NCBI RefSeq assembly: GCF_000614585.1
Contig: NZ_BAKX01000001.1
Span: 124,001-188,000 of the forward strand
Direction: 5' to 3'
Origin: Porphyromonas gingivicanis JCM 15907
GTDB taxonomy: Bacteria; Bacteroidota; Bacteroidia; Bacteroidales; Porphyromonadaceae
DNA: 64,000 nt
Under the pieces are notes generated by a model that saw nothing but the letters and a program-made list of their open reading frames with translations, was not told the DNA's origin and did not search any database. Shown here one piece after another: positions 1 through 64,000 of the stretch. Positions within the stretch are counted from its first letter, which is position 1, and every line of letters starts with the position of its first letter. A program made the translations under genes and the position numbers.

Positions 1-487
1 GATTGTCGAGAATAGCTGTAATCCGAAGGGGCTATGCCTACAAAGTGTAAGAGTTGGTAGAGGAACGCAAGATGAAAATTGGCTATACCCGAAGAGCTTT
101 CTTCCAATACATCTAAAGAGCGAGTTATATAGGTAAAGAGCGGTTCTTCGCTTGGAATATCGCGCAAAATATGAGTTAGTACTTCGGAGAGGAATTGAAC
201 TATTGAGAGCTTAGTCGGATGACTAAGAAGATTAAGACGAATGGTGGCATACTCAGCTCCTTGATTTCCTGCAAACCTCTCCCCTCTCTATGATCTACGA
301 TGAGTTGTAATTCGCTCAAAGGGGCTATCAGTCGGCGTAGATGTTGTGCCTTTCCTTTTCTCCCTGCTGAGGCTAAAGGAATGCGATAAGATACCATACC
401 CATTGTCTCTGTAAAGAGATGAGCAATGCAGAAACGATCGTTGTAGGCATGCTTGGAGAGCACTATGGCACGAGTAGAGAATAACAT
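1..487 (-). CDS. recO: DNA repair protein RecO, 5' part, with apparent frameshift; runs off the window start
   Basis: RecO loads RecA on SSB-coated DNA in the RecFOR recombination pathway. The N-terminal OB-fold part is readable from the ATG at 487 (it begins MLFSTRAIVLSKHAYND, and LQEIKEL lies near residue 75). In that frame a stop comes at about 200. The same strand in another frame stays open from about 260 to base 1 and reads on as RecO sequence (HPTKLSIVQFLSEVLTHILR, then FHLAFLYQLLHFVGIAP). The two halves join near 240-260 if one base is missing. A -7 box lies 19 nt upstream of the start codon. The family call is firm. Whether the frameshift is real cannot be told from sequence alone. 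Confidence 0.85.
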
Positions 488-505
488 ACGGAGTTAATAG
501 CACCG

Positions 506-513
506 CAAAGGTA
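506..513 (-). promoter_or_regulatory. Bacteroidota -7 box upstream of recO
   Basis: On the minus strand the octamer is TACCTTTG, matching TAnnTTTG. It ends 18 bases before the recO ATG. I do not see a clear TTG at the -33 position. Confidence 0.45.
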
Positions 514-600
514 AGCATCCCATATAGACTATCGCATAATGAGAAGTTTCTGCATGGATTTTTTTGAGAACCTTTCTAAAGATTTTGGTAACATAGAAAA

Positions 601-635
601 GGCAGAAGATACTTTGTGAAGAGGTATCTTCTGCC
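601..635 (-). terminator. Rho-independent terminator of the LRR lipoprotein gene
   Basis: A perfect 12-bp stem (GGCAGAAGATAC with its complement) encloses an 11-base loop. In the minus direction it is followed by TTTTCTATG. It sits 49 bases after the lipoprotein stop codon. Confidence 0.85.
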
Positions 636-683
636 ATTACTTTTCTTTGAAGGGTTAGCTCCTATGCTTAGGAAGCTATAAAT

Positions 684-2057
684 TTATTCAGCTTCGATAG
701 TTACCTTGCTGTTATTTTTGAAGAGATTGCGCACGTGAGTCTCTTCGGCTCCTGCATCTACCATTACCTTTTCGAGTGCATTGTTGTTCTCTACGATAAA
801 GTATTCTGCCTCTTCATTGTACCCTTTGTTTCGTAGATTGATGGTCTTCAACTTAGACATATTAATAGCTTCGAGAGAGGCTATTGCAGGATTCTTACTT
901 AAATCTAATTGCTCCAAAGAACTATTAGAGATGAATAGTTGGAAGAGTTCTTGTTGATTCGAGAGATCCAAAGATTCCAAAGGATTATTGAATAGGAAAA
1001 GGAACATAATCTTATGTAATTCCGACAGGTCTATCTGTTTCAATTTGTTCCCATAGAGGTTGAGGCGCTCTAACTTGGGTAAATTTTTTAGCTCTACGTT
1101 GTCAATTTCATTGCTGTTGGCATGTAATTCTTTAAGTACAGGTAGGTTTTTTGCCTTTACTGTGGTAAGGTTGTTTTCTACCATATCGATACGCTCCAAA
1201 AGAGGTAAGTCCGAAAATATAATCTCTTTTAATCGTCCTTTATTAAGGAGTGCTTTCGTGAGTTTTTTTAGAGGTGTCAAATCAAGACGAGGTATAGAAA
1301 CATTTTGTAGATAGAGCTGCTCTAACTCTACATTGTGAGATAGGTCTAACTGCTTGAGGTTTATATTACCATAGGCACGTAGGTCTTTCAACTGTTTCAT
1401 CGAAGAGACATTAAGCTCGGCTATATCATTGTTTCCCAAGTGTAGGTAGACAAGATGCGTTAATCCGAACACGGGCGAAGCATTGGTCACAAACTGATTT
1501 TTGAGCCCTAAAGAGTCGAGATTGACGAAATACTCTAAGCCTTTTAGGCTTTTAATCTTATCTTTTTCGGCAATTTCCTCCTTGGTGGCAAATTCAAACA
1601 TTAACGCTTTTACACCTTCGACCTCTTCTGGTGTTAACTCTCCATCTTTGTTTTTATCAATATCGTATCGCTCTAAGATGAGACGCTTCAGGTTAGCATC
1701 TTCAAAAGGTATGTAGCGAAGATTTCCTTTATTGACAATCACTTGGCAATTCAACTCTTGCACCTTACCACAGGGGCAGTCTACCCGTACTGTAACAACG
1801 GCATCTCCGACAGCTTTGGCGGTTACTTTTCCATTTTCTACACTGGCAATAGTAGGTTTGTTTACGGACCAAGAGAGTTTGTAGTCTTTACCAATGCCAC
1901 GTACAGTAAGAGTTTTACTTTCGCCAACTGAGAGAGTAATGGTAGTTTCTGAAAGTTGAAGGTTAAGGGGTTCTTCTTTCTTAGGACCACAAGAAGAGAT
2001 GAGTCCCATAACGAAAAGGATAGCTGGAAGCAGTATCCGTAGGCTAATCTGTTTCAT
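684..2057 (-). CDS. Leucine-rich repeat lipoprotein with bacterial Ig-like and EF-hand-like segments
   Basis: This 457-residue surface or periplasmic lipoprotein has a signal peptide ending in the lipobox LISSC at about residue 23. Residues about 35-108 look like a bacterial Ig-like (Big_2) domain (LSVGESKTL, then GKVTAKAVGDAVVTV). Near residue 133 is a loop, DIDKNKDGELTPEE, that fits the DxDxNxDG calcium-binding pattern. The rest is made of about 20-residue leucine-rich repeats of the L-x-x-L-x-L-x-x-N type. Such proteins usually mediate protein-protein or host contact; the ligand is unknown. It begins 40 bp after lpxH on the same strand, so it may be co-transcribed, and it has its own terminator. 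The exact role is not recognisable. Confidence 0.8.
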   Translation of the reverse strand: MKQISLRILLPAILFVMGLISSCGPKKEEPLNLQLSETTITLSVGESKTLTVRGIGKDYKLSWSVNKPTIASVENGKVTAKAVGDAVVTVRVDCPCGKVQELNCQVIVNKGNLRYIPFEDANLKRLILERYDIDKNKDGELTPEEVEGVKALMFEFATKEEIAEKDKIKSLKGLEYFVNLDSLGLKNQFVTNASPVFGLTHLVYLHLGNNDIAELNVSSMKQLKDLRAYGNINLKQLDLSHNVELEQLYLQNVSIPRLDLTPLKKLTKALLNKGRLKEIIFSDLPLLERIDMVENNLTTVKAKNLPVLKELHANSNEIDNVELKNLPKLERLNLYGNKLKQIDLSELHKIMFLFLFNNPLESLDLSNQQELFQLFISNSSLEQLDLSKNPAIASLEAINMSKLKTINLRNKGYNEEAEYFIVENNNALEKVMVDAGAEETHVRNLFKNNSKVTIEAE

Positions 2058-2096
2058 GTTTTCTGAAATTAATTGGTTTGAAAATAATAGTTCTAT

Positions 2097-2870
2097 TCAC
2101 AAGGTATTGGCCTCCTCCAAGAGAAGTACTTCACCATCCCAAGTGATGTATTCCCCCATCTTATACCAATCTCCCATTACAACGAGCCTTTGCCCCGAGG
2201 GTAGTAGATAGTCGAATGGGAGATGGCGATGTCCGAAGAGAAAGAAATCTATTTGCGGGTGTTGTGAAGCCTCTCTTTTGGTCCACCCTACGAGCCACTC
2301 ATCCTCCAATGAGAAGTAGGGGTTGTGGGTAGTATGTGCCACTTCTTTTGCTTTTTTCTTGAATCCTTTCCGACGGCTTTGTTGCGAGCAAGTGAGGGCA
2401 AAACCTACAGTCCATCGAGGGTGGATGGCCGAGAATATACTCCTGGCTACACGGTTTCTAAAGAGTCGGTACATTAGATTGTTGGTTTTGTTTTGATAGC
2501 GATACTCTTCATCGCCATGAGCCAAGCGAAAACGCTTGCCTTTAAGAGTAACTTCAAGGGCTTTATGATGGATGTGTACACCCAATTCCTCTTGGAAATA
2601 TGTCTTCATCCATACATCATGATTGCCTGTAAGAAAATGTATTTCAATGCCTTTATCCGTTAGCTCTGCAATTTTACCTTGAAAGCGTACAAAGCCTTTA
2701 GGCACTACATAACGATACTCATACCAGAAGTCGAATATATCTCCTAAAAAGTAAATAGCCTCTGCGTTGGGGGCTATTTGGTCTAACCATGCCACCAGAC
2801 GTTTCTCTGTGGCGCGAGGGTCTTCGTGATAGGGAGAACCTAAGTGAGCATCGCTGGTAAAGTAGATCAT
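2097..2870 (-). CDS. lpxH: UDP-2,3-diacylglucosamine diphosphatase
   Basis: LpxH removes UMP from UDP-2,3-diacylglucosamine to give lipid X, step four of lipid A synthesis at the inner membrane. It is a calcineurin-like metallophosphoesterase. Metal-binding motifs are visible in order: SDAHLG near the N-terminus, GDIFDFW, GNHD, and FGHRH near the C-terminus. A longer reading from 2915 exists. I chose the ATG at 2870 because the protein then starts MIYFTSDAHLG, the normal family start, and because the -7 box at 2913-2920 would put the 2915 ATG inside the promoter. The length of 257 residues is typical. lpxK of the same pathway lies at 18.7-19.8 kb. Confidence 0.9.
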   Translation of the reverse strand: MIYFTSDAHLGSPYHEDPRATEKRLVAWLDQIAPNAEAIYFLGDIFDFWYEYRYVVPKGFVRFQGKIAELTDKGIEIHFLTGNHDVWMKTYFQEELGVHIHHKALEVTLKGKRFRLAHGDEEYRYQNKTNNLMYRLFRNRVARSIFSAIHPRWTVGFALTCSQQSRRKGFKKKAKEVAHTTHNPYFSLEDEWLVGWTKREASQHPQIDFFLFGHRHLPFDYLLPSGQRLVVMGDWYKMGEYITWDGEVLLLEEANTL

Positions 2871-2912
2871 ACAACTCCGTAGCTTTTTGTTTCGATTTTG
2901 GTTCTTGTTAGA

Positions 2913-2920
2913 CAAAGATA
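2913..2920 (-). promoter_or_regulatory. -7 box of the lpxH promoter
   Basis: The minus-strand octamer is TATCTTTG, 42 bases upstream of the chosen ATG at 2870. It supports the shorter lpxH start. The -33 box is not obvious. Confidence 0.5.
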
Positions 2921-3009
2921 CGCTTTTATTCGGCTAATACATAGCTTTAGATATGTTTTATTCACTATAATGAGGTATGAGGTAAAGGGGAATACCCTAA
3001 AAATAGCGA

Positions 3010-3040
3010 TTGCTCTGTTTAGGGGGCAACTCTACCTTTG
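3010..3040 (+). promoter_or_regulatory. Bacteroidota promoter of the flavodoxin operon
   Basis: TTG at 3010-3012, a 20-base spacer, then TACCTTTG at 3033-3040. Both boxes match the Bacteroidota housekeeping sigma consensus. The flavodoxin ATG follows 37 bases after the -7 box. Confidence 0.75.
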
Positions 3041-3077
3041 CGATTGGAAAGTTAAGTACAGAAACAAATAAAACACA

Positions 3078-3581
3078 ATGAAAAAAATCGGAATTTACTT
3101 CGGTTCGTCCACAGGGACAACCGCTGATGTTGCAAAAACTATTGCCAAACGTCTCAACGTTGCAGATGCAGATATTTTGGATGTAGCAAGCGCAGACGCT
3201 GCATCTATGGCTAACTATGAAGTATTACTTTTGGGTTCTTCTACTTGGGGTATGGGCGACCTCCAAGATGATTGGGAGGGATTTTTACCTAAAGCAAAGG
3301 GGCAAAATCTTGCTGGTAAGTGCGTAGGTCTTTTCGGTTGCGGAGACTCTTCTGCTTATAGCGATACATTCTGTGATGCTTTGGCAACTATCAAGGAAGA
3401 ACTCGATGGTACAGGATGCTCTTTTATTGGTGAGTATGCTCCTACTGACTATGGTTATGATGCTACTCGCTGTGAGCAAGGAGGCAAACTTATCGGTCTT
3501 CTTATTGATGATATCAATGAGTCTGACAAAACTGCTGACCGCATTGATACTTGGGTGGCAGCCCTCCAACCTAACCTTTGA
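3078..3581 (+). CDS. fldA: Flavodoxin, long-chain type
   Basis: This is a small FMN-binding electron carrier, often used in place of ferredoxin under iron limitation. It has 167 residues. The FMN phosphate loop is GSSTGTTADVA at residues 9-19. The two isoalloxazine-contacting loops are visible as STWGMGDLQDDW (about 55-66) and GCGDSSAYSDTFCDA (about 88-102). The extra segment around residues 115-140 marks the long-chain class. It has its own two-box promoter and is followed 35 bp later by a DUF2023 gene on the same strand, a pairing I associate with Porphyromonas. Redox partners are not encoded nearby. Confidence 0.93.
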   Translation: MKKIGIYFGSSTGTTADVAKTIAKRLNVADADILDVASADAASMANYEVLLLGSSTWGMGDLQDDWEGFLPKAKGQNLAGKCVGLFGCGDSSAYSDTFCDALATIKEELDGTGCSFIGEYAPTDYGYDATRCEQGGKLIGLLIDDINESDKTADRIDTWVAALQPNL

Positions 3582-3616
3582 TTAGATTATAATAGTTATC
3601 TCTTCAGATAGAGTAT

Positions 3617-4033
3617 ATGGAAACATTGTCGCTACATCACTTGGCACAAGATGCCGATATAAAAGTTTTCTCGCATCTTATTTACGAATTCGAGAAGGGT
3701 GTGCGTAATTTAGTTCTATATACTCTTGCTGAAGAATATATTTCTTTCGCCACACAGAAACTCTCCAATAGAGGAATTGATTATTTCTTACAACCAGTTC
3801 CAGATCGTACAAGTGTGAATATATTCTTTGGAAAAGAGGAGTGTCTTCGTACACTCAAAAAATTTCTTAGGCAACGTCCTTTGAATAATCTCTCGCCCGA
3901 AGAGGACTTTATCTTGGGAGCTTTATTGGGGTATGATTTGTGTAGACAGTGCGAGCGTTACTGTAAGAGGGTAGACCTCTCTGTTCAGAACGTGGAGCAG
4001 GGACAAGCTATTGCTGTGGATTTATTACAGTAG
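3617..4033 (+). CDS. DUF2023 family protein downstream of flavodoxin
   Basis: This 138-residue soluble protein resembles the DUF2023 family, which I recall being defined partly by a Porphyromonas gingivalis structure. There is no signal peptide or membrane segment. The middle reads IDYFLQPVPDRTSVNIFFG and has the look of a mixed alpha/beta fold. Two cysteines sit near residue 112 in LCRQCERYC, which adds a third two residues later. It shares the flavodoxin transcription unit (35-bp gap, no terminator between, one after it). A role linked to flavodoxin or iron response is inference from position only. Confidence 0.75.
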   Translation: METLSLHHLAQDADIKVFSHLIYEFEKGVRNLVLYTLAEEYISFATQKLSNRGIDYFLQPVPDRTSVNIFFGKEECLRTLKKFLRQRPLNNLSPEEDFILGALLGYDLCRQCERYCKRVDLSVQNVEQGQAIAVDLLQ

Positions 4034-4081
4034 TAGCATTGTTTTTAGCAACTATACGCATCGTTCGAATATTTCAGAAGC

Positions 4082-4116
4082 CCCCAATTCCATAGGAGTT
4101 GGGGTGTTTTTATGTT
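4082..4116 (+). terminator. Terminator of the flavodoxin-DUF2023 unit
   Basis: CCCCAATTCC pairs with GGAGTTGGGG around a 3-base loop and is followed by TGTTTTTATG. It lies about 50 bases after the DUF2023 stop. Confidence 0.8.
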
Positions 4117-4373
4117 TTGATAAAATTTCTTGACCAGCTCCTTCTCATCTTCTTGGAGATTGTTAGGTGCCAATGTATTTACTGTCTTATTATCTGCACT
4201 CCCCTTGGATTACACTTAAATCTACGCTCTTTTTATTCCCAATCTCAATGCCTTCTAAGGTAGAGTCCTGTAGCCTTGTATTGTTTTCTTAAGATCGCTA
4301 ATAGAGCTCTTTTTGAGATAGCAAGTATTTCTCTGTTTTGAAAGCTCTCTAACCATCTGTATAAACGTTCAAA
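4117..4373. other. Gene-free stretch with a possible coding remnant
   Basis: No intact gene is present. On the minus strand, two short open stretches in different frames (about 4120-4185 and 4187-4270) translate to peptides of normal composition, one containing TLAPNNLQEDEKELVKKFYQ. They could be the decayed end of an old gene. I cannot name a family. Confidence 0.25.
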
Positions 4374-4429
4374 AGGTATGTAGGTTAGAGGCGAAAGGGT
4401 TAATGGTTTTGCCTCTAAAGATTATACCT
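4374..4429. repeat. Nested palindrome, possible member of the dispersed intergenic hairpin element
   Basis: Outer arms AGGTAT (4374-4379) and ATACCT (4424-4429) enclose inner arms TTAGAGGC (4385-4392) and GCCTCTAA (4411-4418). The loop holds GAAAGGGTTAATGGTTTT, which resembles the right half of the element at 45561-45632. It lies about 140 bp upstream of the putative nadB -7 box. Confidence 0.5.
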
Positions 4430-4566
4430 ATTGGTAGGCTTGTTGATTACTTTTTTCTTTCAAGGGGGAAAGAATTGCTCTATACCCTTTGCGGAGAGTC
4501 TCTATGACTCAAAAAGAGAGCATTATATAGCTGTACCAAAAGTCAACAAAGTCTCAAAATAAGATG

Positions 4567-4574
4567 TACCTTTG
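4567..4574 (+). promoter_or_regulatory. -7 box upstream of nadB
   Basis: TACCTTTG matches TAnnTTTG and ends 28 bases before the nadB ATG. No good -33 TTG is seen. Confidence 0.45.
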
Positions 4575-4602
4575 TCTGCGCTAACAAATCTGCAAGTTTC
4601 TA

Positions 4603-6196
4603 ATGATGCAATTCGATTATATCGTCGTGGGAGGGGGGCTTGCAGGGCTTTATACCTCCTATAAATTATCTCGTTTGGGTCGCGTTGCTTTGGTGGCCAG
4701 AGCTTCTCTTGAAGATAGTAATTCCTTTTATGCCCAAGGGGGAGTAGCTGCCGTAACGGAAGAACAAGATACACCTACTGACCATCTCAAAGATACATTG
4801 ATTGCTGGTCGAGGTCTCTGTATAGAGCATGCTGTAAAAGTTTTGACCGAAGAGGCTCCTCAACGCATAGAAGAACTCATCTCTTTGGGGATGAACTTCG
4901 ATACGCAAGATGGTCATCTCGCCTTGGGACTTGAGGGTGGGCATCATCATAAACGTATCCTTCATGCAGGTGGGGATGCTACGGGGCGTATGCTCTCTAC
5001 GTTTATGATTGCTAAGGTACAAGAGAACCCTTCGATAACTATTTTAGATCATCATCAAGCCATAAAACTTTCGTTAGAAGAGGGTGCTTGCCGAGGAGTT
5101 TGGGTCTACAACGAGTCTTCTCATCGTATTGAATTTTTAGGAGCAAGAGCTGTGATCCTTGCCATGGGAGGAGCGGCAGCTCTTTACCGTCCAACTACTA
5201 ATCCTCCCACTGCTTTGGGTGATGGGTTGGCTATGGCATTAGAGGCAGGGGCAGAGCTTAGAGATATGGAGTTTATCCAGTTTCATCCTACGGCACTCTA
5301 TGCGCCAGCGCATGGTTCTTTTTTGATAAGCGAGGCAGTGCGAGGCGAGGGAGCTTACCTTCTCAATGCCAGAGGAGAACGCTTTATGCTCGACAAACAT
5401 CCCTTGGCAGAGTTAGCTCCGCGAGATACGGTAGCTTATGAGATATTTCATCAGATGCAACTGGAGGGTTCTAAGTATGTAACTCTATCGCTTAAGCATT
5501 TAGATGCCGAGCATATTCGTCGGCGCTTTCCGACTATTAGTCGTCACTGTGCCGAGATAGGGTTGGATTTTTCGAAAGAGATACCTGTGGCACCTGCCGC
5601 TCACTATACGGTAGGAGGCATTGTTACAGATCTTTATGGGCGCACCAGTATACCTAACCTCTTTGCCGTTGGAGAGATTGCTTCTACAGGAGTGATGGGA
5701 GCTAACCGTTTGGCTTCTAACTCTCTTATAGAGTGTTTGGTGTTTGGTAAGCGCATAGTTGATTTTATTGCCAGAGAAACTCCACCTTACGGGAGATTTA
5801 GCAGAGCCCTCTATGTCTGGAATAAAACTTTATGATAGCGAGAAAGAACGGATGTGGCAGAGTCTTAAGGGAACTAAGATTATGACTGCTTTAGGAGAGC
5901 TATTGATGCAGGAGGTGGGCATCATCCGCTCTCAATCTTCTTTGCAAAAGGCTTTGGTGCAAATAGAGGAGCTTTTACAGCAGATAGAGACCTCCGAAGA
6001 GTCCGATTCTTTACAGGCTTATATCCATCGCTTGCGTCTTCGCTTATCGTATAGAATAGTCCTTTCGGCGCAAACCAGAGAGGAGAGTAGGGGTGGGCAT
6101 TATCGTTCTGATTATCCCGACACGCTCCGAGCCGAAGAGACGTACCACACTGTAATGTCAAAAGATTCAATAAAAAAAATATACATCAATCGATGA
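4603..6196 (+). CDS. nadB: L-aspartate oxidase, with apparent frameshift near 5770-5830
   Basis: NadB oxidises L-aspartate to iminoaspartate, the first step of de novo NAD synthesis. The first 410 codons give the FAD-binding part (VVGGGLAGL at 8-16, HPTALYAPA, LAPRDTVAYEI, GANRLASNSL). This frame then loses homology and stops at 5835. The C-terminal helical domain continues in another frame (MWQSLKGTKIM, GIIRSQSSL, then ESRGGHYRSDYP) to a TGA at 6196. Joined, the protein is about 530 residues, the normal family length. The second frame is clearly the true end, because its stop overlaps the nadC start as ATGA. The indel equals one extra or two missing bases. Confidence 0.9.
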
Positions 6197-7050
6197 AAGA
6201 TCTGTTTTTCTCCCGTCCCGAGGAGGTAGCCCGAGTGGCTCATCTTATAGACCTTGCTTTCGAAGAAGATATTGCCCAAGGAGATATTTCTACCCAATCT
6301 ATATTCCCTGCTCAGGAGAGGGTTACGGCTCTTATTACCGCTAAGGAAGAAGGAGTCGTTTCCGGCATTGCTATAGCTCGAATGATTTTAGATAAAATGG
6401 GAGACTACTCTATGGAGACTTATGTGCAAGATGGAGACCTCCTGAAGAAAGGCGATAAAGTACTATCTATAACCGCTCCCTATACCACGCTTCTCTCTTG
6501 CGAACGTACTCTCCTCAACTTTATGCAAAGGATGTCGGGTATTGCCACTCAAACGCATAGGTATGTACTTGCCACAGAGGGTACAAAAACTCGTATTTTG
6601 GATACACGTAAAACAGTGCCAGGGCTTCGTCTGTTAGACAAAATGGCTGTGCGCCATGGTGGAGGGCACAATCATCGTATGGGGTTGTACGATATGGTAA
6701 TGCTCAAAGACAACCATATAAAGGCGGTAGGCAGTATTACCGAGGCTGTAAAGATGGTACGCCAAACGTTGCCCCTCTCCATTAAAGTAGAGGTAGAGAC
6801 TACCAACCTCCAAGAGGTAGAAGAGGCTTTACGAGCAGGAGCAGATATTATTATGTTGGATAATATGTCTAACGACCTTATGACACAGGCTATCTCTTTG
6901 ATAGATGGGCGTGCTGCGGTGGAGGCTTCGGGCAATATGACCTTGGAGCGCATCCCCTCGGTAGCTTCTCTCGGGGTAGATTATATTAGTGTAGGAGCTT
7001 TGACCCACTCTGTAAAGGCATTGGATTTAAGCATGAATTTTGTGAAATAA
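6193..7050 (+). CDS. nadC: Nicotinate-nucleotide pyrophosphorylase (quinolinate phosphoribosyltransferase)
   Basis: NadC converts quinolinate and PRPP to nicotinate mononucleotide, CO2 and PPi. It has 285 residues, the usual length. Family motifs are visible: EEDIAQGDIST near the N-terminus, ERTLLNFMQRMSGIAT, TRKTVPGLRLLDKMAVRHGG with the phosphate-binding basic residues, KDNHI, VEVET, and the C-terminal barrel segments MLDNM and EASGNM. Its ATG overlaps the nadB stop by four bases and nadA follows after 35 bp, so nadB-nadC-nadA form an operon in an order that is common in Bacteroidota. Confidence 0.95.
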   Translation: MKDLFFSRPEEVARVAHLIDLAFEEDIAQGDISTQSIFPAQERVTALITAKEEGVVSGIAIARMILDKMGDYSMETYVQDGDLLKKGDKVLSITAPYTTLLSCERTLLNFMQRMSGIATQTHRYVLATEGTKTRILDTRKTVPGLRLLDKMAVRHGGGHNHRMGLYDMVMLKDNHIKAVGSITEAVKMVRQTLPLSIKVEVETTNLQEVEEALRAGADIIMLDNMSNDLMTQAISLIDGRAAVEASGNMTLERIPSVASLGVDYISVGALTHSVKALDLSMNFVK

Positions 7051-7085
7051 GAAAGAGAACTCGTCAATAAGGATAAAGAGAGAAA

Positions 7086-8033
7086 ATGATACCGACAATG
7101 ATGAAAGAGGATTTCTCCGCTCTGTACGAAGAGATTGATGCCCTCAAAAAAGAGCATAACGCCATTGTTTTGGCACACTACTATGCTCGTCCCGAAGTAC
7201 AGGCTGCTGCCGATTTCCTGGGAGATTCATTGGCTTTGTCTCAAAAAGCAGGAACCACAGATGCCGATATTATAGTCTTCTGCGGTGTGCACTTTATGGC
7301 AGAGACAGCTTCGATTATATCTCCTCAGAAGAAGGTCTTGATTCCTGCTCAAAATGCAGGGTGTACTTTAGCAGAGAGTGCCACTGCTGCAGGTTTAGCC
7401 ACGTGGAAGAAGTATCATCCCGATGGCTTGGTTGTGAGCTATGTTAATACCTCTGCCGAAGTAAAGGCGGAGACTGATTACTGTGTAACCTCTTCCAATG
7501 CGCTCAAAGTGATAGAATCTTTGCCTAAAGATTGTCCGATACTTTTCGGTCCTGACCGCAATTTGGGAGCCTATATTATGCAGAAAACAGGGCGCACTAT
7601 GGAGCTTTGGCAAGGCGATTGTTATGTTCATCGCCATATAACAACCGAGTTAATTCAATCTTTTCTGGAGCAATATCCCGATGCCGATGTGTTGATTCAT
7701 CCCGAATCGGTGGCTTGCAACGATGATGCGATCTTGGCTCATCCTCGCTGTTTCGTAGGCTCTACGTCGGGTATCTTGGAGCATCCTCAAAGGAGTAACA
7801 AGAGCTTATTTGTCATTGCTACCGAAGCAGAGGCTATTGTGGAGTTGGCTCGTCGTTATCCTGACAGAACTTTTATCCCGATAGCCCCCGAGCATCGTTG
7901 CGAGTATATGAAGCTCACTACGCTGGAAGACCTTCGTGATGCTTTGAAGTATATGCGCTATGAGGTAACAGTACCCGAGGAAATACGTGCCAAGGCCTTA
8001 CTCTCCATCCAACGTATGCTATCTATCCATTGA
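7086..8033 (+). CDS. nadA: Quinolinate synthase
   Basis: NadA condenses iminoaspartate with dihydroxyacetone phosphate to quinolinate using a [4Fe-4S] cluster. It has 315 residues. Visible family features are AHYYARPEVQAAADFLGDSL (substrate phosphate site), CGVHFMAETA, PAQNAGCTLAESA, and the cysteines expected to hold the cluster, in FCGVHFMAE, ESVACND and APEHRCEYM. Three in-frame methionines lie in the first six codons, so the start is uncertain by a few residues. It is the last gene of the nad operon and is followed by a strong terminator. Confidence 0.95.
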   Translation: MIPTMMKEDFSALYEEIDALKKEHNAIVLAHYYARPEVQAAADFLGDSLALSQKAGTTDADIIVFCGVHFMAETASIISPQKKVLIPAQNAGCTLAESATAAGLATWKKYHPDGLVVSYVNTSAEVKAETDYCVTSSNALKVIESLPKDCPILFGPDRNLGAYIMQKTGRTMELWQGDCYVHRHITTELIQSFLEQYPDADVLIHPESVACNDDAILAHPRCFVGSTSGILEHPQRSNKSLFVIATEAEAIVELARRYPDRTFIPIAPEHRCEYMKLTTLEDLRDALKYMRYEVTVPEEIRAKALLSIQRMLSIH

Positions 8034-8063
8034 TACAGAGAGAATTTTCAAATCTTATAATCG

Positions 8064-8098
8064 AAAGAGCTAACTCGTAAAGGGGGTTAGCTCTTTTT
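8064..8098 (+). terminator. Terminator of the nadBCA operon
   Basis: AAAGAGCTAAC pairs with GTTAGCTCTTT, with a further CTC/GGG inner pair possible, and is followed by a T run. It lies 30 bases after the nadA stop. Confidence 0.85.
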
Positions 8099-8155
8099 GT
8101 TTGTCGATGTACAACCATCTCTGTTTATAGAGCTTAATCTATGAGCAGTAATAAC

Positions 8156-8163
8156 TAACTTTG
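8156..8163 (+). promoter_or_regulatory. -7 box upstream of rarA
   Basis: TAACTTTG matches TAnnTTTG and ends 28 bases before the chosen rarA ATG. The -33 box is not clear. Confidence 0.4.
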
Positions 8164-8191
8164 TGCAAGTGCATAGAAAGGCAAAGTGATA

Positions 8192-9493
8192 ATGGAAAGG
8201 GGAGCGTATAAACCTTTGGCAGAGCGGATGCGTCCTAAGCATTTGGACGAGTATGTGGGGCAACAACATCTAATCAATCCAGAGACACCTTTGGGGCGTA
8301 TGATTCGTTCTGGTTCTATTCCTTCCCTTATCCTTTGGGGACCTCCTGGGGTGGGCAAGACTACCTTGGCGGAGTTATTGGCCCTTTCGATAGAGGCTCC
8401 TTTCTATAAACTAAGTGCCGTAGGGGCGGGAGTAGCTGAGGTTCGCAAGATATTGGAAGAGGCTACTCAAGCTACTTCTGGGCTTTTTGCCTCTAAGAGT
8501 AGACCTTTGCTTTTTATAGATGAGATACATCGTTTCTCGAAGAGTCAGCAAGACTCGTTACTCTCTGCCGTGGAGCGTGGTTTAGTTACTCTTGTCGGTG
8601 CCACTACGGAGAATCCCTCTTTTGAGGTAATACGTCCGTTGCTCTCTCGCTGTCAGGTTTTTGTGCTTAATCCTTTGGGTGAAGAAGAGCTTCGACTGCT
8701 GTTACAAAGAGCAATTACGACCGATGGAGTACTCAAAGCCCGTCGTATAGAGTTCCGAGAAGATAAGCGTCTTATAGCCTACTCAGGTGGAGATGCTCGT
8801 AAATTGCTCAATCTTTTGGAGATGCTGGTAACCTCCTCGGCCCAAACCCCTCTCATTATAGATAACGAGTTGGTAGAGGCTACAGTAATGCGACAGCCTG
8901 CCGCGTTTGACAAAGATGGAGAGCTCCATTACGATATAGCCTCTGCTTTTATTAAAAGTATTCGAGGAAGTAATCCTGATGCTGCACTCTATTGGATGGC
9001 GCGCTTGATAGAGGGTGGAGAAAACCCTCGTTTTGTAGCTCGGCGTATAGTTATATCTGCTGCCGAAGATATTGGCTTAGCTAATCCGAACGCTTTGGTC
9101 ATAGCCAACGCGGCTGCTCAAGCGGTGGATTTTATTGGTTGGCCCGAGGGACGCATTCCCTTGGCAGAGGCTGTGATTTATTTGGCTGCGTCTCCTAAAA
9201 GTAATTCAGCTTACATGGCCATCAATAGTACATTGAAATATGTGCGAGAGACAGGTAATCTACCTGTACCGATGCATCTTAGAAATGCCCCAACCGAACT
9301 GATGGAAAAGTTGGGCTATGGTGCCGAGTATAAGTATCCGCACGACTATGACCGACACTACGTGGAGCAGGAGTATATGCCCGAGCAGGCCCGAGAGGCG
9401 AGGTTTTACTATCCGCAGACAACGGGCGCTTCGGAGCGACATCTGAAGGAGTATCTTGACTTCATAGAGCGAGACCCCTCTGCCGAAAAATAA
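8192..9493 (+). CDS. rarA: Replication-associated recombination protein A (AAA+ ATPase)
   Basis: RarA/MgsA acts at stalled replication forks and is related to clamp-loader subunits. It has 433 residues. Walker A is GPPGVGKTT at about 50-58 and Walker B is LLFIDEIHRF at about 108-117. Sensor 1 lies in VGATTENPSF, and the C-terminal RarA oligomerisation part contains IKSIRGSNPDAALYWMARL and AEDIGLANP. A GTG two codons upstream is possible; I prefer the ATG. It appears to head a plus-strand cluster that continues with the M48 peptidase 23 bp later. Confidence 0.93.
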   Translation: MERGAYKPLAERMRPKHLDEYVGQQHLINPETPLGRMIRSGSIPSLILWGPPGVGKTTLAELLALSIEAPFYKLSAVGAGVAEVRKILEEATQATSGLFASKSRPLLFIDEIHRFSKSQQDSLLSAVERGLVTLVGATTENPSFEVIRPLLSRCQVFVLNPLGEEELRLLLQRAITTDGVLKARRIEFREDKRLIAYSGGDARKLLNLLEMLVTSSAQTPLIIDNELVEATVMRQPAAFDKDGELHYDIASAFIKSIRGSNPDAALYWMARLIEGGENPRFVARRIVISAAEDIGLANPNALVIANAAAQAVDFIGWPEGRIPLAEAVIYLAASPKSNSAYMAINSTLKYVRETGNLPVPMHLRNAPTELMEKLGYGAEYKYPHDYDRHYVEQEYMPEQAREARFYYPQTTGASERHLKEYLDFIERDPSAEK

Positions 9494-9516
9494 GAACTAA
9501 AAAAGAGAAAGTTAGT

Positions 9517-10449
9517 ATGAAAGGAATAGATTTATACAAGCCACTGATCTACTGTTTACTGGGAGTTTTGTTATCCAGTACTTTGTTGTATGCGTGTCGC
9601 ACTGTCCCTATTTCGGGTCGTAGATCGCTGAGTTTGGTCAATGAGACAGAAATTATCGAGAGTAGCAAGGCGCAGTATGTGAGTTATGTAGCCCAAATGC
9701 CTCATAGTAATGACCCTATCAAGGTGAAGCGCGTAGAGAAGGTGTGTAGAGATATAGCTCAAGTGGCTACGCAATATCTTAATAATAATGGTATGGAGAC
9801 TCTGGCGCGACAGATGGATTGGCAATTTACCGTTATTGCCGATCGACGAATCAATGCTTTTTGTATGCCTGGGGGGAAGATTGTTATCTATACAGGTATT
9901 CTCCCTCTGTGTGCTACCGATGCAGAGTTGGCTACTGTTGTTTCTCACGAAGTGAGTCATGCCATTGCTCAGCATAGTAATGAACGACTGAGCACGGAGA
10001 TACTTCGTCGCATGGGAGGCCAGTTATTGGGGCAAGCAGTCGGCTCTTCTTCTGCACTGACGAAGACTGTTATTCAGCAGGCCTATGGCTTGGGGTCGCA
10101 GGTTTTGATTTCTCTGCCTTATAGTCGCACACAGGAGCATGAGGCCGATCAGATAGGGCTCGTATTCATGGCTATGGCAGGTTATAATCCCGAAGAGGCT
10201 GTTTCTTTTTGGAGGAAGATGTCTCAGCAGGGAGGCTCTTCTACACCTGAGTTGCTTAGTACGCATCCCAGCGATGAGAAGCGCATTCAGAAGATTCAGG
10301 AGTATATGCCCAAGGCATTGACCTATTACGAAACTTATAAAAAGAATAATCCCCCCAAGCGCACGCATGTAGAGGATAAGAAGAAAGAGTCTCAAAAAGG
10401 CTCGAAACCCATTGCCTCGAAGACTAAGAAAAAAGGCAAGAAGAGATAA
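9517..10449 (+). CDS. M48 family metallopeptidase, lipoprotein
   Basis: This zinc peptidase is of the LoiP/BepA type and probably acts in envelope protein quality control. It has 310 residues. An N-terminal hydrophobic segment ends in the lipobox LYAC at about residue 27. The following RTVPISGRRSLSLV is the usual start of the mature family domain. The zinc motif is HEVSH near residue 148, and the third ligand glutamate lies in the EHEADQIG segment near residue 209. The last 45 residues are a basic, lysine-rich tail that is probably disordered. It lies between rarA and a MarR regulator with short gaps, so co-transcription is likely. Confidence 0.88.
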   Translation: MKGIDLYKPLIYCLLGVLLSSTLLYACRTVPISGRRSLSLVNETEIIESSKAQYVSYVAQMPHSNDPIKVKRVEKVCRDIAQVATQYLNNNGMETLARQMDWQFTVIADRRINAFCMPGGKIVIYTGILPLCATDAELATVVSHEVSHAIAQHSNERLSTEILRRMGGQLLGQAVGSSSALTKTVIQQAYGLGSQVLISLPYSRTQEHEADQIGLVFMAMAGYNPEEAVSFWRKMSQQGGSSTPELLSTHPSDEKRIQKIQEYMPKALTYYETYKKNNPPKRTHVEDKKKESQKGSKPIASKTKKKGKKR

Positions 10450-10475
10450 ATTGTTGCTAAGAAAGAGAGAACCGA

Positions 10476-11132
10476 ATGAGACCCTACGAACTGTTAGAAA
10501 AACTTTTACCAGAGATTAATGCCTTTGAAGAGCTTTATGCCGAGAGAGAAAGTTGCTCGATGGAAGATTTTGCTGCCTTCCTTTCCGAGCGTGCCAAGAC
10601 AGAGCGACATACTGAAGATTTACCCTTTACTGTCAATGCAAGAGGCTCTTCTATCGAAGCTATTATAGCGCAAGATTTGAGTTTCTTGTTTCGTTATATG
10701 AGAGGCTATTTCAAAAAGGCTCTAAGGGGGAGTGCTTTGCTCACAATGGAGGAGTACACCTACTTGGTATGCTTGTTATACTATCCGATGATGACTAAGA
10801 CGGAGTTGAATAACATCAATGTAATGGAGAAAACCTCTGGAACGGAGGTCATCAACCGTTTGCTAAAAAATGGCTTAATCTCTCAGCGTGTCAACGAGAC
10901 CGATAGACGGAGTTTTTATGTCTCCATTACCGACAAGGGGAGAGAAGAGCTTACGCACCTTTTCCCTCAGCTGCAACTTGCTGTAAAAGTACTCTTCCAT
11001 CCACTCACAGAGGCACAAAAAAGTGTTTTGCACAGTATACACCATACCTTGGAGAAGCATAATAGGATGCTCTTTATGGAGTATCATGATGAGCCGCTGC
11101 CAGAGTTGTATGCACTCTTACCCAAGCAATAA
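10476..11132 (+). CDS. MarR-family transcriptional regulator
   Basis: This winged-helix DNA-binding protein of 218 residues is longer than a minimal MarR because of an N-terminal region of about 90 residues. The HTH and wing are readable: LTMEEYTYLVCLLYY, MTKTELNNINVMEKTSGTEV (recognition region about 108-127), then RLLKNGLISQRVNETDRRSF and the wing YVSITDKGREEL. It follows the M48 gene by 26 bp and precedes a thioesterase gene by 50 bp. Whether it regulates these neighbours is inference. No metal or ligand site is obvious. Confidence 0.82.
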   Translation: MRPYELLEKLLPEINAFEELYAERESCSMEDFAAFLSERAKTERHTEDLPFTVNARGSSIEAIIAQDLSFLFRYMRGYFKKALRGSALLTMEEYTYLVCLLYYPMMTKTELNNINVMEKTSGTEVINRLLKNGLISQRVNETDRRSFYVSITDKGREELTHLFPQLQLAVKVLFHPLTEAQKSVLHSIHHTLEKHNRMLFMEYHDEPLPELYALLPKQ

Positions 11133-11182
11133 GCCTCACCGATGGTTATATCTATAAGTTAAACGATTAATAATAAAGAACG

Positions 11183-11560
11183 ATGCTAACAATCAATCAA
11201 AAGAAGAGTTTTGAAGTAACTGTTGCCGAGCAACACTCTGCCATAACTGTAGGTTCTGGAGATTTGCCCGTATTGGGTACTCCTGCTATGATAGCTCTTA
11301 TGGAGCAAGCCTCTGTACAACTTGTAACCCCTCATTTGGAGGAGGGTACTTCAACGGTAGGTATTCATTTGGCTGTAGAACACCTCAAAGCAACGCCTAT
11401 GGGGGGTAAAATTACCGTCTCTGCCGAACTTACTGCTATCGACGGGCGTAAGCTCTCCTTTGCTCTCAAAGCTGTAAACGAGGCGGGAGAAACTATTGGA
11501 GAGGGTACTTTAGACCGATTTATTATTGATAAAGAACGTTTTATGGCAAAGCTCTCCTAA
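11183..11560 (+). CDS. Hotdog-fold thioesterase, fluoroacetyl-CoA thioesterase-like
   Basis: This small single-domain hotdog protein of 125 residues probably hydrolyses acyl-CoA thioesters. The sequence GSGDLPVLGTPAMIALMEQAS matches the FlK-like family helix, where the threonine and glutamate are catalytic. GTSTVGIHLAVEHLKATPMG is the following strand with the expected histidines. The natural substrate cannot be read from sequence; a housekeeping role in clearing acyl-CoA is likely. It is the last gene of the rarA cluster and is followed by a terminator. Confidence 0.82.
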   Translation: MLTINQKKSFEVTVAEQHSAITVGSGDLPVLGTPAMIALMEQASVQLVTPHLEEGTSTVGIHLAVEHLKATPMGGKITVSAELTAIDGRKLSFALKAVNEAGETIGEGTLDRFIIDKERFMAKLS

Positions 11561-11628
11561 GCGAGAGATCTCTATATGCCAGAGCCTTCTTCACGTTCTC
11601 AAAGACGAGGTACTGGCTTCTTTCCAGC

Positions 11629-11671
11629 AAAGGGCATTGGGAGGCATATTCGACCTCTCGATGCCTTTTTT
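11629..11671 (+). terminator. Terminator after the thioesterase gene
   Basis: AAAGGGCAT and GAGG pair with CCTC and ATGCCTTT in an interrupted hairpin followed by six T. It lies about 70 bases after the stop. Confidence 0.65.
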
Positions 11672-11744
11672 CGTATCTCTTTCGTTGTTGCTGTCGAGGT
11701 TTCCCCATTCCCCCGGAGACAGTGGGTCCTTGTAACAGGAGCGA

Positions 11745-13258
11745 TTAGTTTCCAATCTTTTTGAGCAGGTGATCTATGAGCGAGCGGTCGTTTTTTAGTC
11801 GAGGCACTTTGTGCTGTCCGCCCAGTTTCCCCTCCGAAGCGAGGTAGGCGTTGAATGTCCCTGCTGGGGCAACGTAGATTTTGAGCGGTAGGAGCGTCAT
11901 ATTGTTGTAGCTTTTGGCGTCGTAATCGGAGTTCTCCAATCGCAGTTGCTTATGCAGGCGCAGGGCAAACGCCTCTATATCTTCGGGCTCTTGCTCGAAC
12001 TCTATTACCCAGTCGTGTCTGCCCTTGCCCTCTTCGTTAAGGAAGAGTGGAGCAGCGGTATAGTCTCGTACGGTAACTCCAAACTCGTGTGCTACCTTGG
12101 TAAGTGCCGCATCGGCATTGAATACCATTAACTCTTCGCCAAAGGCATTGATGTAAGAGGCGGTACGCCCTACAATCTTTATCTTGTAAGGGTGTGTGCT
12201 GGTAAATGTAACGGTGTCGCCAATCATGTAGCGGTAGAGTCCTCCAAGTGTACTGATAACAAGGGCATAGGTTATCCCTTTCTTGACCCCCTCCAAAGGA
12301 ACGGCAGTAGGGTGCTCCTTGTCTAACTCTGCCAGTGGGATAAATTCATAGTAGATACCATAGTCTAGCATGAGTAGCATACTTGAATCGGAGGGGTCGT
12401 TCTGTATACCAAAGAAGCCTTCGGAGGCGTTGTATGTTTCACGATATTGCATACGTGGAGAGGAGATAAGTCGGCGATACTCCTCTCGATAGGGGAGGAA
12501 GCTGATACCTCCGTGGAAGAATACTTCTAATTGTGGCCATACTTCCGAGAGATCTTCTCTGCCCGTATGCTGCAAGACTCCTTTTATTAAGTGTAACATC
12601 CACGAAGGAACACCCGAAAGGCTTCCTACATTGGCATACGCTACTTCTCGGATTATTTGCTCCATTTTGGTGTTCCACTCATCCATGAGTAGCGTTTTTT
12701 TAGAAGGAACTCTTATCATATTGCCCAATGAGGGCATCTTCTCTATCAAGATGGAACTAAGGTCGCCTTGAGAAATCGTGTTGGTCAGCGATACAGGCTT
12801 TTGACTTCCCCCCAAGGTTAAACCCTTGGTGGCAAAAAAGCGACTATCAGGCGTGTGGAGAGGTAGAGCCATAGTGTATCGGAGGCACCTTTGAAGTGGC
12901 ATGCTTGGAGGTGTAATCCATTGACAGGGAGTCGTTTGCTTCGTCCTGCCGAAGTACCGCTCGAAACGGCAAAACGGTCACAAAATCCTCTTACCAATAT
13001 GTTGCGCTCCCCTGTGAGCATTCGATCGGTGTAGGGAGCGATGTGGTCATACGATACTATCGGAAGTGTACGTGCATAGTCTTTTTGGCTCTTTATGGTA
13101 TGAGTGTTGTGCTGGCGTCCATAGTCAGTGGCTTGCAGACAGCGGAGTACACGTTTCAACTGTCGCTCTTGTAGTTGTAGGGCTTGTGTGTTGTAACTCT
13201 CGATGGCTCTTAGGCGCAAAGACATAGCCGTATAGATAAGGCGAGTAAAAGCATCCAT
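11745..13258 (-). CDS. GH3 auxin-responsive promoter family protein, with apparent frameshift near 12860
   Basis: GH3 proteins belong to the acyl-adenylate-forming superfamily. In bacteria they are common in Bacteroidota but mostly uncharacterised; they probably activate a carboxylic acid with ATP. Two overlapping frames make up the gene. The first, from the ATG at 13258, carries the nucleotide loop FAVSSGTSAGRSKRLPV. The second resumes at FFATKGLTLGGS and runs to 11745, including ASEGFFGI, GLYRYMIGDTV and GRTASYINAFGEEL. Joined length is about 504 residues, normal for the family. The shift fits one missing base. It lies 17 bp downstream of the T9SS plug-like gene. Confidence 0.82.
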
Positions 13259-13275
13259 AGTAAAAAGTCCGTTAT

Positions 13276-14562
13276 TTAGTTGTGGGTGTGTATTAGGTCT
13301 ACTCCGACTAAGCGGTCGTAGCGCCCTCCTTGAGGTCGGAAGTAAACGAAACAAGTGTATCGGTTCGTGGTAGGATAAAAGTTGCCCTCCGTATGTTCTC
13401 CTGAGAAAGAGACACCGTCGGAAGAGGAGAGATAGGTGTAGGAGACATACCCCCCCTTTAGAAGTACTTTGCCCATATAGACTCCTTCTTCTCTATTATA
13501 GGTTAGCTTTCTTTCTTCTAAGGGTAAAGCATCGAACGCCTCTCCAAAGAGGTAGAGATTCTCCCCTTCGGGCAGAGGAGGCATATAGTAAGAGAAAAGG
13601 GCTTCGTAGTAATTGGTATTTACCTTACTGGCTCCACCCGTTTCGATAGAGCGTATTACATACTCTCCATCGGCATCTGGATTGAGAAGGTAGGAAGTAT
13701 TTTTGCGTTGACTCTGTGGGTGTAGGAGTAGTTGAGTCGTATTAGGTTCTGTGATAAGGCGATTAATTCCCATTCCAGGGATATTGTCATTGAGTATTTC
13801 GTAGGCGTAGTATTCATTACCTGCTTCGAACACAGCTCCTTGGCTATAATCGTATTGATAGAGAGAGCCACTCATACTGGAAGGTTGAGAGAGAATAACA
13901 GCATTGTCATGACGACAGTTCTGAGCCACTACTATGGCAAGTTCTTGAGAGGGATGGATTACTCGAAGTTGTTCCGCCTTTACAGAAAGGTTGACCTGTT
14001 GCGTGGTGGCATAGCTATCTTTTTGTGTAATAGGAGTAACCTCTGCATCCACCTGAACCAATGGCTCTAAGAGTGCAAAAGCTACCTCTATATAGGGCGT
14101 ATCGGCACTTTCATCGGCACGATAGATGCGTAAGAGATAGTTCCCCGAAAGAAGCGGTTGCAATGGGGAAGAGCTGTCTAAGCGTAGTGTGTAATGTCGA
14201 TAGGGTACTTTGGTGGCCTCGGAAAGTTGACTTTCTGTAATCTCTCCACTAAAGAAGCCTTTGATATATTCGGAGGGAGCTAAGTCACTCTCCTTCCACT
14301 CGGCTGTGTAGTGCTTTAGGGTGTACTGCATAGGGAGTAGTTCTCCTCCCAATATGTCGAATTCTATAATAAGAGCCTCTCCCTCTGAGGGGGTATAGTA
14401 GGGGAACGGACGCCATGATGCAACCCCTGAAATGGAAACAGTAAGCCCTGCTACCGAACCATTGAGAAATCGAGTCGGGAAAATTGGACTTGCCTCACTT
14501 TTTCCAAAGAGGGTAAAGAGAGCTATCCAGAGTGTTACTAACCAATGGTAATGCTGTTTCAT
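13276..14562 (-). CDS. Type IX secretion system plug-like protein (DUF5103)
   Basis: The family (formerly DUF5103) is named after the plug that closes the SprA translocon of the T9SS; a periplasmic location is expected. From the ATG at 14562 the protein has 428 residues and begins with a signal peptide ending near KSEASPIF. Family-like features include the beta-rich N-terminal domain (PYYTPSEGEALIIEFDILGG, KHYTAEWKESDL) and the second domain with NLYLFGEAFDALP, YMGKVLLKGGYVSYTYL and EGNFYPTTNRYTCFVYFRP. A longer reading to 14592 would spoil the signal peptide. It probably forms a unit with the GH3 gene. A T9SS-type cargo is encoded at 57-58 kb. Confidence 0.8.
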   Translation of the reverse strand: MKQHYHWLVTLWIALFTLFGKSEASPIFPTRFLNGSVAGLTVSISGVASWRPFPYYTPSEGEALIIEFDILGGELLPMQYTLKHYTAEWKESDLAPSEYIKGFFSGEITESQLSEATKVPYRHYTLRLDSSSPLQPLLSGNYLLRIYRADESADTPYIEVAFALLEPLVQVDAEVTPITQKDSYATTQQVNLSVKAEQLRVIHPSQELAIVVAQNCRHDNAVILSQPSSMSGSLYQYDYSQGAVFEAGNEYYAYEILNDNIPGMGINRLITEPNTTQLLLHPQSQRKNTSYLLNPDADGEYVIRSIETGGASKVNTNYYEALFSYYMPPLPEGENLYLFGEAFDALPLEERKLTYNREEGVYMGKVLLKGGYVSYTYLSSSDGVSFSGEHTEGNFYPTTNRYTCFVYFRPQGGRYDRLVGVDLIHTHN

Positions 14563-14648
14563 TCGGCAAATATACTTAATTTCGACATGCAAAAGGACTC
14601 TAAATCTCTTGATAAACAGAGATTATTGGCTATAAACTTTGGTATTTT

Positions 14649-15898
14649 ATGAACCATTCTTCTGAGATGACATACGAAAAGATACAGACCGTAATGGAGT
14701 TGGTTACAAGGTATGAGCATCTCTCTCCCGATAGAATTCTCTTAGGTAGTTCTTCTATTCCTCAGGAACTGCGTCCCGATGTGGTGCGACAGCTCTCGTA
14801 TCGCTCCAAAATGCTTATTAAATATCCCTCATTTATGGAGAGGGGTATATATCTTCCCGCAGGTATTACTTACGAACAAGCTTCGAGCGAGGCAACAGCT
14901 CTCTACAAGCAGACTTATGTGAAAGAGGCAGAGAGGCTGACCGATGGAACGGGAGGGCTGGGGATAGACTTCGTAGCTATGGCGAGTAAGGCATTGTCTG
15001 CTACCTATATAGAGAGAGAGGAACTCTTTGTCGAGGCAGCTCGTTATAATTTACCCCATCTATTGCAGAAATATAAAGGGTTAACATTTTCAATACTTCG
15101 GGCTGATATGACCGATTGTTTAGAAATGATTATTGAAAGGGGAACGACACTCCTTTATTTTGACCCTGCCCGACGCTCTGAAGAGGGGCAGCGAACTTAT
15201 GCCTTGGAAGATATAATTCCTAATCCTATGGAAATCTGCGCTCGCCTCAAAGAGTTGGATTATAAAGGACGAATATTAATAAAACTCTCGCCGATGATTG
15301 ATATTACCAATACGCTACGCCAAATGCCAATGCTTTCGCATATAGAGATTGTTATGAGCCAAGGAGAGGTAAAAGAGTTATTGGGTATATAGAAGATCTC
15401 GAGGAGGAGAAGTCTGAAGAAAAGATACCCATAAAAGTAACTTCCTTGAGCATAGAGGGTAAATTACAACATACCTTTGCTGGCTCTCTTCGAGAGGAGA
15501 GAGCTTCTAAGCCCTCGCTCGCAGAAAAAGTAGGTCAGTATCTATACGTTCCTCATGCAGGAGCTTTTAAGAGTGGGCTTTATAATACTATTGCAGAGAG
15601 ATGGAATGTGCAGGTTTTGCATCCGAATTCCCATCTTTACACGTCGGATAACTTGTGTCAAAATTTCCCTGGTAAGGTCTATCAAATCGCAGAGGTGTTA
15701 CCTTTTAGTGCGGGAATGCTGAAACGATTACGAAAAAGTATCCCCAAAGCCAATTTCTCGGCACGTAATTTTCCGCTGAACCCAGAGCAGTTTTATGCCA
15801 AGAGTAGAATAAAATCGGGTGATGAGGTGAGGCTTTTTGGTACTACGATTTACGATGAGACGCTCATTATACTACGCGTCCTGCTCGTAGAACATTAG
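14649..15898 (+). CDS. SAM-dependent methyltransferase with THUMP-like C-terminus, with apparent frameshift near 15385
   Basis: This protein resembles Bacteroidota class I methyltransferases with a THUMP-like C-terminal domain, probably RNA-modifying. The first frame (14649-15392) holds the catalytic core: DGTGGLGIDF is the SAM loop, YFDPARRSEEG the catalytic motif, and IKLSPMID follows. The reading is then cut by TAG. The second frame continues without interruption (YIEDLEEEKSEEKIPIKV, AFKSGLYNTIAERWNV, KANFSARNFPLNPEQF). One missing base near 15385 explains it; the joined length is about 416 residues. It is divergent from the T9SS plug-like gene. The target RNA is unknown. Confidence 0.8.
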
Positions 15899-15999
15899 CC
15901 TCGGGTGCCTCGAACGTAAGGGAATGATGAAAGTGTCGGATGGCTTTCGTAAGTACTTGGTAAACAGAGTGTTTAGAACCTGTTTGAAGAAGCCAAAAA

Positions 16000-16131
16000 T
16001 TCCGTATATACGCAACCAAAATTTCGTATATACAGAAATTTTTTTTCGTATATACAGAAAAAATTTTTCGTATATACAAAAATATTTTTCCGTACGTACG
16101 AAAATTTTCTTGTGTATATGTGGTGTTTTTT
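16000..16131. repeat. Six-unit array phased at exactly 22 bp around GTATATAC
   Basis: Six consecutive 22-bp units start at 16000, 16022, 16044, 16066, 16088 and 16110. The G of the core falls at 16004, 16026, 16048, 16070, 16092 and 16114. Units 2-4 read TTTCGTATATACAGAAA or a close variant, with A/T-rich filler. Unit 5 changes the core to GTACGTAC, keeping it palindromic. Unit 6 is degenerate. The array fills the gap between two convergent genes. It is not a CRISPR, since there are no unique spacers. Confidence 0.85.
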
Positions 16132-16137
16132 CGTCCC

Positions 16138-16860
16138 TTAAAAAAGGGAGAGAAAGTTTTTTAATTGAGCCGTTGCAGATGTTTCTATCTCTCGGTAGCT
16201 TCCCTCCCAATTTTTTACCCCTTTATGTAAGAAAAGGATATGCTCTCCAATGTTTTGTACGGAATTCATATCGTGGGTGTTGATAACAGTGGTAATTTCA
16301 AACTCTACAGTTAGGTCGTGGATGAGTTGGTCTATGGAACCTCCTGTTTTGGGATCCAATCCAGAGTTAGGTTCATCGCAGAAAAGATATTTGGGGTGAT
16401 TAACAATAGCACGTGCCAGTGCCGCTCGCTTCATCATTCCTCCACTTACTTCGGAGGGAAATTTATTCGCCGCTTGCGCCAATCCAACCTTTTTAAGGTA
16501 TTCCATTGCTTGACTCTTACGATAACTTAGAGGTTTGCGCACAAAAGCGTCTAACGGGAAACGCACATTCTCCAAAATAGTCATACTGTCAAATAGCGCA
16601 GAGCCTTGAAACATTACCCCCATACTTTGTCGAAGGATTTTGGCTTGCTCTTTGCTAAATTGGCAGATGTCTACATCGTCAAAAAGAATCCTTCCAGATG
16701 TGGGTTCGATGAGTCCGATTAGACTTTTGAGGAGGACTGTTTTACCTGCTCCACTTCTCCCTATGATGAGGTTGGTTGTAGAGGGTTTGAATACAGCGTC
16801 TACTCCGTTGAGTACGACCTTATCGTCGAAACTTTTGGTCAATTGTTCTACTACGATCAT
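16138..16860 (-). CDS. mlaF: ABC transporter ATP-binding protein, MlaF type
   Basis: This ATPase belongs to an Mla-type phospholipid transporter that keeps outer-membrane lipid asymmetry. It has 240 residues. Walker A is GRSGAGKT at about 34-41, the signature is SGGMMKRAALARAI at about 140-153, and Walker B is KYLFCDEPNSGLDP. The SGGM form of the signature and the FKPS loop before Walker A are typical of the MlaF branch. It lies 9 bp after the permease gene. No MlaD-type substrate-binding gene is adjacent here, so that part must be encoded elsewhere. Confidence 0.9.
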   Translation of the reverse strand: MIVVEQLTKSFDDKVVLNGVDAVFKPSTTNLIIGRSGAGKTVLLKSLIGLIEPTSGRILFDDVDICQFSKEQAKILRQSMGVMFQGSALFDSMTILENVRFPLDAFVRKPLSYRKSQAMEYLKKVGLAQAANKFPSEVSGGMMKRAALARAIVNHPKYLFCDEPNSGLDPKTGGSIDQLIHDLTVEFEITTVINTHDMNSVQNIGEHILFLHKGVKNWEGSYREIETSATAQLKNFLSLF

Positions 16861-16869
16861 AAGTACAAA

Positions 16870-17640
16870 TCAGATAAGTAATAAGTTGGTCAAAAGTACA
16901 TCGGCGAGTAGTATCAATACACTACTTGTTACCACGGCATTGGTACTTGCGTGTCCTACAGCAAGTGCACCTCCTTTGACTGTATAGCCGAAATAGCTGG
17001 CTCCTGAGGTTATTATAAAGGCATATACCAAAGACTTGATAATTGAATAAACAATGTTATAAGCATTGAAGTAAAGTTGCATCCCATATTCAAAATCGCT
17101 TGCCGTCATACTGGGAGTAACGAATGTCGCCAAAAATCCTCCTCCGATAGCCGTAGCCATACTAATAATAGAGAGGATGGGAATGAAGAGTAAAAGTCCT
17201 ACAATTTTGGGTAAGATAAGAAAGTTCGCAGAGTTAATACCCATAACTTCGAGGGCATCAATCTGTTCGGTAACTCGCATAGTGCCGAGTTCTGAGGCGA
17301 TACTGGAGCCGATTTTGCCTGCTAAGATAAGACACATAATGGAGGAGGAAAACTCCAATAAGACAATCTCTCGGGTGGCGTAGCCTATCGTGAAGCGAGG
17401 AATGAAAGGAGAACTCATATTGATGGCCAACTGAATAGTAATTACCGAGCCAATAAAGAAGGAGATAATTACTACAATCCATATAGAGCCTAACCCCATT
17501 TCTAACATCTCTCGAATCAACTGTTTGAAGAATATACTCCATCGCACAGGGCGAGTAAACACCTGTTTCATGAGCATAGAATACTCTCCTACATCGGAAA
17601 AAGCTCTATAGAAAGGTTTGAGGATTTTTTTTGATTCCAT
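16870..17640 (-). CDS. mlaE: ABC transporter permease, MlaE type
   Basis: This is the membrane subunit of the Mla-type phospholipid transporter. It has 256 residues with an N-terminal amphipathic helix and five hydrophobic segments. The family hallmark SELGTMRVTEQIDALEVMGI lies near residues 116-135. Its start codon overlaps the thiL stop by one base (TAATG), which implies translational coupling, and mlaF follows directly. Together with lpxK and sppA upstream this makes an envelope-biased cluster. Confidence 0.92.
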   Translation of the reverse strand: MESKKILKPFYRAFSDVGEYSMLMKQVFTRPVRWSIFFKQLIREMLEMGLGSIWIVVIISFFIGSVITIQLAINMSSPFIPRFTIGYATREIVLLEFSSSIMCLILAGKIGSSIASELGTMRVTEQIDALEVMGINSANFLILPKIVGLLLFIPILSIISMATAIGGGFLATFVTPSMTASDFEYGMQLYFNAYNIVYSIIKSLVYAFIITSGASYFGYTVKGGALAVGHASTNAVVTSSVLILLADVLLTNLLLI

Positions 17641-18710
17641 TATTTCTCTATTTCTGTGTTTGTTTGGTGTGTCGAGAAACCTTTAGACATGGTCCAACCT
17701 TGTGCAACGAGAGGGATTGCAGTGCCATCTCTTGCAATGATATGACATCCTTCACTCGCTTCGGTTACATATCCGATGAGCGAAACTCCAGGGAAGTCTT
17801 GAATGTAATCGCTTGCTGCAATGGGGAGTGTGAACAGAAGTTCGTAGTCTTCTCCTCCATTCAAAGCTGCTGTAATAGGCGCAATGTGCATATCTTCGGC
17901 TGCAGCCATAGTTTCGTGATCTATGGGGATGCGCTCTTCATAGATTCGTATGCCTACTTTGCTTCTATGGGCAATATGAAGTAGTTCGCTGGAAAGCCCA
18001 TCCGAAATATCCATCATAGCAGTGGGTAGGAGGTTGCGTTCGGTCAAAAGGCTAATAATATCTCCTCTTGCTTCGGGCTTTAGTTGCCGCTCTATAAGAT
18101 ACTCTCGACCCGAAAAGTCGGGTGTAAAAAATGGGGTAGGGTCAGCTTGGAAAACTTTTTTCTCTCGCTCTAAAAGTAGAAGCCCCATATAGGCTGCTCC
18201 TAAATTACCTGTAACACAAATTAAGTCTGTAGGCTGTGCGCCATGTCGATACACTACTTTTTCTGGCTGTGCATAGCCAATACAGGTTATGCTAATTACT
18301 AACCCATTGAGAGACGATGAAGTATCTCCCCCCACTACATCTACACCATAGCGTGAAGCTGCGAGGTAAATACCTTCATAAAGTTCGTCAATTTGCTCCA
18401 CAGAAAACTTGGCAGATACTCCTATTGATACCGTAATCTGTTCAGGCTTTCCATTCATAGCAAAGATATCCGATAGATTTACCATTACAGCCTTATATCC
18501 CAAATGCTTAAGGGGTACATACATCAAATCGAAGTGTATGCCCTCTAATAATAGGTCTGTTGTTATTAGTTGTCGAGACCCATCGGGAGCAGATAGTACT
18601 GCAGCATCGTCTCCAACACCAAATAGGGTACTCTCGTTCTTTAACTTTTGTTGCTCAGTAAGGCGTTGGATGAGTGCAAACTCTCCAAGATCTGCTATTT
18701 TCGTTGCCAT
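17640..18710 (-). CDS. thiL: Thiamine-monophosphate kinase
   Basis: ThiL phosphorylates thiamine monophosphate to thiamine diphosphate, the last step of cofactor synthesis. It has 356 residues. Family motifs are in order: GVGDDAAVL near residue 31, TTDLLLEGIHFD near 49, MVNLSDIFAMNGKP, VGGDTSSS near 125, MDISDGLSSELLHIA near 229, and GGEDYELLFT near 281. It lies 8 bp after lpxK and overlaps mlaE by one base. No thiamine riboswitch is visible here, consistent with an internal operon position. Confidence 0.94.
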   Translation of the reverse strand: MATKIADLGEFALIQRLTEQQKLKNESTLFGVGDDAAVLSAPDGSRQLITTDLLLEGIHFDLMYVPLKHLGYKAVMVNLSDIFAMNGKPEQITVSIGVSAKFSVEQIDELYEGIYLAASRYGVDVVGGDTSSSLNGLVISITCIGYAQPEKVVYRHGAQPTDLICVTGNLGAAYMGLLLLEREKKVFQADPTPFFTPDFSGREYLIERQLKPEARGDIISLLTERNLLPTAMMDISDGLSSELLHIAHRSKVGIRIYEERIPIDHETMAAAEDMHIAPITAALNGGEDYELLFTLPIAASDYIQDFPGVSLIGYVTEASEGCHIIARDGTAIPLVAQGWTMSKGFSTHQTNTEIEK

Positions 18711-18718
18711 AAGGTTTA

Positions 18719-19807
18719 TTAATGTGAGGAGGAGTTTCGGTTAACTTGTCGGATTGTTTTCTCTACAATCTTTTCGAGCTTCATAGCATCCTCTTGCGAG
18801 AAAACTGTTTCTATAGGGATATAGTATAACCTGTTTTTTAACGGATAAGGTAACTTCTCTCTACGGTCTATGAGGCGGACCGCATCTTTTTGCGTTACTA
18901 CCAAGATTGCATTGGGATGTTCATGCAGTGCAGCAGAGAAGATGTCTATATCTCTCTCCGTAAAGTGATGGTGGTCGGGATAGTGTAATGTTTGAGCTAT
19001 TGTAAAGCGTTTGTTTACTTCATCAAAAAAGTGCTGAGGATGTGCTATACCAGCGATGGCGATTGCTTCCTTGGGGAAATTTTCTTGCTTTAGGGGAATA
19101 GCTTCTTCAGTAAAGAGAGGCGTTAGCTCTCCACTGGAGGTTCGACTGAAGAGAAGTTCTTGATGAGGATAGAGAGAAAGAGTACGTTCCATAATACGTA
19201 TCTCTATGGGAGAGGCTTCTTCGGGGCAGCGAGTTAGAATAATACAATCGGCTCTCAAGGCTCCATCGGCACTCTCCCGTAACTCTCCAACAGGAAGAAG
19301 TTTGTCTTTGATAAAGGGACGACTCCACTCCGTTAGCAGTATGCAGAGCGAGGGCAATACACGTCGGTGCTGAAAACCATCGTCTAAGAGAATTACTTCT
19401 GGTTGTTCCTCTTTGGGGAGCGAAAGTATATATTCGATAGCTCTACGTCTATTGCCGTCAAGTACCATCATAACTTCTGGAAAGTTGTAAAGTATTTGAC
19501 GAGGTTCGTCTCCTATTTGATTGGCAGAATCGTCTTGATGGGCTACTACAAGTCCTTTACTACGCCTTTTGTAGCCTCTACTGACTACGGCAAGTCGATA
19601 TTTAGCCTGCATTTGTCGTATTAAGTACTCTACCATAGGAGTTTTACCAGTACCTCCTACAGATAGATTGCCTATACAAATGATAGGAATAGGATAACTT
19701 TTGCTTTTCAGTATCTGCTTATTGTACAAATAATTTCGCAGGCGAATCCCCATTCCATATAAAAATGAAATAGGATACATACATCTGTATATACTGCGAT
19801 TTTTCAT
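18719..19807 (-). CDS. lpxK: Tetraacyldisaccharide 4'-kinase
   Basis: LpxK adds the 4'-phosphate to the lipid A precursor at the inner membrane. It has 362 residues. The P-loop is GNLSVGGTGKTP at about 44-55, and the DDGFQHRR motif typical of the family lies near residue 142. The N-terminal YPISFLYGMGIRLRNYLYN forms the membrane-associated helix. It sits between sppA (63 bp upstream, with a strong hairpin between) and thiL. This is the second lipid A gene in the window after lpxH. Confidence 0.93.
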   Translation of the reverse strand: MKNRSIYRCMYPISFLYGMGIRLRNYLYNKQILKSKSYPIPIICIGNLSVGGTGKTPMVEYLIRQMQAKYRLAVVSRGYKRRSKGLVVAHQDDSANQIGDEPRQILYNFPEVMMVLDGNRRRAIEYILSLPKEEQPEVILLDDGFQHRRVLPSLCILLTEWSRPFIKDKLLPVGELRESADGALRADCIILTRCPEEASPIEIRIMERTLSLYPHQELLFSRTSSGELTPLFTEEAIPLKQENFPKEAIAIAGIAHPQHFFDEVNKRFTIAQTLHYPDHHHFTERDIDIFSAALHEHPNAILVVTQKDAVRLIDRREKLPYPLKNRLYYIPIETVFSQEDAMKLEKIVEKTIRQVNRNSSSH

Positions 19808-19823
19808 AGAAAGGCAAAAGCAT

Positions 19824-19861
19824 CGAAGAGGAGTGCTCTCGGCTAAGAGCGTTCCTCTTCG
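19824..19861 (-). terminator. Hairpin between sppA and lpxK
   Basis: CGAAGAGGA pairs with TCCTCTTCG, with a further GCTCT/AGAGC inner stem. In the minus direction it is followed by only a short T run (ATGCTTTTGCC), so it may be a partial terminator or an mRNA-stability element that lowers lpxK expression relative to sppA. Confidence 0.5.
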
Positions 19862-19870
19862 TGATAAGTT

Positions 19871-21625
19871 TTACATTTTTATGTTGTACATCAGGCGGGC
19901 CTGTATACCAGTATTCTCTCTATACAGGCGAGTCTCTTGCAGAGCCTCTATCTCTTCTTTTGTCAATATCCTGTTCAAGAAACTTTGAGATATAGTGTTA
20001 GATAGAGACGAGAAGATCTCTTCGAAACGATCTCTATATGTTTTTTCATAATCGACGGTGTAGGAAGTTACTTCTGCCAACTCTGCCGCTTTGGCGATAG
20101 CTTCGTCCAAACCTCCCAACTCGTCTACTAAGCCGTGAGTAAGGGCTTGTGACCCTGTCCATACACGACCCTGTCCTACGCTATCTACCTGTGTTTTTGT
20201 CAGCTTGCGACCATCTGCTACACGTGTAATGAATGTGTCGTAACCAGTTTCTATATAGCGTTGCATGATAGCTCTTTCATCCTCTCTCATAGGTCTGAAC
20301 GTATTGCCAAAGTCGGCATATTTAGCGGTTTTAACTCCATCTTCTGTAATGGAAAGTTTTTTTGCTGTACCTGCAAAGTTGGGGAAGATGCCATAGATAC
20401 CGATAGAGCCTGTAATGGTAGTAGGCTCGGCGAAGATGTAGCTGGATGCGCAAGAGATGTAGTATCCACCTGAAGCTGCATAGTCGCCCATAGAAATGAC
20501 GATAGGTTTTTTGCTTTTTACAAAGCGTACAGCATCCCAAATCTGTTCTGATACGAAGCTACTTCCTCCAGGAGAGTTTACACGGAGTACTACGGCATCA
20601 ATTTCATCCTCTTTGGCTATTTCAATCAATCTTCCAGCCAATTCTTCGGTAATAGTACCATGTTCTTTGCCTGCAGTAATAGTTCCCTCCGCAAAGATTA
20701 CACCAATTTTATCGCTTCCCTTAGGAGTATATCCTTTGGTCTTGTTCATATTGGAGAGAGAGACAAGCTCCATATTGTCATCTATTTCTTCTCTTTCTTT
20801 TAAGAGTTCCATAACCTCACGTTTGAAGAGGAGTCCATCTACGAGTTTGTTATCTACATATTCCTGAGGAGGTAAGAAGATAGGTCCTCTGTCAGCTATA
20901 GCTTGGAGGGTAGCTATATCTAACTTGCGCTCTTGGGCAATGCCTTGCAACATATTTTCCCACAGTACGGAGCTAAAAGAGGCTATTTGCTCACGATTGG
21001 GTTCGCTTAAACGATCCAACATAAAGGGTTCTACAGCTCCCTTGTAAGTTCCCACCTTGAAAACTTGCATTTCTACTCCAAAGTTTTCAAGAGCTTGTTT
21101 GAAGAAAACGTTTGAGATATAAATACCGTTCATCTCAATCATCCCTTGGGGGTTGAGATATATTTGATCGGCTATCGAAGCCAAGTAATATCCCTTCTGG
21201 TTATAGATGTCACCATAGGCTACTATGAATTTGCCTGATGATTTGAACTCTTCCAATGCCCTGCGTACTTCTGTAATAGATGCCATTCCGCCAGAAGGAG
21301 TATTGGCTGTAAGAAGTATTCCCTCGATATTAGGATTGTCTTTTGCCTTGCGAATGGTGGCAATAATGTCGGTTAGAGACAAAGCCCCCTTTTCGGAAGG
21401 ACCGAAAAGTTCGTCAAAAGGAGTTGTGGCAACCTTTTCTTGTAAGTCCTCAAAGTTTACCTCAAGTACAGAGCCACTCTTGATTTTTACGGCTGAACTT
21501 TGATTGGAGACCGAAGCAGAAGCAATGAAGCCAATCATCAAGATAACACTTAGGCAGGATACTATTATGGATCCTACAAAGAAGGCCAAGATAGCGGCCA
21601 AGAACATCTTAAGAAAATCTTTCAT
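19871..21625 (-). CDS. sppA: Signal peptide peptidase SppA, 67-kDa type
   Basis: SppA is an inner-membrane serine protease that degrades released signal peptides. It has 584 residues, the long two-domain form. One transmembrane helix lies at about 8-35. The N-terminal half carries the general-base lysine candidate in VGTYKGAVEPF. The C-terminal half has the nucleophile serine in MGDYAASGGYYIS, preceded by RVNSPGGS. It is the first gene of the minus-strand cluster running to mlaF, and is divergent from lemA across a gap that holds a repeat element. Confidence 0.93.
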   Translation of the reverse strand: MKDFLKMFLAAILAFFVGSIIVSCLSVILMIGFIASASVSNQSSAVKIKSGSVLEVNFEDLQEKVATTPFDELFGPSEKGALSLTDIIATIRKAKDNPNIEGILLTANTPSGGMASITEVRRALEEFKSSGKFIVAYGDIYNQKGYYLASIADQIYLNPQGMIEMNGIYISNVFFKQALENFGVEMQVFKVGTYKGAVEPFMLDRLSEPNREQIASFSSVLWENMLQGIAQERKLDIATLQAIADRGPIFLPPQEYVDNKLVDGLLFKREVMELLKEREEIDDNMELVSLSNMNKTKGYTPKGSDKIGVIFAEGTITAGKEHGTITEELAGRLIEIAKEDEIDAVVLRVNSPGGSSFVSEQIWDAVRFVKSKKPIVISMGDYAASGGYYISCASSYIFAEPTTITGSIGIYGIFPNFAGTAKKLSITEDGVKTAKYADFGNTFRPMREDERAIMQRYIETGYDTFITRVADGRKLTKTQVDSVGQGRVWTGSQALTHGLVDELGGLDEAIAKAAELAEVTSYTVDYEKTYRDRFEEIFSSLSNTISQSFLNRILTKEEIEALQETRLYRENTGIQARLMYNIKM

Positions 21626-21649
21626 ATTTTTTTATTTGCAAATACACCA

Positions 21650-21657
21650 CAAAAATA
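21650..21657 (-). promoter_or_regulatory. -7 box upstream of sppA
   Basis: The minus-strand octamer is TATTTTTG, 24 bases before the sppA ATG. No clear -33 TTG is visible. Confidence 0.4.
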
Positions 21658-21749
21658 AGAAAACCAACGTAATAATACTACTCTATATGCCGAAACAGCT
21701 TCTCAATTCATCCTTTTAGCCCCGTCTAATCCCCCAATCGCTTCTCCTC

Positions 21750-21820
21750 ATACCATTAACCCCTGAGCGCAAAACCATTAATGTAAACTCTCGAAACGAT
21801 TAGTCCTTTTGCTCCGAACC
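21750..21820. repeat. Divergent copy of the dispersed intergenic element
   Basis: The segment GCAAAACCATTAATGTAAAC followed by CGATTAGTCCTTTTGCTC lines up with the element at 45561-45632 (CAAAACC, GTGCAAAC, then TTAATCCTTTTG). The complementary arms of the other copies are not kept here, so this may be a decayed copy. It lies between divergent sppA and lemA. Confidence 0.45.
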
Positions 21821-21858
21821 TTTATACCTTTGGAAGTATGCCTATCGCTTTATTGTTT

Positions 21859-21887
21859 TTGTCAGAGGATTAAAAAGAGTATCTTTA
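21859..21887 (+). promoter_or_regulatory. Likely lemA promoter
   Basis: TTG at 21859-21861, an 18-base spacer, then TATCTTTA at 21880-21887. The last base departs from TAnnTTTG. It ends 32 bases before the lemA ATG. Confidence 0.5.
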
Positions 21888-21919
21888 CGTAAGTTGTATA
21901 ATTAAAGAATTAGTAATGT

Positions 21920-22533
21920 ATGAAAAGTAGTAGAGCATCTGGCATCGGAAAGATTGCCATTTTGGGTATTGTAGTATTGGGCTTATAATAGCTATAGGAG
22001 CCTATTTCGCCAAGTCGTATAACAAAATGGTGGCATTAGATGAAAAGGTACAAAATGCTTGGGGACAGGTAGAAAACGTTTATCAAAGACGTGCCGACCT
22101 AATACCTAATTTGGTAGCAACAGTAAAGGGGTATGCTACACATGAACAAGAGACACTAACACAAGTGATGGAGGCTCGTGCCAAGGCAACACAAACTACA
22201 CTAAATGCAGACAACCTTACCCCCGAAGCATTGGAACGCTTTTCAAAAGTGCAAGGGGAGTTAAGTGGGGCTCTTACTCGTCTTATGGCTGTGTCAGAAA
22301 ACTATCCTACGTTAAAGGCCAATGAGAATTTTATCATGCTGCAAACTCAGTTAGAGGGTACAGAAAATCGTATCTCTGTAGAGCGTAAACGATTTAATGA
22401 TGTTGCCAAAGAGTATAATGGATTTATTCGTAGCTTTCCTACCAATATTGTAGCAGGCTTCTTCGATTTTGAGAAAAGAGCTTATTTCGAAGCCTCTGAA
22501 GAGGCTAAAACGGCTCCTAAAATAGAGTTCTAA
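21920..22533 (+). CDS. lemA: LemA family membrane protein, with apparent frameshift near 21980
   Basis: LemA proteins are anchored by one N-terminal helix and expose a helical bundle; their function is poorly defined. From the ATG at 21920 the frame reads a basic start and the first half of the helix (KIAILGIVVLG), then hits TAA. One missing base there restores the helix (LIIAIGAYFAKSYNKMV) and joins the main frame from 22027, which holds the family signature ALDEKVQNAWGQVENVYQRR and the C-terminal NGFIRSFPTNIVAGFF. The joined length of about 204 residues is normal. A TPM-domain gene follows after 16 bp, a common partner. Confidence 0.85.
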
Positions 22534-22549
22534 AGCACATTTGCAATTC

Positions 22550-23672
22550 ATGAAAAGAGCATGTTTGCTTCTTTTGCTCCTTTTTTCTCTCTTTGCATTC
22601 TCTGCTACAGGGACACCTCAGAAAAAGTATAGAGTGAAGGAGGTCCCCAATGTGCAGTTGAGAGATAGGGCCCAATTTGTAAGTGATCCTGATGAGTATT
22701 TGTCTCCCTTAGACAGAGAGCGTATTAATAAACGGCTTTACCATTTGCGTGCTACTTATGGGGCAGAGGTAGCTGTGGTTGTACTGCCCTATATTGATGA
22801 TGCTGTTTATGCCTCGGCACGAGAGTTTGCTGTAGAGCTTTTTAATGATTGGAAGTTAGGGCGCAGAAGCGAAGATAATGGCTTACTAATTTTAGAAATC
22901 GTAGAGGGAAGAGAAATCATCTTTGAAACGGGCTATGGCTTAGAGGGTGTCTTGCCCGATGCTCTGACCAAAAGGATACAGCTACACTATATGGTACCCC
23001 TTCTCAAAGAGGGGCAGATTGGCGAGGCTCTCTACGCAGGGGTAGTAGAGGTAGAGAAAGTGCTTACGGGAGAGTCGACTCTCTCTCCGTTTCATATAGA
23101 GGGCTTGCCGAGAGAGCAGGTTATTCAGCAAGTCAATATACCTTGGCGAGAAATACTTTCTTTATGGGTTTTCTTGGGCTTAGGCTATTTTACCTATGTA
23201 TTCTTTACCCTTCTCTCTCTTCGTCGTAAATCCGATTGGTACTCACATATGAAGGCTAAAGAGTTGTTTGTGCAGGCTTTTTGGGTCAATCTTATCTTCT
23301 TTATCTGGTTCCTTCCTATTTGGGGGCTTTTTTATCTCTTGGGCTACAGAGCTTTAATGCCTAAAGTACTTTGTTCCAGTTGTCACACTAAGGGGCAATT
23401 TATTCGTGTTTCTGCGCCTATTCGAGTGCGTTCTGTGTCGTACGATGATAAGGAAATGTTTCAAGCCTCCTATCGTTGTAAACAGTGTGGTAATGTGGAA
23501 CGGGTAAAATACAACTATCAACTTTTCTTTTCTGCTCCTCCTTCTTCTCGTTTTGAGAGCTTTGGCAAGCACTTCTTTCCGAGGAGGAATGGGCGGGGGG
23601 CATGGAGGCTCTTCGGGAGGTTCCTGGGGTGGAGGCTCCAGCGGTGGTGGAGGTTCTAGTACACGCTATTAA
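22550..23672 (+). CDS. TPM-domain protein with zinc ribbon and glycine-rich tail, with apparent frameshift near 23585
   Basis: This is a YgcG-type protein, often paired with LemA. It has a signal peptide, then a TPM domain (about 45-165) with NDWKLGRRSEDNGLLILE and the GYGLEGVLPD motif. Two hydrophobic segments follow near 205-265, then a ribbon with CSSC and CKQC pairs. The main frame ends at 23659 in a basic tail that looks out of frame. Shifting one frame near 23585 gives a Gly/Ser-rich tail (GGSSGGSWGGGSSGGGG) ending at TAA 23672, the usual ending of this family. Joined length is about 373 residues. The function is unknown; it probably sits in the membrane. Confidence 0.78.
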
Positions 23673-23694
23673 AATCAGTGATAGATATTTTACG

Positions 23695-23728
23695 AAAAGG
23701 TTGCTTCCGAGGGTGAGGCAACCTTTTT
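23695..23728 (+). terminator. Terminator of the lemA-TPM unit
   Basis: AAAAGGTTGC pairs with GCAACCTTTT around a 13-base loop and runs straight into a T tract, 22 bases after the TPM stop. Confidence 0.85.
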
Positions 23729-23825
23729 AGAATCCCTCCCAATGATACAGCGGATGAGGCTCAGTGCGATGATTTTACATAGGTAAACAAAAGAAGTCTG
23801 TTGTTCAAGTTTCGCTTCTTTGCAC

Positions 23826-23833
23826 TAATTTTG
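23826..23833 (+). promoter_or_regulatory. -7 box upstream of proS
   Basis: TAATTTTG matches TAnnTTTG and ends 35 bases before the proS ATG. A TTG at 23801-23803 is 22 bases upstream, slightly long for the consensus. Confidence 0.45.
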
Positions 23834-23868
23834 TCGGATATAACAAGTCTATATAACAAAGTACATTT

Positions 23869-25348
23869 ATGGCTAAAGAGATTAAAGAGCTAACCCCTCG
23901 TAGTGAGAATTACTCGCAGTGGTACCAAGATTTGGTAACAAAAGCGGACTTGGCAGAGAGTTCTGCCGTGCGTGGTTGTATGGTAATCAAGCCTTACGGC
24001 TATGCGATTTGGGAAAAGATGCAACAAGAATTAGACCGCAGATTTAAGGAAACGGGTCATGTAAATGCCTATTTCCCGCTTTTTATACCAAAGAGTTATC
24101 TTAGTCGCGAGGCCGATCATGTGGAAGGCTTTGCCAAAGAGTGTGCTGTGGTTACACATTATAGGCTAAAGAATGCCCCCGATGGGAGCGGAGTTATTGT
24201 AGATCCTGAGGCTAAACTGGAGGAAGAACTCATCGTACGTCCTACCTCCGAAACGATCATCTGGAGCACTTATAAAGATTGGATACAGAGCTATAGAGAC
24301 TTGCCTATCCTTTGTAATCAGTGGGCAAATGTAGTACGTTGGGAGATGCGCACACGTCTCTTCCTTCGTACCGCAGAATTTTTGTGGCAAGAGGGACACA
24401 CCGCTCACGCTACCGAAGAGGAAGCCGTAGAAGAGGCTCGTAAGATGCTGGGGGTATATGCCGATTTTGCCGAAAATGTATTGGCTGTGCCTGTAGTTTG
24501 TGGCGTTAAGAGTGAGACAGAACGCTTTGCTGGAGCTATTGATACCTACACAATAGAGGCTTTGATGCAAGATGGTAAAGCGTTACAGTCGGGTACTTCC
24601 CACTTTTTGGGGCAAAACTTTGCCAAGGCCTTCGATGTACAATTCTTGAACAAAGAGGGCAAAAGAGAGTATGTATGGGCTACTTCATGGGGAGTTTCTA
24701 CCCGACTTATGGGGGCGCTTATCATGTCTCATTCAGATGATAACGGATTGGTTCTTCCTCCCTCATTAGCTCCCTTACAAGTGGTGGTAGTACCCATTTA
24801 TAAGACAGACGAAAACCTCAAAGAGATAACAGAGAAGGTAGTTCCTATTCTCGAAGAGTGTCGCAAGAGAGGTATCAGCATCAAATTTGATGATAATAAT
24901 AACAAAAAGCCTGGTTGGAAGTTTGCCGAGTATGAACTCAAAGGTGTTCCCGTTCGCTTAGCTTTAGGAGCGAGAGATTTAGAGCAAGGTACGGTAGAGG
25001 TGGCACGCCGAGATACGCTGACCAAAGAAACAGTTTCTATAGAAGGTATCTGTGACCATATTGAACAGTTACTCAAAGATATTCAAAAGAACATCTACCA
25101 AAAAGCACTTGATTATCGTAAGGCTAATACGCGTACCGTAGAGACCTATGAAGAGTTCAAAACGGAAATTGAAAAGGGTGGATTTATCTTGGCACACTGA
25201 TGGTACAGCAGAGACGGAAGCTCGTATCAAGGAAGAAACCAAGGCTACCATACGTTGCGTTCCTCTTGACGGAGATCTCACACCTGGAGTTTGTATGGTT
25301 ACAGGCAAACCCTCTAAATGTAGAGTTCTTTTTGCTCGTGCCTACTAA
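23869..25348 (+). CDS. proS: Prolyl-tRNA synthetase, archaeal/eukaryal-type, with apparent frameshift near 25197
   Basis: ProS charges tRNA-Pro. The sequence is of the short archaeal-like class without the inserted editing domain (starting [16 protein letters not shown]-like, with motif 2 around [20 protein letters not shown] and the HTAH loop). The main frame stops at 25200 after GGFILAH. The next frame continues at once with [20 protein letters not shown] and ends AY at 25348, which is the expected zinc-like C-terminal domain. Restoring two missing bases (CACTGATGG to a reading HWDG) gives 493 residues, the normal length. As an essential gene it is unlikely to be broken in life. Confidence 0.9.
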
Positions 25349-25454
25349 TCTGTAGAATGAATTGAAAAAACTCAGAGAGAAGAGGGGGGCTTCTATTGGA
25401 GAGAGTGTCTACCTATTTTTCTCTGAGTTGGTTTTTATCCATTTATATAAAAGA

Positions 25455-26132
25455 ATGCAAGAAAATCTGCACAAGGGTCATAAAGATGGCTTAATCGTGC
25501 TATCGGGAGGACTCGATAGTACCACACTACTGTACGACTATAAGGAGGAAATTGCTCTTGCCCTTACTTTTGATTACGGTTCTAAGCATAATGCCTCTGA
25601 AATACCTTGTGCAGAGAAGCATTGCGAGCTACTCGCCATTCCTCACATTGTAGTTCCTTTAGATTTTATGGCTCGCTACTTCCAAAGTAACCTGCTTTTA
25701 AGTGGAGGAGCTATTCCGAAAGGGGCTTACAACGAGGAGAATATGAAGTCTACTATTGTACCTTTTCGCAATGGGATTATGCTAAGTATTGCGGCAGGTC
25801 TTGCCGAGAGTAGAGGACTCAGTCGTATATTCATAGCAAATCATTTTGGAGATCACGCTATCTATCCCGATTGTCGATTTGCTTTTATTGAGCCTATGAT
25901 GCAAAGCATTCGAGAGGGGACGAGCAATCGTGTGGAACTCTGCGCCCCTTATACACATATCAACAAGGAACAGATTGTGGCTATCGGAAGTAGGCTAAGC
26001 ATTGATTATGCTCTTACATGGAGTTGTTATGAGGGAGGTGCTATTCAGTGTGGTCGTTGTGCTACATGCTGTGAGCGTAAAGAGGCTTTCATCAAGGCTG
26101 GAGTAGAAGACCCTACTAAGTACCAACAATAA
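25455..26132 (+). CDS. queC: 7-cyano-7-deazaguanine synthase
   Basis: QueC makes preQ0, the queuosine precursor, from carboxydeazaguanine with ATP and ammonia. From the ATG at 25455 the protein has 225 residues. The PP-loop is SGGLDSTT near residue 17, followed by ALTFDYGSKH. VPFRNGIMLSIAAGLAES is the family core, and the zinc site is formed by cysteines in CYEGGAIQCGRCATCCER. A longer TTG-started reading from 25362 adds 31 residues without family likeness. The helicase gene follows 18 bp later; no preQ1 riboswitch is seen. Confidence 0.92.
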   Translation: MQENLHKGHKDGLIVLSGGLDSTTLLYDYKEEIALALTFDYGSKHNASEIPCAEKHCELLAIPHIVVPLDFMARYFQSNLLLSGGAIPKGAYNEENMKSTIVPFRNGIMLSIAAGLAESRGLSRIFIANHFGDHAIYPDCRFAFIEPMMQSIREGTSNRVELCAPYTHINKEQIVAIGSRLSIDYALTWSCYEGGAIQCGRCATCCERKEAFIKAGVEDPTKYQQ

Positions 26133-26150
26133 ACCTTAAAACTGTTTCTT

Positions 26151-28169
26151 ATGTCCGTTCCTAAAGTTATCACCATCCCAGACCCCGAAAACTTGGAGAT
26201 GGTTTACTTGCTCCGTTTAATCCGAGAGACAGAGCGGAGTATTTTTTTGACAGGAAAAGCTGGAACTGGAAAAAGTACACTTCTAAAGCATGTAAGCCAG
26301 ACGATTAAGAAGAAGCATGTCGTGTTGGCACCTACGGGAATATCTGCTCTTAACGCAGGAGGACAGACGTTGCATTCCTTTTTTAAATTACCTTTTGGCC
26401 CTCTCCCCCCAGGCGATAAGATTGTCAAGGAGACGCTCAAGAAGATTCGCAAAGAACAACGGACCCTGATACGCAACTTGGAGCTTATTATCATTGATGA
26501 GGTTTCTATGGTACGCTCCGATATTGTCGATGCCATAGACCTGATCCTACGTACTATCAGAGGGCGTATGTTTCTTCCGTTCGGGGGCGTGCAGATGCTT
26601 TTTGTGGGCGATCTTTTCCAATTAGAACCCGTTGTTACTGCCCAAGATGCTGAAATCTTACGTAATTTCTATCATACTTACTTTTTTTACGGTGCAAATG
26701 CCTTTATCGCTAACAAACCTATCATTGTGGAGCTTACCAAGGTGTATCGCCAAAAAGATCGGGCTTTTGTCGATATTTTAGACCAAATTCGTACAGGAAA
26801 GGCTTCTGACCAAGAGGTAAAAGCATTGAATGAACATACCTCTGCTCTGGATAAAAAAGATGCTCTGATACTTCCTGAAGATGATTTTAATATCACTCTT
26901 ACGACCCGAAGAGACCGAGCTAAGAAGATTAACGAAGAGCATTTGGAACGATTGTCAGGAGACGAGTATAGCTTCAGAGGTGTTATTCAAGATGAATTTC
27001 CCGAAGGCTCTCTTCCGACCGAAGAGGTACTTGTTCTGAAAGAAGGGGCGCAAGTGATGTTTGTTGCCAATGATCCGCAACATCAGTGGGTTAATGGTTC
27101 GTTGGGACAATTTTTAGAGTTTGATTCAGAGACAGGTGCCATCGCTGTGCAACTTGAAAATGGAGCTATATGTCTCGTACAACAGTTTACTTGGGAAAAT
27201 AAACGCTATATCCTGAACCCTGAGACTAACTCTATTGAGGAGGAGATTATTGGTAAGTTCACACAGATACCTCTCAAATTAGCTTGGGCTATAACAATAC
27301 ATAAGAGTCAGGGGCTTACGTTTGAACATGTGACAATAGATTTCTGTAATGGCACTTTTGCGGCAGGTCAGGCGTATGTGGCACTGAGTCGCTGTCGCTC
27401 TTTGGAGGGCATGACTCTTACACGACCATTTCGCAAGTACGATATTATCACGCGTCCCGAAATCGTAGATTACTACCAGCAGGCTGCTAATGAAGAAGTT
27501 TTTCAAGAAACGTTGGAAGAGAGTAGAGCAGTATCGTTGTACTTGCAATCTATTAGTGCGCTCAATGAGGGGGCTTTAAGGGAGGCTATTACAATGCTTT
27601 CCGAAGCCCTCCAAACTAAAAATATGCTTGATACACCTCGTTTTAGGCGTCTTTTTATCAGTAAACTCTATCAGATAGAGCGTATTATCGGTATGATAAA
27701 GCAGCAATCTTCTGAAGACAAGAAGTTGGAATCTACTCTCAATACTTTCGCCGAAGAGTACATTGAGATGGGAGACCAGTGTTTGGAAGAAATTGGAGGC
27801 ACACAAGCAGCTTTACGCTCTTATGAAAAAGCTCTTTCTTTACTTCCAAAACATCCAAAAGCCTTGGCTCGTAAAGGGAAAATGCTCCGCTTATTAGGTA
27901 GCTATGAAGAGGCTTTGAGGCTACTATCCGAAGCCTACAAAGATTTTTTTCGTCACTTAGATGTCTCCATGGAGTTAGGGCTTACCTACATTGATATAAA
28001 CAAACAGGAAAAAGCTTACGACATACTAAGTCGTTTGCAGACAGAACACCCTCATAACCTTCCCCTATTGGCGCAGTTGATAGAGCTGGCAGGAGTCTTA
28101 GGATATGAAAAAGAAAAAAAGAGGTACAAGACTTTGCTTACTAAAGAGCAGCGCAAACAACAATCTTAG
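26151..28169 (+). CDS. Pif1/RecD-like helicase with C-terminal TPR region
   Basis: This is a 672-residue superfamily 1B helicase. Walker A is GKAGTGKST at about 36-44, followed by APTGISALNAGGQTLHSFF (motif Ia). Walker B is IIIDEVSMVR near 112-121, then FVGDLFQLEPV (motif III). The C-terminal helicase motifs are AWAITIHKSQGLTF and AYVALSRCRS. After about residue 460 the protein changes to helical repeats of TPR type (ALRSYEKALSLLPKHPKALA, GSYEEALRLLSEAY). This architecture is familiar in Bacteroidota, but its role is not known to me; genome maintenance is the likely area. Confidence 0.88.
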   Translation: MSVPKVITIPDPENLEMVYLLRLIRETERSIFLTGKAGTGKSTLLKHVSQTIKKKHVVLAPTGISALNAGGQTLHSFFKLPFGPLPPGDKIVKETLKKIRKEQRTLIRNLELIIIDEVSMVRSDIVDAIDLILRTIRGRMFLPFGGVQMLFVGDLFQLEPVVTAQDAEILRNFYHTYFFYGANAFIANKPIIVELTKVYRQKDRAFVDILDQIRTGKASDQEVKALNEHTSALDKKDALILPEDDFNITLTTRRDRAKKINEEHLERLSGDEYSFRGVIQDEFPEGSLPTEEVLVLKEGAQVMFVANDPQHQWVNGSLGQFLEFDSETGAIAVQLENGAICLVQQFTWENKRYILNPETNSIEEEIIGKFTQIPLKLAWAITIHKSQGLTFEHVTIDFCNGTFAAGQAYVALSRCRSLEGMTLTRPFRKYDIITRPEIVDYYQQAANEEVFQETLEESRAVSLYLQSISALNEGALREAITMLSEALQTKNMLDTPRFRRLFISKLYQIERIIGMIKQQSSEDKKLESTLNTFAEEYIEMGDQCLEEIGGTQAALRSYEKALSLLPKHPKALARKGKMLRLLGSYEEALRLLSEAYKDFFRHLDVSMELGLTYIDINKQEKAYDILSRLQTEHPHNLPLLAQLIELAGVLGYEKEKKRYKTLLTKEQRKQQS

Positions 28170-28362
28170 TAGATTTTTTGCCGATTCCTTGAAGGGTTTA
28201 TACTCCACTTTTGTATTATTTCCTGTTTTTACACCATATTACAAATACTCGTGCGGAAGGGTTTCTTTATTGGAGGTTACGATACAATTTAATTTATTGA
28301 GTTGTAGAGGATAAAAAAACTTAATAAACAGTTTGTTTAATCACTATGTAGGGGGAAAAGCC

Positions 28363-28370
28363 TATTTTTG
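28363..28370 (+). promoter_or_regulatory. -7 box upstream of the DivIC-like gene
   Basis: TATTTTTG matches TAnnTTTG. A TTTG at 28332-28335 lies too far upstream (27 bases) to be a good -33 box. Confidence 0.35.
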
Positions 28371-28433
28371 TCCCTCAGAAAAAATCTGCAGTGAGGAGAC
28401 CGAGAAATGTAATGGCTAAGAGAGAACGGAACT

Positions 28434-28787
28434 TTGGAAGATAAGAAGAAAAGCATCAAGAAACTCTACGGAGATTTTAAGACATATAGTCGCCGTCATC
28501 CCTCTAAAGTAATTATAGGGATTGGTTTTTTATTGGTTTTCTATTCTTTTCTTTTGGGAGATAATAATATGTTTGTGCGCCAAAAGTATGCACGACGTGT
28601 TAGAAATCTTGAAAGACAACTTTCGCAGGCAGAGTTGAAGTTCCGTAAAGATAGCACTCAGTTGAATTGGAACTTGGTGGACAAAACTGAGCTGGAGCAT
28701 GTGGCTCGAACCAAATTCAACTTCAAAAAGCCTGAAGAGGTTGTCTTTTTCCTTGTAGACAGTACTTCCGTAACAGCTACAGAATGA
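28434..28787 (+). CDS. Septum formation initiator family protein (FtsB/DivIC-like)
   Basis: This is a small bitopic divisome protein. It has 117 residues: a basic cytoplasmic N-terminus, one transmembrane helix at about 25-41 (VIIGIGFLLVFYSFLLG), then a periplasmic coiled coil (RRVRNLERQLSQAELKFRKD) and a short conserved C-terminal segment (LEHVARTKFNFKKPEEVVFF), as in FtsB/DivIC. The start is odd. The only in-frame candidate after an upstream stop is TTG at 28434, while an ATG at 28412 (MAKRERNFGR) runs into a stop in a different frame after 10 codons. That suggests a further indel at the N-terminus. Confidence 0.85.
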   Translation: MEDKKKSIKKLYGDFKTYSRRHPSKVIIGIGFLLVFYSFLLGDNNMFVRQKYARRVRNLERQLSQAELKFRKDSTQLNWNLVDKTELEHVARTKFNFKKPEEVVFFLVDSTSVTATE

Positions 28788-28801
28788 AATGATATTTGAC
28801 T

Positions 28802-29146
28802 ATGTCTCCTAAGATGCACAACCTGCTTTATATGGCAAGTACGCTTTTGCTCCTTTTGGCTCTCCTTCTCATTATAATTTTTGAGATTACTTGGGGGCGC
28901 TATGTGTTGCTCGTGGGAGCTTTGGGATATTTGCTGGCGATGCTTTCATATGCTCCTTCACAGGGTTCTTTGCGTTTTAGAAGATTGGTTCGTATGGGAC
29001 ATTTCTCTGCAATGCTATGGATGGCAAGTGGAATTGCTCTTTTGTTAAACAGTTCCCTCTGGGCTATTTTTGCAGGTGTTGCGTGCCTGTTTATGATATA
29101 TAGTAACATAATGATCACCTTCTCTAAGGAGAAAAGAAAAGAGTAG
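28802..29146 (+). CDS. Small multi-pass membrane protein of unknown function
   Basis: This protein of about 114 residues has four hydrophobic segments (roughly residues 6-28, 32-48, 67-83 and 88-105) and a basic C-terminal KEKRKE. I do not recognise a family. It sits in a tight plus-strand run: 14 bp after the DivIC-like gene, and its stop is directly followed by the ATG of the pseudouridine synthase at 29147. Such a position suggests co-expression with the divisome and RNA-modification genes, nothing more. Confidence 0.7.
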   Translation: MSPKMHNLLYMASTLLLLLALLLIIIFEITWGRYVLLVGALGYLLAMLSYAPSQGSLRFRRLVRMGHFSAMLWMASGIALLLNSSLWAIFAGVACLFMIYSNIMITFSKEKRKE

Positions 29147-30169
29147 ATGAAGAATAAATCTTTGGTGCGAAAAAGACGTCTGTTAATTGCTAAGTGGCAG
29201 TGCAATCAGCCGATAACTATTCTGGAAGCTATGGCTAAGTTGCTCCCAGAGAGTAGTCGTACGTCTCAAAAGCAATACCTCCGAGATCGTTGTGTTCGAT
29301 TGAATGGAGAGGTTTGTACTTCTCCTCTTCAGAACGTGAGTGTTGGAGATTTTCTTGAGGTCTTTAATGTGGGTTTTTTACCTCCTATTTCTACGCCCGA
29401 AGTAAAGCTCCTTTGGGAAGATGATTACTTTGTATTAGTACAAAAAGAGGCTGGTTTACACACTATTTCTACCCGAGAAGGAGAGAAAAAGACCGTTTTT
29501 CGTATCGTTGCAGATTACTACAAATCGACCAATAGTTTGGAGAAAATCTTTCTTTTGAACCGTTTGGATAGAGAAACCCCGGGGTTAGTACTTTTTGCAC
29601 GTAATAGAGAAGTACAACAAGAGGTTATAGAAAATTGGAGTAAATATATTTTGTCTCAAACTTTTACTGCTTTGGTGGAGGGTATTATCGCCGAAGAAGA
29701 AGGAGAAATGCTCCATATTTCGGACTCTTCAGTTAAGTCTCCTCGAGCCAATACATCAGGGAAGGAGAGAAATAAAGCTCAGTCAGAAGCTCCACGTCGT
29801 TCGCGTGTTTCTTACGAAGTGATGGAGAGAGGACAGTGGCGCACGTTGCTCAAGCTTACTTTGCACGGACGATATAATGGAATTAGAAGTCAGTTGAGCG
29901 AGAGAGGTAATCCAGTGATGGGCGAGAAGAACAAAGGATGTCTATTAAGAGGGGCTAAAGCACTCGCTATCACCCAAAACGAAATGCTGTTTTTGCATCC
30001 GATAACAGGAAAGAGGCATCATTTTGCTATGGAGATACCCGAAGCTATTTACAAACTTTTGAAAGGACGTCTTACCAGTAGTGAACGTGTAGCCATACGG
30101 GAAAAAGAAGAACCGATGCCAGAAAAAGCATTTAATTTAAGCTCTATAAAACCAATAAAAAGACCGTAA
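29147..30169 (+). CDS. RluA-type RNA pseudouridine synthase
   Basis: This 340-residue enzyme isomerises a uridine in rRNA or tRNA. The N-terminal S4-like part (KQYLRDRCVRLNGEVC) is followed by the catalytic domain, with NRLDRETPGLVLFA carrying the catalytic aspartate. The usual first His of HRLD is Asn here, and the usual Ser after the Thr is Pro. LHGRYNGIRSQLSERGNPVMG is the RluA-class C-terminal motif, in which the usual GRxHQIR reads GRYNGIR. A stretch at about 190-225 is low in homology and lysine/serine-rich. The altered motif residues make the site specificity uncertain. Confidence 0.85.
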   Translation: MKNKSLVRKRRLLIAKWQCNQPITILEAMAKLLPESSRTSQKQYLRDRCVRLNGEVCTSPLQNVSVGDFLEVFNVGFLPPISTPEVKLLWEDDYFVLVQKEAGLHTISTREGEKKTVFRIVADYYKSTNSLEKIFLLNRLDRETPGLVLFARNREVQQEVIENWSKYILSQTFTALVEGIIAEEEGEMLHISDSSVKSPRANTSGKERNKAQSEAPRRSRVSYEVMERGQWRTLLKLTLHGRYNGIRSQLSERGNPVMGEKNKGCLLRGAKALAITQNEMLFLHPITGKRHHFAMEIPEAIYKLLKGRLTSSERVAIREKEEPMPEKAFNLSSIKPIKRP

Positions 30170-32310
30170 TGAACAAGAGAATTATCTACCGATTAGGTTT
30201 CTTTTCTCTTCTTTTCACCCTGCTTTTGAGCCAAGGGGTCGAAATGAAGGCGCAGATGCACCTTGATGTACTTTCGTGGAAAGCAACTCTCGAAGACAAG
30301 GGAACAGCTGAAAAGAAAATCATTGTAACTGCCAAAATTAAGGATGGTTGGCACCTTTACGATCAAAACATGCCAGAAGATGGTCCTAACTCTACAGAGT
30401 TTACTTTCTATAAGTTAGAGGGTGCTCGCAGAGTGGGCGGTTTCGTTGCTAATCGTAAAGCCATCGAAGAGTATGACAAGCAATTCGAAATGACGCTTCG
30501 CTTCTTTGACAAGCAGGTCTCTTTTGTACAGAATATCGTTGTTACCGATCCTGAGAAGTTCTATATCGAGTTAGGGGTTACAGCACAGGCATGCGATGAT
30601 CAGGCTTGCTTGCCTCCTGCCACCGAAGAGTTTACATTCAAACGTAGCGACCTTAAGTCTACCGCTGCCGATACCTCAGTACAAGAAGAGTCAACACAAA
30701 CAGAAGCCGATTCAGCCATGTCTGCTATAACAGAAGGTGTTGGAGATGCTGCCGAAGGAGTTGCTACTCAAACTGCTCTGAATGAAGTTTCTTCAGATAA
30801 ACTTTGGACTCCAGTAGTTGATACATTGAAAGCCTATGGGGATGAAACTTTGAACCAAACAGACTCTTCCTTGCTTGAATTACTCCTTTTCGGATTTCTT
30901 GGAGGTCTTGTAGCTCTTATCACGCCTTGTGTATGGCCTATGATTCCGATGACAGTAAGCTTCTTCTTGAAGAGAACTAAAGATCGCAAGAAAGCTATTA
31001 AGGATGCTGTCATTTATGGATTGGGGATTGTGGTTATTTATCTTGTATTGGGATTGTCGGTAACGTTGATTTTCGGTGCAAGTATGCTTAATAACTTAGC
31101 AACCAATGCCGTATTTAACTTAATCTTTTTTGCTGTTTTGGTTCTTTTTGCTATCTCGTTCTTTGGAGCATTTGAATTGGTACTCCCAGCTAAATGGACC
31201 AATAAGTTGGATAGCAAGTCCGACTCTACTACAGGTGTTTTGAGTCTCTTCTTTATGGCCTTTACACTTGTACTAGTCTCCTTTTCTTGTACAGGTCCTA
31301 TTATCGGTACTTTGCTCGTGCAGGCTGCTTCTATGGGTGATATACTTGGTCCCGCAGTAGGTATGTTTGGCTTTGCTGTGGCTTTGGCCCTTCCTTTCTC
31401 TCTCTTTGCCATTTTCCCAAATATGTTGCAAAATATGCCAAAGAGTGGTGGCTGGTTGAACTCTGTAAAGGTTGTTATGGCTTTCTTGGAGTTGGCTCTT
31501 GCGCTCAAATTCCTTTCTATTGCCGACTTGGCATATGGGTGGGGTATCTTGGATAGAGAGACTTTCTTGGCACTCTGGATTGTGATCTTCACTTGCTTGG
31601 GATTATATCTTTTGGGCAAAATCACTTTCCCTCACGACACTCCATTAGAAAAGGTTGGGGTAGGACGTTTCTTTTTAGCTCTCATTTCTCTTTCATTTGC
31701 TGTTTATATGGTACCAGGGCTTTGGGGTGCTCCTCTCAAGGCGGTGAGTGCTTTTTCTCCTCCTTTGTCTACACAAGATTTCAATCTTTACGATGGACAG
31801 GTACATGCCAAGTTTGACAATTATGAAGAGGGTATGCGCTATGCAAAGGCTAATAACAAGCCTGTATTGGTGGATTTTTCAGGATTTGGTTGTGTTAATT
31901 GCCGTGAGATGGAGAACTCTGTGTGGATTAACCCACAAATCAAAACACTTTTGGAAGAAGACTATGTACTTATTACCTTGATGGTAGACGACAAAACACC
32001 TCTACCTGAAGTTATTGAAGTAGAAGAACTACTTGGTAACACTGTTAAGCGTACTAAGCTACGCACCATAGGTGATAAGTGGAGTTATTTGCAAAGAAGT
32101 AAGTTTGGTGCTAATGCCCAGCCCTTCTATATCCCTCTTGACCATGATGGAGTACCTGTGGGACCTTCTTATCAACATGATCTTGATGTGGATAAGTACC
32201 GCACTTATCTAAGTGATGGTATTAAGGAATTTAAGGCTCGTCAGGCAGGAAAACCTGCTCCTGTGGTACATACTCCTACTCAAAAAGAGGAAGTAGAAGT
32301 AACAGAATAA
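30169..32310 (+). CDS. dsbD: Thiol:disulfide interchange protein DsbD
   Basis: DsbD carries electrons from cytoplasmic thioredoxin across the inner membrane to periplasmic thiols. It has 713 residues. A signal peptide is followed by the alpha domain (KDGWHLYDQNMPEDGP, and the cysteine pair in QACDDQACLPP). Eight hydrophobic segments lie at about 235-540; TPCVWPM and SFSCTGPIIGT hold the membrane cysteine pair. The C-terminal thioredoxin-like domain has the active site FGCVNCREME. Its ATG overlaps the preceding stop (TAATG), so it is coupled to the pseudouridine synthase. A terminator follows. Confidence 0.94.
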   Translation: MNKRIIYRLGFFSLLFTLLLSQGVEMKAQMHLDVLSWKATLEDKGTAEKKIIVTAKIKDGWHLYDQNMPEDGPNSTEFTFYKLEGARRVGGFVANRKAIEEYDKQFEMTLRFFDKQVSFVQNIVVTDPEKFYIELGVTAQACDDQACLPPATEEFTFKRSDLKSTAADTSVQEESTQTEADSAMSAITEGVGDAAEGVATQTALNEVSSDKLWTPVVDTLKAYGDETLNQTDSSLLELLLFGFLGGLVALITPCVWPMIPMTVSFFLKRTKDRKKAIKDAVIYGLGIVVIYLVLGLSVTLIFGASMLNNLATNAVFNLIFFAVLVLFAISFFGAFELVLPAKWTNKLDSKSDSTTGVLSLFFMAFTLVLVSFSCTGPIIGTLLVQAASMGDILGPAVGMFGFAVALALPFSLFAIFPNMLQNMPKSGGWLNSVKVVMAFLELALALKFLSIADLAYGWGILDRETFLALWIVIFTCLGLYLLGKITFPHDTPLEKVGVGRFFLALISLSFAVYMVPGLWGAPLKAVSAFSPPLSTQDFNLYDGQVHAKFDNYEEGMRYAKANNKPVLVDFSGFGCVNCREMENSVWINPQIKTLLEEDYVLITLMVDDKTPLPEVIEVEELLGNTVKRTKLRTIGDKWSYLQRSKFGANAQPFYIPLDHDGVPVGPSYQHDLDVDKYRTYLSDGIKEFKARQAGKPAPVVHTPTQKEEVEVTE

Positions 32311-32325
32311 TATAGACAACTAATG

Positions 32326-32368
32326 AGAGGCTGTTTTTTGTTGCTAACAACGAAAACAGCCTCTTTTT
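32326..32368 (+). terminator. Terminator after dsbD
   Basis: AGAGGCTGTTTT pairs with AAAACAGCCTCT around a 15-base loop, followed by seven T. It lies 16 bases after the dsbD stop. Confidence 0.88.
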
Positions 32369-32419
32369 TTATTCTATCGAATGGAGGAACTGATCCCTCT
32401 ATTGTATTATCTAAAAGAA

Positions 32420-33199
32420 ATGAATGCAAAAACAGATAAAGTAGAGGCTTTTGCGCGCCTATTAGATGTTTTGGATACACTTCGTGTACAATGTCCGTGG
32501 GATAGAGAACAGACCAATGAAACATTGCGAGCCAACACGATAGAAGAGGTTTACGAGCTTTCAGAGGCTTTAATACAGAAGGATGTTTTCAACACCAAAA
32601 AAGAATTGGGTGATGTGTTATTACATATCCTGTTTTATGCTCGTATTGCTCAAGAGGGAGGGGCGTACGACATAGCTGATGTTTGTAATACGCTTTGCAA
32701 TAAATTGATATTCCGTCATCCTCATGTATATGGAGAGAGTAATGTAAAGTCCGCTGATGCTGTAACACAACAGTGGGAGCAAATCAAACAAAAAGAGAAG
32801 GATGGCAATAAAACTGTTCTTTCGGGAGTTCCTAAAGCCTTACCTTCCATTGTAAAAGCCTATCGTATACAAGACAAAGCCCGGGCGGTAGGTTTCGATT
32901 GGGAAGAACCTTCGCAGGTATGGGATAAAGTTTGTGAAGAAATTCAAGAGGTACAAGAAGCAATACGTTCCGACAATCCCGTGGCTGTTGAAGAGGAGTT
33001 TGGCGATTTGCTCTTTGCTGTAATCAATGCTGCTCGTTTGTACAATGTCAATCCCGATAATGCTTTGGAGCAAACTAATCGGAAGTTTATCAATCGATTT
33101 GGGTACATCGAAAAGGTAGCCCGAGAGCGAGGCAAAGATATTAAGCAACTTACTCTTGAAGAGATGGAGATCCTTTGGTGTGAGGCCAAAAAGGAATAG
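32420..33199 (+). CDS. mazG: Nucleoside triphosphate pyrophosphohydrolase MazG
   Basis: MazG hydrolyses NTPs to NMP and PPi, helping to clear damaged nucleotides and to adjust the stress response. From the ATG at 32420 it has 259 residues, with two MazG domains. Domain 1 begins at LRVQCPWDREQTNETLR and has EEVYELSEAL with KKELGDVLLHILFYARIA, giving the EExxE...ExxD magnesium-binding pattern. Domain 2 repeats it (EEIQEVQEAI, EEEFGDLLFAVINAARL). A start 13 codons upstream is possible but adds non-family residues and lies right after the dsbD terminator. Confidence 0.93.
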   Translation: MNAKTDKVEAFARLLDVLDTLRVQCPWDREQTNETLRANTIEEVYELSEALIQKDVFNTKKELGDVLLHILFYARIAQEGGAYDIADVCNTLCNKLIFRHPHVYGESNVKSADAVTQQWEQIKQKEKDGNKTVLSGVPKALPSIVKAYRIQDKARAVGFDWEEPSQVWDKVCEEIQEVQEAIRSDNPVAVEEEFGDLLFAVINAARLYNVNPDNALEQTNRKFINRFGYIEKVARERGKDIKQLTLEEMEILWCEAKKE

Positions 33200-33236
33200 T
33201 TCTAATCGTACCCTAACACATAGGAAGGTGCTATCT

Positions 33237-34136
33237 ATGTATTGCCCGATATGTCAAAAAGAAGGTTCTCAACCGATAGGTGTTGCCAAAGATTATTTGG
33301 TAACCCACGAGAGATTTACCTTGGACCAATGCCCACACTGTGGCTTCATACGTACAGCTGATGCTCCGAAAGGAGAGTGTTTAGGCTTGTACTATAAAAG
33401 TGTGGACTATATCTCTCACAGCGACACGCAGAGAACTTTTTTTGATCGCCTCTATCACTGGATGCGCAGATGGATGCTTTCGATCAAAAGAAGACTCATT
33501 GGAAAGTATCTTCCTTCACAGACCTCTAAGGCCCATCCCCTCTCTTTGTTAGATATTGGCTGTGGTACAGGATATTTTGCTCGCTATATGCAGGAGCATG
33601 GTTACCATATTACAGCTATCGAGCAAGATAGTGATGCCCGTGCCTTTGTTCAGAAGCATCACGGCTTCACCCCACATAGCTCTCTTTTGGGAGCTCCCTT
33701 GCAGGAGCATCAGTTTGATGTGATTACTTTATGGCATGTATTGGAGCATATAGATACATTGGAGGAGCATTTTGATATTATCCGTCATAGTATCGCCAAA
33801 GAGGGACTTTTGGTAGTGGCTCTTCCTAACCCTTGTAGCTGGGATGCCGGTTACTATAAAACGGCGTGGGCTGCGTGGGATGTACCTCGCCACCTGTGGC
33901 ATTTCTCGCCCGAAAATATAGCGCAATTGGCATCTCGATACGGCTTTCGTTTGAAAAAGGTCAAGCCGATGTTTTTAGATGTCTTCTATATAGCGTTGCT
34001 CACCGAACGTCAAAAAGGAAGGATGCCTATTGCTTCTGCTCTTAAGGCTTTTGCTGTGGGGGTGGTGGGCACGCTTCAAACTCTTTTTGCCCCTCGTAAA
34101 GCAAGTTCTCTTATTTATTTCTTCACACGAAAATGA
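33237..34136 (+). CDS. Class I SAM-dependent methyltransferase with N-terminal zinc ribbon
   Basis: This 299-residue protein begins MYCPICQKEG, and CPHCGFIRT follows at about 35; the two cysteine pairs form a probable zinc ribbon as in small-molecule/glycan-related methyltransferases of the UbiG-like group. The SAM loop LLDIGCGTGYFARY lies near residue 103, and VITLWHVLEHID follows near 160. Its stop overlaps the ATG of the downstream beta-barrel gene (ATGA). The substrate is not evident. An upstream start at 33156 inside mazG is rejected, since it adds residues without family likeness. Confidence 0.85.
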   Translation: MYCPICQKEGSQPIGVAKDYLVTHERFTLDQCPHCGFIRTADAPKGECLGLYYKSVDYISHSDTQRTFFDRLYHWMRRWMLSIKRRLIGKYLPSQTSKAHPLSLLDIGCGTGYFARYMQEHGYHITAIEQDSDARAFVQKHHGFTPHSSLLGAPLQEHQFDVITLWHVLEHIDTLEEHFDIIRHSIAKEGLLVVALPNPCSWDAGYYKTAWAAWDVPRHLWHFSPENIAQLASRYGFRLKKVKPMFLDVFYIALLTERQKGRMPIASALKAFAVGVVGTLQTLFAPRKASSLIYFFTRK

Positions 34137-35287
34137 AACAGGCTATAAGTTGGTTTCTCCTGCTCGTTTTGTCCCTTCCGCTTGGTGCGCAAACCGAAAA
34201 AAAAGGATGGAGTATAGCAATGGAGGCGGAGACCTTTTTTAGAAACAATGAATACTCTGCCCCCTATGGTACAGGGTACACGCTCCCTGGGTATAAACTT
34301 GCTGCCAAAGGGGCCTATGAGAAGAGATTTTCTTTTGGTATGGCTCGCTTGGAAGGAGGAGTGTATGCTATGGGGTACTTTGGTGCAAAGACTTATCCTA
34401 AGGGAACTTGGTTCGCAGAACTGCCTCACTGGACAGACCAATCGGAGGTGCAGAGAGGCACCCGATTACTGCCCCTTGTGGGCATTACTTATGTTCCGAA
34501 TGAGCATTTAACGCTCCGTATGGGCTTGCTTGATAGAACATTGCATCACGGACTTATAGCCCCTCTGTACAATCCCGAACTTCGTTACACAGCAGACCCA
34601 GAACAGGGGGTGCAATTCGTTTGGAACTATCCCGCTTTTCGAGGCGATGTGTGGATTGATTGGCAGAGCTTTATTTTCCGTGCCGATAGACACCAAGAGG
34701 CTTTTACCGCAGGGCTTACTACCTCCTTTCCCCTCTGTACAACTGATGCGTATCGGATGGAAGGAAGTGTGCAGGCTATAGCTACCCATCGAGGGGGGGA
34801 GATTAATTGGCTTCGGTCAGATACAGTACATACCTATGCTGCTACTTCTTTGGGGGTAAAACAGACACTCTCACCCTTTGCCTCTTCGCCCGATAAAACC
34901 CTTTCTTTAGAAACCTATTTTTTACTCTCTTCGATGCGAACGGCAGAGCCTAACAATCCTATCGGCAAGGGGGTATATGCAGGTTTAGAGTTTGCGTCTC
35001 GTCGTTTGTCGGTAGCCACTTCTTATTGGCGTGGATGGCACTTTGTGACTCCTATGGGAGGTCCTTTTGTCAATAGTCGAGCTTTGTGGGAGGGGCCCTA
35101 TGTGGCAGATGCTTCGCAGACATCGTACCTCTCCCTCAAGGGACACTATGCCTTTATCAAAGGGCGTTCTCTCTCTTTAGGACTTCAGGCACAGGCTTGG
35201 TATCATCTATTGCCTACCACATCAAAGAGCCGTTTGAGCCATGCCTTGGAGCTTTACCTCTCCTTTATGCCACAGTGGAAGTGGTAG
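34133..35287 (+). CDS. Predicted outer-membrane beta-barrel protein of unknown function
   Basis: This 384-residue protein has a signal peptide (MKQAISWFLLLVLSLPLGAQ). The mature part is rich in alternating polar/aromatic strands (KGAYEKRFSFGMARLEGGVY, TYFLLSS, SLSLGLQAQAWYHLL) and ends in the aromatic residue W after PQWK, as outer-membrane barrels do. I cannot place it in a named family. Its start overlaps the methyltransferase stop by four bases, so the two are translationally coupled, and a terminator follows. Confidence 0.72.
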   Translation: MKQAISWFLLLVLSLPLGAQTEKKGWSIAMEAETFFRNNEYSAPYGTGYTLPGYKLAAKGAYEKRFSFGMARLEGGVYAMGYFGAKTYPKGTWFAELPHWTDQSEVQRGTRLLPLVGITYVPNEHLTLRMGLLDRTLHHGLIAPLYNPELRYTADPEQGVQFVWNYPAFRGDVWIDWQSFIFRADRHQEAFTAGLTTSFPLCTTDAYRMEGSVQAIATHRGGEINWLRSDTVHTYAATSLGVKQTLSPFASSPDKTLSLETYFLLSSMRTAEPNNPIGKGVYAGLEFASRRLSVATSYWRGWHFVTPMGGPFVNSRALWEGPYVADASQTSYLSLKGHYAFIKGRSLSLGLQAQAWYHLLPTTSKSRLSHALELYLSFMPQWKW

Positions 35288-35339
35288 TATCGTTCCCCCG
35301 ATAACTATACCTTTTGGAGCTGTTGAGCCCCTCTTTTAG

Positions 35340-35364
35340 AGAGCCCTTGTAGGGCTCTTTTTTT
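35340..35364 (+). terminator. Terminator after the beta-barrel gene
   Basis: AGAGCCCT pairs with AGGGCTCT around a 3-base loop and is followed by a T run. Confidence 0.88.
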
Positions 35365-35419
35365 ATAAAAAATTGGAGATAAGCGAGAAATACATAGACC
35401 TCTAAAAGGAAGCACAAAA

Positions 35420-35492
35420 GCTCCCTCTTAAAAGGGGCTATGGTTTCAACAGTTTGCACGGAAGGTTTTGAGCCAAACCATCGTACCTTTTT
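35420..35492 (-). repeat. Dispersed intergenic hairpin element, copy in minus orientation
   Basis: Read on the minus strand this copy contains AAAACCTTCCGTGCAAAC, nearly identical to the loop of the element at 45561-45632. The arms flanking the loop are ATGGTTT and AAACCAT (plus-strand positions 35440-35446 and 35475-35481), self-complementary but different from the arms of the other copy. It lies between the terminators of two convergent genes. Confidence 0.7.
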
Positions 35493-35630
35493 GAGGCAAC
35501 CCTTATACCTTTCGAAAACTTTGTATCGTCTCTTTTGGGAACTCCTTGATAACCTGTTTTTGAAAGTAGTGCAAGTCTCTCTAAAAAGTGACGTAAGATT
35601 TTGAAAAAGTGAGGACAGGTGTATATGAAA

Positions 35631-35661
35631 AGACCCTTTATACTAAAAAGTAAAAGGGTCT
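35631..35661 (-). terminator. Terminator of the LuxR-type regulator gene
   Basis: AGACCCTTT pairs with AAAGGGTCT; the minus-direction continuation is TTTCATAT. It lies about 20 bases after the regulator's stop. Confidence 0.75.
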
Positions 35662-35681
35662 CCTTGTCTTGAGTTTAAAGA

Positions 35682-36281
35682 TTAGGCTTGTATCTCGTCA
35701 ATATTTACCAACTTGTTGACGATAGCATAGATGGTAAGACCGCTTGGACTATGGATTTTTAGCTTCTTTGCAATGTTGCGCCTATGGGTAATTACGGTGT
35801 GAATAGAAATAGAGAGCTTGGAAGCAATCTCTTTGTTTGTAAGTCCCTTGGCAACAAAGGCAACAACATCTTTCTCGCGAGGTGAAAGGAGACGTTCGTC
35901 TTCACTGTCCAATTCTTCCTCTTCTGGAAGGGCTATGGTAGAGAGTATCTGCTGTACAAAGGCCTCGGGTTGCTCTTCGATGCTTAATACAGCATCGTAG
36001 CCTGTCAGGTAGCCAGAGTACATACCATTTACGCATAAGGCTACCAGTTTGCTTCTATGGGTAGACTTCCACTGACCTTCCGCATGAAACCCAAAGATGA
36101 TGGGATTAGCAAGAATAATATCTGGAGAGAAAAAGTTAATTGTGGTACTCAAACTCTCTACATCCATAGTATTGGTTAGCTGTACACGAAATCTATTATT
36201 CCGCTTTAGTATAGCCTCAATGCCTAATCTTATAAAAGGATTAGGTTCTACAATTAATAGCTTGTATACACTCTGTAGCAT
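35682..36281 (-). CDS. LuxR-family response-regulator-like transcription factor
   Basis: This 199-residue protein has a receiver-like N-terminus (LLIVEPNPFIRLGIEAIL), in which the usual acidic pair after the first strand reads EP. A C-terminal LuxR helix-turn-helix follows at about 131-190 (LSPREKDVVAFVAKGLTNKE, IASKLSISIHTVITHRRNIA). The expected phosphoacceptor lies near SPDIILANP, where the aspartate is at the strand start, so phosphorylation is uncertain. It follows the ScdA/RIC-type hemerythrin gene by 68 bp on the same strand, and a -7 box lies in the gap. A role in the same stress response is likely but inferred. Confidence 0.82.
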   Translation of the reverse strand: MLQSVYKLLIVEPNPFIRLGIEAILKRNNRFRVQLTNTMDVESLSTTINFFSPDIILANPIIFGFHAEGQWKSTHRSKLVALCVNGMYSGYLTGYDAVLSIEEQPEAFVQQILSTIALPEEEELDSEDERLLSPREKDVVAFVAKGLTNKEIASKLSISIHTVITHRRNIAKKLKIHSPSGLTIYAIVNKLVNIDEIQA

Positions 36282-36326
36282 AGATTTATCTATTCGTCAA
36301 AATCTGTTTCTTTTCGGTCTGCCCAG

Positions 36327-36334
36327 CAAAAATA
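36327..36334 (-). promoter_or_regulatory. -7 box between the hemerythrin and LuxR genes
   Basis: The minus-strand octamer is TATTTTTG, 45 bases before the LuxR-type ATG. It may allow the regulator to be transcribed alone. Confidence 0.4.
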
Positions 36335-36349
36335 TAAAGAGCTTGGCAC

Positions 36350-37051
36350 TTAGGCATTATTTATCTCCATCTTTCTAATAAGCGGGACAAAGAGGTTATC
36401 TTCGATAAAGTTATGGGTTGCCAAATCTTCTTCGGTAGAAAAAATCTCATGCAATACTGCCGTTAGCCCATAGCCACTATCTCCAGGATAGTATTTAATG
36501 AGGATATTTTTGAGTTCGCTAATTTTAGCCTCTATTTTATCGTGTCTTTTACTAAAGATATCAATGTGGTAATTACTTAAATCCTCTGACTGATTGACCA
36601 ATTTGGTTACGTAGGGGAATACAGTTTTGTCTTCATAGCCCATATGCTTGTGTACCTCATCAACATATTCGTCAAAGAAACGGTTGATGAGAAGCACGAT
36701 ATCTCGAGGTCCACCTTCGATAGCTTTGTGCAACTGCTCTCTGATGAGCGGAAGTCTATAATCTAAGAAATAGTGGTGAGAACGCTTCAAATAATCAATC
36801 AATGCCAGAGGGGAGAGTTGCTCTAAGTCGCTCTTCTCTACAGAAGTAACATGATTTGCTACGGCATTGATTACAGCCAACAGGGTAGGTGTGTGTACAT
36901 TATGTTTGTCGCAAACCTCACGGATAGATTGCTCGCCACAACCTAAAGCTATGCCAAAACGAGTGATTACAAGTAGAAGGTCGTAGTGGTCACAAATGAG
37001 ATCACTCATAAGTGTATCTGCTGTATATCGATAGACTTTATTCTTGTTCAT
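36350..37051 (-). CDS. ScdA/YtfE-like di-iron protein (repair of iron centres)
   Basis: RIC proteins repair iron-sulfur clusters damaged by nitric oxide or peroxide. This one has 233 residues. The N-terminal ScdA_N-like segment reads GIALGCGEQSIREVCDKHNV, where the family normally has a CC pair and here has a single cysteine after LG. The hemerythrin-like HHE part has histidines in KRSHHYFLDYRLPLIREQL, DEVHKHMGYEDKTVFPYV, DIFSKRHD and THNFIEDNLFVPLI, enough for a di-iron site. It has a clear two-box promoter and is followed by the LuxR-type regulator. Confidence 0.85.
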   Translation of the reverse strand: MNKNKVYRYTADTLMSDLICDHYDLLLVITRFGIALGCGEQSIREVCDKHNVHTPTLLAVINAVANHVTSVEKSDLEQLSPLALIDYLKRSHHYFLDYRLPLIREQLHKAIEGGPRDIVLLINRFFDEYVDEVHKHMGYEDKTVFPYVTKLVNQSEDLSNYHIDIFSKRHDKIEAKISELKNILIKYYPGDSGYGLTAVLHEIFSTEEDLATHNFIEDNLFVPLIRKMEINNA

Positions 37052-37077
37052 AGGGTTATTGTTTTATCATTTTCGTG

Positions 37078-37108
37078 CAAAGGTACATAAGCATTAGCAC
37101 TTTAACAA
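37078..37108 (-). promoter_or_regulatory. Promoter of the ScdA/RIC-like gene
   Basis: On the minus strand TTG (37108-37106), a 20-base spacer, then TACCTTTG (37085-37078). It ends 26 bases before the ATG at 37051. Confidence 0.72.
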
Positions 37109-37174
37109 TAAGAAACTATACCTATAACTAATGACCTTTTTCTCTTGCTTTTCTATGCTCTCTACTTCTTTTTC

Positions 37175-37204
37175 TTGTTCGTATCCCTTTTGGTATTACC
37201 TTTG
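37175..37204 (+). promoter_or_regulatory. Bacteroidota promoter upstream of glmS with a long leader
   Basis: TTG at 37175-37177, a 19-base spacer, TACCTTTG at 37197-37204. The glmS ATG lies 224 bases further on. A second -7-like octamer TACCTTTA sits at 37349-37356 without a -33 box. Confidence 0.6.
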
Positions 37205-37428
37205 TAAGCCAACGAGATTACAGACTATCGTAAGTAAGATTAAGGTGTACACCTTTTGAATTGATATAGATGTCGATCTTGTAGAGAGTAAAAAGTAAAG
37301 AGGGTGTTTCTGTACAAAGGGTAATTTTTTCATATCGGGCAAAAGAAATACCTTTACACGAAAGAGAGTTTTTATGAGGGGGCTTACCCCTCAATCTCAC
37401 CTAATAGCATGTTGAAACAGTAAATTGT

Positions 37429-39279
37429 ATGTGTGGCATAGTAGGATATATCGGTCATCAAGAAGCCTATCCGATACTCATTGGAGGATTAAAGCGTTTG
37501 GAGTATAGAGGATACGATAGCGCAGGTATTGCTCTACTCAGTAGTAGTGGAGCTTTGAATGTTTATAAAGAGAAGGGTAAGGTTGTTAATTTAGAGCAAC
37601 GAGCGTCATCTTCTGACTTGACGGGGTCTTTAGGTATAGCCCATACTCGTTGGGCCACTCATGGGGAACCTTGTGAGCGCAATGCTCATCCTCATTACTC
37701 TTTTACAGAGGAACTGGCTATTGTGCATAATGGTATCATTGAGAATTATAGAGAGATAAAAAGTGACTTGGCAGAGAAAGGATACAAGTTTATCAGCGAT
37801 ACAGATACTGAAGTGCTGGTACAGTTAATCGAGTACACAAAGAAAACTTTCGATTTACCTCTCTTTGAGGCCATTCAAAAGGCATTGCAAAACGTTATTG
37901 GAGCTTATGCCATAGCTGTTATAGACAAGACTGTCCCTGAACGTCTTATAGCAGCACGAAAAAGTAGTCCTCTTGTGATAGGGGTTGGGGAGAATCAGAA
38001 GGAGTATTTTATAGCTTCAGACGCTTCTCCAATAGTTTCCTATACGCGTAACGTTATCTTTATAGAAGAGGAGGAAGTGGTCGAGTTGATGCCAGGGCGA
38101 GTTCCTCGTATAGAAACTATTGATAAGCAGGTTGTAGAGCATAACCCTCAAGAGGTAGGTTTCGATATTGGTATGATAGAGAAGGATGGCTATCCTCATT
38201 TCATGCTTAAAGAGATATTCGACCAGCCCCGATGTTTACAAGACTGTATGAAAGGGCGTGTCAACAGTGAGCTACAACAGATACTGCTCTCTTCAATGCT
38301 CGACCATAGAGCTAAACTTGTACAAGCTCGAAGAGTAATTATCTTAGGTTGTGGTACTTCGTGGCATGCAGGGCTTATTGGCAAACAGCTTATCGAAGGG
38401 CTTGCTCGTATCCCAGTGGAGGTTGAATATTCTTCAGAGTTTCGTTACAGAAACCCTGTAATAGAGAAAGATGATCTTGTTATAGCGATTTCTCAATCAG
38501 GAGAAACTGCCGATACTCTCGCTGCTATAAAGTTGGCAAAAGAGCAAGGAGCTTGTATTTACGGAGTGTGTAATGCTATCGGCTCCTCTATAGCAAGAGC
38601 TACAGACACGGGTACCTATATCCATGTTGGTCCAGAGATTGGTGTTGCTTCTACTAAGGCTTTTACGGGACAACTAACAGTCTTGGTAATGCTTGCTCTC
38701 TGTTTAGCAAAGGAGAGGGGAAGTATATCGGACGAAAAGTATAGGGCGTTGGTGCAAGAACTCACCATGATACCCGATAAAATTAGAAAGATATTCAATC
38801 AGAATGACCGCATCAAAGAGGTGTCTAAGATATTTACCTATGCTCATAACTTTATCTATTTGGGGCGAGGTCTTAACTATCCCGTTGCATTGGAAGGGGC
38901 TCTCAAGTTAAAGGAGATATCCTATATTCATGCAGAGGGTTATCCTGCTGCAGAGATGAAGCATGGTCCTATCGCCCTAATTGATGAGGAGATGCCCGTT
39001 GTTGTTATTGCCACAAAAGATGAAATTTATGATAAAGTGGTGAGTAATATACAAGAGATAAAGGCTCGCAAGGGACGCGTTTTGGCGATTGTATCTGAGG
39101 GGGATGAAGAAATTGCAAAGATTACCGACTATACGATAGAGGTGCCACGTACTTTACCCGAACTTGATCCTTTACTTTCAGTGATACCTTTACAGCTTCT
39201 CTCTTATTATATTGCAATCAACAAGGGTAAAGATGTAGATCAACCTCGTAACTTGGCAAAATCTGTTACTGTAGAGTAG
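37429..39279 (+). CDS. glmS: Glutamine-fructose-6-phosphate aminotransferase (isomerising)
   Basis: GlmS makes glucosamine-6-phosphate from fructose-6-phosphate and glutamine, the entry to peptidoglycan and LPS amino sugars. It has 616 residues. The N-terminal nucleophile is Cys2 in MCGIVGYIG, followed by LEYRGYDSAGIA and HTRWATHGEP of the glutaminase domain. Two SIS domains follow, with CGTSWHAGL, ISQSGETADTL and STKAFTGQL. The C-terminal tail KSVTVE is as expected. The leader of about 220 bases has no ribozyme core that I can find. Bax-inhibitor-1 follows 112 bp later. Confidence 0.96.
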   Translation: MCGIVGYIGHQEAYPILIGGLKRLEYRGYDSAGIALLSSSGALNVYKEKGKVVNLEQRASSSDLTGSLGIAHTRWATHGEPCERNAHPHYSFTEELAIVHNGIIENYREIKSDLAEKGYKFISDTDTEVLVQLIEYTKKTFDLPLFEAIQKALQNVIGAYAIAVIDKTVPERLIAARKSSPLVIGVGENQKEYFIASDASPIVSYTRNVIFIEEEEVVELMPGRVPRIETIDKQVVEHNPQEVGFDIGMIEKDGYPHFMLKEIFDQPRCLQDCMKGRVNSELQQILLSSMLDHRAKLVQARRVIILGCGTSWHAGLIGKQLIEGLARIPVEVEYSSEFRYRNPVIEKDDLVIAISQSGETADTLAAIKLAKEQGACIYGVCNAIGSSIARATDTGTYIHVGPEIGVASTKAFTGQLTVLVMLALCLAKERGSISDEKYRALVQELTMIPDKIRKIFNQNDRIKEVSKIFTYAHNFIYLGRGLNYPVALEGALKLKEISYIHAEGYPAAEMKHGPIALIDEEMPVVVIATKDEIYDKVVSNIQEIKARKGRVLAIVSEGDEEIAKITDYTIEVPRTLPELDPLLSVIPLQLLSYYIAINKGKDVDQPRNLAKSVTVE

Positions 39280-39391
39280 TGAACTTTCTTTGTATTGTAT
39301 AAAAAGGCATAGAAGTTGTATATGACTCTACGAGAGGATGACCTCTAACGCTATATAAATAGAAAGATTAAAACAAAAACAATATTTATCT

Positions 39392-40147
39392 ATGAACAAT
39401 TATTGGAACCAAAACAAGCAGACTCCACCCGCTTATGGAGCTTATGAGGTAGATGCTACAAGACCTCAGTATGTGGTTTCTACCGAAGATGTAAACAAAC
39501 TTTTTCGCAATGTTTTTGTGTGGATGACGGCAGCTTTAGGGCTAACAGGAGTAACCAGCTACTTGGTAGCTTTTACACCTCTGTTCTACACTTTGATAAC
39601 AACACCTTTCCTCTTTTGGGGGGTAGTTATAGCGGAGCTAGGATTGGTATTTTTTCTCTCTGCTCGTTTGCATAAAATCTCCTTTATTACTGCCAGCTTA
39701 TGTATGACCATTTATTCTGTTCTTAATGGTCTTACGTTAAGTTTTATATTCGCAGCTTATACGGCATCTTCTATTATTTCGACTTTCTTTATCACTGCAG
39801 GTACTTTTGGGGCAATGGCTCTTATAGGTACTTTCACTAAGAAGGATCTCTCTTCTTGGAGTCGTTACCTCATAATGGGTGTTGTAGGATTGATTATTGC
39901 TTCGGTAGTGAATATGTTCCTTAAGTCATCGGGTTTCGAATGGGTTATCTCTATCGTTGGAGTGCTTATTTTTACTGTGCTAACAGCTGTTGACACCAAT
40001 AAGATTAAGAATATGCTACGAGAGTATGATGGTGTATTGGATGGTGAAAGTTTGAGGAAAATAGCTCTTATGGGTTCTTTACAGCTTTATCTTGACTTTA
40101 TAAATCTGTTCTTGTATCTCCTTCGCTTCTTGGGTAGAAGAAATTAA
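39392..40147 (+). CDS. Bax inhibitor-1 (YccA/BI-1) family membrane protein
   Basis: BI-1 homologues are seven-helix membrane proteins; bacterial ones may act as pH-sensitive calcium leak channels or interact with FtsH. This one has 251 residues and a hydrophilic, Gln/Asn/Pro-rich N-terminus of about 40. Seven hydrophobic segments follow. The C-terminal pair of family aspartates is visible in FTVLTAVDTNKIK and LQLYLDFINLFLYLLRFLGR, the latter being the family signature. It is transcribed after glmS; a strong bidirectional hairpin lies downstream. Confidence 0.9.
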   Translation: MNNYWNQNKQTPPAYGAYEVDATRPQYVVSTEDVNKLFRNVFVWMTAALGLTGVTSYLVAFTPLFYTLITTPFLFWGVVIAELGLVFFLSARLHKISFITASLCMTIYSVLNGLTLSFIFAAYTASSIISTFFITAGTFGAMALIGTFTKKDLSSWSRYLIMGVVGLIIASVVNMFLKSSGFEWVISIVGVLIFTVLTAVDTNKIKNMLREYDGVLDGESLRKIALMGSLQLYLDFINLFLYLLRFLGRRN

Positions 40148-40238
40148 TAGTCCTATATAATTTATCCTCCTCACAGAAGAGAGAGGTACAAGTCTGTGGC
40201 TATTACGCTTACTTGTGTAGACATATTTGCAAAAACAG

Positions 40239-40272
40239 AAAAGGGAGTTGTCCGTATGGCAACTCCCTTTTT
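40239..40272. terminator. Bidirectional terminator between BI-1 and the DUF4252 cassette
   Basis: AAAAGGGAGTTG pairs with CAACTCCCTTTT around a 9-base loop, with A-rich left and T-rich right flanks. It can end transcription from both convergent units. Confidence 0.85.
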
Positions 40273-40408
40273 GGAAAAAGAAACTAACTAAAAATGATGA
40301 ATGAAAAAAGAAACGTTTGTTATGTCTGCAAGGGAGCAATAACGACTCAATACTTAGAACTTTTTTAGAGGAAGGCTCTAGGTATTTTTGCTCTCTCTGG
40401 GGAGTTTG

Positions 40409-40957
40409 TTAGTTGGCACGCTTTCCCTTTTTACCCTGTCCGCGATTAGGGGTTTCGGTAGCTTGCATGGCAGCTTCAATTTGTTTACGGGTAAAGTGTC
40501 CTATGAAGGATATAGCCACATACTCTTCGGGTTCATCAACCAGAAGGTATAGGTCGTGTGCTTCATTACCTTTCATCTTCGCTACAAAACGCATAGTACG
40601 TTGTCCTTCTTTGACGAAGAAGAGCTGTTCGTACTGCTTTTGTGAAGGTTTGAGTATCGGAGCAAACATAGAGCGAATTAAGGATATGTTTTGAGTATCC
40701 GAAGCTGTAAAAATATAGACAGAGCTAATGGATTGGATTAGACCCTGCAAAGAAGGAGAACCTCCATCTTTGCTCCCAATACGGAGAGTTGATTGCGATA
40801 GCATTGAAGGAGATAGATAAACCACTGTGATGCCATCCGTTTGCATTAAACGGTCAAAGTCTATATCCTTATTATCCTGTGCCAATAATTGATTGGAGGC
40901 AAACAGAGTTAGTAGTGTAGCCAATATAGAGGCTATGATTAAGCGCGGACTATTCAT
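40409..40957 (-). CDS. DUF4252 family protein, exported
   Basis: This 182-residue protein has a signal peptide (LIIASILATLLTLFASNQLLAQ). The mature domain has the pattern GITVVYLSPSML, then SISSVYIFTA, MRFVAKMKGNEAHDLYLLVD and EYVAISFIGHFTRKQIE, matching DUF4252. No catalytic motif is seen, and the C-terminus is basic (RGQGKKGKRAN). It is the last gene of a four-gene unit whose first gene is also DUF4252 and whose middle genes encode an ECF sigma factor and a probable anti-sigma factor. A periplasmic signal-sensing role is inference. Confidence 0.78.
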   Translation of the reverse strand: MNSPRLIIASILATLLTLFASNQLLAQDNKDIDFDRLMQTDGITVVYLSPSMLSQSTLRIGSKDGGSPSLQGLIQSISSVYIFTASDTQNISLIRSMFAPILKPSQKQYEQLFFVKEGQRTMRFVAKMKGNEAHDLYLLVDEPEEYVAISFIGHFTRKQIEAAMQATETPNRGQGKKGKRAN

Positions 40958-40971
40958 AATATCTATTTATC

Positions 40972-41520
40972 TCAATTTAATTCGTCGTTTGATATAGTTC
41001 TAATGTTTCCCATCCGTAGTTCATGTTCCATTAGAGGTTCTAATTGTTGATAAGAAGCCTCGATGGCTTCTGATGCGTCGTTTATGGCAGACTGGGCCTT
41101 AGTGTAGTTGGTATAACCAGACTCTAAACAATCATTGAGCAGAGAGAAAGCTCGTTCTGCATGTATATCTACTTCCTCTTGGGCGATATAGGTATTGTTT
41201 CTGAAGGAAAGCTCTTCCGAAGGGTTGCGTAGCAATCCAATTAATCCGAGAGTCAAGGCAAGAGGTAAAGCAGCCGCAATGGCATATTTCTTTATGGTAG
41301 AGCTACTGTACCATTTATTCTTTCTTTTTACAAGTAGCGTCTCTCTCTGTATCTGTTGTGCTCCGATGAAAAGCATTTCGACCACCTTTAGATCTGCTTG
41401 ATAGATACTATTGGATGGTTCATCTAATAGATGAAGATATAACATAAGCTCCTCTTCGGGCGAGGTTTCTCCAGAGTAAAATTTCTCTAATAGCCGAGGG
41501 AGTTGTTCTTTTGTATTCAT
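40972..41520 (-). CDS. Probable anti-sigma factor, single-pass membrane protein
   Basis: This 182-residue protein has no signal peptide. Residues about 1-70 are cytoplasmic and helical (LPRLLEKFYSGETSPEEELM is similar to N-termini of anti-sigma proteins). One transmembrane helix lies at about 77-97 (AIAAALPLALTLGLIGLL), and the C-terminal 80 residues are periplasmic and helical. It lies 24 bp after the ECF sigma gene on the same strand. The topology and position fit an anti-sigma factor, but no ZAS zinc motif is seen, so the function is inferred from context. Confidence 0.65.
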   Translation of the reverse strand: MNTKEQLPRLLEKFYSGETSPEEELMLYLHLLDEPSNSIYQADLKVVEMLFIGAQQIQRETLLVKRKNKWYSSSTIKKYAIAAALPLALTLGLIGLLRNPSEELSFRNNTYIAQEEVDIHAERAFSLLNDCLESGYTNYTKAQSAINDASEAIEASYQQLEPLMEHELRMGNIRTISNDELN

Positions 41521-41544
41521 TATATTGAATCGATACGCTGTTTT

Positions 41545-42057
41545 CTAATTCTCTTTCTCGAATAGATTTCGAGCTTCTTTTCTCAATCGAGAGAGCGCAC
41601 TACGCACGGTAGACTCTTGTAGTCCTAATTGCTCTGCTGTCTCTCCGTTGGAAAGCATCTCATAATGCCTAAGGCGAAAGATGCTTTTCTGTGGTTCTTT
41701 CAGTGAATTAACCCAATCTTTTAATCTCTCTTCGGAGCTTTTGCCTACCAGTTCTTCATAGGGGTTGGCAGAGGGGTCTATGCTGTTTTGGAGTGTCCAC
41801 TCGGCTACTTCACGATTTTCTCGAAGCCTTTCGGATGCACTTTTGAGCTTGTCTAAACAGCGATTGCGTGCTAAGCGTATTACGTAGGCTTGAGGCGATA
41901 CAATCTCGTCCAAAGAAGCTCTTTGCTCCCAGAGTTTGAGGTATATATCCTGTGTAGTGTCAGCAGCCATTTCTTGGTCAGAGAGTAGTGCTACACACAC
42001 CGAAAGGATCACCTTTCGTAGAGGCAAATATGTGCTGTTAAATGTGGTAGCATCCAT
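41545..42057 (-). CDS. ECF-type RNA polymerase sigma factor
   Basis: This is a 170-residue alternative sigma factor. Region 2 covers about residues 25-85 (ADTTQDIYLKLWEQRASLDE, then YVIRLARNRCLDKLKS), and region 4 covers about 115-165 (LKEPQKSIFRLRHYEMLSNG, TAEQLGLQESTVRSALSRLR). Region 3 is absent, as in ECF factors. It is the second gene of the unit DUF4252 - sigma - anti-sigma-like - DUF4252, with gaps of 12, 24 and 14 bp. Autoregulation is likely by analogy; I could not identify its promoter motif. Confidence 0.9.
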   Translation of the reverse strand: MDATTFNSTYLPLRKVILSVCVALLSDQEMAADTTQDIYLKLWEQRASLDEIVSPQAYVIRLARNRCLDKLKSASERLRENREVAEWTLQNSIDPSANPYEELVGKSSEERLKDWVNSLKEPQKSIFRLRHYEMLSNGETAEQLGLQESTVRSALSRLRKEARNLFEKEN

Positions 42058-42069
42058 TGAAAGAAGGTG

Positions 42070-42615
42070 TTATTTTTGCTGTTCGGGTGTTACTTGAACA
42101 TGACTTTTTATGCCAAAGAGTCCCTTTAGGCAAATAGCATTGTATTCATTATCTGCTGTGGATATGATGTAGAAAGCTCGATTTTTGTCTTCTTCGCTTC
42201 CGTGCGCATAGACACGTACTGTCTCTCCATCTTCCTTAACGAACGTTATTAACTCGCTTCCAACAAAAGAAGTTGTTTCAAAAAGCTTTTTAAGCAACTT
42301 TTGTTTTTTGGGCGGTAGTTGCTCCATAGATTCTACGGAAATGACAGACAGACTGCCCGATAGTTGAGCCGAAGGGTCTAAGGACTTCTGATCTCCTAAT
42401 AGAGAGATGCCACTTAGAATCGAACTTTTCTCTTGTAAAAAACCTGTTTTGAAGAGTGTGTTGAAATCTTCTGGTGTTAGGTGTACCACATCTATCCCCT
42501 CTATCTGCGCACACTTTGCAAAAAGAGAGGGGAGGGAGAGCTCTTTTGTTCCTTGTGCATTGACTTGTACCAAGCCCACTACACTAATTAGGGTAAGTAG
42601 TAAAAGACGAATCAT
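42070..42615 (-). CDS. DUF4252 family protein, exported, first gene of the sigma cassette
   Basis: This 181-residue protein has a signal peptide (LLLLTLISVVGLVQVNAQ). Its mature domain is organised like the other DUF4252 protein at 40.4 kb: GIDVVHLTPEDF, a middle region with LSGSLSVISVESM, LITFVKEDGETVRVYAHG and a C-terminal EYNAICLKGLFG. The two are clearly diverged paralogues. It begins the cassette; 12 bp separate it from the sigma factor. No typical -7 box was found upstream, as expected if the cassette is read by its own sigma factor. Confidence 0.78.
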   Translation of the reverse strand: MIRLLLLTLISVVGLVQVNAQGTKELSLPSLFAKCAQIEGIDVVHLTPEDFNTLFKTGFLQEKSSILSGISLLGDQKSLDPSAQLSGSLSVISVESMEQLPPKKQKLLKKLFETTSFVGSELITFVKEDGETVRVYAHGSEEDKNRAFYIISTADNEYNAICLKGLFGIKSHVQVTPEQQK

Positions 42616-42924
42616 ACATCAATTGTGCTAATTTGTATTTGTCGGTAATTGCTTAAGCTATATATCGTATAGCGGAGCAATTGGTCCTACACCTAATTAG
42701 ACGATTGATTTTTTCTTTTGTTGCAAAGAAGAAATAATTTTCTCCGAAAGAGTGAAATATATTAGTTGGGAGCGAGGTCAGAGATGACGTTATAGATGGA
42801 AACCTTTGCATAATAAATCGTCTCTCCTCTCTTTTGATGCTTGAACTTGTTCATATACATGGGTATATTTTATTGTGTTTACGCTACCATTTTCTTTTTT
42901 TATCGTGTTCAATTCTTTATACTA
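42616..42924. other. Gene-free region upstream of the sigma cassette
   Basis: The stretch is A/T-rich with poly-T runs and no plausible gene. It leads into the 21-bp array at 42925-43008. Confidence 0.4.
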
Positions 42925-43008
42925 AGATTGAGTATAAACACACCAAGGTTGAGTATGTATATATTCAATCTAAGTATATGTATATATAGATTGCGTATAG
43001 AGAATAGG
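42925..43008. repeat. Four-unit array phased at exactly 21 bp around GTATA
   Basis: Units start at 42925, 42946, 42967 and 42988. The core GTATA/GTATG begins at 42932, 42953, 42974 and 42995. Units 1, 2 and 4 share AGrTTG before the core; unit 3 has AATCTA. Less clear units may extend upstream. It lies about 310 bp upstream of the sigma cassette, in a gap of about 670 bp. The core and phasing resemble the 22-bp array at 16.0 kb. Confidence 0.7.
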
Positions 43009-43288
43009 AGGTGTGTAGAATGAAAACTGTGCACGTCTACCAATGAATCTGAACACGTCCGAATAGAAAAAGAAGTGCGGGAAACGAGCTATTATGCAAG
43101 GGTTTCAGATGGATGTTTGGTGTGAGACTCTGTCCTTTAATAGCGACTGTTACATAATGCTGTATTCGTTGGGTTATTATCGATATTCGGGCTCAGTCTC
43201 GTTCATTTTTACGTTCCCTTCGACTTTATCCCAAAGTCTTGCAGGATGTTCCTTAAAAATAGGTGTCTTGGAGTGCGTGCAATAACCT
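43009..43288. other. Gene-free region with a possible short coding remnant
   Basis: No intact gene is present. On the minus strand two overlapping short frames at about 43195-43285 have coding-like composition (one includes HPARLWDKVEGNVKMNETEP) but no start or family likeness. They could be the remains of a gene downstream of the M16 peptidase. Confidence 0.3.
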
Positions 43289-44533
43289 CTAATAATACAG
43301 GAGTGTGAGAAGCTGTTCGGGAACGAAAAGTTTGCGAGCCGTCTCTTGTATCATAGAGGCGGTTATAGTGTTAAGGCGCTCTTCTATGGTAGAGAGGCTG
43401 TCATACTTTCGGTAGAAGAGAAGGCTTTTACCCATAGAGAGGAAAGCTGTTTCTCGAATGTCGGCAGCAATGGCGAGTTGCCCCATTATTTGACGTTTGG
43501 CGGCTGCTAATTCTTTGTCTGATATAGGCTCTGCACAGAGACGATCCAACTCTTGAAAAACAAGAGCTTTGGCTGATTCTCTATCTTTATGAGCACAGCC
43601 AAAATAGATGGTGAAGACACCTGCATTGGAGTAGGGGGTATAGTTACTATCGACGGAATAGACGTAGCCTTTCTCTTCACGCAGACTCATGTTGAGACGA
43701 GAGTTCATACCCGGTCCTCCTAATATGTTGTTGAGAAGTGTGGTAACAAGTCGCTCCTCCTGATGCATAGAGTAAGCGTACCCTCCTATTATGCAGTGCG
43801 TTTGATAGGTGTTGAATTTGTGTGAAAGATAGGTCGTTTTTGGCAGATCTCCAACAGTGTGTAGCAGAGATGTGGTGCGTAAAGGCAAGGCTTTTTCTAT
43901 GGAGTACGAAGAGAAGTAATCATCACAAAAGTCCAATATATACTCTATATCTACTTGTCCTCGGAGGCAGAGTACCATATTTTCAGGACGGTAATGTTGA
44001 TGTATAAACTTTCGAGCCGATAGAGAACTTATACGCTTTACCGAAGCAACAGTACCCAAAATGTTGTGCCCCAGAGAGGAACCTCTGAAAAGAAGATCTT
44101 CAAATTCGTCGAATATTTGCTCGGAAGGAGAGTCTTTATAGCTGTTTATTTCTTCGATGATTACAGACTTTTCCCGTTCGAGTTCTTCCTCGGGGATACG
44201 GCTATGTAGTACTACATCTGTAAGTAAATGGAGCATACGATGCAAGTATTGCTCTTTGAAAGCAGCGTAAACGAAAGTCTCCTCTTTGGTAGTATAGGCG
44301 TTGATATCTGCTCCTACCTCTTCGGCTCTTTGTATAATATGCTTCGAGGAGCGGAGGCGAGTGCCTTTGAACATCATGTGTTCTACCAAATGCGCCATCC
44401 CAAAGTAGCGTTGTGGATCATTTTGAGCTCCAACGCGTACTATGTATCCTGCGTAGGTGATAGCACTTTTGTCAGGATAGTGGGCGATAGTGAGCCCCGA
44501 AGAGTGTTGATATAATTCGTAATGCTCTTGCAT
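43289..44533 (-). CDS. M16 family zinc metallopeptidase
   Basis: This is a 414-residue peptidase of the processing-peptidase type. The inverted zinc motif HLVEH lies at about 48-52 in GMAHLVEHMMFKGT, and the downstream glutamate region is ELEREKSVIIEEINSYKD. GGPGMNSRLNMSLREEKGYVYSV is the second-domain signature. There is no signal peptide, so it is probably cytoplasmic. It stands alone on the minus strand, with no clear promoter box. Confidence 0.92.
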   Translation of the reverse strand: MQEHYELYQHSSGLTIAHYPDKSAITYAGYIVRVGAQNDPQRYFGMAHLVEHMMFKGTRLRSSKHIIQRAEEVGADINAYTTKEETFVYAAFKEQYLHRMLHLLTDVVLHSRIPEEELEREKSVIIEEINSYKDSPSEQIFDEFEDLLFRGSSLGHNILGTVASVKRISSLSARKFIHQHYRPENMVLCLRGQVDIEYILDFCDDYFSSYSIEKALPLRTTSLLHTVGDLPKTTYLSHKFNTYQTHCIIGGYAYSMHQEERLVTTLLNNILGGPGMNSRLNMSLREEKGYVYSVDSNYTPYSNAGVFTIYFGCAHKDRESAKALVFQELDRLCAEPISDKELAAAKRQIMGQLAIAADIRETAFLSMGKSLLFYRKYDSLSTIEERLNTITASMIQETARKLFVPEQLLTLLYY

Positions 44534-44763
44534 AGCAGTGAGGATGAATGAAATCTTTGTCAGAAAAGTTTTTTATCCTTATTTGAAAGAATTGAGGAGT
44601 ACTCTCTTTAAGTTTCTTGTGGATATTTTTGACCATTCTCTAAGTGGCTACGGTTGGATCTTGTGGACGAACAGTGTCTTGTTTCAGATTCAAGTTCTGT
44701 TGCCTAATTGCGTAGGCATTCTATAATGCTCTTAAGGAGAAAGCAAAGTTCTATTTAATAGAA

Positions 44764-44802
44764 AAATCGCTACCCCTTCTGAAAAAGAAAAGGTAGCGAC
44801 TT
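44764..44802 (-). terminator. Terminator of rpsP
   Basis: TCGCTACC pairs with GGTAGCGA around a 17-base loop; both flanks are A/T-rich, with a T run in the minus direction. It lies about 80 bases after the rpsP stop. Confidence 0.75.
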
Positions 44803-44881
44803 TTATTATTGGCATTTTAGCAGTTAGACATTCAGCTTTTCTTCGTAAAGAAAGTATGTCTATGCTACACTTTGTAGAGTG

Positions 44882-45454
44882 TTACTCTGCTTGTGGAGCT
44901 TCTGCTTCTGCTGTTTCTTGCGCTTCTTCTGCAGGAGTTTCGGTAGCTTCTTCTGCATTCAAAGCTGCTTCTTCTTCAGCTTTAGCCTTGGCTTCTGCAG
45001 CACGCTTTTCAGCTAATTCTGTTGCTTTAGCCTTGTTAATTTCTTGTTCTGCTGCAAGACGCGCCTTAGCCTCTTCACGTTTCTTCGCATCGCGAGATGC
45101 AACTACTTCGTTGATTTTGTCCATTTTGCTCTTGCGCCACTCTTCGAAACGACGATCTGCAGTTGCTTGATCGAAAGCACCCTTCTTAACACCTTCGTTG
45201 AGGTGCTTTTTGAGGAGTACTCCTTCGCGAGAGAGGAGGCTACGAACCGTGTCGGTAGGTATAGCACCTACGCCCAACCAATAAAGAGCTCTTTCGAAAT
45301 TCAAATCTACTGAAGCAGGATTTGTGTTCGGATTATAAGAACCTATCCTTTCAATAAATCGTCCATCTCGTGGAGCCCTGCTGTCTGCGATAACGATCTT
45401 GTAGAAGGCGTAGCCTTTGTGACCGTGACGCTGCAATCTAATCTTAGTTGCCAT
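44882..45454 (-). CDS. rpsP: 30S ribosomal protein S16 with long Ala/Glu-rich tail
   Basis: S16 is a primary binder in 30S assembly. Residues 1 to about 80 are the ordinary S16 domain ([40 protein letters not shown], then [20 protein letters not shown]). The protein is 190 residues, about 100 longer than the classical form. The extra part first has a helical basic segment and then a highly charged tail of Lys/Ala/Glu repeats ([12 protein letters not shown]), which should be disordered or a single helix. Extended S16 tails are common in Bacteroidota. A -7 box lies 63 bases upstream. Confidence 0.94.
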
Positions 45455-45517
45455 TTGTTACGTTTGAATTAATAAAACTCTTTTCTTGTTTCTGCGTGCC
45501 CTTGCACACATTGGTTG

Positions 45518-45525
45518 CAAAGGTA
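45518..45525 (-). promoter_or_regulatory. -7 box upstream of rpsP
   Basis: The minus-strand octamer is TACCTTTG, 63 bases before the rpsP ATG. A -33 TTG is not seen. Confidence 0.45.
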
Positions 45526-45560
45526 TATATTTTTTCTCGGATACCATTATACCTATTGAC

Positions 45561-45632
45561 AAAAAGGTATAACCCTTTTGAGCAAAACCATCCGTGCAAA
45601 CTCTTAGAAAGGGTTAATCCTTTTGGAAGAGC
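45561..45632. repeat. Dispersed intergenic hairpin element
   Basis: Arms AACCCTTT (45571-45578) and AAAGGGTT (45608-45615) enclose a 29-base loop containing CAAAACCATCCGTGCAAAC. An AGGTAT hexamer precedes, with ATACCT a few bases further upstream. A second copy at 35420-35492 in the opposite orientation keeps the loop but has different, still complementary arms. It lies between rpsP and a decayed gene. Confidence 0.75.
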
Positions 45633-45824
45633 TGGATAATAGGGTTAAGATAGGAGGCTTCTTCTTACTCTTGTACTATTGGGCGAGAGAGGGGTTGTGG
45701 ATTAGGTTTAGCGTGTATTCTAATACTGTATCCTTGCCTTCGTAATAGTTGCTCAAAGTCTGTTGTACGTAGTGATGAGGCGGAATGCCTTTTCCTTCAA
45801 GAGGGAAGCCTTTGGCTGAGTATT

Positions 45825-46190
45825 TCAAGGAACGGGTTGGAACTCTGAAAAACGTCTCCCTCTTTGTGGCGAAACTTGCAAAGAGGCAAAGTATTCTTCC
45901 AATACATCGTAGTAGTCATAGATGGAATTGATGTTTTGCACTCTCTTGGAGAACTTGTGGTAAAGCGCCTTTGGGTCTATCCCTTTTTCCTCAAAAAAAG
46001 GAAAAACATCGACTACTATTTCGTCGAAGTCTTTTATACATTTTTCCTTGTTGAAGATATGATCTGCGAGATAGCTCGGAGTGACTTCTGCATCTTTCTG
46101 GAGGATAGGTTCAACATAGCCCCAAAGAAGTACATATCTTCAGAGAAGGATCGCAAGTAGAATACCTGCGATTTTTAAGAATTTCTTCAT
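45825..46190 (-). pseudogene. Remnant of an exported S41-like peptidase, 5' end
   Basis: From the ATG at 46190 a signal-like start (MKKFLKIAGILLAILL) is followed by an in-frame TGA at 46142-46140. The same frame then stays open to 45825 and reads KCIKDFDEIVVDVFPFFEEK, then NSIYDYYDVLEEYFASLQV, which resembles the N-terminal region before the conserved GHT of S41 peptidases. The catalytic Ser/Lys domain is absent. Two more frames run on for about 150 bases. The internal stop and the missing core mark it as broken; the family call is tentative. Confidence 0.45.
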
Positions 46191-46247
46191 TGTGTGAGAA
46201 AGTTGTTAATTGAGTGAAAGATTGTTGCTGGAGTTGGAATAGGGAGT

Positions 46248-46586
46248 TTATTTGCTGTTTTTGTACCCCCACTTTTGGAGTAATGGGAGGAGGGTATTGC
46301 GTTTGTCTCCTTGCAGAATGATAAGTCCCTCTTTGGCACTTCCGCCACATCCGAGAGATTGTTTAAGTCGAGTAGCCAATTCTTTAAGGTCTTCTTCTGT
46401 ACCAACAAATCCTGAAATAACGGTTGCCTCCTTGCCTCCCCGTCCTGCTCGTTCGTAGCGGATGCGTAGGACTTGTTGCTCGGGGGCAAGAGTTTCTACC
46501 TCTTCCTCTTCTGGAATAGGTGTAAAATGGGGATCGGTGCTGTACACCAATCCCCCAAAGTCGTTGAATTGCTTCTTTTTGCTCAT
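46248..46586 (-). CDS. SUI1/YciH-family translation factor
   Basis: This 112-residue bacterial homologue of eIF1 may affect start-site fidelity; its role in bacteria is unsettled. The SUI1 core is visible as LRIRYERAGRGGKEATVISG, DLKELATRLKQSLGCGGSAK and LQGDKRNTLLPLLQKWGYK at the C-terminus. The N-terminal 40 residues are acidic and probably flexible. The start overlaps the preceding kinase stop by one base (TGATG), so the two are coupled. Confidence 0.9.
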   Translation of the reverse strand: MSKKKQFNDFGGLVYSTDPHFTPIPEEEEVETLAPEQQVLRIRYERAGRGGKEATVISGFVGTEEDLKELATRLKQSLGCGGSAKEGLIILQGDKRNTLLPLLQKWGYKNSK

Positions 46587-48250
46587 CAGTATCTGAAGCT
46601 GCTACCACCCAAAAATTCTCTTAGTAGAGAGGTCCCGGGCAATTTGTTTATCTGAATGTGGTTTATCATACGAAGAAAACGCAGTAGGCGTTGTGCCTCG
46701 CTGTACTCTGGTACCATAGGGGGGACTTCTAAGAGCAAGGGTTCGGCAAAACTTCTCAGAGCAGCCAATTCGTACACCATGGCACTATTGAACATAGCAT
46801 CGGCATTTTCTTGGAAGGGGAACACCCACTTATCCTCTCCCTTGCGTACAGAACTCCAGCGTCGGAGCGTCTCTATGGCAGAGTAGCCTCTGTAGCGATA
46901 GTCTCGTACCATACGGCGTAAGAGTCGATTGTCCGTAGTAGGTACTCGGTTATGGGCATCGAGTCCGATGGTGGTTAGAGCACTTACGTAGACACGAAAC
47001 AGTGCCTTTTGAGGGAATGAAGGGAGTAGATCAGGATTCAGAGCATGGATGCCCTCAATGAGAAGAACATCGCCCTCCTTCAACATGAGATGATTGCCCG
47101 AAAAAACACGTTGCCCCGTTTTGAAGTCGAAAGTAGGTGTTTCCACTTTCTTCCCCTCCAAGAGAGAAAGAAGGTCTTTATTGAAAAGCTCAAGATCTAA
47201 AGCATACAGAGACTCAAAATCATACTCTCCATTTTCATCCAATGGAGTTTTATCTCTGTCGACAAAGTAGTCGTCCATAGAGAGCATATGAGGTTTTAGA
47301 TAACAGGTGCGTAGCTGGGTGCAGAGACGTTTTGTAAAGGTGGTCTTGCCTGAAGAGGAGGGCCCCGATATCATTATGACACGTACCCCGCTTGAGTATC
47401 GGTTAGCAATCTCTTGGGCTATTTTGGCAATCCCCTTTTCCTGCATTGCTTCGGACACGTGTATTATGTCTGCTATTTCGTTGCGTCTGATAGCTTTGTT
47501 CAAACTTCCGATGTGTTCGATGTTTAACATAGCTAAAAGTTGTTCCTGCTCTTTTATTACTTCACGCATTTTAGACTGTGTGGTAATGGGGGATAACTCT
47601 GAAGGATTTTTAGAGTTGGGAACTCGTAAGAGGAACCCTTCTAAGTGTCTTTCCAAACCATACAGATAAATGTAGCTTGTGGAAGGGGCGAGAGATCCGT
47701 AGTAGGTATCGGGATAGCCCTCTAATTCTAAGTAGGTGGTGTAGGGCAGACGCACTGTTTCGATTAAATCGGCTTTATCGTACTCCCCAATGGAGCGGAA
47801 TAATTCAATGGCTCTTTCTGAGGGGATGGTTTGGGGAACGAAGGGGATGTCAGCCTTGATAATTTCGTCAATGCGATTTCGAAGAAGTGCTAACTCCTTA
47901 TCCGTTACGGGGTCTTTTCTTTTTATAGAACAGTAGTAGCCGTTTGCTAAAGAGTGTTCGACGAAAAACTTACTCCCAGGTAGAGTGTCGGCAATGGCTT
48001 TACTTACAATGAAACTGAGGGTGCGTACGTAGGTGCGCATACCGCTCGCATCGGTAATGTCTACAAAGTGTAGCGTAGAGGGTTCGTAGATGCGATCCGT
48101 GAGGCTGAGGGTATTGTTGTTTACTCGGCAGTTTATGGGTCTAAAGCCGAGCTCTTTTTCGAGTCGTTCTGCTAATTCTAAGAGAGATATCCCCTGTGGT
48201 ACCAGCTCTTCTCTGCCAAGGTTTGTATAGGTAACTAATATTGTATTCAT
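46586..48250 (-). CDS. Nucleoside kinase (uridine kinase-like) with N-terminal TGS-like domain
   Basis: This is a 554-residue cytoplasmic protein. The first 60 or so residues are TGS-like (GISLLELAERLEKELGF), followed by a threonyl-tRNA-synthetase-like second domain with FFVEHSLANGYYC. The kinase domain starts near residue 285: Walker A is GPSSSGKTTF, MLSMDDYFVDRD is the substrate aspartate region, FDFKTG follows, and LIEGIHALNP is Walker B. The architecture is well known in Bacteroidota and annotated as nucleoside kinase. I chose the ATG at 48250 over 48271 since the protein then starts at the beta strand MNTILVTY. Confidence 0.88.
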   Translation of the reverse strand: MNTILVTYTNLGREELVPQGISLLELAERLEKELGFRPINCRVNNNTLSLTDRIYEPSTLHFVDITDASGMRTYVRTLSFIVSKAIADTLPGSKFFVEHSLANGYYCSIKRKDPVTDKELALLRNRIDEIIKADIPFVPQTIPSERAIELFRSIGEYDKADLIETVRLPYTTYLELEGYPDTYYGSLAPSTSYIYLYGLERHLEGFLLRVPNSKNPSELSPITTQSKMREVIKEQEQLLAMLNIEHIGSLNKAIRRNEIADIIHVSEAMQEKGIAKIAQEIANRYSSGVRVIMISGPSSSGKTTFTKRLCTQLRTCYLKPHMLSMDDYFVDRDKTPLDENGEYDFESLYALDLELFNKDLLSLLEGKKVETPTFDFKTGQRVFSGNHLMLKEGDVLLIEGIHALNPDLLPSFPQKALFRVYVSALTTIGLDAHNRVPTTDNRLLRRMVRDYRYRGYSAIETLRRWSSVRKGEDKWVFPFQENADAMFNSAMVYELAALRSFAEPLLLEVPPMVPEYSEAQRLLRFLRMINHIQINKLPGTSLLREFLGGSSFRY

Positions 48251-48320
48251 AGGTTGTCTGAGCATTTTCAACTATATTTGTTCCCAAAAATAAGGAAAGA
48301 ACAAAAGATAAACAAGACGT

Positions 48321-50140
48321 ATGGAGTATGGTGTCTGGGATTTAATTAGGCTGATTGGATCGCTCGGTCTTTTCCTTTATGGGATGAAAGTTATGAGTGA
48401 AGGGCTGCAGAAAGTTGCTGGAGATAGGATGCGAAGCATACTTTCGGCGATGACCTCCAACCGATTCTTAGGAGTTTTTACGGGGATTCTCGTTACAGCT
48501 CTGGTTCAGTCTTCTTCTGCCACTACGTTGATGACCGTTAGCTTTGTGAATGCTGGATTGTTGAATTTAGCCCAGTCTATAAGCGTGATTATGGGAGCCA
48601 ACATTGGTACTACAGTGACAGCTTGGATTATCTCTTTACTCGGTTTTAAGGTTGATATTAGTGCCTTTGCTATTCCCCTTTTTGCTGCAGCTATACCTCT
48701 TATTTTCTCCAAACGGACCAAGTGGAATTCTTGGGGAGAGTTCGTAATAGGCTTCTCTCTGCTCTTCTTGGGATTGCAGTTCTTAAAGAGTTCTATGCCC
48801 GATTTGCAGAGTAACCCAGATGCACTCGCCTTCCTTCAGAAATATACTAACATGGGCTTTATGTCTGTGTTGATATTCCTTTTTATCGGAGCTGTGATGA
48901 CAGTTGTCGTACAGTCTTCCAGTGCAACAGTGGCTATAACCCTAATTATGTGTTCCAAGGGATGGATACCTTTCGAGATGGCTACTGCAATGATTTTAGG
49001 AGAGAATATAGGTACTACTATTACTGCCAATTTAGCAGCACTCAATGCCAACGTGGTAGCTAAACGTACAGCTTTCTCTCATTTTCTGTTTAATATCTTG
49101 GGGGTAACTTGGATACTTTGTATCTTTTTCCCTTTTACCAATTTTGTAGCCGACATTGTTGCCAAAAGTGGTACAGACCCTCGTTTGCTTTTTAGTTATA
49201 TAGGAGAACTTTCCAACACTTACTCCCCATCTGATTTAGCCCTTATTACATCACATTCCTCTCTTGCTAATGCTAACCTACAGATGGCTCAAGAGCAACT
49301 TCTGAGCATGGCAGGGTCGATATCAGTTGGATTGGCCCTCTTCCATACCTTCTTCAACGTAGCAAACGTTTTGATCATGGTTTGGTTTGTAAATGTCTAT
49401 GTGTATATTTGTGAGCGAGTTATACGTCCTCGTAAGTCTCAAACAGAAGAGAGACCTGAGACACATTTACAGTTCCTTTCTTCTCGTATGCTCTCTACTA
49501 GTGAGCTTTCTCTCTTGCAGGTGCATAAAGAGATTGCTTCTTATGGCCGTAGAACGTTAGACATGTTAGAGATGGATAAGACACTCATCGTAACGAAAGA
49601 TAAAGAAGAGTTTGAGCAAGTCTTCAATCGTATAGAAAAGTTTGAGAATATATGTGACCGTGTGGAGGTAGAGATTGTTAACTATCTCAATAAGCTCTCG
49701 GATGGCGATTTGAGTAGTGAAACGAAAGAAGAGGTCCGTATTATGATGCGTGTGGCTACTGAGATAGAGAGTTTGGGTGATACGAGTTTTAATATAGCAA
49801 GGACTCTTAAAAAACAAGGTCTTAATGGATGTACTTTTAGCCCTCAGTTGGAGGAACAACTGCTCCAATTGCATGATATAGTGATGCGTTCGGCGAAACA
49901 TATGGTAGAGGTGTTGGAAATATCTAATCCTACTGCCGATGCCGTACACAAAGCTATAATATAGAAAATGAAATAGACCACAAGAGAGATTTCTTGAAAG
50001 CAAAAAATATGCAAGATTTAGACAATCATGTGTATCCCTATCAAGAGTCTGTTTACTACCTTGATGTTATTGACGAATATGAGCATTTTGGAGATTATGC
50101 TCTCAATGTAGTGCAAGCGGTTGTGGAGAAAAAAGTGTGA
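48321..50140 (+). CDS. Na/Pi cotransporter family protein with PhoU-like tail, with apparent frameshift near 49960
   Basis: This sodium-dependent phosphate carrier has two QSSSA-type repeats (ALVQSSSATTLMTVSFVNAG and TVVVQSSSATVAITLIMCSK) and about eight hydrophobic segments up to residue 360. A cytoplasmic PhoU-like helical domain follows. The main frame stops at 49964. The next frame reads on as ENEIDHKRDFLKAKN, YYLDVIDEYEHFGDYALNVV, the normal end of the PhoU-like part, with a stop at 50140. One missing base joins them into about 606 residues. The transported ion beyond phosphate is not certain. Confidence 0.87.
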
Positions 50141-50162
50141 ATAAAAACTCATCTAACATATT

Positions 50163-51290
50163 ATGTCTGTAGAAATACGAATGGTACAAAGCAGAGCAGA
50201 CCTTAGAAAGTTTGTTCAGTTTGGAAATGATTTGTACAAGAAAAATCCTTATCAAATACCACTGTTGATAGAGGATGAGTTGAATACATTGGATAAGGCA
50301 AAAAATCCTGCATTTGAATTTTGTGAAGCAGTTTACTTCTTAGCATATAGGGATAAACAGATTGTGGGGCGTATAGCTGGTATTATAAACCATAAAGCCA
50401 ATGAAACGTGGAACCAAAATCATGCTCGTTTTAGTTTCGTTGATTTTATCAATGATAATGCGGTGGTAGATGCCCTTTTTTCTGCCGTGGAAGCGTGGGC
50501 TCGTAGTCATAATATGGACATGCTACATGGACCAATGGGATTTACGGATTTGGATCGACAAGGTATGTTGGTGGAAGGGTTCGATCAGCTGGGGACACTT
50601 GCCACGAACTATAATTATGCTTACTATCCCAAACAATTGGAGCGATTGGGATTTATTAAAGATCAAGATTGGAAAGAATTCAAAATTCAGATTCCAGAAT
50701 CTATCCCTGAAAAACATCTTCGCATTGCAGAGATTGTTAGAGAAAAGTATGGTTTAAGGGTAGTTAAGTTCAAGTCAAGAAAAGAGATTCCTCCCTACAT
50801 AGCTCCAATCTTCGAAACACTCAATAAGGCTTATGCCAATCTTTATGGTTTTTCGGAGCTTAGTCCTGCTCAGATTGAGTATTATGCCAAGACATATATC
50901 CCATTGCTTCGCTTGGATTTCGTAACTGTTATTGAACGGATAGAAGATAGTAAAGTAATAGGGTTTGCCATAGCCTTGCCTAGTTTGAGTCATGCTCTGC
51001 AACGTGCCGATGGGAAGCTGTTCCCTCTTGGCTTTATGCACTTATTGAAGGCTTTGAAGGGCAGGGTGAAAGTTGTAGACTTGTACTTGGTAGGTGTCTT
51101 GCCTGAATATACTAATAAGGGAGTTAATGCTCTTCTGTTTAATGATTTAATTCCAATTTTCAAGAAGAATGGAGTAGTTTACGCTGAAAGCAATCCTGAA
51201 TTAGAAACCAATATGGCAGTACAGTTGCAATGGAACTATTTTGAAAGAACTCATCATAAAACTCGTAGAGCTTATATAAAGCAATTATAA
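50163..51290 (+). CDS. GNAT-like N-acetyltransferase family protein
   Basis: This 375-residue cytoplasmic protein appears to hold two acetyltransferase-like halves. The first has LAYRDKQIVGRIAGIIN, FSFVDFINDNAVVDALFSAV and GPMGFTDLDRQGMLV. The second has KVIGFAIALPSLSHAL and DLYLVGVLPEYTNKGVNALL, the latter being the usual acetyl-CoA loop position. Proteins like this are widespread in Bacteroidota without a known substrate. It lies 22 bp after the Na/Pi gene's restored stop and 9 bp before parE. Confidence 0.75.
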   Translation: MSVEIRMVQSRADLRKFVQFGNDLYKKNPYQIPLLIEDELNTLDKAKNPAFEFCEAVYFLAYRDKQIVGRIAGIINHKANETWNQNHARFSFVDFINDNAVVDALFSAVEAWARSHNMDMLHGPMGFTDLDRQGMLVEGFDQLGTLATNYNYAYYPKQLERLGFIKDQDWKEFKIQIPESIPEKHLRIAEIVREKYGLRVVKFKSRKEIPPYIAPIFETLNKAYANLYGFSELSPAQIEYYAKTYIPLLRLDFVTVIERIEDSKVIGFAIALPSLSHALQRADGKLFPLGFMHLLKALKGRVKVVDLYLVGVLPEYTNKGVNALLFNDLIPIFKKNGVVYAESNPELETNMAVQLQWNYFERTHHKTRRAYIKQL

Positions 51291-51299
51291 TTCAGCTGC

Positions 51300-53225
51300 A
51301 TGGAGTTAGAAGCCCCTAAAATAGGATACAACGAAGCCGATTTTACCACTCTTTCTTGGGATGAACATATTCGCCGTCGTCCTGGCATGTACATCGGTAA
51401 GCTGGGAGATGGTAGTCTCTCTGACGATGGTATCTATGTACTTCTTAAGGAAGTTATAGATAACTCGGTTGATGAGTTTGTCATGGGGCAAGGCAAAACC
51501 ATAGAAATAACAATCGAAGAGGGGCGAGTAACTGTTCGAGACTATGGTCGAGGGATACCTCTGGGAAAGTTGGATGATGCTGTTGCTCGTATGAATACGG
51601 GAGCGAAAATAGATTCTCAAGCCTTTAAGAAGTCTGTTGGACTTAATGGAGTGGGATTAAAAGCTGTAAATGCTCTTTCTCAAGAGTTTACTGTACAAGC
51701 TTTTAGGGAGGGTTTTACCAAGAAAATATCCTATTCCTTAGCCAAGTTGCGAGAGGAGACACCAACGCTTGCTTCTGAAGAGCCTACGGGGACTCTCATT
51801 TCTTTTATTCCAGACTCGAAGTTATTCCGAAATTATGTCTATAGGAACGAAATAGTGCTTTCTATGGTGCGTAATTATACTTTCTTGAATGCAGGACTTA
51901 CCATCATTTATAATGGGAAAAAGTACCAAAGCAAGAATGGGCTAAAGGATCTGCTCACGGAAGATTTGGCTGGAGATCCTCTGTATCCCATAATACATCT
52001 TCAAGGGGAAGACATAGAGGTGGCTATTACCCATGTAAATCAGTATGGAGAGGAGTTTTACAGTTTCGTAAATGGTCAGAATACAACGCAGGGAGGAACA
52101 CATTTAAGTGCTTTTAGAGAGTCGGTGGCTCGTGTTATAAAAGAGTTTTTTTCTAAGAACTTTGACTATACAGACATTCGTTCAGGGATGGCTGCTGCTA
52201 TTAGTTTGAAAGTTGTAGAGCCCACTTTTGAGAGTCAGACTAAGACGAAACTTGGCTCCAAGGATATGGTGCCAGATGAACCCCAGTATAAGAATGAGCC
52301 TCTAAGGGGGGTCAGTATCTTGAAATATGTGGGTGATTTCTTAAAAGAAAGGCTGGACGATTATTTACATATACATAGTGCTACCTCTGAAGTCTTGTTG
52401 AAGAAAGTACAAGATAGTGAGCGTGAGCGCAAGGCTATGAGTGGAGTTGCTAAATTGGCAAGAGAAAGGGCTAAGAAAGCAAATCTACATAACAAGAAAC
52501 TTCGAGATTGTAGCGTGCATTTTAATGATGCTAAGGGCAAAGAACTTGACCGAACATCGATATTCATAACGGAGGGTAATTCAGCCAGTGGTTCTATTAC
52601 AACAAGTAGAGATCCTAAATACCAAGCTGTGTTTAGTCTTAGAGGTAAACCGTTAAACTGTTTTGGTTTAACAAAGAAGATAGTTTACGAAAACGAGGAG
52701 TTTAATCTCTTACAAGCAGCTCTTAACATAGAAGACGGATTGGATGGATTGCGTTATAATCGCATCATTATAGCAACAGATGCCGATGATGATGGAATGC
52801 ACATTCGTTTATTGATGCTTACTTTTTTCTTGCAGTTCTTTCCCGACTTGGTACGCAAGGGTCATGTTTTTGTATTGGAGACCCCTCTCTATAGGGTAAC
52901 TCTCCCTTTGTCCGAGATTCAAGCTCGCAAGAAAAAGAAAAACTCTGCTTGGGAAGAATACACCTATTATTGCTACAGTGATCAAGAGCGAGATGAGGCT
53001 TTGGATAAACTCGGAAAAAAGGCTGAATTGACTCGCTTCAAAGGGTTGGGAGAGATATCTGCTGAAGAGTTTAAGAATCTTATTGTGGAGGAAAATATTA
53101 GACTCAAACAGGTAACTCTCCGTCGAGAAGACACTTACAAGCATTTGTTGGACTTCTATATGGGTAAGAATACACCTGAACGACAGGATTTTATTATAGG
53201 AAACTTACTTGTAGAGGAAGAGTAG
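51300..53225 (+). CDS. parE: DNA topoisomerase IV subunit B
   Basis: ParE is the ATPase subunit of topoisomerase IV, which unlinks daughter chromosomes. It has 641 residues. The GHKL ATPase motifs are visible: [34 protein letters not shown], and [10 protein letters not shown]. The TOPRIM part has [12 protein letters not shown] and [16 protein letters not shown]. The phrase RGKPLNCFG and the lack of a GyrB-type insert favour ParE over GyrB. The parC partner is not in the window. coaD follows 15 bp later. Confidence 0.93.
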
Positions 53226-53240
53226 GTTCAGAGTTACACT

Positions 53241-53699
53241 ATGACAGAGAGAATTGCTGTTTTCGCTGGAACATTTGACCCTTTTACTATTGGGCATGCC
53301 GATATTGTTAGTAGGGGGTTGCTCTTATTCGATCGTATTATTATTGCCATTGGAATTAATCCCCAGAAAAAGACTTTTTTCTCTGTGAAAGAGCGATTTA
53401 GTCAGATAGAACGCTTCTATCTATCTAACGATAGGGTACAGGTTATAACCTATGAGGGGTTGACTGTCAACTTGGTAAAAGAAACACATGCAGTAGCACT
53501 TCTTAGAGGGATACGTTCCTCTATTGATTATGAATATGAGAAAGGATTAGCGGACTTGAATAGCCATTTAATGGGGGTTAATACTGTTTTTCTCCTTACA
53601 GCACAAGAGTTTTCTCATATTACCAGTAGTGCTGTTCGAGAGTTGCTTTCCTATGGACAAGATGTCTCTTCTTTCCTCCCAGAAGGCTTTGTTCTTTAA
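53241..53699 (+). CDS. coaD: Pantetheine-phosphate adenylyltransferase
   Basis: CoaD adenylates 4'-phosphopantetheine to dephospho-CoA. It has 152 residues. The nucleotidyltransferase motif is FDPFTIGHADIV at about 12-23, KERFSQIERF follows, ALLRGIRSSIDYEYE is the substrate region, and HITSSAVREL near residue 127 is the ISSTxxR-like motif. It is in a unit with parE; a hairpin follows. Confidence 0.95.
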   Translation: MTERIAVFAGTFDPFTIGHADIVSRGLLLFDRIIIAIGINPQKKTFFSVKERFSQIERFYLSNDRVQVITYEGLTVNLVKETHAVALLRGIRSSIDYEYEKGLADLNSHLMGVNTVFLLTAQEFSHITSSAVRELLSYGQDVSSFLPEGFVL

Positions 53700-53742
53700 T
53701 CTTTTTATTTACTGACAAGTCCTTGTTAATTAGTTAATTGTT

Positions 53743-53785
53743 CCTTCTTTCTTCTCTTTTTCTTGTAGAAAAGAAGGCCTTTTTA
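53743..53785 (+). terminator. Probable terminator after coaD
   Basis: CCTTCTTT pairs with AAAGAAGG around a 19-base pyrimidine-rich loop and is followed by CCTTTTTAT. The A/T-rich context lowers certainty. Confidence 0.45.
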
Positions 53786-53872
53786 TAGACATTTTTTTTG
53801 CTGTAAGACAACTTGTAAAAAAGTCTTTTTGACAGTTTAAAAGGCCTTTTTCTTGCTGTTTTTTATATTTAG

Positions 53873-53902
53873 TTGCTTATTCTAAAGAAAATGTTATCTT
53901 TG
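53873..53902 (+). promoter_or_regulatory. Promoter of the OmpA-family gene pair
   Basis: TTG at 53873-53875, a 19-base spacer, then TATCTTTG at 53895-53902. The first ATG lies 55 bases downstream. Both boxes fit the consensus well, as expected for abundant outer-membrane proteins. Confidence 0.78.
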
Positions 53903-53957
53903 TGTAGTGATTGTAGTGTGAATTGATGTTTAAGAATTTTATAAGTAAACGCTAACA

Positions 53958-55169
53958 ATGAATAGTAAAATGATGAAGGTAAAGTACTTATTGCTCTCTG
54001 TTATGGGAGCTACAGCACTCACAGTTAGTGCTCAGCAACCTACTACACCTGAGACTCAGACATTGCCTGCTCATAAGACGGCTTTTGACCGTTCTGCAGG
54101 ACATTGGTTCTTGACTCTCCAAGGTGGAGTTAGTGCTCAATTTTTAGAAGAAAATGAAAGTCAAGAAATCTTGAATCGTCTTCATGTTATGCCTACAATC
54201 TCTTTAGGCAAGTGGCACAATCCTTATTTTGCAACTCGTTTGCAAGTGTTCGGAGGTCCTACTCCTACTTTCTATAAGAATGCTGCTGGTAAGGTGATGA
54301 AGGAAAATGCGGCTATGGCTGGGGCTCACTTTGACTTTATGTTTGATGTTGTGAACTACTTTGGTAAGTATAATCCAAAGAGAGTCTTTCATCTTGTGCC
54401 TTGGTTCGGTGTTGGATATGGCTTTAAATACCATAATGATTTCGCCGAAATGAGTGATATCATTAAGTTTAATGAGCCTTATCGCCATTCAGCAACAGCG
54501 AACGCAGGGTTGATGATGAGTTTCCGCTTAGCAAAACGTCTTGATTTAGTGCTTGAAGGACAGGCTATATATTCTAATTTGAATATTGTTAAGCAAGAAA
54601 TTGATTATAAAGCTCCTTCTACTCCTTATTCTCCAAATTATAATGGGCTTTTGGGAGTTGTTACAGCAGGTCTTAACTTTAATCTTGGTCGTGTTGCTTG
54701 GGAGACTGTTACTCCTATGGATATGGATTTGATTAATGATCTTAATGGTCAAATCAATCGTTTGCGTTCTGAGAATACTGAGTTGAGAAAACGTCCTGTT
54801 TCTTGTCCTGAATGCCCCGAAGTTTCTAAAGAAACAACTGTAGTTACAGAGAATGTGTTGGGAGACAAAGCTATTGTTTTCAAATTTAATAGTGCAACTA
54901 TCAGCAAAGATCAACATGTTGTTTTGCAAGACATTGCGGACTTTGTTAAGAATGGAAATAAGGGTGTTGCTGTGATAGGTTTCGCAGATGTAACAGGAGA
55001 CTCCAATTACAATATGCAACTTTCTGAACGTCGTGCTAAGGCTGTTGCAGAAGCTCTTGTGAATCAATTCGGAGTTCCTTCTGATATGATTTCTGTTGAG
55101 TGGCAGGGTGAAACAGAGCTTTTTGAGGCTCGCGCATGGAATCGCGTTGTTATCGTTCGCTCTAAGTAA
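53958..55169 (+). CDS. OmpA-family outer-membrane protein, first of a tandem pair (Omp40/41-like)
   Basis: This 403-residue protein links the outer membrane to peptidoglycan. A signal peptide (LLLSVMGATALTVSAQ) precedes an N-terminal beta-barrel of about 220 residues. A helical linker (INDLNGQINRLRSENTELRK) and a Cys-x-x-Cys pair in RPVSCPECPE follow. The C-terminal OmpA domain is at about 300-400, with VIGFADVTGDSNYNMQLSERRAKAVAEAL. In Porphyromonas the equivalents are major surface proteins forming hetero-oligomers; the adjoining paralogue fits that. Promoter and paralogue suggest high expression. Confidence 0.9.
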   Translation: MNSKMMKVKYLLLSVMGATALTVSAQQPTTPETQTLPAHKTAFDRSAGHWFLTLQGGVSAQFLEENESQEILNRLHVMPTISLGKWHNPYFATRLQVFGGPTPTFYKNAAGKVMKENAAMAGAHFDFMFDVVNYFGKYNPKRVFHLVPWFGVGYGFKYHNDFAEMSDIIKFNEPYRHSATANAGLMMSFRLAKRLDLVLEGQAIYSNLNIVKQEIDYKAPSTPYSPNYNGLLGVVTAGLNFNLGRVAWETVTPMDMDLINDLNGQINRLRSENTELRKRPVSCPECPEVSKETTVVTENVLGDKAIVFKFNSATISKDQHVVLQDIADFVKNGNKGVAVIGFADVTGDSNYNMQLSERRAKAVAEALVNQFGVPSDMISVEWQGETELFEARAWNRVVIVRSK

Positions 55170-55204
55170 TTATAGTACTAACTTTGAAAATAAGAAAAAT
55201 CAAT

Positions 55205-56368
55205 ATGAAAGCAAAAGTATTAATGCTTGCTCTTATGGGTGCTTGTACTCTCTCTATGGGTGTACAGGCTCAGGAGACTGCCAAGAAGTCTGCTCATAAG
55301 ACTATTTTTAATCGTGATAAAGGTTCAGACCATTGGTTTATAGATATACAAGGTGGTGTGGGTATGCTTCCTTTTGGAGAGGCTAATAATGCTGCTCAAT
55401 TAATGGATCGTATATATCCAGTACCTACGCTTGCAGTTGGTAAGTGGCATGAGCCTTGGTTTGGAACGCGTGCTCAAGTAACAGCTTGGAATATGAGAGG
55501 CTTCCAATTGGAAGCAGGTTCGCCTGTAGCTTATGATAACTTGTTTGGAGTATTGCACTATGAGTTTTTGTTCGATGTTGTGAACTACTTCGCAAAGTAC
55601 AACCCTAAACGAGTATTTCATCTTGTTCCTTTTGTAGGGGTTGGGGGAGCTTATAAGTATCATACTACTGATGCTAAGGGTGCTGTAGATAACAGTTTCT
55701 CTAAGCATGATCCTTCTTTCTCTGCAAACGCAGGTTTAATCTTTAAGTTCCGTCTTGGACGTCGTGTAGATCTTAATATCGAAGCTCAAATGCTAGCTTC
55801 TAAGATAAATCTTGCGGGTTCTCGAATTGTTAACAATGGAGCAGATTTGATGGCCTTTGCGACAGCAGGTTTAGGATTCAATCTTGGAAAACCAGAATGG
55901 ACAGAAATCGTTCCTATGGATTGGGGATTGGTTAACGATCTTAATGGACAAATTAATAATCTTCGTGCAGAAAATGCAGAGTTGAGCAAGCGTCCTGTAT
56001 CTTGTCCAGAATGTCCAGAACCAGTAGTTGAGACTGTTACTAAGACAGTTCTGCGTAATGTTGTTTACTTCCGTATTGGTAGTGCAAAGATTGACCAAAA
56101 TCAGTATATCAACATCTACAATACTGCTCAGTATGCTAAGAACAACAATACTAAGATTTATCTTGTAGGTTACGCAGATGAAAAGACAGGAACCAGCGAG
56201 TTCAATATGTCTCTCTCTGAAAAGAGAGCTAATGCAGTAGCTAAGTTGCTTGTAGAAAAATACGGAGTTTCTGAAGATATGATCGTTGTAGACTATAAGG
56301 GTTCTTCTGAACAATTGTATGACGTTAACGAGTGGAATCGTATCGTTGTAATGACTGCAGCGGAGTAA
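55205..56368 (+). CDS. OmpA-family outer-membrane protein, second of a tandem pair
   Basis: This 387-residue paralogue of the preceding protein has the same plan: a signal peptide (MLALMGACTLSMGVQAQ), a barrel with the shared segment FDVVNYFAKYNPKRVFHLVP (near-identical to FDVVNYFGKYNPKRVFHLVP in the first protein), the linker NDLNGQINNLRAENAELSKR, the PVSCPEC pair and an OmpA domain with LVGYADEKTGTSEFNMSLSE. It begins 36 bp after the first stop with no promoter or terminator between, so the pair is one transcript. I chose the ATG at 55205; an upstream start adds a non-hydrophobic stretch. Confidence 0.9.
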   Translation: MKAKVLMLALMGACTLSMGVQAQETAKKSAHKTIFNRDKGSDHWFIDIQGGVGMLPFGEANNAAQLMDRIYPVPTLAVGKWHEPWFGTRAQVTAWNMRGFQLEAGSPVAYDNLFGVLHYEFLFDVVNYFAKYNPKRVFHLVPFVGVGGAYKYHTTDAKGAVDNSFSKHDPSFSANAGLIFKFRLGRRVDLNIEAQMLASKINLAGSRIVNNGADLMAFATAGLGFNLGKPEWTEIVPMDWGLVNDLNGQINNLRAENAELSKRPVSCPECPEPVVETVTKTVLRNVVYFRIGSAKIDQNQYINIYNTAQYAKNNNTKIYLVGYADEKTGTSEFNMSLSEKRANAVAKLLVEKYGVSEDMIVVDYKGSSEQLYDVNEWNRIVVMTAAE

Positions 56369-56387
56369 TTTTTAGATAACTCAATAT

Positions 56388-56422
56388 AAAAAGAGGGGAT
56401 GGTTTTCGCCATCCCCTTTTTT
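56388..56422 (+). terminator. Terminator of the OmpA pair
   Basis: AGGGGATGG pairs with CCATCCCCT around TTTTCG and is followed by a T run, 20 bases after the second stop. Confidence 0.88.
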
Positions 56423-57034
56423 GTTTCTCGTATGTAGATACATGGATGAAGTGTTTAATTGAATTGCTTCTTGATTCGTTTCCCTTATTATCATAAAGTT
56501 AAAACCTCTAGGACTTATATACTTTTTCGGACACTACTGAATAGTATCACAGGATCTTGTTTTTTGAGAACCATATCATAGAATCTTTTCTTGCTTCTTG
56601 TGATCCTAAAAGAGCGTGAGATGCCTTCATACAAAGTATTTTTATAGACTGGAAGTTTAGCTCTCTGCCTAAAGAGAGGAAAATAGAAAACAAAAAAGTT
56701 TAAATCGTTTTGGAAAACAAATAGTGGTCTATCATCGGCAATAATAGAGATAAAATGATACTAATAAATCTCGACAAAACTTTTATAGGACATCAATAAT
56801 TCTAAGTATATTTGCGATTGAGATGACTCTTCGAGGTCTCTGTCACTCTCTTCTTTTTGAAAGAAAGAAGTGCGAGTTGTTGGTAGAATACGGAGCTATC
56901 TGCTTACGTTCTTTCCCTCTTCCTGAAAAGAGAAGTTAAATAACTAAGGGGAAAAGAGTACTCTCCCATTAGAGGCGTTACTTAGAAAATAGAGAAGAGT
57001 CGTGAGAATAAGTACAAAAAATGCTAGTTGTGGT
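56423..57034. other. Gene-free stretch of about 600 bp
   Basis: No plausible gene, tRNA or insertion sequence is visible on either strand. A TATATTTG octamer at 56807-56814 matches a -7 box but lacks a -33 partner and lies 220 bases from the next ATG. Confidence 0.35.
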
Positions 57035-58214
57035 ATGAATTTATTTTTGCATAGCCTTTGTGGACTCTTTTTTCTTTTGGGAACTTTTTTTATCTCCTAT
57101 GGGCAGCAACATACCGAGGTTGATTTAGTCATTTCTCCTGACAACTATGAATTGAGCACTTCTGGGCGTACTCTTGTCCTTTGGAAAGGAAGGCAAGCCA
57201 AGATTAATATGGCGGCAGACCCTGTTTTGAGTAAATTGGATACTATTGGTCGATATGCTTTCCACTATTTGGATAGTTTAGGAAAGATGACACCAGATTA
57301 TATGGTCGAGGAATTGGTATTGCTCCTACTCTTCGAGTGATAGAGGAGGGGGCTTTTTACTGTATATCGCTCCAGAAAATTTATCTGAATAGCCGTTTAG
57401 AACGTATTGAGCGCGCCGCCTTTATTGATTGTGCTTTGACAGAAATTTACCTTCCTGCCTCATTGCGATGGATAGAGATGCCGTTTGTTCGTTGCATGCG
57501 TTTAGATCGAATAGAGGTGTCTGATAAGTCTCCCTTTTTTGCTGTTGAGAAAGGTGCTTTGATAGATCTTACGACGAAAGAGTTGGTTTATTATCCCACT
57601 GGGCTAACCTATTCCCATCCTCTATTACCCGATGAGATTATTGCTGTAGCTCCTTTGGCTTTTGCTATAATCCCTACATTCAAAAACTCTCGCTCCCTAA
57701 AGGAGTACGTTATATAGCAGAGGAGGCTTTTGCAGATTGTCCCTCACTGACTACTATTGAGTTACCCTCTACTGTAGAACGTGTGGAGCAGAATGCTTGG
57801 AGATGTAGTCCTGTAGATACATTAGTCGTAAAAAGTGAATTCCCTCCTCAATTTGTGGGCGATACAAGGTTTTTAGTGGCCCGTCGTCCTGCTCATCTTT
57901 ATGTTGTCACAACAGCTCTTTCCTTATATGCAGGTAATGATTTTTGGAAAAAGCACTTTGCAACTATTGAGACAATGGATGTCTTGGAGAGCTATTTTGC
58001 AATGGAAGAGGAAGAGGAGATTCCTTTTTACTTAATTGATAGAATGCTTTACTTAACCCTTCCCGAGGGAGCGCGAGAGGCACGACTATATGATAAAGAA
58101 GGGGTTTTGGTTAAGGTGCTAACTCATAGTGGTGCCCATCCTCTCTTACCAGGGACCTATCTACTTCGTATTGGACAGAAAACCTACAAGGTGATTTGTT
58201 CGAACAAGAGTTGA
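57035..58214 (+). pseudogene. Broken BspA-like LRR protein with a T9SS-type C-terminal sorting domain
   Basis: Three frames make up one gene. Part 1 (57035-57340) has a signal peptide (LCGLFFLLGTFFISYGQQ). Part 2 (from about 57315) has BspA-type LRRs (VIEEGAFYCISLQKIYL, ERIERAAFIDCALTEIYLP). Part 3 (from about 57680) reads VRYIAEEAFADCPSLTTIEL and ends with REARLYDKEGVLVKVL and LLPGTYLLRIGQKTYKVI, the pattern of the T9SS type A sorting domain. Each joint needs one restored base; the joined length is about 393 residues. If the indels are sequence errors this is a secreted or surface-anchored LRR protein, similar to Porphyromonas internalin-like cargo. Confidence 0.78.
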
Positions 58215-58417
58215 AGAAACCTAAGAGACTCCTATACAAAGGAGTTCCCTTTGTAGTTCCTCAACATACCTATAATGTAAAGCCATAAAAGTATTAATTC
58301 TTACAAGTGAAAGCATTATACCTTTCTGAAAGGTGATTGTAGGAAATACTTCACCAGTTTTCTGTATGTAGAGAGAGGTTTCTCTACGCCGTAGAATCCC
58401 ATTCGAAAGAGTAAAAA
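58215..58417. other. Gene-free stretch between convergent genes
   Basis: It contains an 8-bp perfect hairpin, TACAAAGG with CCTTTGTA (58235-58255), about 20 bases after the LRR gene stop but without a T run. Otherwise I see nothing. Confidence 0.4.
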
Positions 58418-58450
58418 AAGACCATGCTTCTTTACTGAAGCCATGGTCTT
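58418..58450 (-). terminator. Terminator of enolase
   Basis: AAGACCAT and GCTTC pair with GAAGC and ATGGTCTT, followed in the minus direction by seven T. It lies 28 bases after the eno stop. Confidence 0.88.
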
Positions 58451-58477
58451 ATAATTTACCAATAGTTTAAAAGATAA

Positions 58478-59773
<1,296 letters not shown>

Positions 59774-59799
59774 TTATTCTCTTTACTTTTTGTTACCCA

Positions 59800-59807
59800 C
59801 AAAGTTA
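59800..59807 (-). promoter_or_regulatory. -7 box upstream of enolase
   Basis: The minus-strand octamer is TAACTTTG, 41 bases before the ATG. A -33 TTG is not clear. Confidence 0.42.
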
Positions 59808-59872
59808 GTCCTTATTTGTGAATAGAAGATATGATTATTCAAAAGAGAGGTTTACGACAACTCGAAAAAATG

Positions 59873-59902
59873 CCTCCTACTTACATTGCAGCAAGTAGGA
59901 GG
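59873..59902 (-). terminator. Terminator of clpB
   Basis: CCTCCTACTT pairs with AAGTAGGAGG around a 10-base loop; the minus-direction continuation is CATTTTTTCG. It lies 14 bases after the clpB stop. Confidence 0.88.
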
Positions 59903-59916
59903 AAAGAAGGTTTTAG

Positions 59917-62076
59917 TTAGTTTTCAAATGTAATTCTATTATCATCCGTCTTTTTTACCGTAATGAGTCGTCCCTGTTCGATAGTTCCGCTCAAGAGAGC
60001 TTTAGAGAGCTCGTTGAGCACTTCTCGTTGTAGCACTCGTTTTAAAGCTCTTGCTCCGAACTCTGGGCTATACCCCATTGTGGCAAGAAGGGCCAAAGCC
60101 TCTTCGGTATAGCGCAGCTCTATACCATTGGACTTGAGTTGGCGAGCAATACCCTCTAATTGGAGTTGTACAATAGTACGTATCTCCTCTCTGTTGAGGG
60201 GGTTGAATACAACTATTTCGTCAATACGATTAAGAAATTCGGGGCGCATGCTTTGTTTCAACAAAGAAAGTACCTCTCTGTGCATCTGCTCTACTACGTT
60301 GGAGTGGTTGGTATCGTTTATATCCCCCATATGTTCTCTGATGATATGGCTCCCCAAATTGGAGGTCATAATGATGATAGTGTTTTTAAAGTTTATCACA
60401 TGACCTTTATTGTCGGTAAGCCTACCATCGTCCAAAACTTGGAGTAAGAGGTTGAAAACATCGGGATGAGCCTTCTCTACCTCGTCAAAAAGAACCACCG
60501 AATAGGGTTTACGACGGATGGCTTCTGTGAGTTGTCCTCCCTCATCGTAGCCAACATATCCAGGAGGAGCACCGATTAAGCGTGTAGCAGAAAACTTCTC
60601 TTGATACTCGCTCATATCAATACGGGTCATCATATTTTCGTCGTCGAAGAGGCACTCTGCCAAGGCTTTGGCAAGTTCTGTTTTACCTACCCCCGTAGTA
60701 CCCAAGAATATAAAACTCCCAATTGGACGCTTAGGGTCTTGCAATCCAGCACGAGAACGGCGTATAGCATCCGAAATGGCACGTATAGCATTGTCCTGAC
60801 CGACCACGCGTTTGTGTAACTCGTCTTCCAAAGTTAAGAGCTTCTCCCTTTCACTTCGGAGCATACGACTAATAGGTATACCTGTCCACTTTGCTACAAT
60901 ATCCGCAATATCATCTGCCGAAACAACTTCTTTGATCATCCCCTCCCCGTTGCGAAGAGCCTCTAAGCGAGTGTTTTCTTCCTCAATAGATCGGGTCAAG
61001 GCTTGGAGCTTACCATATCTAATCTCCGCTACCTTTCCATAATCGCCATCACGCTCGGCACGCTCAGCCTCCTGAGAGAGTTGCTCTATCTCTATTTTTT
61101 TTTGCTGAATAGTGTTAATGATCTCCTTCTCTGCCTTCCAGCGTTGCGAGAGCGACTCTTCCTGCTCTTTTAAAGTGGTTATATCGACAGAGAGTTGTTC
61201 CATCTTAGGTTGGTCATTTTCCTTCTTAATGGCTTCGCGTTCAATTTCTAATTGTTTTATGCGTCGGCTTATCTCGTCTAACTCTTCAGGCATTGAGTCA
61301 ATTTGAATGCGTAAACGAGCAGCTGCTTCGTCTACTAAATCAATTGCCTTGTCGGGAAGGAAGCGATCGGTAATGTAGCGATGCGAGAGGTGTACGGCAG
61401 AGAGTATTGCCTCGTCCAAAATACGCACTTTATGATGGTTTTCGTAGCGCTCTTTAAGCCCTCGGAGTATGGAGACGGTAGCTAATTCGTCTGGCTCTTC
61501 TACCATAACCATCTGGAAACGACGTTCTAACGCTTTGTCTACCTCGAAGTACCTTCTATACTCATCTAACGTTGTCGCTCCGATAGCTCTCAGTTCTCCC
61601 CGAGCCAGAGCGGGCTTTAAGATATTGGCGGCATCGAGAGAGCTGGCTCCTCCGCCTGCACCAACAAGAGTATGAATTTCATCGATAAAGAGGATAATTT
61701 CACCTTGGCTATCGATAACTTCCTTGATAACACCTTTTAGACGCTCTTCGAACTCCCCTTGATACTTTGCTCCTGCTATTAGAGCCCCCATATCGAGAGA
61801 GAAGATTTTCTTTCCTTTTAAGTTCTCGGGTACATCTCCTCGTACTATACGATGCGCTAAGCCCTCCACGATAGCGGTTTTTCCCACTCCTGGTTCTCCA
61901 ATTAGAATGGGATTATTCTTAGTTCTTCTCGAAAGGATTTGTAGCATTCTTCGGATTTCGTCGTCTCGTCCTATTACTGGGTCAAGCTTACTTTCTGAGG
62001 CTGCTTGACACAAATCACGTGCGTACTTGGTCAAAGCCTCTTGCTGATTGTTGGGTTGGTTGTTGTTCATAGTCAT
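59917..62076 (-). CDS. clpB: ClpB-type disaggregase lacking the N-terminal domain
   Basis: ClpB threads aggregated proteins with DnaK. This protein has 719 residues against about 860 in the family. The first nucleotide-binding domain is complete (Walker A GEPGVGKT at 60-67, Walker B ILFIDE at 128-133, then the middle coiled coil at about 275-400), as is the second (GTTGVGKT, Walker B in [14 protein letters not shown], and [12 protein letters not shown]). The pore loop [13 protein letters not shown] is present. The Clp_N domain is missing: the protein starts [12 protein letters not shown] and goes directly into [12 protein letters not shown], the normal linker before D1. The 240 bp upstream do not encode it in any frame. 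Confidence 0.93.
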
Positions 62077-62244
62077 TATTGTTATTTGTTTACAAGTAGA
62101 TATACAAGAGCAATACCCAACGTAACTTTTGTGTCAAAAATGCGTTAATTCGTGTCGTTTTTGGACTTTTTGTCAGATGATACATACAGGGAAGTCCCAT
62201 ATAAGCTCCTTGGAGAAATGTTTTTTGCTAAGAGAGAAAGAAAA

Positions 62245-62279
62245 ACATCTCTCTTCGCCTAAGGCAAAAGAAGAGATGT
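62245..62279 (-). terminator. Terminator of nadK
   Basis: ACATCTC and TCTTC pair with GAAGA and GATGT in an interrupted stem with GCC/GGC at the tip. The minus-direction continuation is TTTTTCTTTC. Confidence 0.75.
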
Positions 62280-62319
62280 AGAATAGGGGGTTAAGTGGAT
62301 TTTCTAATGGGGAATTCTC

Positions 62320-63186
62320 TTAACGAAGATTTTTGCCCCACATAAGTTTGGTGCGCAAGGTCTCATAAAAAGAGTGTGTACCTAAACGAATCATAGGTAC
62401 TCTGTGAGCAGCTTGACGAATTACAATCGGTACTCCCGAGGCAAAAACAGAGAAACGTCCATCAATAGCGATAGTAAAAGAGGAGCTTCTAGAGTAGACT
62501 TTTAGGTTTATGGTTGCATCATCGGGGATAACTACGGGGCGCATACTCAAACTATGTGGAGCTACTGGGGTAAGTAAGATAACAGGACACAGCGGAGCTA
62601 TAATAGGACCATTGACACTCAACGAGTAGGCCGTAGAACCCGAAGGAGGGGCTACAATAAGCCCATCTGCGGCATAGTCTGCCAAATAATCTTCATTTAT
62701 ATGTGTCTCTACGGTAATCATCGAACCCGTTTCTCTTCTTTGAATAGCAACTTCATTAAAGGCATATCCTAAGAATTTTCCCTCTACTTCTACTGATAGG
62801 ATACGTCGCTCTTCGATACTGTAATCATTCGTCAGCAATCTATCTATACAATTAAGTGCTTCCGAAGCATCAAACTCGGTCAAGAACCCCAAATGTCCCC
62901 CATTGATAGCCAATATAGGTGTAGTTAGATGCTCCACCTTATGCACCGTGCGCAAAAAGGTGCCATCTCCTCCAAACGATATGATATGTGTAGCTTCGGC
63001 AAGAGATTTTTCATCTAAGCGATATAATGTAAGATCCTGCAACATCTTTCTCTCTTCTAAAGAGACGAGAAATTCTTCTTCGACAGCGATATGTGCCCCT
63101 GATTCTAATAGCCGTGATAGAAAAAATAGAAAATCGGGCAAAGCCTCTGCTTTTGCAATGGTTCCAAAAAGAGCAATCCGTATCAT
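62320..63186 (-). CDS. nadK: NAD kinase
   Basis: NadK phosphorylates NAD to NADP. It has 288 residues. The family motif FGGDGTFLRTVH lies near residue 72, INGGHLGFLTEF near 95, NEVAIQRRETGSMI near 145, and DGLIVAPPSGSTAYSLSVNGP near 173. The C-terminal strand region has VVIPDDATINL. It complements nadBCA at 4.6-8 kb, though the loci are not linked. It is a single-gene unit, divergent from tonB. Confidence 0.95.
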   Translation of the reverse strand: MIRIALFGTIAKAEALPDFLFFLSRLLESGAHIAVEEEFLVSLEERKMLQDLTLYRLDEKSLAEATHIISFGGDGTFLRTVHKVEHLTTPILAINGGHLGFLTEFDASEALNCIDRLLTNDYSIEERRILSVEVEGKFLGYAFNEVAIQRRETGSMITVETHINEDYLADYAADGLIVAPPSGSTAYSLSVNGPIIAPLCPVILLTPVAPHSLSMRPVVIPDDATINLKVYSRSSSFTIAIDGRFSVFASGVPIVIRQAAHRVPMIRLGTHSFYETLRTKLMWGKNLR

Positions 63187-63211
63187 TTTTCTTGCCTATG
63201 TTAACTCTCTA

Positions 63212-63219
63212 CAAAGCTA
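63212..63219 (-). promoter_or_regulatory. -7 box upstream of nadK
   Basis: The minus-strand octamer is TAGCTTTG, 25 bases before the nadK ATG. The -33 box is not clear. Confidence 0.4.
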
Positions 63220-63334
63220 TACATACTATGTGATATATCTTCCATATCTTGGACATGAATAGATATTTGCTGAAGTTGGGAGAGAAAAGCGACAAAGAGA
63301 AGCTTCCTTCATCAGAATATATTCCACTCGGTTA

Positions 63335-63364
63335 TTGATACAACCAAAAAACTTTGTACTTTTG
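63335..63364 (+). promoter_or_regulatory. Promoter of tonB
   Basis: TTG at 63335-63337, a 19-base spacer, TACTTTTG at 63357-63364. It ends 35 bases before the tonB ATG. Confidence 0.75.
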
Positions 63365-63399
63365 TGTTGCTATGTTAGCTATTTAAAATACATTCAAGT

Positions 63400-64000
63400 A
63401 TGGAAGTAAAGAAATCACCCAAAGCAAATTTGGAACGTGGAAAAACGCTCTCGCTTCTAATGGGGTTGGTACTCTCTCTCTCCATTGTGTTTGTCGCCCT
63501 TGAGTGGCACTCTTCAAACGCAACTGATGGAGGGGTAGTAGACAGACTTGATGTGGCAGACATGGAAGATGCACTCTTCATCCCTGACACACAAGAGCCT
63601 CCTCCACCAGAACCCGAGACGCCGGTACAACAAACAGTAGAAGTACAGCTCCCAGAGGAGTTTAAGGTCGTAGAAAACGAGAAAGAGGTTGTCAAAATTG
63701 CCCTCGTTTCGGCAGACGAAAAAAGACCTCTTCCTCCTCCTGCACCCGTAGTAACTGCACCTGCCCCTGTGGTGGAAGAAGAGGAGCAGATTTTTGAAAT
63801 CGTAGAGGAAGAACCTGTACCTCCTGGTGGTAGTCAAGAAGCTCTTCTTAAATGGGTGGCTCGCTCTATCGTTTACCCAGAGATTGCAGCAGACAACGGT
63901 ATTCAAGGACGTGTTATAGTACAGTTTGTTGTAGAGCGCGATGGTTCTATCAGCAAAGCAACCGTTGTGAGAGGAGTAGACCCCTCTCTTGACAAAGAGG
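63400..64000 (+). CDS. tonB: TonB energy transducer, 5' part; continues past the window end
   Basis: TonB couples the proton motive force to outer-membrane receptors. The reading from the ATG at 63400 stays open to the last base (200 codons). Features in order: a basic N-terminus, one transmembrane helix at about 18-34 (LSLLMGLVLSLSIVFVAL), a Pro/Glu-rich periplasmic stretch (QEPPPPEPETP, LPPPAPVVTAPAP) and the beginning of the TonB C-terminal domain at about 145 (KWVARSIVYPEIAADNGIQG, RVIVQFVVERDGSI). The last part of the domain is missing only because the window ends. It has a good promoter. Confidence 0.93.
   Translation, partial: MEVKKSPKANLERGKTLSLLMGLVLSLSIVFVALEWHSSNATDGGVVDRLDVADMEDALFIPDTQEPPPPEPETPVQQTVEVQLPEEFKVVENEKEVVKIALVSADEKRPLPPPAPVVTAPAPVVEEEEQIFEIVEEEPVPPGGSQEALLKWVARSIVYPEIAADNGIQGRVIVQFVVERDGSISKATVVRGVDPSLDKE

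What the first reader, a model, noticed from the sequence alone, without database searches (positions are those of the whole stretch)
35420..45632. Dispersed intergenic hairpin element with compensatory arm changes
The copies at 45561-45632 and 35420-35492 (opposite strand) share the loop block AAAACCwTCCGTGCAAACTsTT and the flanks AAAAAGGTA and CCTTTT. The arms differ (AACCCTTT/AAAGGGTT versus ATGGTTT/AAACCAT) yet each pair is self-complementary, and the loops are 29 and 28 bases. That pattern implies selection for pairing in RNA or DNA rather than for arm sequence. A weaker copy lies at 21750-21820 and a related palindrome at 4374-4429. All four are intergenic. It could be a MITE-like or REP-like element, or a small structured RNA.
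Basis: partly seen in the sequence, partly recalled or inferred. Interest (0 to 1): 0.7.

Follow-up and report, generated by a model that had tools for sequence, protein, structure and literature searches.

The report
Four-site DNA arrays linked to HU-like proteins
What looked like an RNA hairpin is one of roughly a hundred short sites between genes in this bacterium, most of them built of exactly four look-alike 22-letter DNA modules; arrays of the same design stand beside genes for HU-like DNA-binding proteins in related bacteria, which points to an undescribed protein-docking system along the chromosome.

Summary
The repeat is real; the hairpin reading is not supported. The "loop" is one unit of a 22-bp-period array and the "arms" are half-sites of neighbouring units. 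In the host genome 73 of 101 collected arrays have exactly four units, with sharp edges. Over those 73, no arm pairing is enriched, and RNAalifold finds no pair in 71. What is kept is a weak/strong pattern, WWWSS-N6-SSWWW-N6, more than letters. No target-site duplications. Arrays share on average 49% of letters.

Arrays of the same design with other letters occur in other Bacteroidales. They are tied to HU-HIG genes (PF18291): 32 of 68 have a 21-23-bp tandem array upstream, 2 of 68 downstream; presumed ordinary HU genes, 0 of 19. Array spacing follows protein subfamily. In the sister species P. circumdentaria a different four-unit element (21-bp period, about 92 bp) is the dispersed one, and one copy precedes an HU-HIG gene. 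The window holds three array classes, each resembling the array before an HU-HIG gene of its own genome. Best reading: phased binding arrays for HU-HIG proteins. Binding is inferred, not shown.

The parts
4350..4431 (.).
   Evidence: E 3.3e-10
21752..21831 (.).
   Evidence: E 2e-13
35431..35512 (.). 22-bp-class array, four units (seed copy)
   Evidence: E 3.5e-10
45541..45623 (.). 22-bp-class array, four units, the third spacing 23 bp (seed copy)
   Evidence: units read; one search matches 45519-45591 (+) and 45563-45627 (-), E 6.8e-10
58260..58325 (.).
   Evidence: (E 8.3e-7)
42913..43004 (.). 21-bp-class element, four units, 92 bp, of the class that is dispersed in P. circumdentaria; same class precedes HU-HIG gene L359 of the host genome
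   Evidence: (E 4.6e-15)
16000..16119 (.). third class: 22-bp array of GTATATAC-centred palindromes, resembling the array before HU-HIG gene L358 (and more loosely L360) of the host genome

Best explanation
Shown: the elements are arrays, usually exactly four units at 22-bp spacing. Each unit is a 16-bp quasi-palindrome whose A/T versus G/C pattern is kept while letters vary. Tandem arrays at 21-23-bp spacing, with sequences that differ from gene to gene, stand beside genes of HU-HIG proteins (PF18291, HU/IHF superfamily) in Bacteroidales, and the spacing follows protein subfamily. Inferred: each unit docks one HU-HIG dimer; a spacing of about two helical turns sets successive dimers on one face of the DNA, so four can bind cooperatively and bend or coat some 85 bp. 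A protein that reads the minor groove, as HU and IHF do (established knowledge), senses A/T versus G/C more than letters, which would explain the weak/strong conservation. At its own promoter an array would serve autoregulation; dispersed over some hundred gene gaps it would act as a fixed chromosomal address (nucleoid organisation or regional control) rather than a single-promoter switch, since arrays also lie between convergent genes. For the window's 22-bp class the likeliest partner known to me is the MANKPLQ-type subfamily (host gene G000:C33:334464-334802).
For: Architecture: spacing 22/44/66 in 123 of 128 neighbouring same-strand pairs; 73 of 101 arrays with four units; score drops from 9.3-9.5 to 5.9-6.0 of 10 just outside units 1-4; in 464 kb chosen without regard to hits, 27 places at period 22 and none at 18-21, 23-26 (score 37+ of 40). 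Weak/strong pattern persists in the 141 register neighbours that do not resemble the seed (A/T at columns 1-3 .74-.87, 4-5 .27-.28, 12-13 .19-.31, 14-16 .72-.80). HU-HIG link: arrays with period 21-23/44-46 upstream of 32 of 68 HU-HIG genes, downstream of 2 of 68; by selection, 24 of 37 that I picked and 8 of 31 best-per-genome. Other families: 15 of 43 upstream, 12 of 40 downstream; presumed ordinary HU genes 0 of 19 and 0 of 19. Subfamily and spacing: MANKPLQ cluster 11 of 11 arrays at 22 bp, the two MAKYI-QEMPD clusters 8 of 8 at 21 bp, permutation p 0.0014 over 50 arrays. Weak/strong 22-bp arrays precede MANKPLQ-type genes in G000, G003, G004, G005, G007, G008. Sister species: its own dispersed class precedes HU-HIG gene L365; the counterpart L359 keeps that class in the host, where it is rare.
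Against: No binding data. The host's MANKPLQ gene L356 is 97% identical in DNA to a P. circumdentaria copy and lies beside an integrase, so it is mobile and its tie to the chromosomal arrays is circumstantial. Of the seven host HU-HIG genes I examined, only L356 has an array of the window's main class before it. About half of HU-HIG genes show no array at my threshold (36 of 68), and outside Porphyromonadaceae arrays are downstream as often as upstream. Some protein clusters have mixed spacings (cluster 0: 21, 22 and 23; cluster 3: 22 and 23), and five of the eight 21-bp arrays are paralogues of one genome. All 38 family genomes have PF18291 matches, so presence of the gene does not predict dispersed arrays.
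Confidence: 0.62

Rival explanations
1. Arrays for another DNA-binding protein (a repressor or an unknown nucleoid protein), which merely happen to lie near HU-HIG genes because it regulates them.
For: Binding is not shown; arrays of one class also precede integrase genes (L245, L315), so a common regulator of mobile elements could bind them.
Against: Letters differ from one HU-HIG gene to the next and spacing follows the HU-HIG subfamily, which a single outside regulator would not give; 0 of 19 presumed ordinary HU genes have arrays.
Confidence: 0.2
2. A mobile or formerly mobile repeat (MITE-like, moved by an unknown transposase) whose four-unit form is the transposing unit.
For: High copy number, constant size, partly symmetric ends in the 21-bp class (TTCTTTAT..ATAAAGAA), and presence in one sister species but not the other at many gaps.
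Against: No direct-repeat excess at the flanks (73 and 13 elements); no near-identical copies in the host; arrays of different class tend to recur in matching gaps of the two species.
Confidence: 0.1
3. Structured RNA or a hairpin under selection for pairing.
For: Two copies with different but self-complementary arms; single copies fold better than shuffles, up to z -5.4.
Against: No pairing enrichment over 73 arrays; no consensus pair; no Rfam match in the window.
Confidence: 0.03
4. A neutral minisatellite produced by replication slippage.
For: Long near-identical runs in G028 and G004 (L276 holds 16 copies of one 16-mer); one orthologous gap differs by exactly one unit, four against five.
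Against: In the host, units of one array are hardly more alike than units of different arrays (0.530 against 0.518 permuted, z 1.8); four units in 73 of 101; weak/strong pattern held while letters change.
Confidence: 0.05

Closest known systems
HU-HIG proteins (PF18291; TIGR01201 HU_rel) of Bacteroidetes
   Same: The genes beside the arrays belong to this family.
   Different: I found no paper in the open library that gives them DNA sites or arrays. A survey of HU superfamily clades by Burroughs and colleagues (2017) is recalled, not seen. No solved structure matched three HU-HIG sequences.
RIB/RIP elements of E. coli (repetitive intergenic sequences that bind IHF; recalled, not searched)
   Same: Dispersed intergenic palindromic elements bound by an HU/IHF-superfamily protein.
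   Different: Those are REP-based with one IHF site; these are arrays of usually four phased sites, with letters that change between sister species.
BldC arrays in Streptomyces (PMC5859096, abstract and outline seen)
   Same: A small DNA-binding protein oligomerises on direct repeats of variable number at promoters; the closest 'works like' model.
   Different: MerR-like fold, asymmetric head-to-tail binding; no dispersed fixed four-unit element.
BrickBuilt MITE/minisatellite of P. gingivalis (PMC4596501; abstract, passages and part 1 of 2 of section 7 read)
   Same: Intergenic tandem repeats in a Porphyromonas. The paper mentions in passing 22-nt tandem repeats of strain W83 without sequence or place; P. 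gingivalis arrays seen here may be those.
   Different: 23-nt unit AGAYCATARTATCCTCTCRTRTG and IS5-like ends GAGACCTTTGCA; unlike any unit here.

Membership tests
MITE | Target-site duplication | tested here: not met
   Flanking direct repeats of 4-9 bp no commoner than with permuted flanks, 73 host arrays and 13 of the 21-bp class
MITE | Terminal inverted repeats | tested here: inconclusive
   21-bp class has ends TTCTTTAT and ATAAAGAA; 22-bp class only a preference for AAAGGTAT at both ends (26 and 17 of 73)
MITE | Copies recently derived from one another | tested here: not met
   Best other host copy at most 78% identical; not measured over the whole P. circumdentaria set
Structured RNA / REP-type hairpin | Co-varying stem | tested here: not met
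BrickBuilt | 23-nt unit and IS5-like ends | tested here: not met
   Unit and ends compared by eye; period is 22 or 21
Slippage minisatellite | Units of one array alike, number free | tested here: not met
   Host arrays. Not tested for the long G028 and G004 arrays, which look like slippage
HU-HIG-linked arrays (proposed) | Tandem 21-23-bp arrays beside HU-HIG genes more often than at control places | tested here: met
   32 of 68 upstream, 2 of 68 downstream; presumed ordinary HU genes 0 of 19
HU-HIG-linked arrays (proposed) | Window class matches an array before an HU-HIG gene of the same genome | tested here: met
   AAASS class: three units before L356; 21-bp class: L359; GTATATAC class: L358
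HU-HIG-linked arrays (proposed) | Protein binds the array | not testable with these tools
   Needs EMSA, footprinting or ChIP-seq

The most novel reading that the evidence does not exclude
Bacteroidales carry a set of HU-HIG proteins, each with its own phased palindrome array. In some lineages one paralogue's array has spread to about a hundred gene gaps as a four-site chromosomal address, and sister species differ in which paralogue's array is spread, partly in the same gaps: a genome-wide protein-DNA addressing system that re-codes its letters while keeping geometry and the weak/strong pattern.
Probability: 0.4. Interest if true: 0.92.

Novelty: new variant of a known kind. Interest (0 to 1): 0.8.

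Why it matters
HU-family proteins are usually seen as loosely specific packagers of DNA, and HU-HIG proteins are numerous in some Bacteroidales (up to 17 or 18 PF18291 matches per genome; weak matches include ordinary HU). I found no DNA site for them in the papers searched. If the arrays are their sites, the sites of a large protein family can be read from genome sequence and tested directly. The swap of dispersed array class between two close species, with array spacing following protein subfamily, would be an unusual case of protein-DNA co-evolution on a chromosome scale, and it could explain the 22-nt tandem repeats mentioned for P. gingivalis.

Tried and rejected
Hairpin or RNA: not supported. 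MITE with duplications: not supported. BrickBuilt: other sequence. Promoter or terminator element: 23 arrays in called gaps of the unbiased sample split -- 8, -+ 7, ++ 5, +- 3, against intergenic-length fractions .35.20.31.14, so no clear orientation bias with these small numbers. Slippage minisatellite: no concerted evolution in the host. Plasmid iterons, ParB-type centromeres and Tn7/Mu end sites came to mind from memory because of the 22-bp spacing; not tested. Exact-pattern scans: genome contigs 42 stretches with one match each, of which only P. circumdentaria is a Porphyromonas (the tool says records of the window's own genome may be left out); viral contigs 15; I took these as chance and did not examine them further.

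Rows dropped and caveats: the 45541 element (1-bp slip, miscalled) was left out of alignment A1, which holds 71 of the 73. Three HU-HIG loci known beforehand to have arrays (L363, L376, L386) were left out of the test but are. One search used wrong orientation for minus-strand loci and is superseded. The 68 genes include near-duplicate upstream regions (L366/L372, L368/L369/L373, L370/L374, L342/L347), and one (L338) with a miscalled start. One upstream region is a run of N and is not among its 15. The 'ordinary HU' controls are weak PF18291 matches of about 90-120 aa, not checked with PF00216. In one search, four of the eleven 92-bp windows were placed by eye; model searches then found matches of mostly 86-93 bp. 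In one search some register neighbours were themselves seed-like; one search repeats it without them. My P. circumdentaria sample skipped C25:1-12000 and C17:100001-112000, which hold known 22-bp-class arrays, so its count of 0 is low; one search lists 26 matches in that genome. One search found six of seven P. circumdentaria array loci matched to host array loci, but the host stretches searched were enriched for arrays, so this overstates shared position. The unbiased samples of the two species shared only 11 orthologous gaps, too few to use.
Full report
What is there. That block is one unit of a 22-bp-period array: in the host genome the same-strand distance between neighbouring unit matches is 22 (88 times), 44 (27) or 66 (8), and anything else 5 times. 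I collected 101 clusters from 464 kb chosen without regard to hits (the window plus 20 evenly placed 20-kb stretches) and from 73 stretches of about 3 kb round search hits. Extending each in register gave four units in 73, three in 16, five in 9, and six, seven and one in one each (the rule used a half-site list made by eye and allows some mismatch). A check by weak/strong score alone agrees: units 1-4 score 9.3-9.5 of 10, the units just outside 6.0 and 5.9, others 5.5-5.9. In the unbiased 464 kb, four-unit weak/strong arrays scoring 37 or more of 40 occur at 27 places for period 22 and at none for periods 18-21 and 23-26.

What is conserved. Seed units were found by letters. Among their register neighbours 22 bp away, the 141 that do not resemble the seed (more than 4 mismatches, either strand; array-edge misses included) still show A/T at columns 1-3 in .80/.87/.74, at 4-5 in .28/.27, at 12-13 in .19/.31 and at 14-16 in .80/.80/.72 (with all 264 neighbours .86-.92.15-.19.14-.18.80-.89). 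Between collected units 77% of the differences at these ten columns are A-T or G-C exchanges, against 29% in the spacer (that unit set was letter-selected). Arrays differ greatly from each other: mean identity 0.49, best other copy 60-78%. 71 arrays align with only one row out of register. I count 33 distinct places in the 464 kb at E 0.001 with model R1 (rows), so the genome should hold on the order of 120-150.

Not a hairpin. RNAalifold predicts no pair.

Where they lie. Of 100 arrays of three or more units, 17 overlapped an ORF of 70 aa or more in my crude calls; those printed were 72-174 aa long. The 96 with both neighbours called lie in gaps of all four orientations (-- 31, -+ 28, ++ 22, +- 15). 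In the unbiased sample 27 arrays by the definition: 23 in called gaps, roughly as intergenic length predicts, 4 outside called gaps; 21 of 84 gaps of 250 bp or more hold one.

Other species. The letter pattern itself is nearly confined to the host and one sister: 149 and 15 matches at up to one mismatch (backward controls 1 and 1), the other 24 of 26 genus genomes 0-4 each. The sister, G003, I take to be P. circumdentaria ATCC 51356 because a contig of the same length, 180202, bears that name. With profile models the architecture appears in 16 of 38 family genomes at E 0.001 (R2) and in 13 of 295 order genomes at E 0.0001, the host included, with other letters: AAACGTCTAGACGTTT, AAACCACTAGTAGTTT and AAAGCTATATAGCTTT in G006 (P. 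gingivalis ATCC 33277, a name I give from its length, 2,354,886 bp, from memory), AAAGCAATAAAGCTTT in G004, AAAGCACTAAAGGTTT 16 times in one G028 locus, AAACCTAACGTGGTTT in G310. Some of the weaker hits (L252, L274, L275, L310, L311) show no convincing array.

The HU-HIG link. I called the nearest ORFs of 31 array loci from other genomes and scanned ten of these proteins: six, chosen because they looked HU-like, are HU-HIG, E 6.9e-34 to 2.5e-13; in four the array is upstream of the gene, in two (L303, L309) downstream. The rest were not scanned. PF18291 matches occur in all 38 family genomes, 1-17 each at E 1e-5, ordinary HU among the weak ones. Letter-free test: within 450 bp upstream of 68 HU-HIG genes 36 show tandem self-similarity and 32 of these have period 21-23 or 44-46; within 450 bp downstream 7 and 2. 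Of the 37 genes that I had picked, mostly in genomes with arrays, 24 upstream and 0 downstream; of 31 best-per-genome genes and L112, 8 and 2. In five genomes of other families 15 of 43 upstream and 12 of 40 downstream; presumed ordinary HU genes 0 of 19 and 0 of 19. The weak/strong pattern of the window's class (28 or more of 30 over three units) occurs upstream of 8 of 40 HU-HIG genes and downstream of 0 of 40; three of the eight were known beforehand. Consensus units of 33 upstream arrays are more dyad-symmetric than their shuffles on average (5.9 against 4.8 of 7), individually significant in 11. Clustering the proteins at 38% identity, arrays of the MANKPLQ cluster are at 22 bp in 11 of 11 and those of the two MAKYI-QEMPD clusters at 21 bp in 8 of 8, permutation p 0.0014 over 50 arrays; other clusters are mixed and several members are paralogues of one genome, so the p value is generous.

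Sister species swap. P. circumdentaria holds another dispersed element: four units at 21-bp spacing, 11 copies aligned without a gap over 92 columns, ends TTCTTTAT and ATAAAGAA. Model R3 gives 150 strand matches there (the scoring limit) and 6 in the host, 0-6 in the other 24 genus genomes. In samples: 14 places in 400 kb of P. circumdentaria and one in 464 kb of the host, the latter in this window; the 22-bp class gives 0 and 33 (see the sampling caveat in tried and rejected). One P. circumdentaria copy lies directly before HU-HIG gene L365, and the counterpart gene L359 of the host has the same class before it. Of 13 host arrays with one flanking gene found in the P. circumdentaria sample, 8 (7 of 12 distinct gaps) have a 21-bp-class element within 800 bp of the matching gene end, against 11 of 57 sampled gaps of 250 bp or more; in several of the 13 the two flanking genes map to different places, so synteny is broken. 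This suggests re-coding in place; it does not prove it. A 22-bp-class counterpart is visible to me in only one of the 13 (index 12). One aligned orthologous gap shows gain or loss of exactly one 22-bp unit.

Three classes in one window. Five arrays of the 22-bp AAASS class, one 21-bp-class element (42913-43004) and one 22-bp array of GTATATAC palindromes (16000-16119). They resemble the arrays before HU-HIG genes L356, L359 and L358 of the same genome.

Limits. No binding evidence; literature searched only in the open library; genes are crude ORF calls; the host assembly is 88.5% complete with 5.4% contamination; the L356 gene lies beside an integrase and is 97% identical in DNA to its P. circumdentaria copy, hence mobile.

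Noticed in passing
L356 (G000:C33:333000-336500) and L363 (G003:C30): An HU-HIG gene beside a tyrosine integrase, 97% identical over 702 bp of upstream DNA in two species whose orthologous proteins were mostly 65-98% identical: a recently shared mobile element with its own 22-bp array.
   Followed up: partly
L245:257-1486 and L315:1591-2793: Integrase genes (PF00589 with an arm-binding domain) preceded by AAAGCTTAGG-type arrays like those before some HU-HIG genes; the proteins might regulate mobile-element integrases.
   Followed up: partly
window 41545-42615 and 42913-43004: The 21-bp-class element lies about 300 bp upstream of an operon whose second gene is an ECF-type sigma factor (Pfam Sigma70_r2/r4).
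   Followed up: no
L425-L463 (G048, G060, G066, G067) with L396-L400: In other Bacteroidales families 21-22-bp arrays lie downstream of HU-HIG genes (12 of 40) about as often as upstream (15 of 43).
   Followed up: no
L276 (G028:C5), L263 (G004:C17): Long near-identical 22-bp runs (16 copies of one 16-mer in L276), unlike the four-unit arrays of the host; they look like recent tandem amplification.
   Followed up: no
L389 (G010:C1:328300-331300): A 22-bp array GAAAGTAATATAACATTC of at least five units before an HU-HIG gene, with letters outside the weak/strong pattern of the window's class.
   Followed up: no
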